This document shows, piece by piece, positions 1 to 52,462 of a stretch of 52,462 nt of DNA; within the stretch, counting starts at the first letter, position 1, and the number at the start of each line of letters is the position of its first letter. The stretch comes from Candidatus Levyibacteriota bacterium (GTDB lineage: Bacteria > Patescibacteriota > Microgenomatia > Levybacterales > UBA12049), in assembly GCA_027459725.1 (NCBI GenBank), contig DAIDHK010000009.1:1-52462 (forward strand). Reading direction: 5' to 3'. The notes beneath the pieces are model-generated. The model worked only from the letters and a program-made list of their open reading frames with translations, was not told the DNA's origin and searched no databases. Made by a program: the position numbers and the translations under genes.

Positions 1-1
1 T

Positions 2-46
2 CAAGGCAAAAAAGATGCAGGGCAAACTATGTTTGAAATAGACTAA
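2..46 (+). CDS. 3' end of an unidentified gene (partial)
   Basis: The frame from base 2 is open from the window edge to a TAA at 44-46 and would encode the last 14 residues of a protein ending GQTMFEID. It stops just before a hairpin that separates it from the convergent gyrA gene, which is where a real gene would end. The fragment is too short to identify, and chance openness is possible. Confidence 0.25.
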   Translation, partial: QGKKDAGQTMFEID

Positions 47-72
47 AACCCCGACCGTAAGGTCGTGGGAAG
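42..72 (-). terminator. Intrinsic terminator after gyrA
   Basis: Read on the minus strand, CCC-A-CGACC, loop TTAC, GGTCG-GGG is followed by TTTT. The perfect 5-bp CGACC/GGTCG core is extended by a CCC/GGG clamp with one bulge. It lies about 30 bases past the gyrA stop and could also stop transcription coming from the left. Confidence 0.6.
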
Positions 73-99
73 TTTATCATCAATATGTCGTTAGGCTAT

Positions 100-2631
100 T
101 TAGACGGATTTTTCAATACAGGTAGCTGAAGCCACTTTTTCAGATTTATCTGAAAAACGCATCAAGATAACACCTTGTGTGTCGCGACCTAGACGTGGAA
201 TAGAATTTAATGCCAATTTTACTACCTGTCCTTTCTTTGAAGTCATGATAATTTCTTCTGTATTCTGAGGAATAATCTGTGCCATCACGACTTTACCAGT
301 TTTATCGGTTACATTTGCTACTTTTACACCCTGTCCTCCCCTACTCTGCCCCCGGAACAAAGCAGCATCAGTTCTTTTACCCAAACCATTTTCCATAATC
401 GTCAACAGCTCTCGTTTTTGTCCAGTTTGGATAATATCCATGCCAACTACTTGATCATTCGTTGCAATCTTAATGCCTCGTACTCCCATAGTTGCACGTC
501 CCATTGGTCGGACTGAACTTTCAGAAAATCTTATAGCTTTTCCTTCACGTGTAACCAACATTACATCATTCTTACCATCAGTTAAATCGCTCCAGGCTAA
601 TTCATCTCCAGCATCTAGTTTGATGGCAATCATTCCTCCCTTGCGGATATTTTCGAATTCTGCAATTTGGGATTTCTTTACCGTACCATGCTTGGTGGTC
701 AGAAAAACATATGTACTACGGTCAGTCTTTCCATAAGTTAAGAATGATTCGACTTTTTCATCAGCAGCAATGTTCAATAAGTTGATAATAGCGGTACCTT
801 TACTTACTCGACTGCTTTCTGTGATTTCATATGCTTTAAGCTGATAGGCTTTGCCTTTATTAGTAAAGAACAAAATATTATCATGGGTTTGAGCATATCT
901 GATATGTGCAATACCATCTTCCTCTTTTGTGGTCATACCTTTTATGCCCTTACCACCTCTTTGCTGAGTTTGAAAACTGTTTAGTGATTGACGTTTAATA
1001 TATCCGGTGTCTGTAATGGTAATTACAGTTGATTCATTGGGAATCAAGTCTTCTTCTGAAAATTCTCCTACTTTGCCTTTATATACCTTTGTGCGTCGCG
1101 GATCGGCAAATTTTTGTTTGAGATTAAGCAACTCATCTTCAATAACATGCAGTATTTTCTTGGAATGAGCCAATAAGTCTTCTAGATAAGCAATAGTTTC
1201 CCTGACTAGTTGCAATTCGTCTTCAATTTTCTGTCGTTCGAGTGCTGCTAGACGTCGCAACTGCATATCTAAAATTGCCGTTGCTTGGATTTCTGTTAAT
1301 TTAAATTTGCTTATTAGATTTTTCTTTGCATCTTCCTGAGTGGCCGATTCGCGGATAGTTTTTATTACGGCATCGATGTTGTCAACAGCGATTTTCAAAC
1401 CTTCTAGAATATGCTCACGAGCTCGGGCTTGTTTTAATTCAAATTCAGAACGACGTCGGATTACTATATAACGATGTTTGAGATATTCTTCGAGAATAGT
1501 CTTTAAATTTAAAGTTTGTGGAGTTCCATTAACTAACGCGACCATATTTACTGGGAAACTTGTTTGTAATGAAGTATGTTTAAATAGATTATTCAACACT
1601 TTTTTTGCAATGGCATCACGTTTTAACTCAATATAAATACGCAACCCACGTCGATCTGACTCATCTCTTAAATCAGAAATACCTTCAATTTTTTTCTCTT
1701 TAGCTAAATCAGCAATTCTGGCAACGAGTTGGGCTTTATTAACCTGGTAAGGGAGTTCAGTGATGATTATGGCTGATTTTCCGTTGCCTATTTCTTCAAT
1801 TTCAGCTTTACCTCGGATCATAATTTTGCCTCGTCCTGTTACATAGGCATTGCGAATTTCATTAATGTCATATATATTACCAGCAGTTGGAAAGTCAGGA
1901 CCTTTAATGAATTGTAAAAGCTCATCAACAGTTACATCTGAAGATAGAGGTACTTTAGACGTATCAGAGGTATCAAATGTCTCAGAATTTTTATTGGATG
2001 TTTCTTCTCCTTCTATCTCGTTTGCAAGATTACTCTTGCCGATAATGTAAACAATTGCATCGATTATTTCACCCAGATTGTGAGGAGGAATTTTTGTTGC
2101 CATACCAACAGCAATACCTTCGGCACCCATTAACAATAAGTTGGGAAGTTTGGCTGGCAAAACAATAGGCTCGTTCAAGCTGGCATCAAAGTTAGGGAGA
2201 AAATCTACTGTCTCTTTATCAATGTCTGTTAATAATTCAGAAGCAATACCAGCCATGCGACATTCTGTATAACGCATAGCAGCGGGCGGATCGCCATCAA
2301 TGGAACCAAAATTTCCTTGACCATCTACAAGTGTATAACGCATGGCAAAATTTTGAGCTAAACGTACTAATGCATCATAGACAGGGATATCTCCATGAGG
2401 ATGATATTTACCCAAAACTTCTCCAACCACAGTGGCACTCTTCTTATATTTTGAACTATGTGTTAAGCCGATTTCATGCATCGCATATAAAATTCTGCGG
2501 TGGACTGGTTTGAGTCCATCGTGTACATCGGGCAATGCGCGTTGTACAATCACAGACATGGCGTAATTCAAATACGCCTTTTTCATCTCTGATGAAATAT
2601 CAATAAGTTTTAGTTTTCCTATGTCAGCCAT
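100..2631 (-). CDS. gyrA: DNA gyrase subunit A
   Basis: Breakage-reunion subunit of DNA gyrase (type IIA topoisomerase), which with GyrB introduces negative supercoils. The 843 residues carry the N-terminal core [20 protein letters not shown], the active-site tyrosine Y121 in AAMRYTE, and six-bladed C-terminal wrapping repeats. The wrapping domain contains a GyrA box, QQRGGKG, near residue 557, which favours gyrase over topoisomerase IV. Two oddities are visible. A Ser/Thr/Asp/Glu-rich insert sits at about residues 200-225, before GPDFPTAG. The position equivalent to E. coli Ser83 is Ile82 (GDIPVYD). The gene is third in a same-strand run gyrB-ppa-gyrA, 52 bases after ppa. The start is the ATG in front of ADIGKLKLI. 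Identification is very secure. Confidence 0.97.
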
Positions 2632-2683
2632 ATGTTTAGTTTAAGTTTTATAAATCAAGAAACTTCATCATGTTAGCTCTTTC

Positions 2684-3226
2684 TTATTTGGAGAAACCTT
2701 CTTTTTTGAAGCGTTCAATACATTCGTGGATGATTTTTTTTGCTTCTTTAACATCCCCCCATCCTAATACCTTAGTTGTTCCTGGTTTTTTTAGGTCTTT
2801 ATAATGAGCAAAATGGAATTCTATTTTTTGTTTCCATCTTGTGCCAAGATCATCTAATGTTTTTATTTGATCACCTGTGTTGCGGTCGTCATCAGGTACA
2901 CAGACGATTTTATAATCCATTTCTCCATCGTCTTCAAAATTAAAAATACCAATGATTTTAGATTTTACTAAGACGCCAGTAGGAATTGGTTCATGACAAA
3001 CAATAAGTACATCTAGTTCATCTCCATCTGTATCTTTCGTAGCAGGTATAAAGCCATAATTTACTGGTTTGGGGAAAACATTTGGTTCTACTCTATCTAA
3101 TATAAATATTCCATGTTCACGTAAATATTCTATTTTAAGCGAAGACCCTTCCGGGATATCAACAATTGCGTTGACCCATCCTTCATCAATATTTCCCGGT
3201 GTAAGTAACTTATTAAAATCTGGCAT
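2684..3226 (-). CDS. ppa: Inorganic pyrophosphatase (family I)
   Basis: Soluble Mg-dependent pyrophosphatase that hydrolyses PPi to two phosphates, pulling nucleic acid and aminoacyl-tRNA synthesis forward. The 180 residues match the usual family I length. Visible hallmarks are the SSLKIEY strand early on, NYGFIPAT, the metal-binding DGDELDVLIV signature (DxDxxDV) and KIEFHFAHYKDL near the C terminus. It lies between gyrB and gyrA on the same strand with 52-56-base gaps. A -10-like TATAAT lies about 16 bases upstream of its ATG, so it may have its own promoter. Linkage to gyrase genes has no obvious functional meaning. Confidence 0.96.
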   Translation of the reverse strand: MPDFNKLLTPGNIDEGWVNAIVDIPEGSSLKIEYLREHGIFILDRVEPNVFPKPVNYGFIPATKDTDGDELDVLIVCHEPIPTGVLVKSKIIGIFNFEDDGEMDYKIVCVPDDDRNTGDQIKTLDDLGTRWKQKIEFHFAHYKDLKKPGTTKVLGWGDVKEAKKIIHECIERFKKEGFSK

Positions 3227-3282
3227 AGTTTTTCACTTTTTTATTATAGCACAGTAATTTTTAATCTAAAATTACTAAAACA

Positions 3283-5247
<1,965 letters not shown>

Positions 5248-5257
5248 CTAGAGAACC

Positions 5258-5286
5258 ATTATAGCGAGTAATTTTCGCATTTACAA
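5258..5286 (-). promoter_or_regulatory. gyrB promoter
   Basis: On the minus strand, TTGTAA (5281-5286), 17 bases, then TATAAT (5258-5263). Ten bases separate the -10 from the gyrB ATG, so the 5' UTR would be at most a few bases. Confidence 0.65.
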
Positions 5287-5308
5287 GCCGTTATAGAAGT
5301 TACGAAAC

Positions 5309-5337
5309 TTGATATTATTATAGGTTTACGTTAAAAT
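5309..5337 (+). promoter_or_regulatory. Promoter of the small HTH gene at 5349
   Basis: TTGATA (5309-5314), 17-base spacer, TAAAAT (5332-5337), with the ATG 11 bases further on. It is divergent from the gyrB promoter. No Shine-Dalgarno is present. Confidence 0.6.
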
Positions 5338-5348
5338 TACAAATTGAT

Positions 5349-5753
5349 ATGTCAAAAGAAAACGAAATTATTGAAAAAGATGTTGCAGATGATTCTCCCT
5401 TAGGCAGAAGAACATGGAAACATGATTTCTATGCTAGTATTGTTCTACGTGTGCATAATGCGGGTCCATTAGACGAAGGAGTTTCGGAATTTATTCAAAT
5501 AATTGGTGATGAAGGACATCCTAATGACCGATATGTCGCGGCAGACAGATTTAGATTTTTAATATCGCCTGTTGAAGGTGATCCCTATAGGCCTAACAGT
5601 CGTAGGCAAGTAGCTGAGAGTCTAGGTATGAGCATTGGGGCTGTTAGAAGAGCTGAGAGTAGAGTAGTCCGCCTGGCTGCCAATTTATGTGAAGATATGG
5701 ATATTCCTCCTATTCCCCCGCTTCCTCGTACAACAAGACGTGTTCGAGAGTAA
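5349..5753 (+). CDS. Small protein with a sigma-region-4-like helix-turn-helix
   Basis: A 134-residue protein not recognised as a named family. Residues about 68-115 have the shape of a sigma-70 region 4 or related HTH: a short helix (DRFRFLI), a turn rich in Gly/Pro, then RQVAESLGMSIGAVRRAESRVVRLA. That run matches the 'ExLGxSxxxVRxxExRAxxxL' pattern. The N terminus is acidic and the C terminus is proline/arginine-rich (PPIPPLPRTTRRVRE). No region 2 is present, so it is not a full sigma factor. It could be a DNA-binding regulator or anti-sigma-like partner. Its last 44 bases overlap the 3' end of the convergent clamp-loader gene. Its promoter predicts a nearly leaderless mRNA. Confidence 0.7.
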   Translation: MSKENEIIEKDVADDSPLGRRTWKHDFYASIVLRVHNAGPLDEGVSEFIQIIGDEGHPNDRYVAADRFRFLISPVEGDPYRPNSRRQVAESLGMSIGAVRRAESRVVRLAANLCEDMDIPPIPPLPRTTRRVRE

Positions 5754-6366
5754 GACGAGTGTTGACGTTCGTAGTTTGTAAAAGCTTTAAGCATTTATCT
5801 ATTTTTCTAATCTTCTCAATAAGTTGGAATGGATTATTTTCCTCATGAAGTTTTTGGTGATATGACATTAGTAATTCTTGCAAAAAAGTTATTGCGGTTG
5901 ATTTTTGCCTACTGTACTTCTCGGCGACAACCAGTTTATCACCTATGGATTTAGGAACTTGAATTGAAGTGTTATTAAAATTAGATAGTTCATTCTCTAG
6001 GTATATAATTGAACAGCGGGATTGAAGTGTTGGCAAGATCGAATACAGGTTATTGGACAAGAAGTATATATATGTATTGACTGGGGGTTCTTCTATGACT
6101 TTCAGCAGGGCATTCTGCGCTTCAGGAGTAAGTGCTTGGGCATCTTTAATTATTATTGCCTTATTAGGACTTTGTAAAGGTTTTAAATAAATTTTTTGTA
6201 ATAGTTTTTTTATTTCTGCAATTCCAATTGATGTCGCTGGTTTATCACTCAATTCCAATTCTAAGTTTACCTGATCCAGTCTAGATATTTGTAATTGTTC
6301 TGTTATCTTATTTATTTCTTCTAATGCTTTTTGTCTGTTTGTGCCAACAAATATGTAACTGACCAT
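5710..6366 (-). CDS. holB: DNA polymerase III delta' subunit-like clamp-loader protein
   Basis: AAA+ clamp-loader subunit expected to help load the sliding clamp during replication. The 218-residue protein shows the Walker B/sensor region as KAIIIKDAQALTPEAQNALLKVIEEPP, followed by the clamp-loader SRC motif in LQSRCSII. No Walker A P-loop is visible (the N terminus reads FVGTNRQKALEE), as in delta' subunits that do not hydrolyse ATP. It is shorter than E. coli delta' (334 aa), so the C-terminal collar domain is reduced. Its 3' end overlaps the convergent HTH gene by 44 bases. A TATAAT lies 11 bases before the ATG. Confidence 0.85.
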   Translation of the reverse strand: MVSYIFVGTNRQKALEEINKITEQLQISRLDQVNLELELSDKPATSIGIAEIKKLLQKIYLKPLQSPNKAIIIKDAQALTPEAQNALLKVIEEPPVNTYIYFLSNNLYSILPTLQSRCSIIYLENELSNFNNTSIQVPKSIGDKLVVAEKYSRQKSTAITFLQELLMSYHQKLHEENNPFQLIEKIRKIDKCLKLLQTTNVNTRLTLEHVLLYEEAGE

Positions 6367-6456
6367 AAGCGAACTTTATTATACTCCTGTTTAGATATAT
6401 TTGCGGTTGAATGGTTCTATGTCTGTAAAGTTTATTGGTGATATAGTAAGATACTA

Positions 6457-6486
6457 TTGACACTAATTTACAAGCTGATCTAATAT
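6457..6486 (+). promoter_or_regulatory. Promoter of the secreted protein at 6494
   Basis: TTGACA (6457-6462), 18-base spacer, TAATAT (6481-6486), and the ATG only 7 bases later. This geometry places the transcription start at or next to the start codon. Confidence 0.65.
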
Positions 6487-6493
6487 TAAGTAT

Positions 6494-7420
6494 ATGGCTA
6501 GAACAAAAGCACATGGGCCGTTAATTTCTCTTTCATTAATGTTAGTATTGGCACTAGTAATAGGGGTTTCAGGTATTGCATATGTTTTTAGTACTAATAT
6601 GCAGATCACAGGTCAAACTCATGCTTCTACTCAAGCGGATTATAAAAATATCACCATTAATTATGCTGTAAAAAAAGGTTGGAATATGTATTCATTCCCT
6701 TTTGCCCTGCCAGCCGGTATTGCTGCTAAAATTGGTAAACCTGTTAATATAATGGCATATGATATCCTTGCCTCAAATCATGTTAACAACAACAGTGGAT
6801 ACAGTGAAATTGAAGGACTAATAGGGAGTCAATGGACTCCTTCGGCTTTACTTGATAATGTAGATCAGATTGGTTATTCGGGTAAAAATTTTCCGTTGGT
6901 TCCAGGTTATGGTTATGCATTTAAATCTGATGTAACAGGTACAATTCAAGTATCAGGTATTTTGGATGAAGCGCCAATAGTAGAAAATTTGGTTGCTGGA
7001 TATAATTTAATTGGAGTTCCGGTAGTGCAACGAGGTACAAGAGCTAGCGACATTATGTATAGTCTCTATCAATCTGGTTTTGATGTTAAGTCTGTCGAAA
7101 TTGATGAGCTTACTGATGGAGCCGGTAATAGTCCTGTTTATACTAAATATACTTTACAAAAGCCCTACTTGAATGATTTTGCTATTTCTAACTCTCAAGG
7201 ATATAGTATATATGTAACAAGTTCGGGCAATTGGAATCAGAATGTAGTTCCTCAACCATGGATTGTTAAGTTGAAGATGTTGCGTGGAATCCCACCAGTC
7301 TCACTTACACCAATTCCATCATATAGATATTTACCAAGACCAACTTGTCAGCCGCTACGAGTTAGGATGAGTAACGGGAATTGGATGATGAGACCCTGCG
7401 AAGGACTTCTAAGTAAATAG
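6494..7420 (+). CDS. Membrane-anchored extracellular protein with two 'GWN/GYN' modules
   Basis: A 308-residue protein I cannot assign to a named family. After a short basic N terminus, residues about 9-32 (ISLSLMLVLALVIGVSGIAYVF) form a signal anchor or uncleaved signal peptide. The rest looks exported and rich in Gly, Ser, Tyr and Asn. Two related modules can be seen: KKGWNMYSFPFALPAGIAAKIG and AGYNLIGVPVVQRGTRASDI. They resemble the 'GWNLIxLP' repeats found in many surface proteins (recalled, not searched). The C terminus is Pro/Arg-rich with two cysteines. It lies directly before pilB and has its own promoter, so a role at the cell surface or with the pilus is a guess from position only. 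Confidence 0.65.
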   Translation: MARTKAHGPLISLSLMLVLALVIGVSGIAYVFSTNMQITGQTHASTQADYKNITINYAVKKGWNMYSFPFALPAGIAAKIGKPVNIMAYDILASNHVNNNSGYSEIEGLIGSQWTPSALLDNVDQIGYSGKNFPLVPGYGYAFKSDVTGTIQVSGILDEAPIVENLVAGYNLIGVPVVQRGTRASDIMYSLYQSGFDVKSVEIDELTDGAGNSPVYTKYTLQKPYLNDFAISNSQGYSIYVTSSGNWNQNVVPQPWIVKLKMLRGIPPVSLTPIPSYRYLPRPTCQPLRVRMSNGNWMMRPCEGLLSK

Positions 7421-7462
7421 CGAATTATAGATAACTCTCTCAATTTTTTTTGACAATTTTCA

Positions 7463-7491
7463 TTGACACTAAACTCGAACTCAAGTATCAT
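7463..7491 (+). promoter_or_regulatory. pilB promoter
   Basis: TTGACA (7463-7468), 17-base spacer, TATCAT (7486-7491), then 7 bases to the ATG at 7499. A second TTGACA at 7450-7455 has no good -10 at 17 bases. The in-frame TTG inside the -35 at 7463 is unlikely to be a start. Confidence 0.7.
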
Positions 7492-7498
7492 AAATATA

Positions 7499-9292
7499 AT
7501 GCCCGACGTAGTAGCTAATTTTACAAATATAAATCAGGATCAGCCTGTAACAGGGAATCAAGTTAAAGCAATTAATTCCCAATTAAATAGTGACTCGTCA
7601 GATCTACTAAATGTCTTATTGCAAGATGGAGTCATCAATCCTCAGCAGGCTGAGGAAGTCCGAATTAAAAGTCTGTCTACTAATACTCCTGCTGACATAG
7701 TGTTACTTGACAGTCACTTAGCGACCGAAGAAAAAATTTCCGAGGCAAAAGCGAAGTTGTTAGGTATCCCTTTCATTTCTTTGACCAGCACCTCATTTTC
7801 ACCACAGGCTATAAGTTTTTTATCCAGAGCCGTGGTAGAAAAGTTCCACTTAATTCCTTTTTTGTACGAGGAGAAAACTAAAACATTATCTGTGGCGATG
7901 GCCAATCCTATTGATCTGGACGCTGTTTCTTTTATTCGACAAAAAACGGGTTTAAATATAAAAACCTTTGCTTCAGTTCCCTCTGAGGTTGATGGTGCAA
8001 TTGAAGAGCAATACAGACAACAGCTTGTGGGTGAAGTGGGAGAAGCAATTAAAGAATCCGAGCAATATTCTAACAAAAAGACAGTTGATTCCAGTCAAAT
8101 TGCACAGATTATTAAAGAGGCACCGATTGCAAAAATTGTTTCCACTATTCTAGAGTATGCGGTTACAAGCCGTGCTTCTGATGTTCATATAGAACCGTTA
8201 GAAGATCGTTTACGAGTGCGTTACAGAATTGATGGAATTTTATACGACAAGCTTTCTTTACCAAAGAATGTACAGGAATCGTTGATATCACGCATAAAGA
8301 TTCTTTCGGAAATGAAAATTGATGAACATCGTACTCCTCAGGATGGAAGATTTAATTTCAAGACAGGTTCTCAAGAGGTTGATTTGCGTATAAGTACTGT
8401 TCCGACAGTTTGGGGGGAGAAGATTGTTATGCGTCTATTGCGGAAATCTGGAGGTATTCCTACATTACCTGAACTTGGCTTAAGTGGAAGTTCGCTGCGT
8501 AATCTTGAATCAGCTATGATGAAGCCTCATGGTATCGTTTTAGTTTGCGGTCCCACAGGTTCTGGTAAAACTACTACACTTTACTCGGTTTTGGCTAGAT
8601 TGAACAGCACGAGAGTCAATATTATGTCTTTAGAGGATCCGGTCGAGTATCAAATCCCCGGGGTTAATCAGGTACAAATAAATTCTGCTGCGGGTTTAAC
8701 GTTTTCATCAGGTTTGCGTGCATTTTTACGTCAGGATCCCAATATTATTCTTGTCGGTGAAATCCGCGATCAGGAGACAACGGATTTGGCTATGCAGGCT
8801 GCTCTAACGGGTCATTTAGTATTCTCAACTTTACATACTTCCAATGCCGCGGGGGCTTTGCCGCGTTTGACAGATTTAGGGGCTGAGACTTTTCTTTTGG
8901 GGTCAACGATCAATGCGATTATAGGTCAACGTATTGTGCGTAAGATTTGTAATACCTGTAAAGAACAATATACTCCGCCAGTTCAGTTAGTAGAAGAAAT
9001 TAAATCTGTACTGGGAAAATTATATGTGCAGAAAAATAATGAAGTTAAACTCTCCAAAGGTAAAGGATGTGTTCAATGTGGGATGTCAGGATATCTGGGA
9101 AGAATTGGAATATATGAAGTATTGATAGCTACAGATGCGATTATTCGTTTAGTTATGCAAAAGGCTGTAACTTCAGAGGTCGAAGAGCAAGCAATAAAGG
9201 ATGGTATGATTACTATGAAGCAAGACGGATATTTGAAGGTTTTGTCAGGTCTGACAACTATAGAAGAAGTACTTCGTGTTGCGCAAGAGTAG
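7499..9292 (+). CDS. pilB: Type IV pilus assembly ATPase PilB
   Basis: Hexameric cytoplasmic motor that powers pilus extension. Starting at the ATG (MPDVVANF) it is about 597 residues. An N-terminal MshEN/GSPII_E domain spans about residues 40-150. The ATPase core has Walker A GPTGSGKTTTLYS near residue 350, an Asp box, Walker B in NIILVGEIRDQETTDLAMQAALTGH, and a His box (STLHT). A C-terminal zinc site has CNTC near residue 483 and CVQC near 523. The ATG was chosen over the upstream TTG because the promoter's -35 covers the TTG and the -10 lies 7 bases before the ATG. It is followed by pilT after 23 bases and then pilC, forming a motor operon. Confidence 0.95.
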   Translation: MPDVVANFTNINQDQPVTGNQVKAINSQLNSDSSDLLNVLLQDGVINPQQAEEVRIKSLSTNTPADIVLLDSHLATEEKISEAKAKLLGIPFISLTSTSFSPQAISFLSRAVVEKFHLIPFLYEEKTKTLSVAMANPIDLDAVSFIRQKTGLNIKTFASVPSEVDGAIEEQYRQQLVGEVGEAIKESEQYSNKKTVDSSQIAQIIKEAPIAKIVSTILEYAVTSRASDVHIEPLEDRLRVRYRIDGILYDKLSLPKNVQESLISRIKILSEMKIDEHRTPQDGRFNFKTGSQEVDLRISTVPTVWGEKIVMRLLRKSGGIPTLPELGLSGSSLRNLESAMMKPHGIVLVCGPTGSGKTTTLYSVLARLNSTRVNIMSLEDPVEYQIPGVNQVQINSAAGLTFSSGLRAFLRQDPNIILVGEIRDQETTDLAMQAALTGHLVFSTLHTSNAAGALPRLTDLGAETFLLGSTINAIIGQRIVRKICNTCKEQYTPPVQLVEEIKSVLGKLYVQKNNEVKLSKGKGCVQCGMSGYLGRIGIYEVLIATDAIIRLVMQKAVTSEVEEQAIKDGMITMKQDGYLKVLSGLTTIEEVLRVAQE

Positions 9293-9315
9293 TATTTATG
9301 GAATAAATAATAAAT

Positions 9316-10383
9316 ATGGAATTAAAAGAATTACTCGAAATTGTTATCAAAGCTAATGCTTCTGATCTACATCTTTTGGTGGATGTGCCTCCTGTTATTC
9401 GTATCGATGGTACATTGAGACATTTAACTAACTACCCTGCCCTTACCTATTCTGATATTGAAACTATGGTGTACTCTGTTTTAACACCCGAGCAAAAGGA
9501 ATTGTTGAATACTAACAAAGAATTAGATTTCTCTTTTGGTTTTGGTGGAGGAGCCTATGGATTATTGGGAAGATTTCGTATCAATGCCTACTTTCAAAGG
9601 GGATATCTATCAGCTGCGTTTAGATTTTTGCCCCCGATGATTAAATCTTTGAAAGATTTAAATCTTCCAAACTCTCTGGAAACTTTTACCAAAATGCGTC
9701 AAGGTTTTGTTTTAGTTGTAGGTCCGACAGGTCAAGGTAAATCAACTACTTTAGCATCATTAATAAACATGATTAATATGCAAAGAGCTTGTCATATCTT
9801 GACAATTGAAGATCCAATTGAATATGTTTATCCCAAAGGTGCAAGTTTGATTTCTCAACGTGAAATTGCTATTGATACTCATTCATGGGCTATGGCTTTG
9901 CGTGCAGCTCTGCGTGAAGATCCGGATGTTGTGTTAATAGGAGAAATGCGTGATCCTGAAACAATGCAGGCAGCTATGACTGTAGCTGAGACTGGTCATT
10001 TAGTATTCGCGACCTTGCATACCAATTCTGCTTCGCAGACTATTGATCGTATTGTAGATTCTTTTTCAGAATATCAACGTACTCAAGTTCGGACTCAATT
10101 AGCTGCAACATTACAGGGTATAGTCTCGCAAAGATTAGTTCCTAGAATTAATAGTGGGCGTGTACCAGCTATTGAGATATTATTCAACACTGATGCAATT
10201 GCGAGTAATATTCGGGAAGGGAAAGCGCATTTAATTGACTCCGTTATTCAGACATCCAGGGATAAGGGTATGGTGACAATGGAAGATTCTCTTGCCAAGT
10301 TAGTCCTGTCGGGAATTGTTACACTGGATGTCGCGAGAGGTTTTGCTCTTCGTCAGGAAGAGCTGGTTAGAATGGTAGGATAA
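9316..10383 (+). CDS. pilT: Type IV pilus retraction ATPase PilT
   Basis: Hexameric motor that retracts the pilus. The 355 residues have the usual PilT length. An N-terminal PAS-like domain begins MELKELLEIVIKANASDLHLLVDVPPVIRIDG. Walker A is GPTGQGKSTTL near residue 135, Walker B is in DPDVVLIGEMRDPETMQAAMTVAETGH, and the His box is FATLHT. The PilT-specific AIRNLIRE motif is represented by AIASNIREGKAHLI. It lacks the PilB zinc cysteines. It lies between pilB and pilC, with 4 bases to pilC. No Shine-Dalgarno is visible, so translation may depend on coupling. Presence of PilT implies dynamic, retractable pili. Confidence 0.95.
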   Translation: MELKELLEIVIKANASDLHLLVDVPPVIRIDGTLRHLTNYPALTYSDIETMVYSVLTPEQKELLNTNKELDFSFGFGGGAYGLLGRFRINAYFQRGYLSAAFRFLPPMIKSLKDLNLPNSLETFTKMRQGFVLVVGPTGQGKSTTLASLINMINMQRACHILTIEDPIEYVYPKGASLISQREIAIDTHSWAMALRAALREDPDVVLIGEMRDPETMQAAMTVAETGHLVFATLHTNSASQTIDRIVDSFSEYQRTQVRTQLAATLQGIVSQRLVPRINSGRVPAIEILFNTDAIASNIREGKAHLIDSVIQTSRDKGMVTMEDSLAKLVLSGIVTLDVARGFALRQEELVRMVG

Positions 10384-10387
10384 GTAT

Positions 10388-11593
10388 ATGGAACTCTATT
10401 ATAAGGCGATAAATATAAGAGGAGATGTTGTACATGGCCGTGTGGTAGCCAACGATAAATCAGAAGCTGCAAGATATTTACGCATTCATGATATTTATCC
10501 GATTAAAATTGAAGAAGAAGGGAGAAACCAATTTTCTACTTTCTTGCCTTTTTTCAGTCGAAGCTCTGCGGGAGATTTAATTTTTTTTACGACTCAAATG
10601 TCTTCCATGCTGCAGTCGGGATTATCTCTTATGCAAGCCTTGCAGGTTATGCGGAATCAAACCAGAAATCAGTATATGTCTGAGGTTATACAGGGAATTG
10701 TTAGTGAGGTTCAGGATGGACATTCGTTTGCTCAGGCTCTATCTAATTATCCCAAAATGTTTTCTCCTATCTATGTGTCTATGGTTAGGGCCGGCGAGAA
10801 ATCAGGGCTTCTGGATAAAGTTCTAACTCGTTTGGCAAGCAATTTAGAAAAATCAAAAGAAATCAAAGATGATATTCGTGCAGCGTTAATTTATCCAATT
10901 ATAATTATAATCTTGATGATAGTAGTTATTGGTGTCATGCTTGTTTTTGTTGTTCCACAACTATCTTCTCTTTATACAAGTATGAACTTACAGTTACCAA
11001 TAATGACCCAATTCGTTATTGCCCTATCCAACGGCTTTGTTACGGGGTTACCTGTAATTATTTTAGGTTTCATCTTTGGTGTTTTTTTGTATAGACGCTG
11101 GTATCATACTTCAAGAGGTAGATTGTTAATCGATCAGAATATTATAAAAATTCCTTTGGTTGGAAAACTCATCTCAGAGTCAGTGCTGATTGAGTTTTCA
11201 AGAACATTTGGGTTGTTGGTCGGTACAGGTGGATTAGTTATTGATTCTTTAAAACAGTGTGCTGATACGGTAGGAAATGCATATTATAAAGAGGCTGTAT
11301 TAGATGTATCCAGTAGAGTCGAAAAAGGAGTTAGAATTGGGGACGCTATGGATGCAAATGAAGTTTTCCCCTCTATGCTGGTTGAAATGACTAAAATCGG
11401 TGAGCAGTCGGGTAAATTGGAGGAATCTTTATTGCGCGTATCTGAATATTATGAACGAGAAGTAAGTCATTCGGTTAAGGCTTTGACTTCGGCTATTGAA
11501 CCCATTATTTTAGTGGTATTAGGCGTATCAGTTGGTTTTTTGATTATTTCAATTATTACTCCTATTTACGGGTTGTTGTCCTCTATTCATTAA
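10388..11593 (+). CDS. pilC: Type IV pilus inner-membrane platform protein PilC
   Basis: GspF/PilC-family platform that links the PilB/PilT motors to the growing pilus. The 401 residues show the two repeated T2SSF domains: one around residues 60-190 starting FFTTQMSSMLQSGLSLMQALQVM, and a second from about 265 starting FSRTFGLLVGTGGLVIDSLKQC. Membrane helices are visible at IIIIILMIVVIGVMLVFVV, at PVIILGFIFGVFLY and at the C terminus (IILVVLGVSVGFLIISII). The 4-base gap from pilT supports one transcript. Transcription would end before the convergent Nudix-like gene 17 bases downstream, though no strong terminator is visible there. Confidence 0.95.
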   Translation: MELYYKAINIRGDVVHGRVVANDKSEAARYLRIHDIYPIKIEEEGRNQFSTFLPFFSRSSAGDLIFFTTQMSSMLQSGLSLMQALQVMRNQTRNQYMSEVIQGIVSEVQDGHSFAQALSNYPKMFSPIYVSMVRAGEKSGLLDKVLTRLASNLEKSKEIKDDIRAALIYPIIIIILMIVVIGVMLVFVVPQLSSLYTSMNLQLPIMTQFVIALSNGFVTGLPVIILGFIFGVFLYRRWYHTSRGRLLIDQNIIKIPLVGKLISESVLIEFSRTFGLLVGTGGLVIDSLKQCADTVGNAYYKEAVLDVSSRVEKGVRIGDAMDANEVFPSMLVEMTKIGEQSGKLEESLLRVSEYYEREVSHSVKALTSAIEPIILVVLGVSVGFLIISIITPIYGLLSSIH

Positions 11594-11610
11594 TCTTATC
11601 TTATCTTAGT

Positions 11611-12207
11611 TTAAATAAGAGAGTAGTTGGTTATTTTTTTAGCGGATTGACAATAGTATAGAACATAAGGGATCAGACCAATGGTAGCGGAACTTTTGAG
11701 TCTGTCTAGTATATTCACGGAGAGTAAATTATTTATATCTACAAATTTTTCACGTAATTTATATCCTGTTGATTTTCTGTTGGCAAAATCCGCATTTGTA
11801 ATATCGGCAATAAAAATATGATATGGGTTGCGGGAGGTATTAGCATTTTCGTAGGTAGAAGTTAGATAGACGAGGTTTTTACTTTTAATGCCAATTTTAT
11901 TTAGTGAAATACGCTGAGCAGAATCATAAATGTTCTCGTTTTTATTCATAAATCCAGAAATAAATGTATAAACTTGCGATCTTACTCCCATGGCATACCT
12001 CTCGCGGAACATTATTTTTTTTCTATCCAGAATTGGGATAACTACCACATAAGGAGTGACATAAGACATAATTGTATCCACCTCTTCCCCATTCGGCAGA
12101 AGAAAGCTTTCCAGAACTAATTTTTCTTTTTTGTCACTAAAGATTTCAATTTGACGGAATGTTTTTGGCTCCCAGATGGAGTTATTATCCGTCTTTATAG
12201 TCTGCAT
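11611..12207 (-). CDS. Nudix-like protein with a degenerate Nudix box
   Basis: A 198-residue protein whose layout resembles ADP-ribose-pyrophosphatase-type Nudix proteins. A beta-strand segment (YVVVIPILDRKKIMFRERYAMG) is followed by a loop where the Nudix box should lie, GFMNKNENIYDSAQRISLNKIGI. The expected GX5EX7REUXEEXGU lacks the REVxEE glutamates, so metal-dependent hydrolysis is doubtful. Then comes NPYHIFIADITNA. It may bind a nucleotide sugar as a sensor, as in NrtR-type regulators, or be a decayed enzyme. It lies at the edge of the accessory island beside the XRE regulator, and its promoter predicts a leaderless mRNA. The family call is an inference. Confidence 0.55.
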   Translation of the reverse strand: MQTIKTDNNSIWEPKTFRQIEIFSDKKEKLVLESFLLPNGEEVDTIMSYVTPYVVVIPILDRKKIMFRERYAMGVRSQVYTFISGFMNKNENIYDSAQRISLNKIGIKSKNLVYLTSTYENANTSRNPYHIFIADITNADFANRKSTGYKLREKFVDINNLLSVNILDRLKSSATIGLIPYVLYYCQSAKKITNYSLI

Positions 12208-12213
12208 GTTATG

Positions 12214-12242
12214 ACTATATTAATTTCAGTACCCTTCGTAAA
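12214..12242 (-). promoter_or_regulatory. Promoter of the Nudix-like gene
   Basis: On the minus strand, TTTACG (12237-12242), 17 bases, TATAGT (12214-12219), then 6 bases to the ATG. A nearby inverted repeat TTGTCAA-N5-TTGACAA (12251-12269) may be a regulatory site in this divergent region. Confidence 0.5.
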
Positions 12243-12320
12243 TGACAAAGTTGTCAAGAAAATTGACAAATTTAGCTTAGTTATTAAGTTATTATTGAAA
12301 ACAAATTTTATAACAATTGC

Positions 12321-12349
12321 TATCAAACATTTGATAGTGATGATATAAT
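12321..12349 (+). promoter_or_regulatory. Palindromic operator overlapping the XRE promoter
   Basis: TATCAAA-CA-TTTGATA (12321-12336) is a perfect 7+2+7 palindrome. A consensus TATAAT -10 follows at 12344-12349, so the site covers the -35 and spacer of this promoter. The ATG of the XRE gene is at 12371. The same half-sites recur at 14058-14073. Autoregulation by the adjacent HTH protein is the simplest reading. Confidence 0.7.
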
Positions 12350-12370
12350 AATCGCAGTTTAATCCAAATT

Positions 12371-13126
12371 ATGATCAGTACGATTGGTGGTTTAATAAAA
12401 GATTACAGAATTAGAAAACGCTTATCACAAATAGAATTATCCTTAAAGATTGGATGGAATGACTCTACACGTTTATCACGTATCGAACAAGAAAGAGCAG
12501 GCACCCCCGAGCGTGAAACAGTCGATAAGATCATATCAGCATTAGGATTAAATACCCAAGAACGAGGAGAATTTTTACTTGCTGGTGGGTATCTGCCTAC
12601 TGAAGAAGAGGTAGAATTGATGGTAGCACAATACAAACAGCGTATTCTAGATTGGAGATATCCTGCTTATTTAATGGATTTTAGCTGGCGGATATTGTTT
12701 CTTAACAAGTCTACAATAGATGTGTTTCATTTTTCTCGGGATTTATTAACAGGAAAACCTCTTTTTCAACTTAACTTGTTAGATAATATAATTATGCCTT
12801 TAGAGGTTGAGGTTTTTAAAGGTGATGATAAAGATTCTCTTCTACCTTTAAATCGAGTTTTAGTCTCACAATTTAAAGCGGAACACTTGGGACAGGAGAA
12901 TGATAAGTGGTATAAGCAGCTTGTATCGAACTACTTAAAAAATAAGAATTTTTATTACTTGTGGGAAAAATATACTGCCGAAGTTTATCATAAGAAGTTA
13001 AGGGAGTACGAATATAAATTAGTTAAAGAAAAAAATGGAAGCACGTCTATCTTTCACATTTTTGACTCATCTCTAATCAATGACCGTCGCTTTACTCTGG
13101 TTCTTTATCTGCCGGCTAATGATTGA
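12371..13126 (+). CDS. XRE-family regulator with MmyB-like ligand-binding domain
   Basis: Transcription regulator of 251 residues. The N-terminal HTH_3 fold (residues about 5-62) reads GGLIKDYRIRKRLSQIELSLKIG with recognition helix region STRLSRIEQ. From about residue 90 the sequence RYPAYLMDFSWRILFLNKS starts a PAS-like MmyB-type domain, ending in a helix FYYLWEKYTAEVYHKKLREYEYK typical of that family. The second half of such proteins is thought to bind a small ligand. A paralogue faces it tail-to-tail, with a 22-base overlap of the 3' ends. A perfect palindrome in its own promoter suggests autoregulation. Confidence 0.85.
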   Translation: MISTIGGLIKDYRIRKRLSQIELSLKIGWNDSTRLSRIEQERAGTPERETVDKIISALGLNTQERGEFLLAGGYLPTEEEVELMVAQYKQRILDWRYPAYLMDFSWRILFLNKSTIDVFHFSRDLLTGKPLFQLNLLDNIIMPLEVEVFKGDDKDSLLPLNRVLVSQFKAEHLGQENDKWYKQLVSNYLKNKNFYYLWEKYTAEVYHKKLREYEYKLVKEKNGSTSIFHIFDSSLINDRRFTLVLYLPAND

Positions 13127-13926
13127 TTTCTTTTATCGTAATAGGATGCAGTGAAAGAATCTGCCGGTACAAAAAGTTCAGTTTGAAATCGAGTATCTTT
13201 GAGAATGGGCATGATAAAAAAATTAAATGCTAAATTCTGTCTTGCATCCTCCGGACAAGAAATTATTTTAATACCTGTATTACCGACTATTCCGTTATAT
13301 GCATCTTTATTCTCAGTTTCTTTCCAAATATTACGAAATTCGTCAATTGTCATAAGTCTTTTTATATGATCTATGTACCATCTTTCTTTAGTATGATATC
13401 TTTGATCATATTTGAAAGTTAATATGGCTATATAAAATAAGTGGTACCACTGCTTGGCAAATTGTTTATCTTTAACATAAAGTTTCATGATCTCTGGGTT
13501 GAAAACTACCTCTAAAATTCTTGTATGGTTTTTATAGATGTAATCAACCATGCTTCTCTTTTGTTGATATAAGTGGACATTATGTGGGTTTTGGTCTATA
13601 ACTCTCCAACTAAAGTCCATAAGTATAGCCGGATATTTCCAATTTATTAAAAAATTTTGTGTTTCGTTTCTAATTTGTTCAATCTCTATCTCAGTTGGTA
13701 AGTAACCACCAGCCAGTAATACTGAGTTCTTCTCCTCATCTTTTAAAATAAGTGTACTAATTATTTTATCGATGGTTTCTCTACTGGGCTTTTCAGTAAC
13801 TCCTTGTTCAATTCGACTCAAACGGGATGTTTCTTTCCAACCAAGTGCAAATGCAATTTCTAATTGAGAAATCCCCTTTTGTAAACGGTAATCTTTTATT
13901 AATCCTCCTAAGGTTGCATTAATCAT
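13105..13926 (-). CDS. XRE-family regulator, paralogue of the 12371 gene
   Basis: A 273-residue protein closely related to its convergent neighbour. The N terminus TLGGLIKDYRLQKGISQLEIAFALGWKETSRLSRIEQ is an HTH_3 domain. The shared segment LLAGGYLPTEIEIEQI leads into an MmyB-like sensor domain (KYPAILMDFSWRVIDQNPHNVH). The recognition helices of the pair are nearly the same (SRLSRIEQ against TRLSRIEQ), so both may bind the same palindromes. The two genes overlap by 22 bases at their 3' ends and probably arose by inverted duplication. A TATACT or TAAAAT -10 candidate lies 12-22 bases before the ATG. Confidence 0.85.
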   Translation of the reverse strand: MINATLGGLIKDYRLQKGISQLEIAFALGWKETSRLSRIEQGVTEKPSRETIDKIISTLILKDEEKNSVLLAGGYLPTEIEIEQIRNETQNFLINWKYPAILMDFSWRVIDQNPHNVHLYQQKRSMVDYIYKNHTRILEVVFNPEIMKLYVKDKQFAKQWYHLFYIAILTFKYDQRYHTKERWYIDHIKRLMTIDEFRNIWKETENKDAYNGIVGNTGIKIISCPEDARQNLAFNFFIMPILKDTRFQTELFVPADSFTASYYDKRNQSLAGR

Positions 13927-13974
13927 ATATTTATTTTATCACAAGTAGTATAATCAAATGAAATACGCAAGTAA

Positions 13975-14002
13975 TTGACATAAATAATTGATTATATATA
14001 AT
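13975..14002 (+). promoter_or_regulatory. Upstream promoter toward the 43-aa peptide
   Basis: TTGACA (13975-13980), 16-base spacer, TATAAT (13997-14002): both hexamers are consensus. It lies in tandem with a second promoter about 50 bases downstream. Confidence 0.6.
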
Positions 14003-14027
14003 AAGTATTGTACCTGCCTTAAACTTA

Positions 14028-14073
14028 TTGACAAATTTAAAAAAAACAAATATTATATATCAAATATTTGATA
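14028..14073 (+). promoter_or_regulatory. Promoter with palindromic operator at its start site
   Basis: TTGACA (14028-14033), 17 bases, TATTAT (14051-14056). The perfect palindrome TATCAAA-TA-TTTGATA (14058-14073) begins two bases after the -10 and would cover the transcription start. Its half-sites are identical to those at 12321-12336. A repressor bound here would block the 43-aa peptide and anything downstream. Confidence 0.7.
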
Positions 14074-14092
14074 ACACAAATTAGGTAAATTT

Positions 14093-14224
14093 ATGTCTTT
14101 AATACTACATTATTTATTTTTTGGATTAATATTTATCATTTTTTCTTGTATGGTCCTCGCCGTCATTCTTTGTTCTCTAAGTTTAATAATAATGTTATTT
14201 AATAAGTTAGAAAAAATAATATAA
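14093..14224 (+). CDS. 43-aa single-pass membrane peptide
   Basis: A small open frame of 43 residues, starting MSLILHYLFFGLIFIIFSC and ending in a basic/acidic tail FNKLEKII. About 35 residues are hydrophobic and would form one or two membrane helices. It sits 30 bases from the predicted start of an operator-controlled promoter and has a weak AGGT Shine-Dalgarno before its ATG. The size, hydrophobicity and tight repression resemble small toxin, holin-like or signalling peptides, but no family is recognised. The main support is the promoter-operator in front of it. It lies between the XRE pair and the STAND gene. Confidence 0.5.
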   Translation: MSLILHYLFFGLIFIIFSCMVLAVILCSLSLIIMLFNKLEKII

Positions 14225-14272
14225 CTGTTTAAAACATCTTTTGCCATTCTTTTGTAAGAAGAAAGGTTATTG

Positions 14273-14302
14273 GGGAAGTTGATGAATATTTATTAACTTC
14301 CC
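14273..14302 (+). other. Strong inverted repeat upstream of the STAND gene
   Basis: GGGAAGTTGAT, loop of 8, ATTAACTTCCC: an 11-bp stem with one G-U pair. No T-run follows on the plus strand, so it is not a typical terminator. It may be an RNA hairpin or protein-binding site between the small peptide gene and the STAND gene. Confidence 0.5.
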
Positions 14303-14345
14303 ATCACGCATATATGACAAAGAGTATGTTAGAATTAGCTCAGAT

Positions 14346-16403
14346 ATGACAGCAGAGAGAAAAGATTTTGCTGCTCTCTTTAAAAGATACAGACTCAAAT
14401 CTGAGTTTGAAACACTGTCTGAATTTGGTTCTGCCTTGACAGAGAAAGGTTTTCTCTATGAAGATAGTATATTCTCTCACTGGCAAAAAGGTACTCGTGT
14501 TCCCCAGCAAAGAGTTATACTTCTCAAACTTCTCGAAATATTTATAGATCATAAGGCAATTACTACAATTGATCAAGCAAATAGTTTTCTTGCGGCAGCA
14601 AATCAAGGTTATCTATCTGAAAAAGAATTATCACAGTTCGATGTCTCATTAAGAGAACCTATTTTTCAAGTTCCAAATGAGAATGATCATTTTAGTAATC
14701 GTGATGAGCTTATTAGAAAAATTATTCATCAGAAGATATCAGGGCAAATAATTTGTATTCATGGTACTGGTGGAGTTGGCAAGACTTCTTTAGCAATTAG
14801 GTTAGGGCATATATTGAAAGAGAAATATACAGATGGGGTCTTATGGTATAAAGTAGAAAAAGATAATACAGCAGATATTTTATTATCTATTGCACGTACC
14901 TTTGGAGAAGATATTAGTAATATCCGCGACTTAAATGTACGTTCTACCATAGTTCGCTCCCTTTTGTCTTCACGGAGTGTTCTGTTAATTTTAGATAGTG
15001 CAGAATTGTCACCCACAATCCAACTATTAATTCCCAATTCAAGGTTTTGTACCACTATCATTACATCTCAAGATGAAAATTTAAAAATTAAAGAAAAATA
15101 CATAGATATACCTATAAACGCATTCAATGATAGAGAAGCTTTGAATCTATTTAAGGAAGTGTTAAAAGGTAAATATCCCACCAAACAAAAAAAGACTTTG
15201 TTAAGGATTGCAAGACGTGTAGGTAATTTACCATTGGCATTGGACCTTATTGCTAAACAGTTAGAACATTCAGATAATTATTTGAATCAACTAAGCGATT
15301 TACTAAGTGAAGAAAATATTTTCTTTAAACAATTATACAAGGAAGACAAAAACTTATATTTAGCAATAAATTTAAGTTACTCTAACTTAGATACTAACTA
15401 TAAAACTATCCTTAAATCCGTGGCTATATTTAAAGGCAAGGATTTTGCTGTTAATTCTATTGCATATATTAATGGACTTTCGTTACAAGAAACGAAAAGT
15501 ATTCTAGAAAAACTGAAAGATTTATCGTTATTAGAAACTTCAACGAGAAGTCGCTATAGAATTCATCCTATGATTCAGAATTATGTACAGGAGAGAATTA
15601 ATTATCCAAGATCTATAGATCTTATCTTTATTGCATCAGGTATTTTTACCTTCTTTACGTTATGGTGGATATACCGTGAATTTTTTGAGGCACATAGAGA
15701 TTCTTACAGAATCTGGGAGTTTTATAATTTGTATTTTATAATTGCATTATACGGAGGACTATTAGGTGTTCATACATCATTGAGATGGGGTGGGATTAAA
15801 AGTCTATTAGGAAGGTCAATCTTGGCTTTCTCTCTTGGTCTTTTTACACAATGTTTTGGACAAATTGCATATTCCTACTACGGTATTGCTCTTCACAATC
15901 CTAATGTTTATCCTTCTATAGGTGACTTTGGTTTTTTTGCCACAATTCCTTTTTATATTTACGGCATTTTGTTGTTGGCAAAAGCATCTGGTATAAATCT
16001 TAGTTTTCGGTTATTTAGAGAGAGGCCAATGGCATTACTAGTTCCAATAACGATTTTAGTTTCAGGATACTTTATGTTTTTAAGAAATTATATATTTGAT
16101 TGGGCTAATCCTATTAAGATTTTTCTAGACTTTGGTTATCCTTTGGGAGATGCGATATATGTTTCTATTGCTATCTTAGTTTTTATATTTTCAAGAAGTA
16201 TATTAGATGGAATAATGCGGACTAAAGCATCTTTAATATTAGTAGCTCTGATAGTACAGTTTATAGCAGACTATATCTTCGCTGAAACATCGAGTACTTA
16301 TTACGCAGGTAATTATATAGATTTCTTAGAATTGCTATCTTATTATTTAATGACTGTTGCCTTGTTAAGTCTAAAATCTATTCGTGTAAAAACAAGTTCA
16401 TAA
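14346..16403 (+). CDS. STAND ATPase: HTH-like domain, NB-ARC, about 8 membrane helices
   Basis: A 685-residue fusion. Residues about 5-90 form an XRE-like helical domain (RYRLKSEFETLSEFGSALT, HWQKGTRVP). Residues about 118-415 are an NB-ARC switch ATPase with P-loop GTGGVGKTS (K146), Walker B VLLILDSAE, the sensor-like TIITSQDEN, GNLPLAL near 297, and a winged-helix segment. From about residue 425 the chain becomes hydrophobic with about eight helices and conserved YPSIGDFGFF, DFGYPLGDAIY and QFIADY. NB-ARC proteins usually end in repeats such as TPR, so a polytopic membrane C terminus is unusual. Its membrane domain is homologous to the separate protein at 21407. Roles in signalling or phage defence are inference. 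An IS begins 5 bases after the stop. Confidence 0.85.
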   Translation: MTAERKDFAALFKRYRLKSEFETLSEFGSALTEKGFLYEDSIFSHWQKGTRVPQQRVILLKLLEIFIDHKAITTIDQANSFLAAANQGYLSEKELSQFDVSLREPIFQVPNENDHFSNRDELIRKIIHQKISGQIICIHGTGGVGKTSLAIRLGHILKEKYTDGVLWYKVEKDNTADILLSIARTFGEDISNIRDLNVRSTIVRSLLSSRSVLLILDSAELSPTIQLLIPNSRFCTTIITSQDENLKIKEKYIDIPINAFNDREALNLFKEVLKGKYPTKQKKTLLRIARRVGNLPLALDLIAKQLEHSDNYLNQLSDLLSEENIFFKQLYKEDKNLYLAINLSYSNLDTNYKTILKSVAIFKGKDFAVNSIAYINGLSLQETKSILEKLKDLSLLETSTRSRYRIHPMIQNYVQERINYPRSIDLIFIASGIFTFFTLWWIYREFFEAHRDSYRIWEFYNLYFIIALYGGLLGVHTSLRWGGIKSLLGRSILAFSLGLFTQCFGQIAYSYYGIALHNPNVYPSIGDFGFFATIPFYIYGILLLAKASGINLSFRLFRERPMALLVPITILVSGYFMFLRNYIFDWANPIKIFLDFGYPLGDAIYVSIAILVFIFSRSILDGIMRTKASLILVALIVQFIADYIFAETSSTYYAGNYIDFLELLSYYLMTVALLSLKSIRVKTSS

Positions 16404-16407
16404 AAGC
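16402..16407. repeat. Left target-site duplication of the IS
   Basis: AAAAGC directly before the left inverted repeat, matching AAAAGC at 17426-17431 after the right end. It overlaps the last two bases of the STAND stop codon. Confidence 0.7.
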
Positions 16408-16427
16408 GAGTCTGGTACAAAACTCGT
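16408..16427 (+). repeat. Left terminal inverted repeat
   Basis: Twenty bases, identical in reverse complement to 17406-17425. Confidence 0.9.
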
Positions 16428-16428
16428 T

Positions 16429-17312
16429 TTAGTCTATCCCTGCAATGTAAAAGAGCTTTAACATATAACAAATTAAGGTCAAATAACAGTTTTTTGCAAA
16501 ATTAAGTATCCCTCTTGTTTCCTCATGTCCTAGATGGTAAGTTCTTTTAAGAACTGAAAACACACGCTCTATTGACGATCTTTTGTTGTATATACTTTTC
16601 TTCAAAGTTCTCCCTTTAGCTTAAAGTATCTGGCGCTAGCTTCCCAATCCCATGTTTTACTCCTTGTTATTTTCTTAATAGGAATTCCTGCTTTTGCATT
16701 AAGTTTTTTAACAATCCAATTTACTAAATCTCCCCAGTCATATCCTTTATCAGCTAGTACATATCCACAGTTTCTCAACCAGTGTCTTGCTTTCTTAAGT
16801 AAGGCTATTGCCAGTGTGCAATCAGCAGCTAACCTATTGGTAATACAAAGAGCCAGTGGAAATTTAGTCTGTGTATCGATTAAAAGATGTAGTTTAAAAC
16901 CATACCCTTCTTTAAATTCATTCCAACCTTCTGATTCTAGTTCTCCTCGTTTACTAAATGTATGTACAAAGGAAGAGTCCATGGCTACATATTTTCCTGT
17001 AATTAAACCTTTTTTGTAGGCAGACTTTACAAGGGATACTAAAACCTTTTCATAGACATGTTTTTCTAAAAAGAGATTATTTGCTCTAATTAAAGTTGGA
17101 TGAGAAACTCCTGCCATGGAGGCAATAGTTCTGTAATCCCAATTAGTTACCTTCTTAATTAAAAGCCAGCCAAACAATGTTTCTTGATCGTATCCTTTTC
17201 TTCCACCAATAAATCTCTCAGACAGTGTTTTTTCACAGAGTTTTATGACTAATGGAAAAGAATAGTTAAGCAGATATTGCACCTTTTCAGGCATTTGTGG
17301 TACAAGTGTCAT
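16429..17312 (-). CDS. DDE transposase expressed by -1 frameshift
   Basis: Transposase of the IS4/IS5 superfamily (DDE_Tnp_1 fold). The first frame runs to a TGA at 16602 and carries the first two acids, VAMDSSFVHTF and VLADKGYD. The third acid and the full family signature Y-2-R-3-E-6-K (YNKRSSIERVFSVLK) lie in the -1 frame, which is open to a TAA at 16429. The heptamer A_AAG_GGA at 16611-16617 lies in the overlap and fits the X_XXY_YYZ slippery rule. The fused product would be about 294 residues. I chose the ATG at 17312 because a GGAGG at 17327-17331 precedes it, though 14 bases is long spacing. The GTG at 17327 overlaps the GGAGG itself. Confidence 0.85.
16611..16617 (-). other. Candidate -1 frameshift site
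   Basis: On the minus strand AAAGGGA, read A AAG GGA in the upstream frame, three codons before its TGA. A tandem -1 slip re-pairs on AAA and GGG and enters the frame that encodes the catalytic Glu. Confidence 0.75.
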
Positions 17313-17405
17313 AGAAGCAGTTAACACCTCCGATCTTCGGACTAGATTGTCTCGATAACATATCTAGTGTGTCAGCTGCTTTTTTTATTGTCAAATCAAC
17401 CTTTT

Positions 17406-17425
17406 ACGAGTTTTGTACCAGACTC
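17406..17425 (-). repeat. Right terminal inverted repeat
   Basis: Twenty bases, perfect reverse complement of 16408-16427. It is followed by the AAAAGC target duplication at 17426-17431. Confidence 0.9.
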
Positions 17426-17437
17426 AAAAGCCTCTAT

Positions 17438-17466
17438 TTGACATTGTACATTACCCAGTATATACT
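17438..17466 (+). promoter_or_regulatory. Promoter of the arginine decarboxylase gene
   Basis: TTGACA (17438-17443), 17-base spacer, TATACT (17461-17466). It lies just right of the IS target duplication, so the insertion spared it. The predicted leader to the ATG at 17532 is about 60 bases, longer than for most genes here. Confidence 0.7.
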
Positions 17467-17531
17467 ATAAGACTTATATCTGTAATTATTTGAAGCTTGT
17501 GTTTATTTAATTGATAAGTAATAATAAAATT

Positions 17532-18023
17532 ATGAAAATAACTTTAACTAAAGGAACAGGAACCGGTAATACATTGCTTTCAGCATATGACAATGCTTTA
17601 CAAGAGTGTGGAGTAAGTAATTATAACATTATTCCTCTTTCGTCTATTATTCCTCCTGGATCCACAATTATAAAAGAAAAGTATATTACTCCTGAGGAAG
17701 ATTATGGCAAACGCCTTTATGTAGTTTGGGCAAGAATTGAAAGCGATAAAAAAGGAGAATTTATAGGAGGAGGAATAGGTTGGTATCAGTTACCAGATGG
17801 CCGTGGGATTTTTGTTGAACATCATGAGAATGGTACAACTAAGGATGAGGTGGAAAAAAAACTTAAGAATGATATTATGACTTCACTTAATGATCTTTGT
17901 AAATTTAGACAATATAATTTTAAAGCAGAAGATTTAAATATAGAACTAGAAGTATCTCAGGTTAACGATCTACCAACTGGAGTTCTTGTTATGGCAATAT
18001 ATCAGGAAGATCCCTGGCGATAA
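17532..18023 (+). CDS. Pyruvoyl-dependent arginine decarboxylase-like protein
   Basis: Expected to convert arginine to agmatine and CO2, the first step of one polyamine route. The 163-residue protein has the PvlArgDC layout: MKITLTKGTGTG at the start, the self-cleavage region IIPLSSIIPPGSTI, and IFVEHHENG. Cleavage between S37 and S38 would create the pyruvoyl group on S38, by analogy with the archaeal enzyme. Related families include archaeal-type PvlArgDC and similar decarboxylases, so substrate is not certain. The ATG at 17532 was preferred to a TTG 21 bases upstream because the family starts close to the KITLTKG strand. An unknown membrane protein follows and probably shares its transcript. 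No agmatine-using gene is seen nearby. Confidence 0.8.
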   Translation: MKITLTKGTGTGNTLLSAYDNALQECGVSNYNIIPLSSIIPPGSTIIKEKYITPEEDYGKRLYVVWARIESDKKGEFIGGGIGWYQLPDGRGIFVEHHENGTTKDEVEKKLKNDIMTSLNDLCKFRQYNFKAEDLNIELEVSQVNDLPTGVLVMAIYQEDPWR

Positions 18024-18025
18024 AA

Positions 18026-19381
18026 ATGGAGAGACAATCTACCATCGATAGATCAAAACTGCCAATTCCACTTCCCTTGCGATGCAGAGGAGAAACAATG
18101 CGTCAAACTCCAGAACATTTATCTAATACAGAAAAGATAATACCCTTAATTGAGGAAGCAGCTCTTAATTACGTAGATTTTATTTCAATGGGACAAAAGC
18201 TTACACCACAAGAAAGGTTAAGGTTGACGAGTAGTGCAATGGGAAATCTAATCGAGCTAGATAATATTAGGAATAGCCCTCGTAGATCAGGAGTAAATTT
18301 AATCAATTTTCGTAACCTTCATGGTACAGTTACAGCTAATTGGTTTGAAGAAATGTATCATGATATAACTGAGATGACACAAGAGAAACAAGAACTAGCA
18401 AATGTAAATGCATACTTTGGGATAGTTGATCTTTTTGCTCGTGAAACTGCCAAAAATGCTAGTCGTAAGAATCTAAAATCTGAAAGGAGTGTTTTACATG
18501 GATCCAGTACAGAAGAGGATTTTGTCACTGCTGTTGGACTAGAACAAGTATATTTTGCTCTAAAAAACCCCTCAAAAATTGTAAATCCTGATGCAGATTC
18601 TAAATTTCAGATTACTGCTATGGAGCAAGCTCGTTTGGAGTATGGAGACAGATTAGCTGAATATAGAAGTATTTTGTATGATTTAGAACCTGAAATTAGA
18701 GATATAGAGGAACGATCTATAAAAGAATTACGCTTTAGTAGCTCAGCAGAAAGACGAGAAATTGGAAAAAACATTCAACATACCATAAAAGGATTACGTG
18801 ATGATCAACAAGTACGAGTTCTAACTTTGCAAGGTTTACCGGAAGAGAAGGCAGGAGAATTAAAGAAGAGATTACTTGAATCTGGTAAGAACTTTGCTAA
18901 AATCGTGGTTGCCATCGAAAGTTTAGGATATGCAGGTGCAGCAGCAGGAGCAGCTGCGCCTTTCTTAGGTAATATTACACAAGGTTCTGCAGAGGCCTTC
19001 CTCGGGTTATCTTATGGATTGTACTATGCAATCATGGGTCTAGTGGGATTACAAAACGCACGTATGTCAGAATATGACATATCAAGTCTTAATCCCGCTA
19101 CTCAAGCATCAGTAGAGTCAATGAAACAAAGTCCTTATACAACTAAATGGATGAGATATATGGCAGGTATAATCTCTAATTATGGTTCAGAAGGGTTACT
19201 TGATTTCATGTGGGCTGGATTTGCCGCAGCTAATCCAACTTCCACATTCAACGGAAATAGCGTAGGTGTTCTGGGCGGAATTGCACAAGCGGTTTATGCT
19301 GAGAGCAAAATTAGAGAGAAAAAAAGAAAACTTAAACAACAAGAGCCTCAATTATCAGAACTAGAAAAGGATGTTTTATAA
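18026..19381 (+). CDS. Unknown membrane protein downstream of the decarboxylase
   Basis: A protein of up to 451 residues that I do not recognise. The N-terminal two-thirds is hydrophilic and helical with charged stretches (EYGDRLAEYRSILYDLEPEIRDIEERSIKEL) that may form coiled coils. From about residue 300 there are hydrophobic segments, AGAAAGAAAPFLG, AFLGLSYGLYYAIMGLVGL and FMWAGFAAANP, then a basic tail. The first ATG is 2 bases after the decarboxylase stop and has no Shine-Dalgarno. An in-frame ATG at 18098 has GAGGAG at 18086-18091, so the true start may be there (427 aa). Position suggests co-transcription with the decarboxylase. It ends 5 bases from the convergent DUF2156-like gene. Confidence 0.7.
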   Translation: MERQSTIDRSKLPIPLPLRCRGETMRQTPEHLSNTEKIIPLIEEAALNYVDFISMGQKLTPQERLRLTSSAMGNLIELDNIRNSPRRSGVNLINFRNLHGTVTANWFEEMYHDITEMTQEKQELANVNAYFGIVDLFARETAKNASRKNLKSERSVLHGSSTEEDFVTAVGLEQVYFALKNPSKIVNPDADSKFQITAMEQARLEYGDRLAEYRSILYDLEPEIRDIEERSIKELRFSSSAERREIGKNIQHTIKGLRDDQQVRVLTLQGLPEEKAGELKKRLLESGKNFAKIVVAIESLGYAGAAAGAAAPFLGNITQGSAEAFLGLSYGLYYAIMGLVGLQNARMSEYDISSLNPATQASVESMKQSPYTTKWMRYMAGIISNYGSEGLLDFMWAGFAAANPTSTFNGNSVGVLGGIAQAVYAESKIREKKRKLKQQEPQLSELEKDVL

Positions 19382-19386
19382 TCTTG

Positions 19387-20370
19387 TTAAGGTCTATTTG
19401 AAGTAACAACATATTTTTCGTCTAGACAGATAGGATTCATTTGCATTTTTGATCTTCTTAAACCTTCTATTCCCATATCTTGTTCATTGTTGAGATATCT
19501 TACACCTTTAGCTTGTAAAACAATAGCTAGCTCGTTATAAAGAGCTTGATATACACCATTATATTCTTTACTAGCTGCTTTAGCAAAGTGTGCATAAGCA
19601 TATCCTGCTTCGGCTAAATTTTGTGAAGTATCTGCAATATCTGCTATGATAAAGGCAATCAGTCTATTAGAATCAGCTGGGTCTGATAGGCCGAGAGTTA
19701 CTATGCCTTTAAAATATTCTGAATCCCTTATTGTTCTTAATAAGGCTGTTCTCTCATGTTGAAGGTCTTCTGGTTTTCTTCCTTGGCCCCATTGGTCAAA
19801 CAATGCGACCATTTGATCAGTATCTGAGCTATTATTGAGTGAAAGTATTCTAGACTCTACTTGTGGATGTTCTCTTTTAAATCGATTGACGTGATTTTTT
19901 AGGCCGTGAAACTCTCTTCCTTCTAGTGCAGCTTGTTGATTTACGTCATAAATGTAATCGAAGTTATCTCTGTCGGTTGATATATTAAAATTAGGGTCAT
20001 TGGTTAACATTAATGCAATATCCTTAGTAATAAGCCTTAACTCAGGGGCAATTCCTTTTTTAGGTGCTAAATCTAGTAAGTATCTTGCTGTAGCTGCTAC
20101 GTCGCCTTGACCTACGAACGTATAAAAGGGTTGATCGGTTATATAATCATGTATTTCTAATGCGATGTTTCTATCAATTAAAGCGATTTTATCATTATTT
20201 GATGTATTATAACTCCATAGACCTAGAGGATTAATGTCTGAAGAGACTTGTCTAGTTCCAGCAACATCATTAATCATGTGAAGATTGTGTAGAGTTAAAG
20301 GTTTGAAGACAGCCCGTGTTCTTCTTTCCTGAGGATTACCTCTATCTCCCATGTCTATTACTTCTATCAT
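19387..20370 (-). CDS. DUF2156/LPG-synthase C-terminal-like (GNAT-fold) protein
   Basis: A 327-residue protein resembling DUF2156, the domain shared with the catalytic part of phosphatidylglycerol lysyltransferases (MprF). Supporting segments are FDYIYDVNQQAALEGREFHGLKNHVNRFKREHP, which matches the 'YxYxxxxLAxLxGrkxhkKRNhxnrFxkeyP' pattern, and NNEQDMGIEGLRRSKMQMNP near the C terminus. The N-terminal half shows a degenerate acyltransferase-like layout. There is no membrane domain, so this is a soluble stand-alone form with unknown substrate. Aminoacyl transfer is possible but not shown. It is convergent with the unknown membrane protein gene (5 bases apart) and divergent from the PRMT-like gene. 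Confidence 0.65.
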   Translation of the reverse strand: MIEVIDMGDRGNPQERRTRAVFKPLTLHNLHMINDVAGTRQVSSDINPLGLWSYNTSNNDKIALIDRNIALEIHDYITDQPFYTFVGQGDVAATARYLLDLAPKKGIAPELRLITKDIALMLTNDPNFNISTDRDNFDYIYDVNQQAALEGREFHGLKNHVNRFKREHPQVESRILSLNNSSDTDQMVALFDQWGQGRKPEDLQHERTALLRTIRDSEYFKGIVTLGLSDPADSNRLIAFIIADIADTSQNLAEAGYAYAHFAKAASKEYNGVYQALYNELAIVLQAKGVRYLNNEQDMGIEGLRRSKMQMNPICLDEKYVVTSNRP

Positions 20371-20419
20371 GTATTAATTATAGGGATATCTTTAAATATT
20401 GTAAAGCAAAGATATTGCA

Positions 20420-20449
20420 TTGACATATTTGTTAAATATCTATTACTAT
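20420..20449 (+). promoter_or_regulatory. Promoter of the PRMT-like gene
   Basis: TTGACA (20420-20425), 18 bases, TACTAT (20444-20449), ATG at 20461. An alternative -10 TATATT lies at 20447-20452. No Shine-Dalgarno is present. Confidence 0.5.
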
Positions 20450-20460
20450 ATTACAGTAAT

Positions 20461-21333
20461 ATGGATTTTATTTGGTCAAACACTGATTATCCCTATCTAT
20501 GCCTTAAAGACAGAAAAAGGACACTAGCCTTTAGAAAAGCAATAGAGAAGGTTGTAAAACCGGGAGATGTTGTAATTGATGCGGGATCTGGCTCAGGGAT
20601 TCTAGCCTTTTTTGCCGCAGCAGCTGGAGCAAAAAAAGTATATGCTGTTGAGATTGAACATATTTTGGCAGAGCAAATAAGAAAAAGTTCTATAGCTAAT
20701 AATTTTTCAGATGTAGTTGAGGTAGTTGAAGGTGATATAACCAAAGTATCCCTACCTCAAAATGTTAATGTAGTCATAGCAGAACTAATAGATACCGGCT
20801 TGATTGATGAAATGCAATGTCCTGCTTTAAATAGTCTGAGAAGTAGAGGAATAATAGGTCAATCTACAGTAGTAATTCCAGGTAGGTATCAAACGTATAT
20901 AGATTTAATATATACAGATCATAAGTATTATGGATTCGATATTTTTGCTCCAAAACATGAATGGCCATATTACTCAGGAAACTCAAATGTCTTTATGAAT
21001 TTTTTTAATTCTGCTTCTGAATGGGAACAATCAAAAATCATTCCCGCTACTGATAAAATTGAGATAATAAATGCTGACTTTAACTCCAAATTTGTTGATG
21101 AGAATGTAGATAAGATTTTAGAGTTTCATTTAAATAAAAACAAAAAGTTCAATGGTATTAGAATTTCTGGTATTATTTCGTTAGTTGAAGGTTGTACAGT
21201 TGGCGCAATGAATTCGCTAAACGGCGATAAGATTATATATATACCCCCCATAGTGAATAAACCTATAGTTAGAATGAGAATTCAATATAAAATGGGTATG
21301 GGTATGCGAAGTTTCAGTATAGAGATGTTATAG
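20461..21333 (+). CDS. PRMT-like SAM-dependent methyltransferase
   Basis: Class I methyltransferase of 290 residues. Motif I is VIDAGSGSGILAFFAAAAGAKKVYAVE (about residues 38-64), very like the protein arginine methyltransferase (PRMT) form VLDVGxGTGILSxFAAxAGAxKVxAVE. Motif II/III is VEVVEGDITKVSLPQNVNVVIAELIDTGLIDEMQ. In eukaryotic PRMTs the 'double-E' loop SEWMGYxLxxExM has two glutamates that hold the guanidinium group; here AELIDTGLIDEM keeps both at similar spacing. The C-terminal part looks like a beta-barrel rather than a membrane segment. The target is unknown. RNA or other substrates are possible, since archaeal and bacterial relatives are poorly studied. It lies next to an arginine decarboxylase island, which may be coincidence. 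Confidence 0.7.
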   Translation: MDFIWSNTDYPYLCLKDRKRTLAFRKAIEKVVKPGDVVIDAGSGSGILAFFAAAAGAKKVYAVEIEHILAEQIRKSSIANNFSDVVEVVEGDITKVSLPQNVNVVIAELIDTGLIDEMQCPALNSLRSRGIIGQSTVVIPGRYQTYIDLIYTDHKYYGFDIFAPKHEWPYYSGNSNVFMNFFNSASEWEQSKIIPATDKIEIINADFNSKFVDENVDKILEFHLNKNKKFNGIRISGIISLVEGCTVGAMNSLNGDKIIYIPPIVNKPIVRMRIQYKMGMGMRSFSIEML

Positions 21334-21367
21334 TTGTATGTCTTAGATCTTGTGATATGTGTACCTA

Positions 21368-21397
21368 TTGACACAGCCATTTAAATATGATTACCTT
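21368..21397 (+). promoter_or_regulatory. Promoter of the stand-alone membrane sensor gene
   Basis: TTGACA (21368-21373), 18 bases, TACCTT (21392-21397, weak -10), ATG at 21407 after 9 bases. The -35 lies inside the longer GTG-started frame, which argues for the ATG start. Confidence 0.45.
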
Positions 21398-21406
21398 AAT
21401 TTAGTG

Positions 21407-22222
21407 ATGAAAGATATATTTAGATATAATTCTGTAAAGTTAGTAGTTCCTGTTTTTATATTTTTTACTGTATGGTGGTTGAGTATACAATTCTATTTTC
21501 ATACGGGAAGCATAAACGCACAGATCTTCGGTGCTTTGTATGGTGTAGTAGCATTAATTGGTGGGTTGACTGGTATAAAGTATTCTTATAAGTGGGGAGG
21601 TTTTAGTAGTGCATTAGGAAGATCTACTTTGTTTTTTTCATTTGGATTACTCTCTCAAGAATTGGGTCAATTAATTTCTTCGTACTATAATTATGTACTT
21701 AAACAGAACCCCATACCTTATCCTTCTTGGGGGGATTTGGGTTTTTTTGGGACAATTCCCTTATATATTCTAGGTATCTTATTTCTAGGTAAAGTAATTG
21801 GAGCTAAAAATAGCCTTTTGTCAAAGAAAAATTTGCTATTTGCTATTTTTATTCCTTTACTATTATTAGTTATTTCTTATTTTGTATTTTTGAAGGGATA
21901 CCAGTTCGATTGGTCAAATCCAATAAAAGTCTTTCTTGATTTTGGTTATCCTTTAGGTGATAGTTTATATATTGGTTTGACCGTAGTTGTTTATTTTTTA
22001 TCGAGAGGTGTTTTGGGAGGTACTATGAAAAATAAAGTACTTTTCATTCTATTTTCGTTATGTATACAATTTTTAGCAGATTATTCGTTCCTATATCAAA
22101 GTTATTATGGTTCTTGGAGTGTGGGTGGTATAAATGATTATTTATATCTTTTGGCATACTTTGTAATGACTTTAGCTTTAATAAGAGTTTATGCACAGTT
22201 TATGAAGTTAAGAGAGTCATAA
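21407..22222 (+). CDS. Polytopic membrane protein, stand-alone form of the STAND membrane domain
   Basis: A 271-residue protein with about eight hydrophobic helices and almost no soluble part. It is clearly homologous to residues about 425-680 of the STAND protein at 14346. Shared motifs are KWGGxxSxLGRSxLxFSxGL, YPSWGDLGFFGTIPLYILGILFLGK, FDWSNPIKVFLDFGYPLGDSLY and QFLADY. Similar 'YPSxxD...YPLxD' membrane segments occur as sensor modules ahead of GGDEF or histidine kinase domains (recalled, not searched). The ATG at 21407 was chosen over a GTG at 21359 because a TTGACA lies between them. The next genes are a small acidic protein and a histidine kinase lacking its own membrane domain, so this could be its sensory partner. 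Confidence 0.75.
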   Translation: MKDIFRYNSVKLVVPVFIFFTVWWLSIQFYFHTGSINAQIFGALYGVVALIGGLTGIKYSYKWGGFSSALGRSTLFFSFGLLSQELGQLISSYYNYVLKQNPIPYPSWGDLGFFGTIPLYILGILFLGKVIGAKNSLLSKKNLLFAIFIPLLLLVISYFVFLKGYQFDWSNPIKVFLDFGYPLGDSLYIGLTVVVYFLSRGVLGGTMKNKVLFILFSLCIQFLADYSFLYQSYYGSWSVGGINDYLYLLAYFVMTLALIRVYAQFMKLRES

Positions 22223-22226
22223 ATAT

Positions 22227-22508
22227 ATGGATATATTTGCACAGTTAGCTCAAAGAATTATTTCTGAGCAAGAAACTATAATTGGACCTATAGCGCTTGA
22301 GCAAGCAAAAAAAGTTCAAGGTCTTAGCATAGACTGGGCAAAAAAAGAAATTAAGATTGATGGAAATGAATCTCAGGTAATAGAGAAACTTGTTGAACAA
22401 TATAAAGATTTTTTTGGTAATGCCTCTGTTGATGTCTGTAAAGAAGCTGTTAAAAACCTTATCAAAAGTGTTCCACAAAATGATATTCCTCCTTTACTGT
22501 CTAAATAA
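22227..22508 (+). CDS. Small acidic helical protein of unknown function
   Basis: A 93-residue protein without a recognised family. It reads as helices around a short beta segment: MDIFAQLAQRIISEQETIIGPIALEQAKK, then GLSIDWAKKEIKIDGNE, then VIEKLVEQYKDFFGNASVDVCKEAVKNL. It has one cysteine and no membrane segment. The ATG comes 4 bases after the stop of the membrane sensor gene, so both are probably on one transcript. The following histidine kinase gene has its own promoter 50 bases downstream. A role linking the membrane protein and the kinase is an idea from position only. Confidence 0.65.
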   Translation: MDIFAQLAQRIISEQETIIGPIALEQAKKVQGLSIDWAKKEIKIDGNESQVIEKLVEQYKDFFGNASVDVCKEAVKNLIKSVPQNDIPPLLSK

Positions 22509-22557
22509 GTATAGTCGTTTGTGTGTTTAAAATTTAATTACATTATTGAATATCTAG

Positions 22558-22587
22558 TTGTTGTAGATTAATTTTTTTTTGTATACT
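22558..22587 (+). promoter_or_regulatory. Histidine kinase promoter
   Basis: TTGTTG (22558-22563), 18 bases, TATACT (22582-22587), then 6 bases to the ATG at 22594. It predicts a leaderless mRNA. Confidence 0.6.
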
Positions 22588-22593
22588 GAGTAT

Positions 22594-24063
22594 ATGAAGT
22601 TTAATTTATTCTTTAATAAGCCTAATAATACTGATTCCTCTAATGAACTCACACATATTACACAGGAAATGTACAAAAAAAATTTCGAGCTTGCAGAGAA
22701 GAATAAAACACTATCTGTCCTACAAAAGATAGATGATATTATTATGAGTTCAGTTAACGATAGTGCAGAAATTGCAAGAGCAGTTACAAAAATACTTATA
22801 GAGGATGCAAAGTTTAAGGCAGCAAGTATTTTTACTGTTGTTGATGGAGTTACGATAAAAAACTTAGCTATATATATTGTTCCAACAATATACGATATTC
22901 ATGCTGCAGCTATAAAGACAATATATTCGCTCCCAGATTTATCTATATCTCAGACTGACAATATTCTTGTTCAATCTGTATTGACCAAACAAGTAAAAGA
23001 GTGTTCCTCTCTGTCGGAGCTGTTTAAATGTATTGCATTGAAGGATATTTCTCCTGACGAAATAAATAAAATTCAGATAGATGCTGAAATAAAAACTTCT
23101 TTTATATACCCTTTGGTCGTAAGAGGTCAGACAATTGGAGGGTTGATTATTTGCTTAAGTGAAGTGGAATCTGAGCTGTCAGACTATCAAAGAGATTTAT
23201 TAAATCGTCTACATACGATTATAGGTATAGCAATTGATAATGCACTTCTTTATACACAAGTTCAAGATGCTAATGAGAGATTAAAGCAAGTTGATAAGAT
23301 GAAAGATGAGTTCGTTTCCCTGGCATCACATGAGTTGAGAACTCCCATGACTGCAATCAAATCATATATCTGGATGGCTCTGGATGGTCGGGGGGGAGAA
23401 TTGAGTGAGAAATTGAAGTATTATTTGACTAGGTCATATATGTCAACTAATCGTTTGATTAATTTAGTCAATGATATGTTGAACATTTCACGTATAGAAT
23501 CTGGTCGTTTGACTGTCATTATGAAATCTGTAGACATCCTAAAGCTGGCACAGGAAGTTTTGGAAGAAGTAAAGCCAAAAGCAGAAGAGCTTGGTGTTAA
23601 TGTTTCGATAATACCTCCAGCTATTACCCTACCACCGGTTCTAGCTGATGCTGACAAGATCAAAGAGGTTTTAATTAACCTAGTTGGAAATTCTATGAAA
23701 TTTACTCAGAAAGGTGGATTTGTGAAAATTGAATTGCTTCAAAAAGACAATATGATTGATGTGAAAGTAGTGGATAATGGAAATGGAATTGAACCTACCG
23801 ATCTTCCTAAATTATTCCAAAAATTTGCCATGTTGGAAGGTTCATATACTGCCAATCAGCCAATTCAGGGTACCGGACTAGGTTTGTATATCTGTAAGTC
23901 TTTAATAGAGTTACATCAAGGTACAATCACTGCCTTTTCTGAAGGTCATGGTAAAGGTGCAACATTTACTTTCACGCTGAAATTATTTAATGAAACCGAT
24001 GCACAAAAGTACAGCAAGATTGGTAATGGATCTGCAGTTGGTTTGGTACATTCACAAGTCTAA
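22594..24063 (+). CDS. Cytoplasmic GAF-domain histidine kinase
   Basis: Two-component sensor kinase of 489 residues. An N-terminal coiled region (about 20-45) is followed by a GAF domain (about 50-215, ending VRGQTIGGLIICL...LLNRLHTIIGIAIDNALLY). Next is a HisKA dimerisation domain with phospho-acceptor H246 in FVSLASHELRTPMTAIKSY. The HATPase domain has an N box NLVGNSMKFTQKG, a G1 box DNGNGIEP and a G2 box GTGLGLYICKSLIELHQG. There is no membrane segment, so it senses a cytoplasmic signal or works with a separate membrane partner; the protein at 21407 is a candidate. No response regulator lies beside it. The ATG was chosen over a TTG 15 bases upstream, which lies in the promoter. Confidence 0.92.
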   Translation: MKFNLFFNKPNNTDSSNELTHITQEMYKKNFELAEKNKTLSVLQKIDDIIMSSVNDSAEIARAVTKILIEDAKFKAASIFTVVDGVTIKNLAIYIVPTIYDIHAAAIKTIYSLPDLSISQTDNILVQSVLTKQVKECSSLSELFKCIALKDISPDEINKIQIDAEIKTSFIYPLVVRGQTIGGLIICLSEVESELSDYQRDLLNRLHTIIGIAIDNALLYTQVQDANERLKQVDKMKDEFVSLASHELRTPMTAIKSYIWMALDGRGGELSEKLKYYLTRSYMSTNRLINLVNDMLNISRIESGRLTVIMKSVDILKLAQEVLEEVKPKAEELGVNVSIIPPAITLPPVLADADKIKEVLINLVGNSMKFTQKGGFVKIELLQKDNMIDVKVVDNGNGIEPTDLPKLFQKFAMLEGSYTANQPIQGTGLGLYICKSLIELHQGTITAFSEGHGKGATFTFTLKLFNETDAQKYSKIGNGSAVGLVHSQV

Positions 24064-24092
24064 GCTCTACAAAATTGGTCTATTTTGATGTA

Positions 24093-24122
24093 TTGACAGC
24101 TTTGAAAATATTTGCATTAATA
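24093..24122 (+). promoter_or_regulatory. Promoter of the pilin operon
   Basis: TTGACA (24093-24098), 18 bases, TTAATA (24117-24122) in an AT-rich -10 region. The predicted leader to the pilin ATG at 24167 is about 40 bases. The exact -10 is uncertain. Confidence 0.45.
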
Positions 24123-24166
24123 TATATAGATCAATAATTAAATAAGTTCTTGATCAAATTAAAGAT

Positions 24167-24730
24167 ATGACATCTGCCCTATTAAACATAAAAAAAGCTT
24201 CTTTTAAAGGATTTACTCTTATAGAACTTCTTATAGTGATAGCTATACTTGGAATTTTAGCTGCTGTAGTATTAGTTGCCATAAATCCAGCTGAACAATT
24301 GGCAAGAGCACGAGATGCTGGCAGGCAGAGTGGTATTTCTCAACTTGGACATGCATTACAGTCATACTATACTACTCAACAGAGCTTACCAACATCAACA
24401 GGATCGGCAACATGGGATTTTCAAGCAACGTTAATTAGTACTCAAGATATACAAAATAATATTACTGCCCCTACAAGTGGAGTGACTGCTTGTAGTCCTA
24501 CTGCTAGTACAACAGTTTCTATATCACATGGATATTGTTATTCAGAAAGTGCTGGTACTAGTTTTGTTGTTTGGACTCCTCTAGAATCACAAAACAGTAC
24601 TAATTTGGCAAAGTGTACTTCTGGTAATACATATGTGGTTGAAGTATACAGTTCAACACAAGGTGCTGCAGGAATAGATTGTATTACATCTTCGACTTCC
24701 GTTCCTGGAACTGGTGACGTTCTACATTAA
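24167..24730 (+). CDS. Type IV pilin (probable major subunit)
   Basis: A 187-residue prepilin. The class III signal peptide ends SFKG with cleavage before FTLIELLIVIAILGILAAVVLVAINP, including the conserved Glu at +5. It continues into a helical EQLARARDAGRQSGISQLGHALQSYY segment and a Ser/Thr-rich globular domain with four cysteines. Being first in the operon and following its promoter, it may be the major pilin; this is inference. PilD, encoded next with a 17-base overlap, would process it. Confidence 0.9.
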   Translation: MTSALLNIKKASFKGFTLIELLIVIAILGILAAVVLVAINPAEQLARARDAGRQSGISQLGHALQSYYTTQQSLPTSTGSATWDFQATLISTQDIQNNITAPTSGVTACSPTASTTVSISHGYCYSESAGTSFVVWTPLESQNSTNLAKCTSGNTYVVEVYSSTQGAAGIDCITSSTSVPGTGDVLH

Positions 24731-25508
24731 CATATTTCTCATATTTATTTTAGGTACAATTATAGGAAGTTTTTTGTTGGTCGTCGTCTACCGCTTACCT
24801 AAAAAACAAAATATTGTAACAGGACGTTCAAAGTGTGATTTTTGTAAACATAAATTAGCCTGGACTGATCTATTTCCTATTTTATCTTACATTTTAACTA
24901 AAGGTAAGTGTAAATACTGTCATAGGAAAATCTCAATTTTATATCCGGCCTTTGAATTACTTACAGCTGCAGTTTTTTCATTAACTTATTATTTCTTCCC
25001 ATCAAGTTCTATCGTTAGTTTAACATTTTACCTTGTTATTGTTAGTGCTTTGTTGGCTATATTTTTTATTGATTTATTTAATCAGATTATTCCTTTCATA
25101 ATATTGCTTCCCGCTATTGCTATAGTTTGGTTGTATAATATGATTTACTCCCATAGTTTAGTATTAAATTATACATTCGCAGCCTTTGGGGCAGGAATAT
25201 TTATTTTCTTTTTATTCGCAATCACAAAAGGTAGAGGTATGGGATTTGGAGATGTAGTATTTGCTTTTTTTATGGGTAGTCTAGTTGGTTTTCCTAGAAT
25301 AATAATTGCGTTATATATCTCTTTTGTAATTGGAGCAATAACTGGGGTTATCTATATAATTGCTAGAAAAAAACATTTCCGTGGTACAGCTATACCATTT
25401 GGACCATTTTTAGTGTTAGGCACTTACATGGTTATGATTATGCCTTTGTGGATGATAAATACTATCTTAAATTATTTCCATTTGAATTACTTGCTCAGCA
25501 TGCTATAG
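24714..25508 (+). CDS. pilD: Prepilin peptidase PilD
   Basis: Membrane aspartic protease that cleaves prepilin signal peptides and may N-methylate the new N terminus. The 264 residues contain the N-terminal zinc-type domain with CDFC (about 38-41) and CKYC (about 63-66), and about seven membrane helices. The catalytic aspartates lie in FFIDLFNQIIPF and in the GxGxGD signature GRGMGFGDVVFAFFMG. The GTG start at 24714 overlaps the end of the pilin gene by 17 bases, suggesting coupling. The N terminus before GTIIGSFLLVVVYRLP is the usual length, which supports this start. Confidence 0.93.
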   Translation: MTFYINIFLIFILGTIIGSFLLVVVYRLPKKQNIVTGRSKCDFCKHKLAWTDLFPILSYILTKGKCKYCHRKISILYPAFELLTAAVFSLTYYFFPSSSIVSLTFYLVIVSALLAIFFIDLFNQIIPFIILLPAIAIVWLYNMIYSHSLVLNYTFAAFGAGIFIFFLFAITKGRGMGFGDVVFAFFMGSLVGFPRIIIALYISFVIGAITGVIYIIARKKHFRGTAIPFGPFLVLGTYMVMIMPLWMINTILNYFHLNYLLSML

Positions 25509-25515
25509 TAGAATT

Positions 25516-26121
25516 ATGTTGAATAAGTTTAGGGGTGGTTTTACCCTCGTTGAACTATTAGTAGTTATAGCTATGCTGGGGATACTTTCTGCTGTTTTAG
25601 TAATGGCTATTAACCCTTTAGCGCAAATACAAAGAGGGAGAGATACGCAGCGTAAATCAAATCTGGCCAGCATCCAATCAGCTTTAGAGCTGTATAGACA
25701 TGATTTTGGGAATTATCCGTATAATTCCACGACTCCACCTGGGCTTTATCCTGTTTCCATGTCAAACTGTACTTCTGATACATTTCAGGGGACGATTAAT
25801 GGTGGAACTGTTACCTACTTACAGTCTATTCCTTGTGACCCTTTGGGTTTTTCCGCAACTTCCTCTACCTTTAATAAAGGTCAATATTTATATATTCCAT
25901 ATAATTCTTCTAACTCGCCTACATATATATGTAATAACTCATCAACTCCTTGTCTTAGTTATGTCTTAGTGGCCTGTCTGGAGAACGCATCTGATACTGG
26001 CGAAAATACATATAACGCTTCCCAGATTAGTACTGATTTTCCTTCATATGTTAGTCAAACATTATCAGGAACATCTCCAAGTTGTAGTTCAAAGGTATAT
26101 TATATTGTACAAAATCCTTAA
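25516..26121 (+). CDS. Type IV pilin-like protein
   Basis: Prepilin of 201 residues: MLNKFRGG then FTLVELLVVIAMLGILSAVLVMAINPLAQIQRGRDTQRKSNLASIQSALELYRHDFGNYP. The GRDxxRKxxLxxIQxAL segment and the following YP motif are typical of pseudopilins of the type II secretion G-like class. The C-terminal part has several cysteines that could form disulfides. It starts 7 bases after pilD and is followed by another pseudopilin. Confidence 0.88.
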   Translation: MLNKFRGGFTLVELLVVIAMLGILSAVLVMAINPLAQIQRGRDTQRKSNLASIQSALELYRHDFGNYPYNSTTPPGLYPVSMSNCTSDTFQGTINGGTVTYLQSIPCDPLGFSATSSTFNKGQYLYIPYNSSNSPTYICNNSSTPCLSYVLVACLENASDTGENTYNASQISTDFPSYVSQTLSGTSPSCSSKVYYIVQNP

Positions 26122-26128
26122 TTCTTCA

Positions 26129-26689
26129 ATGAATATGCGCGGATTTACGCTTATTGAGCTTTTGATTGTCATAGTAATTATTGGAATGGTGTTTGGTATT
26201 GCTGTGCCCTCATTTCAAAGTTATCGTTCTTCGCAAACCTTTAATCAGGCTGCTATGGATGTTGAGGAAACTTTGAGTGTAGCTCGCAACTACGCTGCGT
26301 CAAATGTCTATCCTTCAAGTACTGATGCCCAAAATGAACTTAATTCGGGTGGTTGTCTATCTCAAACAGCTGATTTTGTGGGATATGGTGTTTCTATTCC
26401 TGACTCGCTAAATAATACTGGTAATACAACATATTCCTTAGATATTGTTTTCACCTGTCCAAATGGTGGTGGAGTTTATGAGTACTATCCTGCAGACAAA
26501 ATTAAATGGGTCAAATCATTGCCAATTAGTCAAAATATCAGCTTTACTGCTGGTTCGTCTAACCATATTGTATTCCCTTTTTTAAACAAACCAATACTTT
26601 CAGGTTCAGTTACCTTACAGAACAATTTCACTCCGCCTTTAACAAAGACTATTAGCGTATCGCCGTCTGGAGTTATAAGCATGAATTAA
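26129..26689 (+). CDS. Pseudopilin (GspH/FimT-like)
   Basis: A 186-residue prepilin, MNMRG then FTLIELLIVIVIIGMVFGIAVPSFQSYRSSQTFNQAAMDVEETLSVARNYAAS. The 'VPSFQSYRSSQxFNQAAxDVxxxLxxARNxA' stretch resembles GspH/FimT minor pseudopilins. The ATG at 26129 (or 26135) is chosen because it gives a short leader peptide and follows the previous stop by 7 bases; a longer upstream extension would run through the end of the previous gene. Confidence 0.85.
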   Translation: MNMRGFTLIELLIVIVIIGMVFGIAVPSFQSYRSSQTFNQAAMDVEETLSVARNYAASNVYPSSTDAQNELNSGGCLSQTADFVGYGVSIPDSLNNTGNTTYSLDIVFTCPNGGGVYEYYPADKIKWVKSLPISQNISFTAGSSNHIVFPFLNKPILSGSVTLQNNFTPPLTKTISVSPSGVISMN

Positions 26690-26692
26690 GGT

Positions 26693-27277
26693 ATGAAATT
26701 TCAAAAAGGTCAGACATTAATTGAAATGTTACTTGCGATAGTAGTAGCCTCATTCTTGTTGGTTGCGCTCACAGCAATTATCCTGACAACATTTACAAAT
26801 ATTAACAACAATCAAAATGATTCAACTGCATTACAATTTGCTCAGTCAGGTATGGAATATATGAAAAGTCAGGCACAACAAAATCCAGTATTTTTAAGTA
26901 ATCTTTCAAATCAAGGTGCAAATTTTTGTTTAGGTTCTACTTCAATTACGGAAAGTGCGCAAGGTCCCACACCGACTCCTGATACAAATGGTAATATAAA
27001 TCCTTTACAACAGTGTTCATCCGGCACCATACCCCCCGCATATTTATTAGTGGATTCGATTGGACAGTTATACTTAAGGCAAGTTGGTATTACACCTAAT
27101 GGATCTCCTTGTACCTCAGGAGGACCATATACAAATTATTTAGTCGAAGTAAGTGTGGGTTGGCATGACAATAAATGTTCTCCTTCTTCACCCTTAGATT
27201 CCAATTACTATTGCCGCATTACAACATTAGATACATGTATCTCAAACACAAATGCATTACCAACTTCAGGATTTTAG
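26693..27277 (+). CDS. Pseudopilin (PilV/GspI-like)
   Basis: A 194-residue prepilin-like protein, MKFQKG then QTLIEMLLAIVVASFLLVALTAIILTTFTNINNNQN. Phe at +1 is replaced by Gln, while the +5 Glu is kept in QTLIE. Minor pseudopilins of the PilV/GspI type often have this looser start. It begins 4 bases after the previous stop, preceded by a short TAAGG. Several cysteines lie in the globular part. Confidence 0.8.
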   Translation: MKFQKGQTLIEMLLAIVVASFLLVALTAIILTTFTNINNNQNDSTALQFAQSGMEYMKSQAQQNPVFLSNLSNQGANFCLGSTSITESAQGPTPTPDTNGNINPLQQCSSGTIPPAYLLVDSIGQLYLRQVGITPNGSPCTSGGPYTNYLVEVSVGWHDNKCSPSSPLDSNYYCRITTLDTCISNTNALPTSGF

Positions 27278-27286
27278 AACTAAAAT

Positions 27287-27922
27287 ATGAATAATATTAA
27301 ATTTTCCAAGGGATTTACACTAGTTGAGCTATTAATAGTATTGGTATTAATAGGATTGGTAAGCGGAGTGGCTGGTAATATAATCAGTATTGTTTTACGT
27401 GCAGATAATAAATCATCTATGTCTGCGCAAATACAAAAAACAGGAGACTATATTATTAGTCAGTTTTCTAATTCGGTCAGGAATGCGCAGAGTTTTATTG
27501 CGGTTTCTACTAACCCAACCAGCGACTGTCGGGAAACATTGGGTAATGTAAAAGTTTCTGGCTGTATATATTCGGATGGTGATGCAAACGGTAATTTATG
27601 TGGCAGTACCACGAGTTATTCTATGGTTGAATATACTGATACTAATGGAAATGTATCGGCAATATCTTGTTCAGGGACTCCTCCTACTCCTTATTTTTTG
27701 ACGTTTGATAGTAGTCCCATACCTGCAACCCCAACTATTCAGCCATGGGTGAGCTCTTCTATTGCAGTAAAAAGTTGTGAAATAACTTGTTCGCAAGCAG
27801 CTGCTAACCAAGCTCCGGTTATTGGTATATCGTTTACTCTTGGCTCAGCTAATGTAAGTGGTGCAGGAGAGACAAATCAGCCTGATCAAACTTTTCAGAC
27901 TAGTGTCTTGATGCGTAACTAA
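27287..27922 (+). CDS. Pseudopilin (PilW/GspJ-like)
   Basis: A 211-residue prepilin, MNNIKFSKG then FTLVELLIVLVLIGLVSGVAGNIISIVLRADNKSSMSAQIQKTGDYIISQFSNSVRNAQSF. The long helix followed by a region with 'IxxQFxNxVRNAxxF' resembles GspJ/PilW minor pseudopilins. It is the last of four pseudopilins in a row (after the first pilin) and precedes a PilX-like gene that has its own promoter. Confidence 0.82.
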   Translation: MNNIKFSKGFTLVELLIVLVLIGLVSGVAGNIISIVLRADNKSSMSAQIQKTGDYIISQFSNSVRNAQSFIAVSTNPTSDCRETLGNVKVSGCIYSDGDANGNLCGSTTSYSMVEYTDTNGNVSAISCSGTPPTPYFLTFDSSPIPATPTIQPWVSSSIAVKSCEITCSQAAANQAPVIGISFTLGSANVSGAGETNQPDQTFQTSVLMRN

Positions 27923-27930
27923 AGGTTCCA

Positions 27931-27959
27931 TTGACAGATTATGAACCCCTTGCTACGAT
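27931..27959 (+). promoter_or_regulatory. Promoter of the PilX-like gene
   Basis: TTGACA (27931-27936), 17 bases, TACGAT (27954-27959), with the ATG 9 bases later at 27969. It could give separate control of the pilX-pilMNO half of the cluster. Confidence 0.55.
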
Positions 27960-27968
27960 AAAATAGCG

Positions 27969-28895
27969 ATGATATATATAAGTAAATCTAGAATTGAACA
28001 AGGGCAAATTTCTTTACTGATAATTCTTGTTGGTGTTATAGCTCTGTCAGTTGGTCTAGCTTTTGTTTCCCGTAGTATCACAGATTCCAGGGCTGCAGTT
28101 GCACAACAAAATTCCCAACAGGCTTTAGCAGCAGCAGAGGCAGGAGTACAACGTGCTATTAATAAAGACACTAATTTGTCTGGTGTTTCTGTAGGATCTG
28201 GTTCAATATCTAGAGTTATTGTAGCTAGTGTTGGAGGAACATTAACTATTCCACCCACCAATCCCGAGTTTTTTATAAATGGAGGAAGTCCTGTGCCGGC
28301 TGACGGAGGGGTTGATTTATGGATGGTAGACCACACCAATGGTGTTCCTGATTTTACACAAACCCCATATGCAGGTAATCTAACTATCTACTGGGCACCA
28401 AAAAATGACCTAACCGGGAATCCAACCAATTATGGTTGTAGCTCAGGTGCTATAGTACCTGCTTTGGAAGTCATAACCTATATGGGAGGTACAAAAGATG
28501 GTAAAAACAAAATAACAACCGCTATATCGCATAGGTATGTTTTCGATTACTGTGCTAGGATTCCAGGCACTTCTGCAAGTTCTGTCACGGATGCAAGTAA
28601 TGTTAATTTCAACGACAGTTATCTAGCCCCTCAATATCAAAATTTTAAATTTGATTATAGTGTTACTATTTCAACAATAGATAGTTTAAATCCTAGTTAT
28701 AGTACCTATCTAATTGAGCTGATACCTCTATATAACTCTTCGATTATGGGTATCGAGAGCTATTCATCAACTACGTTGCCTTCTCAAGGTAATTTATATA
28801 TCTCCACAGGAACTTCAGGTGATACACAACGGACAATTAGTTATTTTAATGGTTATCCTCAGTTGCCAATGGTTTATTCATTATATTCTAGATAA
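27969..28895 (+). CDS. PilX-like minor pilin/assembly protein
   Basis: A 308-residue membrane-anchored protein: RIEQGQISLLIILVGVIALSVGLAFVSRSITDSRAAVAQQNSQQALAAAEAGVQRAINK. The N-terminal layout (EQGxxSLLxILxxxxAL...Q...QALxAAEAGxxxAL) matches PilX N-terminal domains, which lack a canonical GFTLIE site. The large C-terminal part is Ser/Thr/Asn-rich. It probably joins the minor pilin tip complex or has an adhesive role. Confidence 0.7.
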   Translation: MIYISKSRIEQGQISLLIILVGVIALSVGLAFVSRSITDSRAAVAQQNSQQALAAAEAGVQRAINKDTNLSGVSVGSGSISRVIVASVGGTLTIPPTNPEFFINGGSPVPADGGVDLWMVDHTNGVPDFTQTPYAGNLTIYWAPKNDLTGNPTNYGCSSGAIVPALEVITYMGGTKDGKNKITTAISHRYVFDYCARIPGTSASSVTDASNVNFNDSYLAPQYQNFKFDYSVTISTIDSLNPSYSTYLIELIPLYNSSIMGIESYSSTTLPSQGNLYISTGTSGDTQRTISYFNGYPQLPMVYSLYSR

Positions 28896-28910
28896 TCCAA
28901 TATTTTAAAT

Positions 28911-29942
28911 ATGGCTAGCTCATTTGGAATAGATATAGGTACAAAGAAAATTAAAGTTGTTATGCTGCAAGGTGATCAAAATCGGCAGTCTCTCAAAGCT
29001 TGTATGTCTGCAGATATGCCAGGTCCAGGTATGTTATCCGAATCATCTTTCGATTTGGAAGAGATTTCTGAGACGATTAGACAGCTAGTCAAAGATGCCA
29101 ACATTCCCACCAGTTTGGTTAATGCGGCGTTACCCGATAGTGCAGTATATAGTAAAGTAGTCTTTATTCCGGAAATGTCGGCTAAAGACTTAAATAATGC
29201 TATTTACTGGGAAGCTGAACAGAATATCCCTGCCCCTCTTGCTACTCTAAATCTATCTTATCAACAATTAAGAAAACGAGAAGTAAATGGAGATACTATG
29301 CTTGAGGTTTTAATTGTCGGAGCACAATCTGCTATGGTTAAAAAGTACCGTAATGTACTGGAAATGGCAGGTTTGAAACCTCAGTGCTTAGAAACAGAAA
29401 TAATTTCGGTCATAAGAGCTATAAATTTAACCCAAAAATCTCCTACTACTATATTAATGAACGTGGGTAGATTTAATACAAGTATCGTGGTCATTGAGCA
29501 AGGAGTAATTAGTTTTATATATTCAATTCCCTTGGGTAGCGTGGCAATATCAAGAGCTGTGATGACACAATTTAACCTGGCTGAAGATCAGGCCGACCAA
29601 TATATAAAAGTATATGGCGTTTCAAATCAACCAACAGGTGAAAAGATAGCAAATGTTATTCAACCAATTTTACAATCTTTATTGACTGAAGTCAGAAAAG
29701 CGCTCGCCTATTACTCAGAGAAAAATAAGCAGTCTTCTACAGTTAGTCAGATTATTTTGTCTGGGCAGTTAAGTACACTTTCGGGTATAGATGTTTTTTT
29801 TGTTAAAAATTTAGGTATTGAGACAGTCATCGCCAATCCCTGGAAAATGCATTCGATTGAAAGAGTTCCTAAGCAGATTCTAGATACAGAAACAGATTAC
29901 GCAACTGCGGTCGGGCTGGCTCTGGTTGACTATGAAAAATGA
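28911..29942 (+). CDS. pilM: Type IV pilus actin-like protein PilM
   Basis: Cytoplasmic actin-fold ATPase that binds the N terminus of PilN and builds the inner-membrane ring. The 343 residues begin MASSFGIDIGTKKIKVVMLQ (phosphate 1 loop), followed by NAALPDSAVYSKVVFIPEMSAKDLNNAIYWEAEQNIP, the hallmark region of PilM. NVGRFNTSIVVIEQG is the second phosphate-binding motif. The gene overlaps pilN by 11 bases and so is translationally linked to it. Confidence 0.92.
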   Translation: MASSFGIDIGTKKIKVVMLQGDQNRQSLKACMSADMPGPGMLSESSFDLEEISETIRQLVKDANIPTSLVNAALPDSAVYSKVVFIPEMSAKDLNNAIYWEAEQNIPAPLATLNLSYQQLRKREVNGDTMLEVLIVGAQSAMVKKYRNVLEMAGLKPQCLETEIISVIRAINLTQKSPTTILMNVGRFNTSIVVIEQGVISFIYSIPLGSVAISRAVMTQFNLAEDQADQYIKVYGVSNQPTGEKIANVIQPILQSLLTEVRKALAYYSEKNKQSSTVSQIILSGQLSTLSGIDVFFVKNLGIETVIANPWKMHSIERVPKQILDTETDYATAVGLALVDYEK

Positions 29943-30462
29943 AATTAATTTTCTTCCCAAACAATTAGTTAGACAGGATAGCTTATCTAAAAGTGTTAAA
30001 TGGTTAAGAGTTGTAGCTCTGTTATTCGTGTTTGTTGTCCCGGTAGTTTCTATAGTTATCTTTCTGCTTACCTTTTTCTCTCCGTTAACTCAGTATCAGA
30101 TTACTGAAAAAAACCTAATTGCATCCTCGCAGGGTTTGTCAAATAAAATTGCCAAAATGCAATTTATCATTGATAGAACAAGAAATGCTACTAAATTTAT
30201 TGCATCTAGGAATTTATATGATCAGGTAATTCAAAGTATATATGCTCAAACAGGTTCTGATGTTAGTATTATTAGTTTATATATTAAAGATAATAAAATC
30301 TCTATTTTTGCTTCTAGCTCCTCACTTTTGTCTCTAAAAACCTTTGAAACAAACCTCAAAAACATCACATTGGTACATTTAACAGATTTTCAAACTACTT
30401 CTTTAGCAAACTCGGGTGGCGAAGGTAACTATACTCTTAACATTATGGCAAAAATACAATGA
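29932..30462 (+). CDS. pilN: Type IV pilus alignment protein PilN
   Basis: Bitopic inner-membrane protein of 176 residues. The short cytoplasmic tail MKNEINFLPKQ carries the INLLP-type PilM-binding motif (here INFLP). One transmembrane helix follows at about residues 25-47 (VVALLFVFVVPVVSIVIFLLTFF), then a periplasm-side coiled coil and ferredoxin-like domain. The ATG at 29932 is used because it places the INFLP motif at the N terminus as usual. It overlaps pilM by 11 bases and pilO by 4. Confidence 0.88.
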   Translation: MKNEINFLPKQLVRQDSLSKSVKWLRVVALLFVFVVPVVSIVIFLLTFFSPLTQYQITEKNLIASSQGLSNKIAKMQFIIDRTRNATKFIASRNLYDQVIQSIYAQTGSDVSIISLYIKDNKISIFASSSSLLSLKTFETNLKNITLVHLTDFQTTSLANSGGEGNYTLNIMAKIQ

Positions 30463-31181
30463 AACTAAGACATCCTTATAAATATTATCTATTTCTGTTC
30501 AGAGATTCCAAATATTATTTACCTACTATTTATTCAACGATTATTTTAGCCTGTATTTTGCTAATCGTTTTTGTTATATATCCCCAAATACAGAATTTCC
30601 TTAATATAAATGCACAGGTGAATCAGTTAACTTCACAAATAGCAACATTAAAGAATAATATTAATAACATTAGTGGAGTAAATGACAGCGATTTACAAAG
30701 TAATTTTGACTTAGTAAGTAGGGCAGTTCCGGCGAATAAAGATTTTTCAGGTGCAATTCAAGATGTTTCATCTGTGGCAATTCAGTCCAATGTAATACTC
30801 AATAATTTTACGGTGGTGGTTGGAGATTATTCTTCTACTTCGGGTATAGCCGGTGCCTCCTCCGATCAGAACTTTACGTTAAATATAAATATTCGAGGTA
30901 GTTCATCAGGTATTATAAATTTTCTATCTAAACTCAAAAATAGTCTTCCACTTATGAGCGTACAAAGTATTACTATCTCCCAATCACAAGCTATAATTGC
31001 ATTACAAGTATATTATGTACCCTATCATCAGAAGAATGTAGATTTAATTAGTACTAACTTGTCATTAAATCCAACAGATCAGTCTACATTAAATCAAATA
31101 GCAAATTGGAATACTAATAATATAGTTCCAGTTGTGAGTACAAATAGTAAAGGTAACTTGCCTACTTTTTCATCGAATTAA
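30459..31181 (+). CDS. pilO: Type IV pilus alignment protein PilO
   Basis: Bitopic membrane protein of 240 residues that pairs with PilN. A short cytoplasmic stretch is followed by a helix (YSTIILACILLIVFVIYPQI), a coiled coil (INAQVNQLTSQIATLKNNI) and a ferredoxin-like fold with the typical 'VPANKDFSGAIQDVSSVAIQSNVILNNF' segment. It overlaps pilN by ATGA. No pilP or pilQ follows; the next gene is convergent trmD 9 bases away, as expected for a monoderm pilus machine. Confidence 0.85.
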   Translation: MKLRHPYKYYLFLFRDSKYYLPTIYSTIILACILLIVFVIYPQIQNFLNINAQVNQLTSQIATLKNNINNISGVNDSDLQSNFDLVSRAVPANKDFSGAIQDVSSVAIQSNVILNNFTVVVGDYSSTSGIAGASSDQNFTLNINIRGSSSGIINFLSKLKNSLPLMSVQSITISQSQAIIALQVYYVPYHQKNVDLISTNLSLNPTDQSTLNQIANWNTNNIVPVVSTNSKGNLPTFSSN

Positions 31182-31190
31182 TCAATATTT

Positions 31191-31871
31191 TTAAGATTTG
31201 TGTTTAGATGAATTTAACTTGGCTTGTGTCATTCTCCAGCTCTTAATTTTTTTATGATTTCCTTCCATGAGAATCTTAGGTACTTCCAGACCTTCATAAT
31301 TAGCAGGTCTAGTATAGTGTGGATATTCTAAAAGCATTTGATCTGAGTTCTTTTCGCATAAGGAAAAAGATTCCAGATCGGTCGCATCTTTCTTTAATAC
31401 ACCATCCAATAATCTTGTAACACTGTCAGCTATCAACATAGCTGGAATCTCTCCTCCGGTCACTATAAATTCGCCAATAGAAACTTCTTCGTCAATAAAA
31501 TTTAGTATACGTTCGTCTATTCCCTCATAGTGACCACAAATTATAATTAAATGATCGAGTGCAGAATATTTACGAGCATTCTCTTGTTTGTATACCTTGC
31601 CTTTGGCACTAGTTAAGATTATCTTGCGCTTTGGTAAATCAGGCCTTATTGTATCTTGTAAAGCAGCATTTACCACATCCACTTTCATTACCATACCTAT
31701 TCCCCCTCCATAAGGAGTATCGTCAACTTGATTGTGTTTCCCCACGCCAAATTTTCTGATATTAACAAATTCAATTTCCACAAGTTTTTTAATCTGGGCT
31801 TGTTTGATAATCGAATGGTCAAAAGGACCTTGGAACATTTCAGGAAAAAGAGTAAGTATAGAGATAATCAT
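31191..31871 (-). CDS. trmD: tRNA (guanine37-N1)-methyltransferase
   Basis: Methylates G37 next to the anticodon using SAM, preventing frameshifting. The 226 residues start MIISILTLFPEMFQGPFDHSII, with QVDDTPYGGGIGMVMK and the trefoil-knot SAM site in IIICGHYEGIDERI...EVSIGEFIVTGGEIPAMLIADSVTRLL. It ends a same-strand run rpmF-nusB-rnc-rpsP-khpA-trmD, but a good promoter with a 6-base gap to its ATG shows that it can be transcribed alone. Confidence 0.96.
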   Translation of the reverse strand: MIISILTLFPEMFQGPFDHSIIKQAQIKKLVEIEFVNIRKFGVGKHNQVDDTPYGGGIGMVMKVDVVNAALQDTIRPDLPKRKIILTSAKGKVYKQENARKYSALDHLIIICGHYEGIDERILNFIDEEVSIGEFIVTGGEIPAMLIADSVTRLLDGVLKKDATDLESFSLCEKNSDQMLLEYPHYTRPANYEGLEVPKILMEGNHKKIKSWRMTQAKLNSSKHKS

Positions 31872-31877
31872 ATGCTA

Positions 31878-31906
31878 ATTATAGACAGGATAATAGACAG
31901 TATAAA
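31878..31906 (-). promoter_or_regulatory. trmD promoter
   Basis: On the minus strand, TTTATA (31901-31906), 17 bases, TATAAT (31878-31883), then 6 bases to the ATG. It predicts a leaderless mRNA. Confidence 0.6.
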
Positions 31907-31938
31907 CTTAGGGATTTCTTGGACTTAGTTTTAATAAA

Positions 31939-32175
31939 CTATTTATTGTCAGCGATCATGACATTAATGCGGCGGTTATTTTTTATCGCGACGATTTTCA
32001 TGATATTACGTATTGCACGAATAATTTTTCCTTCTTTACCAATAATTTTACCCATATCGTCTTTATGGACATGAATTGTGAAATTGTCAATTCCTTCAGC
32101 TTCTTGTTCTTCGATTACTACCTCCTGAGGATTGTCTACGATAGCAGCAACAACGAATTCGAGTGTATTTTTCAT
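31939..32175 (-). CDS. khpA: KH-domain RNA-binding protein KhpA
   Basis: A 78-residue single KH domain protein with the GxxG loop in DDMGKIIGKEGKIIRAIRNIMKIVA. KhpA binds RNA, usually with KhpB, and affects cell division and mRNA stability. Its place between rpsP and trmD is conserved across bacteria, which supports the call. It starts 2 bases after rpsP. Confidence 0.93.
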   Translation of the reverse strand: MKNTLEFVVAAIVDNPQEVVIEEQEAEGIDNFTIHVHKDDMGKIIGKEGKIIRAIRNIMKIVAIKNNRRINVMIADNK

Positions 32176-32177
32176 GT

Positions 32178-32402
32178 TTATTTAGCAATTTGAGATACAG
32201 TCAAGCTAGGTCGGGCACCTTTACTGACCCAGTATTTAAAACGTTCTAAATTTAGTTGTTTCTGTCCTTCTTTACCTTTTTGATACCAGCCTAAAACTTC
32301 CACGCTGTCCCCATCGCGTCGACTGCGCTTTTCTTTAACAACAATACGGAATTTTCTTTCTCCCTTTTTGCCTGTTCTTGATAATCTGATTACTAAAGAC
32401 AT
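32178..32402 (-). CDS. rpsP: 30S ribosomal protein S16
   Basis: A 74-residue S16: MSLVIRLSRTGKKGERKFRIVVKEKRSRRDGDSVEVLGWYQKGKEG, then WVSKGARPSLTVSQIAK. The length is slightly below the typical 80-90. It lies between rnc and khpA. A conspicuous hairpin lies in the 73-base gap upstream. Confidence 0.95.
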   Translation of the reverse strand: MSLVIRLSRTGKKGERKFRIVVKEKRSRRDGDSVEVLGWYQKGKEGQKQLNLERFKYWVSKGARPSLTVSQIAK

Positions 32403-32418
32403 ATGTTTTACTTATGAG

Positions 32419-32459
32419 AAATAGGTCGCAGTCCATATATATCTCTGCAAGGCCTATTT
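32419..32459 (-). other. Hairpin between rnc and rpsP
   Basis: AAATAGG (32419-32425) pairs with CCTATTT (32453-32459), and GCAG (32428-32431) with CTGC (32445-32448), around a 13-base AT-rich loop. No T-tract follows on the minus strand, so a processing site, an RNase III target or an r-protein leader is more likely than a terminator. Confidence 0.5.
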
Positions 32460-32475
32460 AGCTCATATGATTTTA

Positions 32476-33150
32476 TCATTTCTGTTGTATTTTCTCAAGA
32501 GCAGCTTTGGCTGCTTCTTCTTCAGCTTCCTGTTTAGATTTTCCAGTTCCTTCAGATAACAATTCCTCGTTTACAAATACCCCGATTGTGAAGATCTTGG
32601 CATGAGGAGGGCCTTCATCATGTAGTACTTTGTAAACAGGGGAATTATATTTCTGTGCTTGGACATGCTCTTGTAGGAGGCTTTTGGGGTCTTTAAAGGC
32701 CCTTCTGGAAACATAGTAAGCTATTTTAGGATATAATTGTTCTCCAATGAAACTTTTCACTACCTCAATTCCTTGATCCAAAAAAAGACCGCCGATATAT
32801 GCCTCAAAACAATTGGCTAAGAGAGAATCATTTTCTCTGCCTCCAGATTCCTCTTCACCATGTGAAAGTTTTAAAAGTCCGCCAAAATTAAGGTTTTTAG
32901 CCTGTTGAGCCAGGCTTTTGGTGTTAACAACTAGCGATCTTAGATTTGTTAAAATTCCTTCATTATATTCAGAATAATTCTGGTATAAATAATCTGAAAT
33001 GACAAATGATAGGATACTGTCACCTAAAAATTCCAGTCTTTCGTTTGATTCAATCTTTTTTTTCGATTCATTTAAAAATGAGCGGTGAGTGAATGCCTGA
33101 TTAAATAATTCTTGATTTTTATATTGTGGATACGTGTCTTTATTGTTCAT
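32476..33150 (-). CDS. rnc: Ribonuclease III
   Basis: Double-strand-specific endonuclease that processes rRNA precursors and structured mRNAs. The 224 residues have the signature NERLEFLGDSILSFVISDYLY and the second metal site in LLANCFEAYIGGLFLDQGIE. A C-terminal dsRBD (DPKSLLQEHVQAQKYNSPVYKV...GKSKQEAEEEAAKAALEKI) completes it. The start overlaps nusB by 11 bases. Downstream lies the hairpin at 32419-32459, a possible substrate for its own product. Confidence 0.95.
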   Translation of the reverse strand: MNNKDTYPQYKNQELFNQAFTHRSFLNESKKKIESNERLEFLGDSILSFVISDYLYQNYSEYNEGILTNLRSLVVNTKSLAQQAKNLNFGGLLKLSHGEEESGGRENDSLLANCFEAYIGGLFLDQGIEVVKSFIGEQLYPKIAYYVSRRAFKDPKSLLQEHVQAQKYNSPVYKVLHDEGPPHAKIFTIGVFVNEELLSEGTGKSKQEAEEEAAKAALEKIQQK

Positions 33151-33502
33151 GGTGGTCTTTTTTAAGGATGTTTCCCAATACTCCGTTAATAAATCCGGGA
33201 CTCGTAGAGCCTGAAAATTCTTTAGCTAACTCTATAGCTTCATCTATAATAACATTTGTTGGTTCCTTTTTCACGAAATCCAGTTCATAAATAGCCAGGC
33301 GTAAGATAGCCAAGTCTACTTTATTAATCTTTTCAGTTGGAAACTCTTTGGCAGCATCCTGGATTTTCAAGTCCAACTCTGCTTGGTGGTTCATAATTTC
33401 CTGAGCTTCTGAATTAATCTTTTGTTCATGAAATTCAATCTTAAATAGTTCTTTTATAAGATCCTGTCGTTTTTTATGTCTAGGATCGTATGCTGTTCTC
33501 AT
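33140..33502 (-). CDS. nusB: Transcription antitermination factor NusB
   Basis: All-helical RNA-binding protein of the rrn antitermination complex. The 120 residues contain the typical C-terminal half NKVDLAILRLAIYELDFVKKEPTNVIIDEAIELAKEFSGSTSPGFINGVLGNILK. The N-terminal part (DPRHKKRQDLIKELFKIEF) is as in other NusB proteins. It overlaps rpmF by 4 bases and rnc by 11, so the three are translationally linked. Confidence 0.94.
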   Translation of the reverse strand: MRTAYDPRHKKRQDLIKELFKIEFHEQKINSEAQEIMNHQAELDLKIQDAAKEFPTEKINKVDLAILRLAIYELDFVKKEPTNVIIDEAIELAKEFSGSTSPGFINGVLGNILKKDHHEQ

Positions 33503-33705
33503 GCAGTTTGCGCTAAAGAGGTTTTATTTTTCTTAACTACTACTTGATTACCTTTATAATATCCACATTCAGGACAAACTATATGTTCCGCATGTTTAGC
33601 TTGGCAATTTGGACAAACAACAAACTTAGCTAAACTAAGTCTAATACTGGCTCTCCTTTTACCTTGTCGCTGCCTAGAATGACGTTTCTTTGGTTCGTGT
33701 GACAT
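33499..33705 (-). CDS. rpmF: 50S ribosomal protein L32
   Basis: A 68-residue zinc-ribbon L32: MSHEPKKRHSRQRQGKRRAS, then CPNCQAKHAEHIVCPECGYYKG with four cysteines (C+ form). The ATG at 33705 gives the normal N terminus (PKKRxSRxR). A TTG 39 bases upstream would add a basic extension and is less likely. It starts the run rpmF-nusB-rnc. Confidence 0.93.
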   Translation of the reverse strand: MSHEPKKRHSRQRQGKRRASIRLSLAKFVVCPNCQAKHAEHIVCPECGYYKGNQVVVKKNKTSLAQTA

Positions 33706-33776
33706 ATTAGCTTGTATTTTACTTGATTTAGCCTTTTTCTGCAACTACCCTCTATTGTTTTGCCCCTTTGATCAGC

Positions 33777-33805
33777 TTGACAGCACTCGCTTACAATATG
33801 TAAGC
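33777..33805 (+). promoter_or_regulatory. TTGACA with adjacent palindrome before the 33831 gene
   Basis: TTGACA at 33777-33782 is followed by the perfect inverted repeat GCTTACA-ATA-TGTAAGC (33789-33805), where the spacer and -10 would lie. The -10 itself is unclear (TACAAT at 33792 is too close). It may be an operator-controlled promoter in the divergent region between rpmF and the 33831 gene. Confidence 0.4.
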
Positions 33806-33830
33806 TTTTAGTAAGATCAATGTAAGAGAT

Positions 33831-34331
33831 ATGAGAACTATGAAAAATGTAGCATTATTATATCAGCATGTAAATTCGGTCAACCCTTATTTTAGTCTGG
33901 CAATGGTGCCTTCTGAAAAGACGATAGATCTGACTATGAGCATGTCGGTAAAGGTACTGCATACTTCCTATTTGCCACATACTTCAGGTATATTACAAAA
34001 ACTATTGCCGTCTATCTTTTCATCTGTCTGTTTTAACGATAATAATAATTCTTTTATAGAAGAAGTTAAAAACACAGAGATTGGACATTTATTTGAGCAT
34101 ATTCTGTTGGAGTATTTATGTATAGAAAAGTTAAATAAAGGATATTCAGATGCCAGCTTTAAAGGAGTTACTAACTGGAATTGGAAGGAAGAACCTCTGG
34201 GAACGTTCCATATAATCGTAGATATAGCTTGGGAAGAACGCAATTTTATCGAACCTGCTTTAGAGAAAAGCATTAAGCTAATCAATTTTATACTTAGTTC
34301 AAATGGATTAAAGGAGGTGATTTATGATTAG
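33831..34331 (+). CDS. Stand-alone protein resembling the cyanophycin synthetase N-terminal domain
   Basis: A 166-residue soluble protein. The stretch EIGHLFEHILLEYLCIEKLNKG...TNWNWKEEPLGTFHIIVDIAWEERNFIEPALEKSIKLINFIL resembles the N-terminal domain of cyanophycin synthetase (pattern 'HLxEHxxLELQxxAG...GxYxVxxEYxEExxxxxAxxxAxxLI'). Neither the ATP-grasp nor the Mur-ligase-like domain is present, so it cannot make cyanophycin alone. The real role is unknown and the family call rests on pattern memory. Starts at 33831 or 33840 are both possible. The end overlaps a perfect AAGGAGGTGAT by chance or as part of the codons for KEVIYD. Confidence 0.55.
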   Translation: MRTMKNVALLYQHVNSVNPYFSLAMVPSEKTIDLTMSMSVKVLHTSYLPHTSGILQKLLPSIFSSVCFNDNNNSFIEEVKNTEIGHLFEHILLEYLCIEKLNKGYSDASFKGVTNWNWKEEPLGTFHIIVDIAWEERNFIEPALEKSIKLINFILSSNGLKEVIYD

Positions 34332-34348
34332 ATTATTAATTTGGATTT

Positions 34349-36418
34349 TTAGTCCTGGGAGATCTTCTGTTCGTTTAGCTCCAGCAGTTGTTCGATAAGT
34401 AAAGGATAATCATTTATTTTAGAATAAATTGTTTTTGCCGCAGTTCGGGCTTTTGTAAGCAAATCTTTATCCGAAAAGGAAGCGATTTTTAACAGTTTAT
34501 ATCCACTTTGCATTGTTCCGTATAAGTCTCCTGAACCACGTATTTGCAGATCTAATTCTGCTAACTTAGCTCCCGAATTAGTCGTCTCCATTGCTTTGAG
34601 GCGGGTAAAAGTTTGGTCATTTTTTGTCTCTGCAAAAAGCAAACAATAAGACTGTTTGTCTCCTCTGCCTACTCTTCCTCGCAATTGATGTAATTGACTC
34701 AAACCAAATCGTTCGCTTGCTTCTATGACAATTATGGTAGCGTTAGGTATATCAATTCCTACTTCAACTACAGGGGTAGCTACCAGGATATCAAATAGTC
34801 GATTTTTAAATTGCATGAGAATATCATCTTTTTCTTTGGCTTTCATTTTACCGTGTAATATTCCAAGTTTTAACTGTGGAAAAACTTCTTTTCTAAGGCG
34901 TTCAAATTCAACGCTGGCTGCTTTAACTGTTTGCATATTTTCTGATTCTTCTATAAATGGACAGATTATAAACGCTTGAGAAGCTGTTTCTCCGATCTGT
35001 TTTGCTATCCATTCATATGCTCCCTGCCTCTTCTCAGATGGTACAAGCCAAGTTTTAATAGGTTTTCTGCCAAAAGGCATTTCATCTAGATACGACACAT
35101 CCAAATCAGCGTACACCGTTAGAGCCATTGTACGAGGAATAGGCGTGGCGGTCATAGTCAATACATGAGGATTATTCCCTTTTTCACGCATCAATGCTCT
35201 TTGTTCGACACCAAAACGATGTTGCTCATCAATTACAACTACTCCAGCGTTGGGAAAATCAGCTTTATTATAAAGTAACGCATGAGTTCCGACGAGAATA
35301 TTCGGTCCAGTTTTGTTATTCTTATCTTCATTATTTGCTTTGCTTAATGTTTTGTTTTTGATTTTCTTTGTAGACCCTGTAATGATGTCCACGTTTATAC
35401 CTAGGGGAGTAAAAAGTTTGCTTAATGATTTGTAATGTTGTTCGGCGAGAATTTCTGTAGGAGCCATGATTACGGCTTGTTTGTCGTTCAAAATTGCCAT
35501 GTACATAGTTAAGGCTGCCACAATGGTTTTTCCACTACCTACATCACCTTGCAAAAGACGGTTCATTGGTTGATCACTCGTCAGATCTGCAAATATACTA
35601 TTTAATTCCCTCTTTTGTGCATTAGTTAGAGGGAAAGGTAATGAGCGTATCATTGTGTCAATTTGTGTTTTATAATTATCTATTTTAAATGCTGTGGTAA
35701 GTTTTCTTTGTTTCCACATCTGTTTGCGATGTAAGGCTTTAAGTTGAAGATAAAATAATTCGTCAAAAGCTAACCTTTGTTTAGCTTGTTCCACCTCAGT
35801 ATAGCTTTGGGGAAAATGTATCTGTTGGAGAGCGTCATATAGTTGTGGGAAATTATATTGTTGCTTAATCTCAGCGGGTAAACTATCAGTTAATGTAAAT
35901 TTATTTTCTTTTAGTAACTTAAATATTTGTCGACGGAGCCACTTAGAAGACACTCCTCTTGTCTCAGGATAAACTGGCACTAATCTTCCAGTGTGAATGG
36001 TATCAGGGTTATGCGTACTTATTATCTCGTATTCAGGAGAGGTCATGCTTATTTTATTTCCCGTTACCTGAATTTGGCCAGAGAGAACTATTTCATCGTT
36101 AGTTTTAATGTTTTTGGTTAAAAATGGTTGATTGAACCACATGATTTCTATCGTTCCAGTGCCATCAGTGATCATCGCTTTTTGCAACGTTTTATGAAAT
36201 CGAGTGTAGGAATTTTTTATACTGAGAACAGTTCCTCTAACCGTTACAGTTTCACCGTTTTCCAGAGCCGAAATTATTTTAATTTGTGAGAAGTCCTCAT
36301 ATCGGTGTGGAAAATGATAGAGAAAATCTTGAAATGTGGTTATACCTAACTTCTCTAATAATGATGAGTATCTTTTGTAAATTCCACCAGCTGAAAAAAT
36401 TGGTTGTTGAAGCTGCAT
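34349..36418 (-). CDS. recG: ATP-dependent DNA helicase RecG
   Basis: Branched-DNA helicase that remodels stalled forks and Holliday junctions. The 689 residues contain the N-terminal wedge/OB domain (about 50-150), Walker A in LLQGDVGSGKTIVAALTMYMA, the DEQH box in VVVIDEQHRFGVEQR, TATPIPRTMALTVYADLDVSYLDEMP, and motif VI QLRGRVGRGDKQSYCLLFAE. The promoter TGGACA-N17-TAGAAT lies 9 bases before the ATG. Confidence 0.96.
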   Translation of the reverse strand: MQLQQPIFSAGGIYKRYSSLLEKLGITTFQDFLYHFPHRYEDFSQIKIISALENGETVTVRGTVLSIKNSYTRFHKTLQKAMITDGTGTIEIMWFNQPFLTKNIKTNDEIVLSGQIQVTGNKISMTSPEYEIISTHNPDTIHTGRLVPVYPETRGVSSKWLRRQIFKLLKENKFTLTDSLPAEIKQQYNFPQLYDALQQIHFPQSYTEVEQAKQRLAFDELFYLQLKALHRKQMWKQRKLTTAFKIDNYKTQIDTMIRSLPFPLTNAQKRELNSIFADLTSDQPMNRLLQGDVGSGKTIVAALTMYMAILNDKQAVIMAPTEILAEQHYKSLSKLFTPLGINVDIITGSTKKIKNKTLSKANNEDKNNKTGPNILVGTHALLYNKADFPNAGVVVIDEQHRFGVEQRALMREKGNNPHVLTMTATPIPRTMALTVYADLDVSYLDEMPFGRKPIKTWLVPSEKRQGAYEWIAKQIGETASQAFIICPFIEESENMQTVKAASVEFERLRKEVFPQLKLGILHGKMKAKEKDDILMQFKNRLFDILVATPVVEVGIDIPNATIIVIEASERFGLSQLHQLRGRVGRGDKQSYCLLFAETKNDQTFTRLKAMETTNSGAKLAELDLQIRGSGDLYGTMQSGYKLLKIASFSDKDLLTKARTAAKTIYSKINDYPLLIEQLLELNEQKISQD

Positions 36419-36427
36419 GTTGTAGTG

Positions 36428-36456
36428 ATTCTACAATGGTCACCGACTGATGTCCA
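36428..36456 (-). promoter_or_regulatory. recG promoter
   Basis: On the minus strand, TGGACA (36451-36456), 17 bases, TAGAAT (36428-36433), 9 bases to the ATG. Confidence 0.55.
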
Positions 36457-36503
36457 GCCCATGGTTTAGATGAAAGTAAATTTCCTTATTTCCTACTCCT
36501 GAT

Positions 36504-36608
36504 CTAAAGTAAAGAAATGTAAGGTAAGAAAGACATCATAATTAATGCTAACGAAGCAATGATTACAATAATTGTCCAAAATTTTTTATGTTTCTCAATA
36601 AAATTCAT
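36504..36608 (-). CDS. 34-aa single-pass membrane peptide
   Basis: A short frame starting MNFIEKHKKFWTIIVIIASL and ending PYISLL. A basic amphipathic start is followed by one hydrophobic helix of about 20 residues. It sits between tyrS and recG on the same strand with about 70-85 bases either side. The pattern (charged N terminus, single helix, LP near the end) looks like a real small membrane protein rather than random sequence, but no family or function is recognised. Confidence 0.5.
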   Translation of the reverse strand: MNFIEKHKKFWTIIVIIASLALIMMSFLPYISLL

Positions 36609-36676
36609 AATTTAGTCCTTAAGTATTAAGTATAGTATATAGTGTAAAATCTAAAACTCAAAATGTAAAGTGAATA

Positions 36677-37870
36677 TTAGCTACTCTTAACTTTATAAAT
36701 TCTTTGTTTTCCTATTCTAATTGTTCCCCCTAAGATATCTATTGAAGGTATCTGTGGATTGTAAATTATAGGATTACCATTTGAACTGAAAAAATGAATT
36801 CCATTTTGTTCAATTAATTGTTTAAATTGTGACTTGCTTTGTACTAATCCCTGCTCAATAAAGTTTTCCGTCACATCTTTTTGTAAATTCCAATTAATAT
36901 TGGGTATCTCATTAGGAGTTTGTTTGTTTTGTACTTTACTAATGAAAGAGAGTTCAGCTGATTCAGCAGTTGATAGATCAAATAACTCTATCACTATTTG
37001 TCTGGCTAAGTTTTTTTTGATATTCATAGGATGAGTACCCCGTTGTAACTCATTTTCAATAGCCTGTATCTCAGTTAAACTAATGTTAGTCGCCAAACGG
37101 TAGTATTGTGAAATCAAATCATCGTTTATAGCCATGACTTTAGCATATATATCTTCTGGTGTATCATCCAGCCATATAGCATTACCCCAGGATTTACTCA
37201 TTTTGCGTCCATCCGTACCGAGTAGATAGTCTAATGATAATACGAATGAATCTTTCTTTCTGAGAACTTTTTGTAACGACCTTCCTGCTTGCATGTTAAA
37301 TGTTTGGTCGGCTCCTCCGATTTGCAAATCTGTATTCATATAGTAACTATCATAGCCCTGCATCACAGGATATAACAGTTCATGAAGTCCGATTCTTTTA
37401 CCTTCTTTTAATCGTTTTGCTATCAATTCACGCGAAAGAAAATCATTGGCAGAAAAACTCTGGGCAAGTTTAACTATCTCTTCAAATGATAGGTTTTTTA
37501 ACCATTCTGAATTATGGCGAACATGGATTTTAGAAAAATCCAATACTTTTTGAGCCTGTTGCTTGTAAGTTTTAAAGTTGTTCTCAATTTCTTCTGTGGT
37601 TAAGATAGGTCTTTCACTTTCCTTATCAGAGGTATCTCCGATTAGAGCAGTAAAATCTCCTATTAAAAATGTGACATTGTGACCAAGTTGAGCAAATTGC
37701 TCTAGTTTCCGCAAAGGAAAGGCATGCCCCAGGTGGATATGAGTTGCAGTGGGATCTATACCGAGATAAATATTGAGCTTTTCTTTTTTTGCTAGCTTTT
37801 GAGATAATAGATCTCTATTTGGTATAATATTGACAACACCACGTGTTAATATATCTTCGAGGTTTTCCAT
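36677..37870 (-). CDS. tyrS: Tyrosyl-tRNA synthetase
   Basis: Charges tRNA-Tyr. The 397 residues carry the class I HIGH motif as THIHLGHAFPLRKL, the tyrosine-binding YPVMQGYDSYYMNTDLQIGGADQTFNMQAGR, and KMSKS in DGRKMSKSWGNAIWL. A C-terminal S4-like domain (FIEQGLVQSKSQFKQLIEQNGI) completes the longer TyrRS form. Its promoter leaves just 6 bases before the ATG, so there is no room for a T-box or leader-peptide control. Confidence 0.95.
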   Translation of the reverse strand: MENLEDILTRGVVNIIPNRDLLSQKLAKKEKLNIYLGIDPTATHIHLGHAFPLRKLEQFAQLGHNVTFLIGDFTALIGDTSDKESERPILTTEEIENNFKTYKQQAQKVLDFSKIHVRHNSEWLKNLSFEEIVKLAQSFSANDFLSRELIAKRLKEGKRIGLHELLYPVMQGYDSYYMNTDLQIGGADQTFNMQAGRSLQKVLRKKDSFVLSLDYLLGTDGRKMSKSWGNAIWLDDTPEDIYAKVMAINDDLISQYYRLATNISLTEIQAIENELQRGTHPMNIKKNLARQIVIELFDLSTAESAELSFISKVQNKQTPNEIPNINWNLQKDVTENFIEQGLVQSKSQFKQLIEQNGIHFFSSNGNPIIYNPQIPSIDILGGTIRIGKQRIYKVKSS

Positions 37871-37876
37871 ATGCTG

Positions 37877-37905
37877 AGTATATAATAGATATGAAGCAAG
37901 AGCAA
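37877..37905 (-). promoter_or_regulatory. tyrS promoter
   Basis: On the minus strand, TTGCTC (37900-37905), 17 bases, TATACT (37877-37882), 6 bases to the ATG. It predicts a leaderless mRNA. Confidence 0.6.
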
Positions 37906-37944
37906 TAAGTTGAGGTAGAATAAATATATATAAATTGTCTATTT

Positions 37945-40488
37945 ATGGAAAGTAATTTTCAATCAACTGGTTTTAATAAAGAAGAAAGAAACAGTATTTT
38001 AAAAAAACTAAATTTAAGCTTAAAACATTTGAGAGAATACATTATAAGTGAGCTCAAAATAGGCAAAATTGCTGAAAAATTTTCAGCAAAAAGTAGGTCA
38101 AAATGGTATAATACACCCAACATGGTCGATTTTGCTCCCCGCCGGCATCGACGGGTTAAACACTTATTTCATATTCCCAGTTTTCTTTCACTTTCTAATC
38201 TTAATTTTTGGAGTGTGGTGGTTAGACTTATCTTCATAGGGCTAATGTTAATGATTATTGTAGTCCCCCTTACTTTCTGGTATTTTAGCCGTGATTTACC
38301 ATCACCAGGTACATTAGTAAATGCAAAATATGGAGATGCTACTAGAATTTATGACAGGAATGGAGTATTGCTATATTCGGTTTACCAAAACGAAAATCGT
38401 ACATATGTAAGTTTGCCTGAAATCTCGAAATATATAAAAGAAGGAACAATTGCTATCGAAGATAAAAATTTCTACACCAACGGTGGATTTTCTCCAATTG
38501 GTTATGTTCGTGCTTTATATCATTATATTAAGGGTGATGGATTAGGTGGTGCTTCTACAATCACTCAGCAGTTAGTTAAAAATGTCCTCCTAAATAATCA
38601 GAGAACAATAACACGTAAGATCAGAGAGCTTATTCTGTCCATTCAAGTCAATCAAATGTATTCCAAAGATCAAATATTGGAGATGTATTTGAATAATATT
38701 CCTTATGGTGGTACGGCTATTGGTGTTGAGGCAGCTGCGCAACAATATTTTGGAAAAGATGCAAATGAACTGGATATCGCACAGAGTGCATTTATATCTG
38801 GTTTGCCGCAAAGTCCTTCTACTTATTCACCATTCAGTGGTAATAAATATTACATTCCACGTACCAACGCAGTATTATCTCAGATGTACGCTGACGGTTA
38901 TATTACTCAAAGCCAGCAGGTGGCGGCGGAGAAAGAGATTGCTAACTATCAATTTACTCAACATGTGGGAGGTATAAAAGCACCGCATTTTGTAATGTAT
39001 GTTAAACAACTGTTAGCTAGTCAATTTGGTGAACAAGCAGTGGAGACTGGTGGATTACAAGTCACTACCACACTGGATTATAACATTGAAAAAGAGGTTG
39101 AAGATGATATATCTACAGAATTAGATAAGCTTAAAGGTTATCACGTTACAAATGGGGCTGCTATTGTTACTGATCCCAAAACTGGGGCAATTCTGGCGAT
39201 GGATGGAAGCAAAGATTATTTTGATAACGCTAATGACGGGAATTTCAATGCTGCATTGGCATATCGTCAACCAGGATCATCTTTAAAACCCATTATGTAT
39301 TCTGTTGCTTTCGAGCATGGTTATACTCCTGCTACTCTAGTTATGGATGTTGCGACAGATTTTAAACAGAATGATTCAGAACCAGACTATATTCCTGTTA
39401 ATTATGACAGTAAATATCGAGGACCTATTCAGTTACGTTTTGCATTGGGTAATTCCATTAATGTCCCAGCAGTAAAAATGTTAGCCAGAGTTGGTATTAA
39501 ACCCGTAATGCAGCAAGCTTACAATATGGGTATAACAAATTGGCAACCAACTCAAGCCAATTTGAATAGTGTTGGATATTCATTAGTATTGGGAGGGCGT
39601 GAAACAACCTTATTGCAGGAAGTTACAGCTTATGGAGTATTCGCTAATGCAGGTATTCGTATAGACCCATATGCTATTGAAAAGGTAACTGATGATAAGG
39701 GGAATGTTTTATATCAACATCAGACTACGAGTGGAGAACGTGTATTACCTACTGACGTATGTTTCTTGATCTCTCATATTTTGCTTGATAATAATGCTAG
39801 AATTATGGAGTTCGGACCTTACTCTAAGCTAGTTGTTCCAGGTCATACTGTTTCTGTCAAAACTGGCACTACTGATAATAAAAGGGATAATTGGACCATA
39901 GGTTATACTCCTTCGTATGTAGTGGGAGTTTGGGTTGGTAATAACGATAACTCCCCAATGAATCAGGCAATTGCGTCAGGTATTACAGGTGCAGCTCCAA
40001 TCTGGAATGATATTATGAGTCAGATCTTAAAAGGAAAACCAGATCAACCACCACAAAAACCGTCTGATGTTATTGCCGTCACAATTGATGCATTTGCTGG
40101 CGGTCTACCCCATCCAGGACAACCTACAAGAGTGGAATACTTTATAAAAGGAACAGAGCCGAAAGCACAATCTCCTGTCTATGAAACAAAAGATGGGAAA
40201 AATTATGTCGTTTTTAAAGAATCAGATCCAATTTCTACGGATGGCAAGAATCGTTGGCAGGATGGTATTAATGCTTGGATACAACAGAATCATAAAAATG
40301 ATCAGTTGTGGAATCCTCCCGCAGATTTAGTAAACTCGACAGCAGATACTACTACATGGGCTCCTGCAAGTCAGACACCGAATCAAGTAACTTCTAGTCC
40401 ACAAACACCTACACCCACGCCATCGTCTAATAATCCAACTCCTACACCAGAGCCTACGGATACTCCTGTACCAACGCCAACACCTTAG
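37945..40488 (+). CDS. Bifunctional class A penicillin-binding protein
   Basis: Peptidoglycan glycosyltransferase/transpeptidase of 847 residues (PBP1A type). A long basic cytoplasmic tail is followed by one membrane helix (about 95-117, VVRLIFIGLMLMIIVVPLTFWYF). The GT51 domain has the catalytic E172 in EDKNFYTNGGFSPIGYVRALYHY and GGASTITQQLVKN. The transpeptidase domain has the active-site S445 in SSLK, SIN as the second motif (GNSINVPAVKM), and KTGTT. The C terminus is a Thr/Pro-rich tail of about 40 residues (TPTPTP repeats) that may span the wall. It lies divergent from tyrS. Confidence 0.93.
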   Translation: MESNFQSTGFNKEERNSILKKLNLSLKHLREYIISELKIGKIAEKFSAKSRSKWYNTPNMVDFAPRRHRRVKHLFHIPSFLSLSNLNFWSVVVRLIFIGLMLMIIVVPLTFWYFSRDLPSPGTLVNAKYGDATRIYDRNGVLLYSVYQNENRTYVSLPEISKYIKEGTIAIEDKNFYTNGGFSPIGYVRALYHYIKGDGLGGASTITQQLVKNVLLNNQRTITRKIRELILSIQVNQMYSKDQILEMYLNNIPYGGTAIGVEAAAQQYFGKDANELDIAQSAFISGLPQSPSTYSPFSGNKYYIPRTNAVLSQMYADGYITQSQQVAAEKEIANYQFTQHVGGIKAPHFVMYVKQLLASQFGEQAVETGGLQVTTTLDYNIEKEVEDDISTELDKLKGYHVTNGAAIVTDPKTGAILAMDGSKDYFDNANDGNFNAALAYRQPGSSLKPIMYSVAFEHGYTPATLVMDVATDFKQNDSEPDYIPVNYDSKYRGPIQLRFALGNSINVPAVKMLARVGIKPVMQQAYNMGITNWQPTQANLNSVGYSLVLGGRETTLLQEVTAYGVFANAGIRIDPYAIEKVTDDKGNVLYQHQTTSGERVLPTDVCFLISHILLDNNARIMEFGPYSKLVVPGHTVSVKTGTTDNKRDNWTIGYTPSYVVGVWVGNNDNSPMNQAIASGITGAAPIWNDIMSQILKGKPDQPPQKPSDVIAVTIDAFAGGLPHPGQPTRVEYFIKGTEPKAQSPVYETKDGKNYVVFKESDPISTDGKNRWQDGINAWIQQNHKNDQLWNPPADLVNSTADTTTWAPASQTPNQVTSSPQTPTPTPSSNNPTPTPEPTDTPVPTPTP

Positions 40489-40614
40489 TAGTTAGTTAGG
40501 TAATTATTTGTCTTATAGATATTTAGAAGAATAGTCAGGAATTGTTGATTTCGTTGAGTCAATTATTTCATTCTAATGTTGAGTATGGTTGTTTATGGAA
40601 GTATTATTGCGATA

Positions 40615-42576
40615 TTATTTTTCGTGAATCTGCCACTTTCTTTTGAGGACAGATATTATCTTTTCATGTACTGTTTTGACATCTTCCTGAGTTAAATTCT
40701 TTTCAATGTTTTGATATATAACATGAAAAGTTCTAGTACTCTCAAAGCGGTCGATAAGTTCTACACTAGTTACTAAAGAACTTTGTTTCTTGATCAGATC
40801 AATAACTTCCTGAGTAAGTATATCTCCAGAAATGACTAATGAGATATCTTCTAGCACTGGAGGGAACTTGCTGGGTGAATTATAGGTTTTTCTCAAGCTA
40901 GCTGTGGCGATTAACTGTTCGAAGTTTACTTCAAAATCTAAAAGATTTTCATCTAGAATTTCTATGACACCATTTTGCTTTCCTGCTATATAAATCATTG
41001 CCCCATCTCCTCCTTGGTCGGAAGGTTTAAATTCATAATTCTTAATACCCATGTCGTTAAATAATTGTTGTAAGTATCCCTTTATAGTGTAGAATGAAAT
41101 ATTTGATTGCTTTATAACCACAGCTAATACTCGTATTTCTTCCGGTAGACTATTCTCTCTCTTGTGATATACGTTGGAAATCTCAAAAATCTTTATTTGA
41201 TCATAACTCTTATTTTCACTTACTACTCTGAGTAAGCTGGGTACCAAAGAATTACGCATATAGACAAATTCCTCATTAAGAGGGTTATCAATGGTGACAG
41301 CTTCATCCAATGGGCCTTCATACAGATTTTCCGGTACCATAGAATAAGTATATGTTTCAGTGAATCCCCAGTATTTGAAGGCATTTTTAACTCTTTGTTC
41401 CCAATAAAATGGATTTTTTTCTTCTTGTACTATTTGTTTAGCGTTCAATAAAGGAAGTTTTACGGGTAGATTATGATAACCATAAACTCGTGCTATTTCT
41501 TCTATAATATCTTCTGGTAATGTAACATCATAAGCTCTTATAGTGGGTACAGTGACATGTAAATTATTATCTTCTTTACGTACATGAAAACCCAATCTAG
41601 TCAAAATATCAATTGATTTATACTCAGGAATATCGACACCAATTATGCTATTAATCTTTTGCAGACTTACTGTGATATGTTTCTCCTCTGACTTGTGGGG
41701 GTAAAGATCGATAACTTGACTGACGACTTTTCCGTCGGCTAATTTTTGATACAGATGAATTCCATATTGTACCGCTATCTCGCATAGATTGGGATCAAGA
41801 TGCTTCTCGTTTAATTGTGCTGCTTCAGTTCTGATTCCTAAGTTCATAGATGTTTTTCGCACTTTGTTTGAATCAATATTGTTTACGAAAAAAACTATGC
41901 GTTTCGTTTGATCTGTCACTACGCTATTTTTAAGTCCCATGATTGCCAAAAGATCGATTATTTCTCCCTTTTTATTCTCGGCTACAATTTCACCCCCGTT
42001 AAGTTTGTATGTTTTATTATCCAAAGTGGTGATTTTTTCACCTAATTTGGCTTCTCTTATGATTAATTCATTGCCACCTAATCTGTCATAATCAAACACA
42101 TGAGTAGGTTGTCCTGTGACCCGCATAACATAATTGGTAATGTCAATTAAATTATTTAAACTGCGAATTTCACTGCTCTCTAGTCTTTCTGAGATATACT
42201 GAGGTGATTTTCCAATTTGTACTTCCATTACTACAGCACATACCCGGTTGACAGCAGGACTTTTGATAGTGATGCTAAGATCAGCTGTATCACTATCTGT
42301 GGATTTCTTGATTTCGGAGGGAATGATTAGAGGCTTATATGTAGCCTCTAATCCATTTTGAGGCAAAACAGCCCCTGCCTCGCGTGCTAATCCATCTACA
42401 CAGGCCAAATCGGGACGATTAGTAGTAACTTCAATATCATAAATAAAATCATCATTTTGTTTCTCCACTCTTTCTATTGAAACACTCGTTAATGAGATCT
42501 GTTTAGCTATTTCCTGTGCTGATGCAGGAGTATGTAAGTATTCTTTTAACCAGGAATCAAGTATTTTAATATTCAT
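40615..42576 (-). CDS. pheT: Phenylalanyl-tRNA synthetase beta subunit (short form)
   Basis: Beta subunit of the PheRS tetramer, supplying editing and tRNA binding. The 653 residues start MNIKILDSWLKEYLHTPASAQEIAKQISLTSVSIE and go directly to the B3/B4 region (VTTNRPDLACVDGLAREAGAV). The EMAP-type tRNA-binding domain found after residue 40 in the 795-aa E. coli protein is missing. The C terminus is an FDX-ACB anticodon-binding domain (SPSKFPPVLEDISLVISGDILTQEVIDLI). It follows pheS by 4 bases and is the last gene of the aromatic run. Confidence 0.94.
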   Translation of the reverse strand: MNIKILDSWLKEYLHTPASAQEIAKQISLTSVSIERVEKQNDDFIYDIEVTTNRPDLACVDGLAREAGAVLPQNGLEATYKPLIIPSEIKKSTDSDTADLSITIKSPAVNRVCAVVMEVQIGKSPQYISERLESSEIRSLNNLIDITNYVMRVTGQPTHVFDYDRLGGNELIIREAKLGEKITTLDNKTYKLNGGEIVAENKKGEIIDLLAIMGLKNSVVTDQTKRIVFFVNNIDSNKVRKTSMNLGIRTEAAQLNEKHLDPNLCEIAVQYGIHLYQKLADGKVVSQVIDLYPHKSEEKHITVSLQKINSIIGVDIPEYKSIDILTRLGFHVRKEDNNLHVTVPTIRAYDVTLPEDIIEEIARVYGYHNLPVKLPLLNAKQIVQEEKNPFYWEQRVKNAFKYWGFTETYTYSMVPENLYEGPLDEAVTIDNPLNEEFVYMRNSLVPSLLRVVSENKSYDQIKIFEISNVYHKRENSLPEEIRVLAVVIKQSNISFYTIKGYLQQLFNDMGIKNYEFKPSDQGGDGAMIYIAGKQNGVIEILDENLLDFEVNFEQLIATASLRKTYNSPSKFPPVLEDISLVISGDILTQEVIDLIKKQSSLVTSVELIDRFESTRTFHVIYQNIEKNLTQEDVKTVHEKIISVLKRKWQIHEK

Positions 42577-42580
42577 ATTA

Positions 42581-43615
42581 TTAGAACTGCTCCAGAAAAT
42601 TTAGGTTATTACTATATAATGTACGTAAATCGTCGAGTTGCAGACCTTCGCTCATCATTAATACTCTCTCAACACCAAAACCAGATGCAAAACCTGAATA
42701 TTCATCGGGATCAATATTACATGTTCGTAGAACATTAGGATGTACCATACCGGCACCTCCTAATTCCAACCATCCAGATTTACAAAGTTTACATCCTCGT
42801 CCCTCACAAACACCACAAGAAATATCAACCTCAAATGAAGGTTCTGTAAACTGAAAGTGATATGGTCTAATACGTGTAGTACGGTTTACCCCGAAATAGG
42901 ATTTAACAAAGTAATCGAGAGTTCCTCTTAAGTGTACTATAGATATATTCTTGCCAACCACCAGGGTCTCAAATTGATGAAACATCGCAGAATGTGAAAC
43001 ATCGGACTGGCGACGGTAATTTTTTGCAATATTAATCATCTTAATAGGCAATTGTTTGTTCAACATTTCTCTAATTTGTCCATTCGAAGTGTGTGGAGTT
43101 AAAACCACAGGACCATGTTTTGGATCTGGTTTTTGTCTGATGAAAAATGTTTCCCAGTCATCCCGTGCTGGATGATCTTTAGGAAAATTTAATGCTTCAA
43201 AAGCAAACCAGTCAAAGTCAATTTCCGGATAGCGTTCACGAGTAAAACCAATGCTCTCAAAAATATTAGTTATTTCTTCAATGACCTGGGTTACAGGATG
43301 TAGATGTCCGAGTGGTGGAAGTAAAGCTGGGTCTGTGACATCGATATTGTGAGTGACTCTTTGTCGGACTTTCTCACTTAATTTCGCCTCAGTTTCATCG
43401 ATCAGATTTTCAACGATTTGTTTTGTCTCATTGATCTTCTTACCAAATTCTGCTTTTTTTTCTGGAGACAGTTTAGTAATCTCTTTAAATATTTTGGTTA
43501 GTTCTCCACTTCGACCGATAAACTGGAGTTTAATATCGTTTAATTCACTTTTAGTTTTGGCCTCTAAAATTAATGAGATAGCGTTATTTTTAATGCGTAA
43601 TAATTCCTCTTCCAT
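42581..43615 (-). CDS. pheS: Phenylalanyl-tRNA synthetase alpha subunit
   Basis: Catalytic subunit of PheRS, class II fold. The 344 residues have the N-terminal coiled coil (about 1-90), motif 1/2 regions FDWFAFEALNFPKDHPARDDWETFFI and RTHTS-equivalent LTPHTSNGQIREML, a loop CGVCEGRGCKLCKSGW, and motif 3 GFASGFGVERVLMMSEGLQLDDLRTLYSNNLNFLEQF. It is separated from the aminotransferase gene by 46 bases with no clear terminator or promoter, so it may belong to the attenuator-controlled operon. Confidence 0.96.
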   Translation of the reverse strand: MEEELLRIKNNAISLILEAKTKSELNDIKLQFIGRSGELTKIFKEITKLSPEKKAEFGKKINETKQIVENLIDETEAKLSEKVRQRVTHNIDVTDPALLPPLGHLHPVTQVIEEITNIFESIGFTRERYPEIDFDWFAFEALNFPKDHPARDDWETFFIRQKPDPKHGPVVLTPHTSNGQIREMLNKQLPIKMINIAKNYRRQSDVSHSAMFHQFETLVVGKNISIVHLRGTLDYFVKSYFGVNRTTRIRPYHFQFTEPSFEVDISCGVCEGRGCKLCKSGWLELGGAGMVHPNVLRTCNIDPDEYSGFASGFGVERVLMMSEGLQLDDLRTLYSNNLNFLEQF

Positions 43616-43661
43616 ATTGGTTTATTATAGCTCTATCGGGTTGAGTTAACAATCTATGATT

Positions 43662-44807
43662 CTAAAAATACTTATCAATTTGATTGATACTTACACAATA
43701 ACTTACACGAACATATCTTTCCCCATTTGATCCAAATGCTGTGCCGGGGGTAAGCAAAATATTTTTTTCATGCAAAATATGCATAGAATATTCCTCTGAG
43801 TTTTTAAATTCATCTGGAATTTTTGCCCAGATATATAACGCACCTTGTGGCATGTCAAAAGTTAATCCAAGTTTACTTAGTTTTTCCGCAATAATATCTC
43901 TTCTCTGTTGATAGCTTTCAAGCATTTGTTTTTGCCAGATTAAATCAGTTTGAGTTAATGCATAAGCTCCCAGTTTTTGTAGTGGTAACCACATCCCAGA
44001 ATCCATTTGTGATTTTACTTTCGCCAGACCATCAATAATTTGTTTATTTCCCACACACCAGCCCATACGAAAGCCTGCAAATGAATAAGTCTTGGAGAAA
44101 GAACCAATCTCAATTGCTATCCCTTTTGCACCTTTAACTTGTAAGATACTGGGAGCTTTTTCACTTGAAAATGTAATTTCTGAGTAAGCATTGTCATATA
44201 AGACAAGAAGCTTATGTTTGCGTGCAAAGGTGACTAAATCTTCTAATCCGGTAAGAGTAATTACTTTACCAGTTGGATTAGAAGGGAAATTGACCCACAT
44301 ACATTTAGTTTTGGGTGAAATTAATTTTTCTATCGATTTTAAATCAATTGGAAGATTTTTATCATTTGATAAGTCATAATAGACGACCCTTGCCCCCACC
44401 ATTAATGCTGGATCAGTATAGGCAGGGTAACCTGGATTGGGAACTAGAATTTCATCACCTTCATTAAGTAAGGCCAGGGGTAAATGAGAAATACCCTCTT
44501 TGGCCCCAAGTAAAGGTAACAGCTCATCTGCATTTAATTCAACTTCAAATCGCTTTTGATACCAGTTAATTAAGGCATCTGAGAATTCTTTACATGCCCT
44601 AAAGCCTGGATATAAATGCATTTTACTCTCGTGTAAATATTCTTCCAGCTTATCTAGGTATATTTCACTTGTAGGTACATCAGGAGAGCCAATTCCAAAA
44701 CTAAGTACTTTGCGCCCCGTTTCCTTTTCAACTTTAACTACCTCCCTGGCTATTTTGGCAAAAACGTACTCTGAGAATAAGTTTAATCTGTTTGCAGTAT
44801 TAACCAT
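43662..44807 (-). CDS. PLP-dependent class I/II aminotransferase, probably aromatic
   Basis: Fold-type I aminotransferase of 381 residues. Visible are the cofactor region LLPLLGAKEGISHLPLALLNEGDEILVPNPGYPAY, the NPTG motif SNPTGKVITL, the Asp of LVLYDNAYSEITF, and the Schiff-base Lys in SFSKTYSFAGFRMGWCVGN. Relatives include LL-diaminopimelate and aspartate aminotransferases, so substrate cannot be told from sequence. Its location between the prephenate dehydrogenase-dehydratase gene and pheS points to phenylpyruvate/hydroxyphenylpyruvate, giving the last step to Phe and Tyr. It starts 18 bases after the upstream gene. Confidence 0.88.
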   Translation of the reverse strand: MVNTANRLNLFSEYVFAKIAREVVKVEKETGRKVLSFGIGSPDVPTSEIYLDKLEEYLHESKMHLYPGFRACKEFSDALINWYQKRFEVELNADELLPLLGAKEGISHLPLALLNEGDEILVPNPGYPAYTDPALMVGARVVYYDLSNDKNLPIDLKSIEKLISPKTKCMWVNFPSNPTGKVITLTGLEDLVTFARKHKLLVLYDNAYSEITFSSEKAPSILQVKGAKGIAIEIGSFSKTYSFAGFRMGWCVGNKQIIDGLAKVKSQMDSGMWLPLQKLGAYALTQTDLIWQKQMLESYQQRRDIIAEKLSKLGLTFDMPQGALYIWAKIPDEFKNSEEYSMHILHEKNILLTPGTAFGSNGERYVRVSYCVSINQIDKYF

Positions 44808-44825
44808 TTTGTCTATTATATACTA

Positions 44826-46175
44826 TTAGTGATTTCGTCTTTTGATGAGCATGAAACTTGTAAAATTCTCTGATAAGTCCTGCAGGTTTTCTTCGATTAT
44901 ATTTAAATCATAAAGATCAGCTAACATTTTGCTACCCATTACGGCAATATTTTTATCCAGTTTCTTTTCAGATAGTAGTTTTGCCACCTTAGCATGATCA
45001 ACTAGTTCACCTTTACCAGACACTATTTTCAGATTGGAAAATTTAATCTGTAAATTAGATTTACATTGTGCAAATACCTGAGGATGAGTCATGATGGTTG
45101 TAATTTCTTTTATTTTTGTATCACTACGAATCATTAATGCATGACTAATCTTTATGGCAAATTCTTCAACAATTTGAAAATTGTATTTGGACATCGCATT
45201 TACGCTTTCTCCGACTATCCCGCCAATTGAATTATGAATGGCAAATAATCCAGCATCTATTTCGCCTTTATGCAAAGCTTTTAAGACATTCTCAGATGTA
45301 AATAAATATTTGGTCTTAAATTTATTTATCTGATGACGATTCAGATAATCATGCAAGGCTTCTTCATTAAAACTGCCTTTGCCGCCTTGAATACCCACGG
45401 TTAGCCAACCCCTTTTAACTTGTCTGGGTAGTAATTGGTTATACAGCTTATCATAACTTTTGCCTAGTTTAATTCTCATTTGCCGTGTGTATGGGTTAAA
45501 TTGCTGGAGGTTAAGAAATAACTGTTTGGTATCATGACAAGTTTGGTCTTTTACTTCAAGCAACTTTTGGGTGCCTAGAGAGTCAATTAAAGTAGGCATC
45601 AGTTTGTATTGCTCAAGCAATCTGCCAACAAAATGAGTTAATCCCTGTGAATTTGCCGCTAATTTATCATGTTTTTTTGCTGTCATCTCAACAACCCTCA
45701 AACCTTTAGATTGAAAAAAATCTTTCCATAGGTGGTAGTTTTTATCATCCATACGGAACTTGTCAATAACAATAGGCAAGTTTGTAAATCCGTTTTTGCT
45801 GCTATCTGGCCCAAACATAGGGTGAGTCAACAAAATTTGCTGGCTAGAAGTCTTCAGATGTTTGTTAAATACTTCTTTGGGATGTACTTTCACCGAAAGA
45901 ACATCAATCATGGTTTGGTTGGGTCGAATATGTTTGAGGTGTGACTTAATTACTGCTTCGAATTGATCGATGGGAACAGCATAGAAGATTATATCACTTA
46001 AATATGCCTGCTCAACGGTATTAGCTATAACAGTAGTCTGTTCTAACCCCAGTTTCATACGATCCAACCTAGAACGGTTAAAAATTACGATTTTAAAATC
46101 ATCTTTTAGCAATCTATAAAGTGTTTGTCCAAAACGACCGAAGCCAACAATGGTAATTTCTGTTTTAGTTTTCAT
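44826..46175 (-). CDS. tyrA: Prephenate dehydrogenase-prephenate dehydratase fusion
   Basis: A 449-residue fusion. Residues about 1-260 are a TyrA-type dehydrogenase with the NAD-binding ITIVGFGRFGQTLYRLL, DIIFYAVPIDQFEAV and the LLTHPMFGPDS segment. From about residue 265 a PheA-type dehydratase begins: LTVGIQGGKGSFNEEAL, GEIDAGLFAIHNSIGGIV, KISHALMI, THPQVFAQC and a closing ENFTSFMLIKR. One protein would therefore take prephenate to both 4-hydroxyphenylpyruvate and phenylpyruvate. No ACT domain remains, so feedback inhibition is probably absent. The usual dehydratase TRF motif reads TSF. The ATG at 46175 lies one base after the chorismate mutase stop and has GGAAAGG before it; a TTG 18 bases upstream is rejected. 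Confidence 0.88.
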   Translation of the reverse strand: MKTKTEITIVGFGRFGQTLYRLLKDDFKIVIFNRSRLDRMKLGLEQTTVIANTVEQAYLSDIIFYAVPIDQFEAVIKSHLKHIRPNQTMIDVLSVKVHPKEVFNKHLKTSSQQILLTHPMFGPDSSKNGFTNLPIVIDKFRMDDKNYHLWKDFFQSKGLRVVEMTAKKHDKLAANSQGLTHFVGRLLEQYKLMPTLIDSLGTQKLLEVKDQTCHDTKQLFLNLQQFNPYTRQMRIKLGKSYDKLYNQLLPRQVKRGWLTVGIQGGKGSFNEEALHDYLNRHQINKFKTKYLFTSENVLKALHKGEIDAGLFAIHNSIGGIVGESVNAMSKYNFQIVEEFAIKISHALMIRSDTKIKEITTIMTHPQVFAQCKSNLQIKFSNLKIVSGKGELVDHAKVAKLLSEKKLDKNIAVMGSKMLADLYDLNIIEENLQDLSENFTSFMLIKRRNH

Positions 46176-46176
46176 G

Positions 46177-46437
46177 CTACCTTTCCTTTTCAACAGCTAT
46201 GTCATGTAATAAATTGTAAACTTTAGTAACAACATTTGATGTAAGGCCAAACTTTAAACCAATATTTAATCGGTGTTTCAATGCTTGCTGTTTACGCGTG
46301 GTATCTATGACAGGAGTGCCTGTTTGTTTTTTTATTTTACCAATTTTTTCAACAATAGATAATCGCTTGGCGACAAGCTTGAGTATTTCTACATCGATAG
46401 TATCAATTTCTTGACGTAATTGAATCAGAGTTTTCAT
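46177..46437 (-). CDS. aroQ: Chorismate mutase (AroQ class)
   Basis: Small all-helical chorismate mutase of 86 residues converting chorismate to prephenate. It shows LRQEIDTIDVEILKLVAKRLSIVEKIGKIKKQTG, with the conserved Arg of LRxEID, the Asp and the catalytic Lys/Arg set, then DTTRKQQALKHR. The stop is followed by one base and the ATG of the dehydrogenase-dehydratase, so the two are coupled. Confidence 0.92.
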   Translation of the reverse strand: MKTLIQLRQEIDTIDVEILKLVAKRLSIVEKIGKIKKQTGTPVIDTTRKQQALKHRLNIGLKFGLTSNVVTKVYNLLHDIAVEKER

Positions 46438-46456
46438 AATTTATATTACCTTTTGT

Positions 46457-46477
46457 CCCCTAGCTGATAGTTAGGGG
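46457..46477 (-). other. Hairpin before the chorismate mutase gene
   Basis: CCCCTAGCT, loop GAT, AGTTAGGGG: a 9-bp stem with one G-U pair. It lies between the 64-aa gene and aroQ. There is no T-tract after it on the minus strand, so an mRNA-stability or processing element is more likely than a terminator. Confidence 0.45.
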
Positions 46478-46493
46478 AGAAAAAACAACACAG

Positions 46494-46688
46494 TTATCGT
46501 CTTATAACTACGTAGTCGCTTGATGGTTGTATATTATCCATATTTCTAACAGGTCTACCTGACCGTAAAGATAAAGGTCTAATTGCTGTTGCAGGCCCGA
46601 AGTCCATTCCGGCATCATTTGTTGCTACTCCAATTTGTTTTCCATCTTTAAATATTGGATTAATTACAGTTAATTCTATTCTTGACAT
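46494..46688 (-). CDS. 64-aa protein of unknown function in the aromatic operon
   Basis: A small protein, MSRIELTVINPIFKDGKQIG then ATNDAGMDFGPATAIRPLSLRSGRPVRNMDNIQPSSDYVVIRR. It is not recognised. It has no membrane segment, no cysteines and a basic C terminus. A very strong Shine-Dalgarno, GGGAGGTGAG, lies upstream of its ATG, in contrast to most genes here. Its place between DAHP synthase and chorismate mutase suggests a role in the pathway, for example as a regulatory partner, but nothing in the sequence proves this. Confidence 0.65.
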   Translation of the reverse strand: MSRIELTVINPIFKDGKQIGVATNDAGMDFGPATAIRPLSLRSGRPVRNMDNIQPSSDYVVIRR

Positions 46689-46731
46689 ATAAACTCACCT
46701 CCCTTCATATCCCCTCATATAGGGTCTTACT

Positions 46732-47670
46732 TTATGCACTCATGTAAAAATCATGAGTTTGTCTATCTCTTGCGTTTAAGTTACGGAATGCAGAGAGTTC
46801 ATTGACTAAATCTCTTAATTCATCAAGTGTAATATGTTGTTTGGTATCGGTTTGTGAGTCACCAGCTTCAATCAAAATACCATCATATAAGAAACCCGAG
46901 CCTTCTCGCATTTTCATAGCCTCGACGGTGGTTTTAATGATATCATCTCGCAAGTCAGGTCCCAGACTATGACTAGGGTCAAAGAACAATCTATGTTGAG
47001 TTTTTTGTTTGACCCTGCGTGCGATTTCATGAACTAATGCACTACGGAATCTCCCTTTTTCAGGTACTTCCACTCCACGATGTATTAGTGCAACTCTGTT
47101 TTCCATTAGAGGAGCAAAGGTAGTCAAGCCTTTCCAAGTTTTTTCCAAAGGTGTTTGTGTTCCCGTAGGATTATTAGCATTATCTAAAGACGTTCCTAAA
47201 GTTTTGCCATTTTTAATACCTAGGTACCAGCCATACTTGTGTGCAACTCTTGACATTTGTCCAATTTGAAAACCTAATTGCATGACTGCCGGATTCCAGA
47301 ATAATCCTTTTCCATCAGGGAGTATACCTGCATACCAGTTCATCTGTATCTCTGGTAACATAACCTCACAAGCTACGACTAATCCCGTTTTTTTTACTAC
47401 GTCTCTGGCAAAAGCCACACTAGGAGGTAAATAGTCCAAACTTCCTTCTTGGGCTTTAATTAAGGCGGGGTAGTCTATACCCATCCCTTCACCAGTTTCA
47501 CTGTTTTCAGTGCGCGACTTGACACCCACTACCCTAGTCCCCCAGATGGCTGGACGGCCGTCAGGCGAGAGAATATCTCCTATTTGATGTATCTGGTGGA
47601 TATTTTGTGTATCCACTGAACACGGGCCAGCGATAATTGTTAGTTTGTTTGATGGTAATTCTTTGTTCAT
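46732..47670 (-). CDS. aroF: DAHP synthase (class I type)
   Basis: Expected to condense erythrose-4-phosphate and PEP to DAHP, the first step of the shikimate pathway. The 312 residues carry the PEP-binding N-terminal signature LTIIAGPCSVD, the GTRVVGVKSRTENS segment, ACEVMLPEI, GIKNGKTLGTSLD, and FFDPSHSLGPDLRDDI near the C terminus. The last is the metal-site Asp/His pattern of the DAHP/KDO8P synthase superfamily. KDO8P synthase is less likely in a monoderm and in this operon. The ATG at 47670 is used; a TTG 15 bases upstream is inside the terminator's downstream region. Expression is controlled by the attenuator directly in front. Confidence 0.82.
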   Translation of the reverse strand: MNKELPSNKLTIIAGPCSVDTQNIHQIHQIGDILSPDGRPAIWGTRVVGVKSRTENSETGEGMGIDYPALIKAQEGSLDYLPPSVAFARDVVKKTGLVVACEVMLPEIQMNWYAGILPDGKGLFWNPAVMQLGFQIGQMSRVAHKYGWYLGIKNGKTLGTSLDNANNPTGTQTPLEKTWKGLTTFAPLMENRVALIHRGVEVPEKGRFRSALVHEIARRVKQKTQHRLFFDPSHSLGPDLRDDIIKTTVEAMKMREGSGFLYDGILIEAGDSQTDTKQHITLDELRDLVNELSAFRNLNARDRQTHDFYMSA

Positions 47671-47683
47671 ATGTTCATCCCAC

Positions 47684-47706
47684 AAAAAAACCTCCCTTTT
47701 GGGAGG
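47684..47706 (-). terminator. Attenuator terminator before DAHP synthase
   Basis: On the minus strand CCTCCC, loop AAAA, GGGAGG, then seven T. The stem is perfect. It ends 13 bases before the DAHP synthase ATG, so when it forms the whole operon is cut off. Confidence 0.9.
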
Positions 47707-47759
47707 CTAGTAAAGCTTTTAGCTTCTGGTCTTTAATTTAGACCACTACTTTGCCTCCC
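47701..47759 (-). promoter_or_regulatory. Antiterminator pairing and spacer hairpins
   Basis: GGGAGGC (47753-47759) lies in the last codons of the leader peptide and is perfectly complementary to GCCTCCC (47701-47707), which includes the 5' arm of the terminator. The two pairings exclude each other. Between them lie two small hairpins, TGGTCT/AGACCA (47727-47745) and AAGCT/AGCTT (47713-47725), which bring the arms together. Confidence 0.8.
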
Positions 47760-47811
47760 GGGTTGGGAAGTAAAAGTAAAACCAAAAAACATTTTGAATT
47801 CTTGAGTTCAT
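47746..47811 (-). CDS. Leader peptide of the aromatic operon
   Basis: A 21-codon frame, ATG at 47811 to TAG at 47746. It reads MNSRIQNV, then FWFYFYF, then PTREAK. Seven consecutive aromatic codons (TTT TGG TTT TAC TTT TAC TTC, 47767-47787) include Phe, Trp and Tyr. A ribosome stalled there leaves the downstream GGGAGGC free to form the antiterminator. A ribosome that reaches the stop codon covers it and lets the terminator form. The ATG lies 6 bases from the -10, so the peptide would be translated from a leaderless mRNA. Chance alone is very unlikely to place seven aromatic codons ahead of a terminator and aromatic biosynthesis genes. Confidence 0.88.
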   Translation of the reverse strand: MNSRIQNVFWFYFYFPTREAK

Positions 47812-47817
47812 ATAAGT

Positions 47818-47846
47818 AATATATTACTTTGTCTTGACATTGTCAA
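47818..47846 (-). promoter_or_regulatory. Promoter of the aromatic operon
   Basis: On the minus strand, TTGACA (47841-47846), 17 bases, TATATT (47818-47823), 6 bases to the leader ATG. The -35 lies inside the last codons of rplT. Confidence 0.75.
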
Positions 47847-48174
47847 CAATTTGCTTGAAGGCGGCTGGGTCATTGACAACTAAATCACTCAAAATCTTGC
47901 GATCAAGCACAATATTTGCCTTTTGTAATTTATTCATGAAAACACTGTAGGAGAGACCTTGCTGTTTGACTGCTCCACTAATACGAGTAATCCAAAGAGA
48001 ACGGAAATCTCTTTTGCGAAGTTTTCGACCGTGAAATGCATAAGCACCAGCATGCAAAACAGCCTGCTTAGCCGTTCTGACCAGCCTGCGTTTGGTACCT
48101 GTGTAACCTTTAGCTAACTTTAGTAATTTATTATGTTTTCTTCGGGAAACCATCCCGCGTTTTACTCTTGCCAT
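47824..48174 (-). CDS. rplT: 50S ribosomal protein L20
   Basis: A 116-residue L20: MARVKRGMVSRRKHNKLLKLAKGYTGTKRRLVRTAKQAVLHAGAYAFHGRKLRKRDFRSLWITRI, full length and canonical. It follows rpmI by 2 bases in the conserved infC-rpmI-rplT order. Its last codons contain the -35 of the aromatic operon promoter. Confidence 0.97.
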   Translation of the reverse strand: MARVKRGMVSRRKHNKLLKLAKGYTGTKRRLVRTAKQAVLHAGAYAFHGRKLRKRDFRSLWITRISGAVKQQGLSYSVFMNKLQKANIVLDRKILSDLVVNDPAAFKQIVDNVKTK

Positions 48175-48175
48175 A

Positions 48176-48373
48176 TTATGCTGCTCCTAAAATCTTTTTT
48201 ATCTTGAATGCGAATCTTCCGTTTAATTGGGCTGGCTCTTTTTGGCGGCGAATTCTGCGTTTAGACTTACTTAATTTTTTGTGACTACCGTATTGATGGC
48301 CAAACATGACCTTACCAGTCTTGGTAATCTTAAATCGTCTGGCCGCTGCTTTGCTTATTTTCTTCTTTATCAT
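48176..48373 (-). CDS. rpmI: 50S ribosomal protein L35
   Basis: A 65-residue L35: KAAARRFKITKTGKVMFGHQYGSHKKLSKSKRRIRRQ. The ATG at 48373 lies inside infC, giving a 44-base overlap. Overlap and order suggest translational coupling within infC-rpmI-rplT. Confidence 0.95.
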   Translation of the reverse strand: MIKKKISKAAARRFKITKTGKVMFGHQYGSHKKLSKSKRRIRRQKEPAQLNGRFAFKIKKILGAA

Positions 48374-48920
48374 TTTTTTTGTTCCTTTCTACGGATAATA
48401 ATCCGACCATTTGGTGACCTTCTAAATGAGGCTCACGATCCACTTTTGAGATATCACTTAAGCCCTCAATCATCTTACCCATCATATTATATCCGAATTC
48501 TGGATGAGTGATCTGACGGCCTCGAAATCTCAGCACCATTCTTACCTTATTACCATTATTTAGAAACTCTCTTGCTCGTCTCATCATGACTTGTAAGTCA
48601 TTATCAGACATGAAAGGTCCTAATCTAACTTCTTTTGTCTCAGTTGTCTTAGCCTTTCGCTTTTCCTCTTGTTTCTTCTTTTGTTCTTGATACAAAAATT
48701 TCTGGAAATCAATCAGCTTAGCTACGGGCGGATTAGCATTAGGAACAATTTCTACTACATCTATATTTCGTTCAGATGCAAGTCTCAATGCTTCATGTTT
48801 AGCCATGATACCGATCTGCTTCCCTTCGGCATCAAGTACCCTCAATGTTGCCGAATAAATACGGTCATTGATACGGTATTGCTTTCTTTGATCTTGATTT
48901 CTATTAAATCTTTTTATCAA
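48330..48920 (-). CDS. infC: Translation initiation factor IF-3 with a non-AUG start
   Basis: IF-3 dissociates ribosomes and checks the start codon in the P site. The 196 residues begin MIKRFNRNQDQRKQYRINDRIYSATLRVLDAEGKQIGIM. The linker is ahead of the C-terminal domain TKEVRLGPFMSDNDLQVMMRRAREFLNNGNKVRMVLRFRGRQITHPEFG. There is no ATG in frame before residue 39, which is already inside the conserved fold, so translation must start at a non-AUG codon. The TTG at 48920 overlaps the thrS end by 17 bases. IF-3 discriminates against such starts, which allows autoregulation as known for the AUU start of E. coli infC. Confidence 0.94.
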   Translation of the reverse strand: MIKRFNRNQDQRKQYRINDRIYSATLRVLDAEGKQIGIMAKHEALRLASERNIDVVEIVPNANPPVAKLIDFQKFLYQEQKKKQEEKRKAKTTETKEVRLGPFMSDNDLQVMMRRAREFLNNGNKVRMVLRFRGRQITHPEFGYNMMGKMIEGLSDISKVDREPHLEGHQMVGLLSVERNKKNDKEENKQSSGQTI

Positions 48921-50661
48921 TGTCTTGTTTAACTTTCTGCAAAAAGTCGTCGAAAGATTGGCTTCCCAAGTTTTCTCCGGCTCTTGAACGTACAGAAACA
49001 GCTTCTGCAGCTATTTCCTTATCCCCTATTATACCCATAAATGGTACTTTTTGTAAAGTAGCGTTGCGTATTTTAGATTGCAGCGTCTCTGACGAATTAT
49101 CTACTTCGACCCTAATCCCTTGCTGTTTAAGTTTTTTGGCCACTTTTTGAGCGTACTGGGCATGCCTGTCAGCAATGGGTAAGAGGCTGACTTGTACAGG
49201 TGCTAACCAGAGTGGAAAAGCTCCCGCATAATGTTCAATTAGAATTCCCAGAAAGCGTTCAAAAGAGCCTACAATAGCTCTATGGAATACGAATGGCATT
49301 TTTTCAATGCCCTCACTATCGATATAATGAAGGTCAAATCTCTTGGGTTGTTGGATATCCAGTTGAATAGTGCCTGTCTGCCATTCTCTACCGAGTGAGT
49401 CTTTCATTAAAATATCGACTTTAGGACCATAGAATGCTCCTTCTCCAGCAACTTCAAAGTATTCTTTACCTGATGTATTAAGTACTTTACGTAAGACATT
49501 TTCTGCTAAATCCCAATCGGTTGCTTCTCCCAGATGCTTTTCTGGTCTTGTTCCAAATCTGAAACGATAGGTAAGATTGAAAGGTGAATACATTTCCTCA
49601 ATCATTTTTAAAAGACTTTCAAATTCTTGTTTAGCTTGTTCTGGGTAGATAAAAATATGAGCGTCATCTTGGCGGAATTGTCTGATTCTAAATAAACCGT
49701 TTAGTGTCCCTGACAGCTCGAAACGATGCAGGCTTGTAGTTTCAGCTAATCTTAAAGGTAATTCGTGATATGAGCGCGTTTTGTGCGCAAATATACGCAT
49801 ATGATTCGGGCAATTCATAGGTTTAAGACCAAAAACCTCACTTCCTTCCATAGGATTGTTTGATTCTGAGCGCAGATAGCTCATAGGTGATACAAACATA
49901 TCATCTCGATAATGTGCCCAGTGACCTGATGTTTCATATAATTCTTTTTTATTTAATTGAGGTGTTGCTACCTCTTGATAATCATATTTTTTATACATCT
50001 CTCTTGCGAAAGCATATAGAGTATTGTATAGAATTAAACCTTTAGGCAGCCAGTACGCCATACCTGGTGCAGTGTCATCAAAGAAAAACAATTCTAATTG
50101 AGAAGCAAGTTTTTTATGATCTCGTTTTTTGGTTTCTTCTAACATTAGCAGATATTCGTCTAATTTGGCTTGAGTTGAAAAGGATATACCATAAATTCTA
50201 GTCAACATTTTGTTTTTTTCACTTCCTCGCCAGTACGCACCAGCTAGGGATAAAAGTTTTACTGCTCCAATCTCTTTAGCAGGGTTGTCAGTATGACCAC
50301 CTTTACATAAATCTTCATAGTTACCGTTTTTATAAACAGTCAGCTTTTTCCCTTCTTTGGCTAATTCTTCGATTAACTCAATCTTGTAGGGCTCATGTGC
50401 AAAACGTTTCTTAGCTTCCTGTAAAGAAATTTCTTCATGAGAAGTAGAACTCCAAGTTTTAAGAATTTTTTTCATCTCCTCTTCTATTTTGGGCAAATCT
50501 TCTTCGTGCAAAGGTTTGCTAAATTCAAAATCATAATAAAAACCATTCTCTATAGCTGGACCAATTGCGCGTTTAGTATCAGGATAAAGTTTTTGTACAG
50601 CTGCAGCGAGTAAGTGTGCACTGGTGTGTCTTAAGTTTTGTAAATTTTCTTCTTGCTTCAT
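48904..50661 (-). CDS. thrS: Threonyl-tRNA synthetase lacking the TGS domain
   Basis: Charges tRNA-Thr. The 585 residues begin at the N2 editing domain (LRHTSAHLLAAAVQKLYPDTKRAIGPAIENGFYYDFEF; LCKGGHTDNPAKEIGAVKLLSLAGAYWRGSEKN). The class II core follows (PQLNKKELYETSGHWAHY, GLKPMNCPNHMRIFAHKTRSYHELPLRLAE, RIRQFRQDDAHIF) and a C-terminal anticodon-binding domain. The roughly 60-residue N-terminal TGS domain of E. coli ThrRS is missing. The editing site (HxxxH-type HTSAHLL and CxGGH) is intact. Its promoter gives a 6-base gap to the ATG. infC follows with an overlap. Confidence 0.95.
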   Translation of the reverse strand: MKQEENLQNLRHTSAHLLAAAVQKLYPDTKRAIGPAIENGFYYDFEFSKPLHEEDLPKIEEEMKKILKTWSSTSHEEISLQEAKKRFAHEPYKIELIEELAKEGKKLTVYKNGNYEDLCKGGHTDNPAKEIGAVKLLSLAGAYWRGSEKNKMLTRIYGISFSTQAKLDEYLLMLEETKKRDHKKLASQLELFFFDDTAPGMAYWLPKGLILYNTLYAFAREMYKKYDYQEVATPQLNKKELYETSGHWAHYRDDMFVSPMSYLRSESNNPMEGSEVFGLKPMNCPNHMRIFAHKTRSYHELPLRLAETTSLHRFELSGTLNGLFRIRQFRQDDAHIFIYPEQAKQEFESLLKMIEEMYSPFNLTYRFRFGTRPEKHLGEATDWDLAENVLRKVLNTSGKEYFEVAGEGAFYGPKVDILMKDSLGREWQTGTIQLDIQQPKRFDLHYIDSEGIEKMPFVFHRAIVGSFERFLGILIEHYAGAFPLWLAPVQVSLLPIADRHAQYAQKVAKKLKQQGIRVEVDNSSETLQSKIRNATLQKVPFMGIIGDKEIAAEAVSVRSRAGENLGSQSFDDFLQKVKQDIDKKI

Positions 50662-50667
50662 GCTTGT

Positions 50668-50696
50668 AATATAGCAAAAACTCGAGCTTTTATAAA
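50668..50696 (-). promoter_or_regulatory. thrS promoter
   Basis: On the minus strand, TTTATA (50691-50696), 17 bases, TATATT (50668-50673), 6 bases to the ATG. The -35 is the same as that of trmD and touches the foot of the hairpin at 50693-50735. Confidence 0.55.
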
Positions 50697-50735
50697 GCAG
50701 ATAATAGCAGCTAGCGTCCGCTATCTTCTGCTTTA
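50693..50735 (-). terminator. Long hairpin upstream of thrS
   Basis: TAAAGCAGA (50693-50701) pairs with TCTGCTTTA (50727-50735), and ATAGC (50704-50708) with GCTAT (50720-50724). It lies between the 50-aa gene and thrS. A poor T-tract follows, so it may end the upstream transcript weakly or act as an operator at the thrS promoter. Confidence 0.45.
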
Positions 50736-50824
50736 GACATTATTATCTCGTAATATTTTTTAACTGAGCTCTCAGACAATTAGTTCTTTGTATATCCTCA
50801 TAGAACGTGCGGGGGGCAATTATT

Positions 50825-50977
50825 CTATCTTTGTGCTTCAAAATAATTACGTCTATCAGGATTTACGCTTAGATTAGATTCACTAATATATATCATGTCA
50901 TCTAAATTAGATGTAATTCTTTTGTATATATCTGGTGAGTGAAAGTGATATTCATCAAGTTTTATTTCACTAGCCAT
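50825..50977 (-). CDS. 50-aa acidic protein of unknown function
   Basis: A 50-residue frame starting MASEIKLDEYHFHSPDIYKR and ending PDRRNYFEAQR. It is soluble and rich in Asp, Ser and Tyr. A clear Shine-Dalgarno, AGAGGAG, precedes the ATG by about 8 bases. It lies about 160 bases upstream of thrS on the same strand. It is not recognised. The good ribosome site and non-random composition support it as real. Confidence 0.5.
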   Translation of the reverse strand: MASEIKLDEYHFHSPDIYKRITSNLDDMIYISESNLSVNPDRRNYFEAQR

Positions 50978-51134
50978 GTTTTTTCTCCTCTCTTTAAATT
51001 ATCAAACCACAAAAAAAACTCGCATTGCAGAATCATCTATTTCACAATAATACAACCCCGCTAAACAGAGGTAGAACCAGTCATAACAATAATATGTAAT
51101 TTGCTCATGTTTTGTTACGTTATAAATCATTCAT
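50978..51134. other. Intergenic region between the 50-aa gene and tspO
   Basis: This AT-rich stretch holds an AAAAAAAA run and divergent start regions. A TATAAA at 51121-51126 may be the -10 of the TspO gene, but no convincing -35 is present. No RNA gene is visible. Confidence 0.3.
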
Positions 51135-51695
51135 ATGATGTCAAGAGCACCGTCAAAAAAAAGAGACTCATACTTTATTGACAAGTTTAAGTTAGAGATG
51201 AATACTGTATTCATGAGAATAAATGCAAAATTAATATGGGCAATTGTTACCTGTGAACTGGTAGGTTTAGCTGGGACTCCCTTTACCATTGCCGGTATAC
51301 ATACGTGGTATTCTGGATTGCATAAACCAATGCTAAATCCACCTTCCTGGGTTTTTGGTCCTGTATGGACTGTCTTATACCTTTTGATGGGAATTTCTTT
51401 GTTTCTTGTTTGGAATAAGAAAACAAGTGGGAGTATAAAAATAACACAACTTCTTGGAATACAAATGTTTATATTGCAGTTATGTCTAAACTTTTTTTGG
51501 TCCTTAATATTTTTTACTTGGCATCAGTCATTCTTTGCTCTTTGGGAGCTGGCTGTTTTATGGATGACGATTATGGTATGTATAATAGTATTTTTTAAAA
51601 TTTCAAAAGCCTCAGCGTATATCTTAATACCGTATTTATTATGGGTAACCTTTGCAGGTTATCTAAATTATAATGTTTGGATCTTAAACCGATGA
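51135..51695 (+). CDS. tspO: TspO/MBR-family membrane protein
   Basis: Five-helix membrane protein of the TspO family, which binds porphyrins and is tied to stress and tetrapyrrole control. The core has WYSGLHKPMLNPPSWVFGPVWTVLYLLMGISLFLVW, then LCLNFFWSLIFF and ILIPYLLWVTFAGYLNYNVWILN. These match the family pattern 'WYxxLxKPxxxPPxWxFGPVWTxLYxxMGxSxxxVW' and 'PYLxWVxFAxxLNxxIxxLN'. The first 25 residues are hydrophilic and unusual. A start at the ATG before RINAKLIWAI (about 51213) would give the normal length, so the upstream ATG is uncertain. It overlaps the next gene by ATGA. Confidence 0.9.
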   Translation: MMSRAPSKKRDSYFIDKFKLEMNTVFMRINAKLIWAIVTCELVGLAGTPFTIAGIHTWYSGLHKPMLNPPSWVFGPVWTVLYLLMGISLFLVWNKKTSGSIKITQLLGIQMFILQLCLNFFWSLIFFTWHQSFFALWELAVLWMTIMVCIIVFFKISKASAYILIPYLLWVTFAGYLNYNVWILNR

Positions 51696-52195
51696 GAAAA
51701 GTGTTAGTTAATGATCTCATGCAGAAAAACTATACCTACTTTCTGACTGAGCCTGAGGGGAAAAATTTTGTTCCTGATTTTAAGCCAGAGTTAACTCCCA
51801 AACAAATGTTAAGGATGGGTGTTTTCGGTGGAAAGTATATGACTGATTGTAAGGATGAATTCCCTACAGATTGGTTTGAATACGCTAAACTAAATCATGG
51901 ATTTCATGATCCTGACTTAAATTATTTTAAAGTTAATGCAAGTCAACCATTAAGAATTTGGCAGAACAAAGGCTGGATATATAAAGATGACCCACGAGGT
52001 TGGTTTCAATGGTATTGCCGATATTTTATGGGTAGGAGAATTCCCCAAGAAGATATAAGACAAATTAAGCGATGGAAAAATATGAAAAGGCATATAGCAC
52101 AGATTAAGAAGAATTGTAGTATGGGGGATTTGTTATGTCGTCCAGTGCAAAGACAAGCTTTATTACACTGGGCCTATGATAGTAGAAAGATTTAG
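51692..52195 (+). CDS. Conserved protein of unknown function coupled to tspO
   Basis: A 167-residue soluble protein. It contains the strongly patterned blocks ELTPKQMLRMGVFGGKYMTDCKDEFPTDWF, NYFKVNASQPLRIWQNKGWIYKDDPRGWFQWYCRYFMGRR and a C-terminal RQALLHWAYDSRKI. I recall similar sequences as an unnamed family in many bacteria and some fungi, with no known function; this is memory, not a search. It is rich in Trp, Tyr and Asp. It overlaps tspO by ATGA, so the two are translationally coupled. The ATG at 51692 is used rather than the upstream TTG. Confidence 0.7.
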   Translation: MRKVLVNDLMQKNYTYFLTEPEGKNFVPDFKPELTPKQMLRMGVFGGKYMTDCKDEFPTDWFEYAKLNHGFHDPDLNYFKVNASQPLRIWQNKGWIYKDDPRGWFQWYCRYFMGRRIPQEDIRQIKRWKNMKRHIAQIKKNCSMGDLLCRPVQRQALLHWAYDSRKI

Positions 52196-52199
52196 TAAA

Positions 52200-52228
52200 A
52201 AGTCCCGTATTCTAGTAACGAATGCAAC
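52200..52228 (-). repeat. Probable right end of an IS30-family element
   Basis: On the minus strand the sequence after the transposase stop reads GGGGTTGCATTCGTTACTAG and then AATACGGGACT. IS30 elements often end with a GGGGTTGCA-like repeat. The other end lies outside the window, so the repeat cannot be confirmed. Confidence 0.4.
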
Positions 52229-52231
52229 CCC

Positions 52232-52462
52232 TTAAGGCCTATTGAGGTACTCAGTAAATACTTCCTGAGGTGTTCTAAATTTAAGACGTTTTCTGGGTCT
52301 GTTATTTAATTCCCATTCAACATCTTTTAATTCTTCATCACTGGTTGTACTAAAGTCAGTCTTTTTAGGAAAGTAGTATCTAATGCATAAATTACAGTTT
52401 TCATTTCCTCCTCGTTGCCATGAAGAGTAGGGATCTGCAAAATATGCTTGTATTCCAAATGC
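52232..52462 (-). CDS. IS30-family transposase, C-terminal part (window-truncated)
   Basis: The last 76 residues of an IS30-type transposase: FADPYSSWQRGGNENCN then LCIRYYFPKKTDFSTTS, VEWELNNRPRKRLKFRTPQEVF. These match the IS30 pattern 'YFADPYSSWQRGxNENxNGLIRqYFPKgTDFS...LNxRPRKxLgfxTPxEvF', and the Glu in NEN is the third catalytic acid. Here NGLIRQ reads NLCIRY. The 5' part continues beyond the window. It was inserted about 30 bases after the gene coupled to tspO. Confidence 0.85.
   Translation of the reverse strand, partial: AFGIQAYFADPYSSWQRGGNENCNLCIRYYFPKKTDFSTTSDEELKDVEWELNNRPRKRLKFRTPQEVFTEYLNRP

Follow-up and report, generated by a model that had tools for sequence, protein, structure and literature searches.

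What controls the aromatic amino acid genes that follow rplT in this Levyibacteriota genome, and which amino acids does that control respond to? The window, by which we mean the whole 52,462-nt stretch of DNA that was analysed, carries on its minus strand, at 47684-47846, a promoter, a 21-codon ORF and an intrinsic terminator ahead of a divergent DAHP-synthase-like gene (Table 1). We conclude that this element is very probably a leader-peptide (ribosome-mediated) transcription attenuator with the logic of E. coli pheM and trpL. The conclusion builds on its anatomy, its folding energetics, the covariation of three helices, its conservation and the cognate genes downstream.

Table 1. Features of the element and the genes around it, in window coordinates.
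Feature	Position	Strand	Evidence and remarks
-35 box TTGACA	47841..47846	-	sequence; within the rplT 3' end; same place in many relatives
-10 box TATATT	47818..47823	-	sequence; ends 6 nt ahead of the leader ATG
Leader peptide ORF MNSRIQNVFWFYFYFPTREAK, 21 codons from ATG at 47811, plus stop TAG	47746..47811	-	sequence; counterparts in relatives
Regulatory codons FWFYFYF (codons 9-15)	47767..47787	-	sequence, folding, codon statistics
Segment 1 (UACUUUUACUUCCC), partner segment 2	47765..47778	-	fold; covariation of the 1:2 core
Segment 2, core GGGAGGC (47753-47759), partner segment 1 or 3	47747..47759	-	fold; 2:3 covariation
Two small hairpins nested in the antiterminator	47712..47745	-	fold; similar by eye in several relatives
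Segment 3 (AGCCTCCC), terminator 5' arm, partner segment 2 or 4	47701..47708	-	sequence; 2:3 and 3:4 covariation
Segment 4 (GGGAGG) and T-tract, intrinsic terminator	47684..47696	-	sequence, fold, covariation
rplT, upstream gene, end of the conserved thrS-infC-rpmI-rplT block	47824..48174	-	PF00453 E 5e-43
Divergent DAHP-synthase-like gene, first regulated gene, ATG 47670	46732..47670	-	PF00793 24.8 bits
64-aa ORF, family unrecognised, Shine-Dalgarno-like AAGGGAGGTGAG upstream	46494..46688	-	
Chorismate mutase (AroQ type)	46177..46437	-	PF01817 E 4e-19
Prephenate dehydrogenase-prephenate dehydratase fusion	44826..46193	-	PF02153 and PF00800
Class I/II aminotransferase	43662..44807	-	PF00155
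pheS	42581..43615	-	PF01409 E 6e-77
pheT	40615..42576	-	PF03483, PF17759, PF03484

The two promoter boxes are separated by 17 nt and match the consensus at 11 of 12 positions. Since the -10 box ends so close to the leader ATG, transcription probably starts at or adjoining that ATG. Promoter-like sites were not enriched in the surrounding 5.2 kb (15 against 14.8 expected), so the promoter call is based on position and conservation. Terminator-like sites were enriched in the same region (12 against 2.6 expected). The terminator itself (47708-47684) reads AGCCTCCC-AAAA-GGGAGGTT followed by T, with GGGAGG as the 3' arm and T7 as the tract, and 13 nt separate it from the ATG of the DAHP-synthase-like gene. 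Runs of at least seven consecutive aromatic codons occur at six places in the six frames of 1.38 Mb of the same genome; among them, only the leader run contains Trp and precedes a terminator and a gene. The run length of seven is itself a local accident. In a genome of the same genus, G001, the run reads ...FWFYFTSPTGR..., and small indels relative to it made FYFTS into FYFYF in the window. The conserved leader motif is approximately F-W-F-Y-F-T-S/P. An out-of-frame ORF, MFFGFTFTSQPGRQSSGLN (ATG 47792), also gave a predicted switch when taken as the leader, but its start lacks a promoter and it was not preferred.

The 128-nt leader has a folding energy of -41.7 kcal/mol against -26.4 +/- 3.6 for shuffled sequences (z -4.3; 0 of 200 shuffles). 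Alternative-structure folding gave competing helices and a switch at codons 9-14. For this calculation, the probability of the terminator, P(terminator), was computed with all bases up to the leading edge of the ribosome forced unpaired and the A site placed at each codon. At equilibrium, where absolute probabilities are not calibrated because the E. coli controls trpL and pheM hardly switch in full-length form, P(terminator) was 0.91 with no ribosome, and 0.93 and 0.90 with the A site at codons 7 and 8. For codons 9-14 (F, W, F, Y, F, Y) the values were, in order, 0.11, 0.03, 0.17, 0.01, 0.03 and 0.33; all positions from codon 15 through the stop gave about 0.95. Antitermination is predicted at codons 9-14 only, and the last codon of the run, F15, falls outside the predicted sensing zone. 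Varying the assumed offset of the downstream footprint between 8 and 14 nt shifted this zone by about one codon at most. A more realistic calculation halted transcription where segment 3 ends; helix 2:3 then had a probability of 1.0 when the ribosome stalled in codons 9-14, and of 0 when it stood at the stop. Both positive controls behaved properly in this halted calculation: for E. coli trpL it gave 0.99 at either Trp codon and 0.0 at the stop; for pheM, about 0.95-0.97 at the Phe/Tyr codons and 0.26 at the stop. Unlike trpL and pheM, the ribosome-free window RNA halted at segment 3 prefers 2:3 (0.85), so the state without translation needs the 12-bp 1:2 hairpin to form first.

Helices 1:2, 2:3 and 3:4 are mutually exclusive, as indicated by folding and by the covariation of all three. 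Covariation was scored on alignment A3, which holds 81 aligned matches to the covariance model R1, nearly all from outside its training set; R1 was built from 21 elements of the window's family and contains helices 1:2 and 3:4 only. For helix 2:3, which is not in R1, we counted 43 compensated cells where shuffles gave 8.2 +/- 7.1; its covariation score was 0.302, compared with 0.158 +/- 0.014 for the shuffles, and all slid registers scored lower. Compensated cells numbered 67 for 3:4 (15.5 shuffled) and 43 for 1:2 (10.7 shuffled). None of 500 shuffles matched the covariation score of any of the three helices; these shuffles ignore the relatedness of the leaders, which the slid registers take into account. 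Segments 2, 3 and 4 change jointly, as in GGGAGG/CCTCCC/GGGAGG, GCGGGG/CCCCGC/GCGGGG and GCGGGA/TCCCGC/GCGGGA. RNAalifold on the first MAFFT alignment gave helix fragments only, because the arm positions shift, and model-based alignment with pair counting was used instead. The promoter, the 21-codon FWFYFYF peptide, the GGGAGGC segment, the terminator and the 13-base gap described in the first-pass annotation are all correct in the sequence. Its proposal of ribosome-mediated attenuation is upheld by folding and covariation, as is the GGGAGGC/GCCTCCC antiterminator by folding and the 2:3 signal.

We infer the translation, the stalling, the transcript ends and the identity of the sensed tRNAs. 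RNA polymerase would start at or beside the leader ATG, and a ribosome would initiate on the nearly leaderless message. With ample charged tRNA-Phe and tRNA-Tyr, and probably tRNA-Trp, the ribosome would pass FWFYFYF and reach the stop, where it would cover segment 2, and the 3:4 terminator would end transcription before the DAHP-synthase gene. When one charged tRNA is scarce, the ribosome would stall in codons 9-14 and cover segment 1. Segment 2 (GGGAGGC) would then pair with segment 3 (GCCTCCC), the terminator could not form, and the operon DAHP synthase-chorismate mutase-PDH/PDT-aminotransferase-pheST would be transcribed.

The gene order on the minus strand is thrS, infC, rpmI, rplT, the leader with its terminator, the DAHP-synthase-like gene, the 64-aa ORF, chorismate mutase, the prephenate dehydrogenase/dehydratase fusion, the aminotransferase, pheS and pheT. 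The assignment of the first enzyme gene is weak by profile: the Pfam match lies just below the cut-off of 25.5 bits, and an NCBIfam match (E 5e-8) is partial. Further grounds for the assignment are the operon context and homologues that lie in shikimate operons. One such homologue sits in the genome G013, where the leader is followed by a pfkB-type kinase, DAHP synthase, and apparent aroB, aroA, aroK, aroE and aroD. Solved-structure sequences gave no added support for the assignment, and in contigs of named genomes just two relatives of the gene were seen, both in Ca. Roizmanbacteria, which places the window within Patescibacteria on the side of Microgenomatia, near that group. In G001, the leader precedes two orphan ORFs, an aminotransferase and pheST. 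The source genome is 1.5 Mb in size. A search of its whole assembly (rated 98.67% complete) found no DHQ synthase (PF01761) and no chorismate synthase (PF01264); the same assembly does hold DAHP synthase, chorismate mutase, PDH/PDT and a trp operon. We count these two absences against the attenuator reading; an assembly gap, alternative enzymes and uptake of an intermediate are candidate explanations. An apparent AroA match in this genome is, from its neighbours and sequence, more likely MurA. In many genomes of the class, the attenuator is directly followed by small and mostly unrelated ORFs (50-140 aa) that precede the enzyme genes and often have strong Shine-Dalgarno sites, as at 46494-46688 in the window and at 2296-3048 in locus L089.

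How widely is the element kept? Within the family, rplT was found in 67 of 73 genomes, and in at least 29 of these 67 a terminator closely follows a short ORF that contains an aromatic run. Some other members have a similar terminator after rplT and no aromatic ORF. In the class Microgenomatia, R1 matched 172 of 374 genomes (about 46%) at E <= 0.01 per genome, with about 4 expected by chance and the E-values rough. Both the aromatic run and the paired arms are present in relatives; the lack of both there was what the first-pass annotation had said would speak against its reading. At the level of the phylum, 15 of 380 genomes matched at E <= 0.001, six of them outside the class. Five of these six encode clear aromatic leaders, such as MIKQYFYFWFYFTDARGRID and MRNYFWFYFFAGLGRVI, with differing terminator stems; the sixth (L194, in G480) has a Leu-rich leader, MSRLRTEILLLLLLVSPGEVSF, before an unrecognised gene. 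The leader was also found away from rplT, before DAHP synthase, PDT or pheS. As separate observations, a related leader with other codons, MITLTTNAYYWHYTSQREAGSFVV (L195, in G186), precedes a histidinol-phosphate-aminotransferase-like gene, and two attenuator/terminator units lie close together in G018 (L055), G080 (L153, L102) and G106 (L161), each preceding a separate aromatic or unrecognised gene.

The order in E. coli K-12 is thrS-infC-rpmI-rplT-pheM-pheS-pheT. Given this shared order, the window element occupies the pheM slot: it lies between rplT and pheS, with four enzyme genes and the 64-aa ORF intervening before pheS. The two leaders are also alike in their Phe/Tyr run (FRFFFYFST in pheM) and in their nearly identical arms (GGAGGCU / AGCCUCC / GGAGGCU in pheM). 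The Rfam model RF01859 Phe_leader matches the window element over its full length with 37.1 bits (E 7.6e-5), below the gathering score of 55, E. coli pheM itself scoring 75; the whole window had no Rfam match at the gathering threshold. R1, in turn, finds E. coli pheM with 33.5 bits (E 1e-4 in 6 kb). No T-box was matched in the window at gathering, nor among the matches up to E 5 in 47600-47900. Unlike pheM, the window leader has Trp, more Tyr, no Shine-Dalgarno sequence and its ATG at the promoter, and aromatic biosynthesis genes stand between it and pheST. Rather than a DAHP-synthase attenuator as such, the element is of the pheM type, a leader downstream of rplT that often stands before pheST alone.

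The leaders E. coli pheL (of pheA) and trpL share the three-segment logic, with regulatory codons in segment 1. In pheL the run codes for a single amino acid and serves a single pathway, and the same property sets trpL apart from the window leader. E. coli ilvGMEDA (Ile/Val/Leu) and thr (Thr/Ile) each have a single leader that responds to several amino acids whose synthesis shares enzymes; the window leader resembles these as a multivalent leader, with aromatic amino acids instead. The nearest DAHP-synthase case is C. glutamicum aroR-aroF, where an aromatic leader likewise stands upstream of a DAHP-synthase operon: the leader peptide AroR (Neshat 2014) has Phe-Tyr-Phe, acts by ribosome-stalling attenuation and, according to the review PMC11802643, responds to Phe and not to Tyr. 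That system belongs to another phylum, and the review mentions neither a Trp codon nor pheST. Since an aromatic leader that attenuates a DAHP-synthase operon is already known from this case, the element is less novel than the first-pass annotation had thought; the phylogenetic breadth, on the other hand, is much greater. A 2010 paper stated that only Proteobacteria and Actinobacteria were known to use leader-peptide attenuation, and added a Firmicutes case (PMC2965389). Our literature search, which covered open papers, found none on leader-peptide attenuation in Patescibacteria. The mechanism is classical, and the phylum, the mixed aromatic code and the breadth are new; with its probable leaderless start, that code and phylum are what distinguish the element.

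To which amino acids, then, does the leader respond? Among 103 leaders, the median of the lowest P(terminator) in the run was 0.017, against 0.999 at the stop. A run minimum below 0.5 together with a stop value above 0.8 was obtained for 79% of them, and about 17% had no predicted equilibrium switch. The last six antiterminating codons were 71% aromatic, compared with 14% elsewhere, and a label-shift test on the aromatic codons gave 0.31 observed against -0.01 +/- 0.03 shifted. Recognised aromatic-pathway genes or pheST lay within up to 3.5 kb downstream of 71 leaders (DAHP synthase 41, pheS 26, aroB 19, PDT 17), and for 27, at least 1.4 kb of downstream sequence contained no recognised target gene. 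Tyr was present in 45 of 46 leaders of biosynthetic operons but only in 13 of 23 pheST-only leaders, which are Phe-rich. The corresponding counts for Trp were 28 of 46 and 6 of 23 (p 0.01, optimistic, like the p-value below, because the leaders are phylogenetically related). Restricted to the window's own family, the comparison still shows the Tyr difference (p 0.018), and the Trp association is not significant (8/14 vs 5/12); in the rest of the class, Trp was present in 20 of 32 leaders of biosynthetic operons and in 1 of 11 pheST-only leaders. Sensing of Phe and Tyr is well supported by these codon statistics, and sensing of Trp by the window leader, for which a single codon speaks, is plausible. 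The earlier idea that one run senses all three aromatics is thus supported for Phe and Tyr and plausible for Trp; equal sensing of the three is not established.

It is quite possible, if somewhat short of probable, that the attenuator senses Phe only, or Phe and Tyr, in the manner of pheM and AroR, and that the Trp codon is neutral. The reported response of AroR to Phe and not to Tyr, although it contains Phe-Tyr-Phe (PMC11802643), and the presence of W in just 52 of the 103 leaders point this way, as do the separate WW leader before trpE in the same genome and the lack of a significant Trp association in the family. Against it, the folding places W10 among the codons where a stall would be most effective, and outside the family the leaders of biosynthetic operons in the class are enriched in Trp. 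We consider it very improbable that FWFYFTS/P is a nascent-chain arrest peptide answering a free amino acid or another ligand in place of slow decoding. The motif is kept over large distances and its FTS/FTP end is often retained, but the conserved C-terminal residues overlap bases of segments 1 and 2, so that RNA pairing explains them; moreover, F, Y and W replace one another freely in the motif, extra residues occur within it, and the codon mix tracks the pathway. Hardly credible is a terminator that merely ends the thrS-infC-rpmI-rplT unit, next to a fortuitous ORF and a DAHP-synthase operon with its own promoter: the terminators after rplT in family members with no aromatic ORF do imply that terminators here need not be attenuators, but the competing helices 1:2 and 2:3 covary, the aromatic ORF is conserved at the right place in the family and in many genomes of the class, the leader also occurs away from rplT before aromatic genes, and its codon mix follows what lies downstream.

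In the 103 leaders, the -10 box of the best promoter mostly ends 6-12 nt before the leader start codon, and a Shine-Dalgarno-like motif precedes 1% of leader starts, compared with 45% of downstream gene starts. The leaders are therefore probably leaderless, and their translation probably starts from an AUG at or near the 5' end. Leaderless leader peptides have been measured for S. meliloti trpL (PMC7298713) and C. diphtheriae ilvB (PMC5784534). Our leaders would resemble these in having the leader ORF at the 5' end of the transcript, a position that here is deduced from the spacing and the missing Shine-Dalgarno sequence.

A scan of 1.38 Mb of the genome (92%) for a short ORF, a terminator and a predicted switch recovered the aromatic leader together with Trp, Ile/Val/Leu and Ser candidates and several weaker ones. 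The candidate trp attenuator (contig C22, 7960-8077) has the leader MYKSNKNIAAWWNLSKRG with tandem Trp and a terminator, followed by trpE-G-D-C-F-B-A; the DNA just upstream reads like the C-terminus of a TrpR-type repressor (EIVKLLKQGMGQHAIAKKLNIGVATVSRGAKEIKEGKFKY). Two branched-chain candidates lie on the minus strand of contig C8, MLRNQNIIVALIITR (5144-5040) before an ilvB-like (acetolactate-synthase-like) gene and MTNLNQVLVALLLIRF (1430-1330) before a 213-aa protein of unrecognised family, both with a CCCGCGAAAGCGGG-T7 terminator. A candidate serine attenuator (contig C3, about 107177-107306) has a Shine-Dalgarno-led, Ser-rich leader, MNSRVIVTNNFSPSSCSFLVKGIFLVI (SPSSCS), and an ATCCCC-GCAA-GGGGAT terminator before a phosphoserine-phosphatase-like gene. 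In the window itself, at about 51000-51090 on the minus strand upstream of thrS, the short ORF MTGSTSV (Thr/Ser) starts a few nt past a -10-like TATTAT and has a small hairpin and a T8 tract behind it; it is possibly a Thr-sensing leader of thrS.

A broader picture can be drawn, which we regard as rather unlikely in its entirety. Patescibacteria would have inherited an ancient, leaderless attenuator of the pheM type and retuned its codon mix to the downstream genes, the run in the window would integrate the charging of three tRNAs, and leader-peptide attenuation would be the main control of amino acid operons in these genome-reduced bacteria. The Patescibacteria form a very large group whose members have small genomes and are mostly uncultured. 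Found in nearly half of the sampled Microgenomatia, the element is a readable marker of regulated aromatic genes and indicates that biosynthesis genes there are under demand control. Its leaders form a natural series in which the codon mix tracks the operon content, offering a direct test of multi-amino-acid sensing, and they raise the question of whether pheM predates the divergence of the bacterial phyla.
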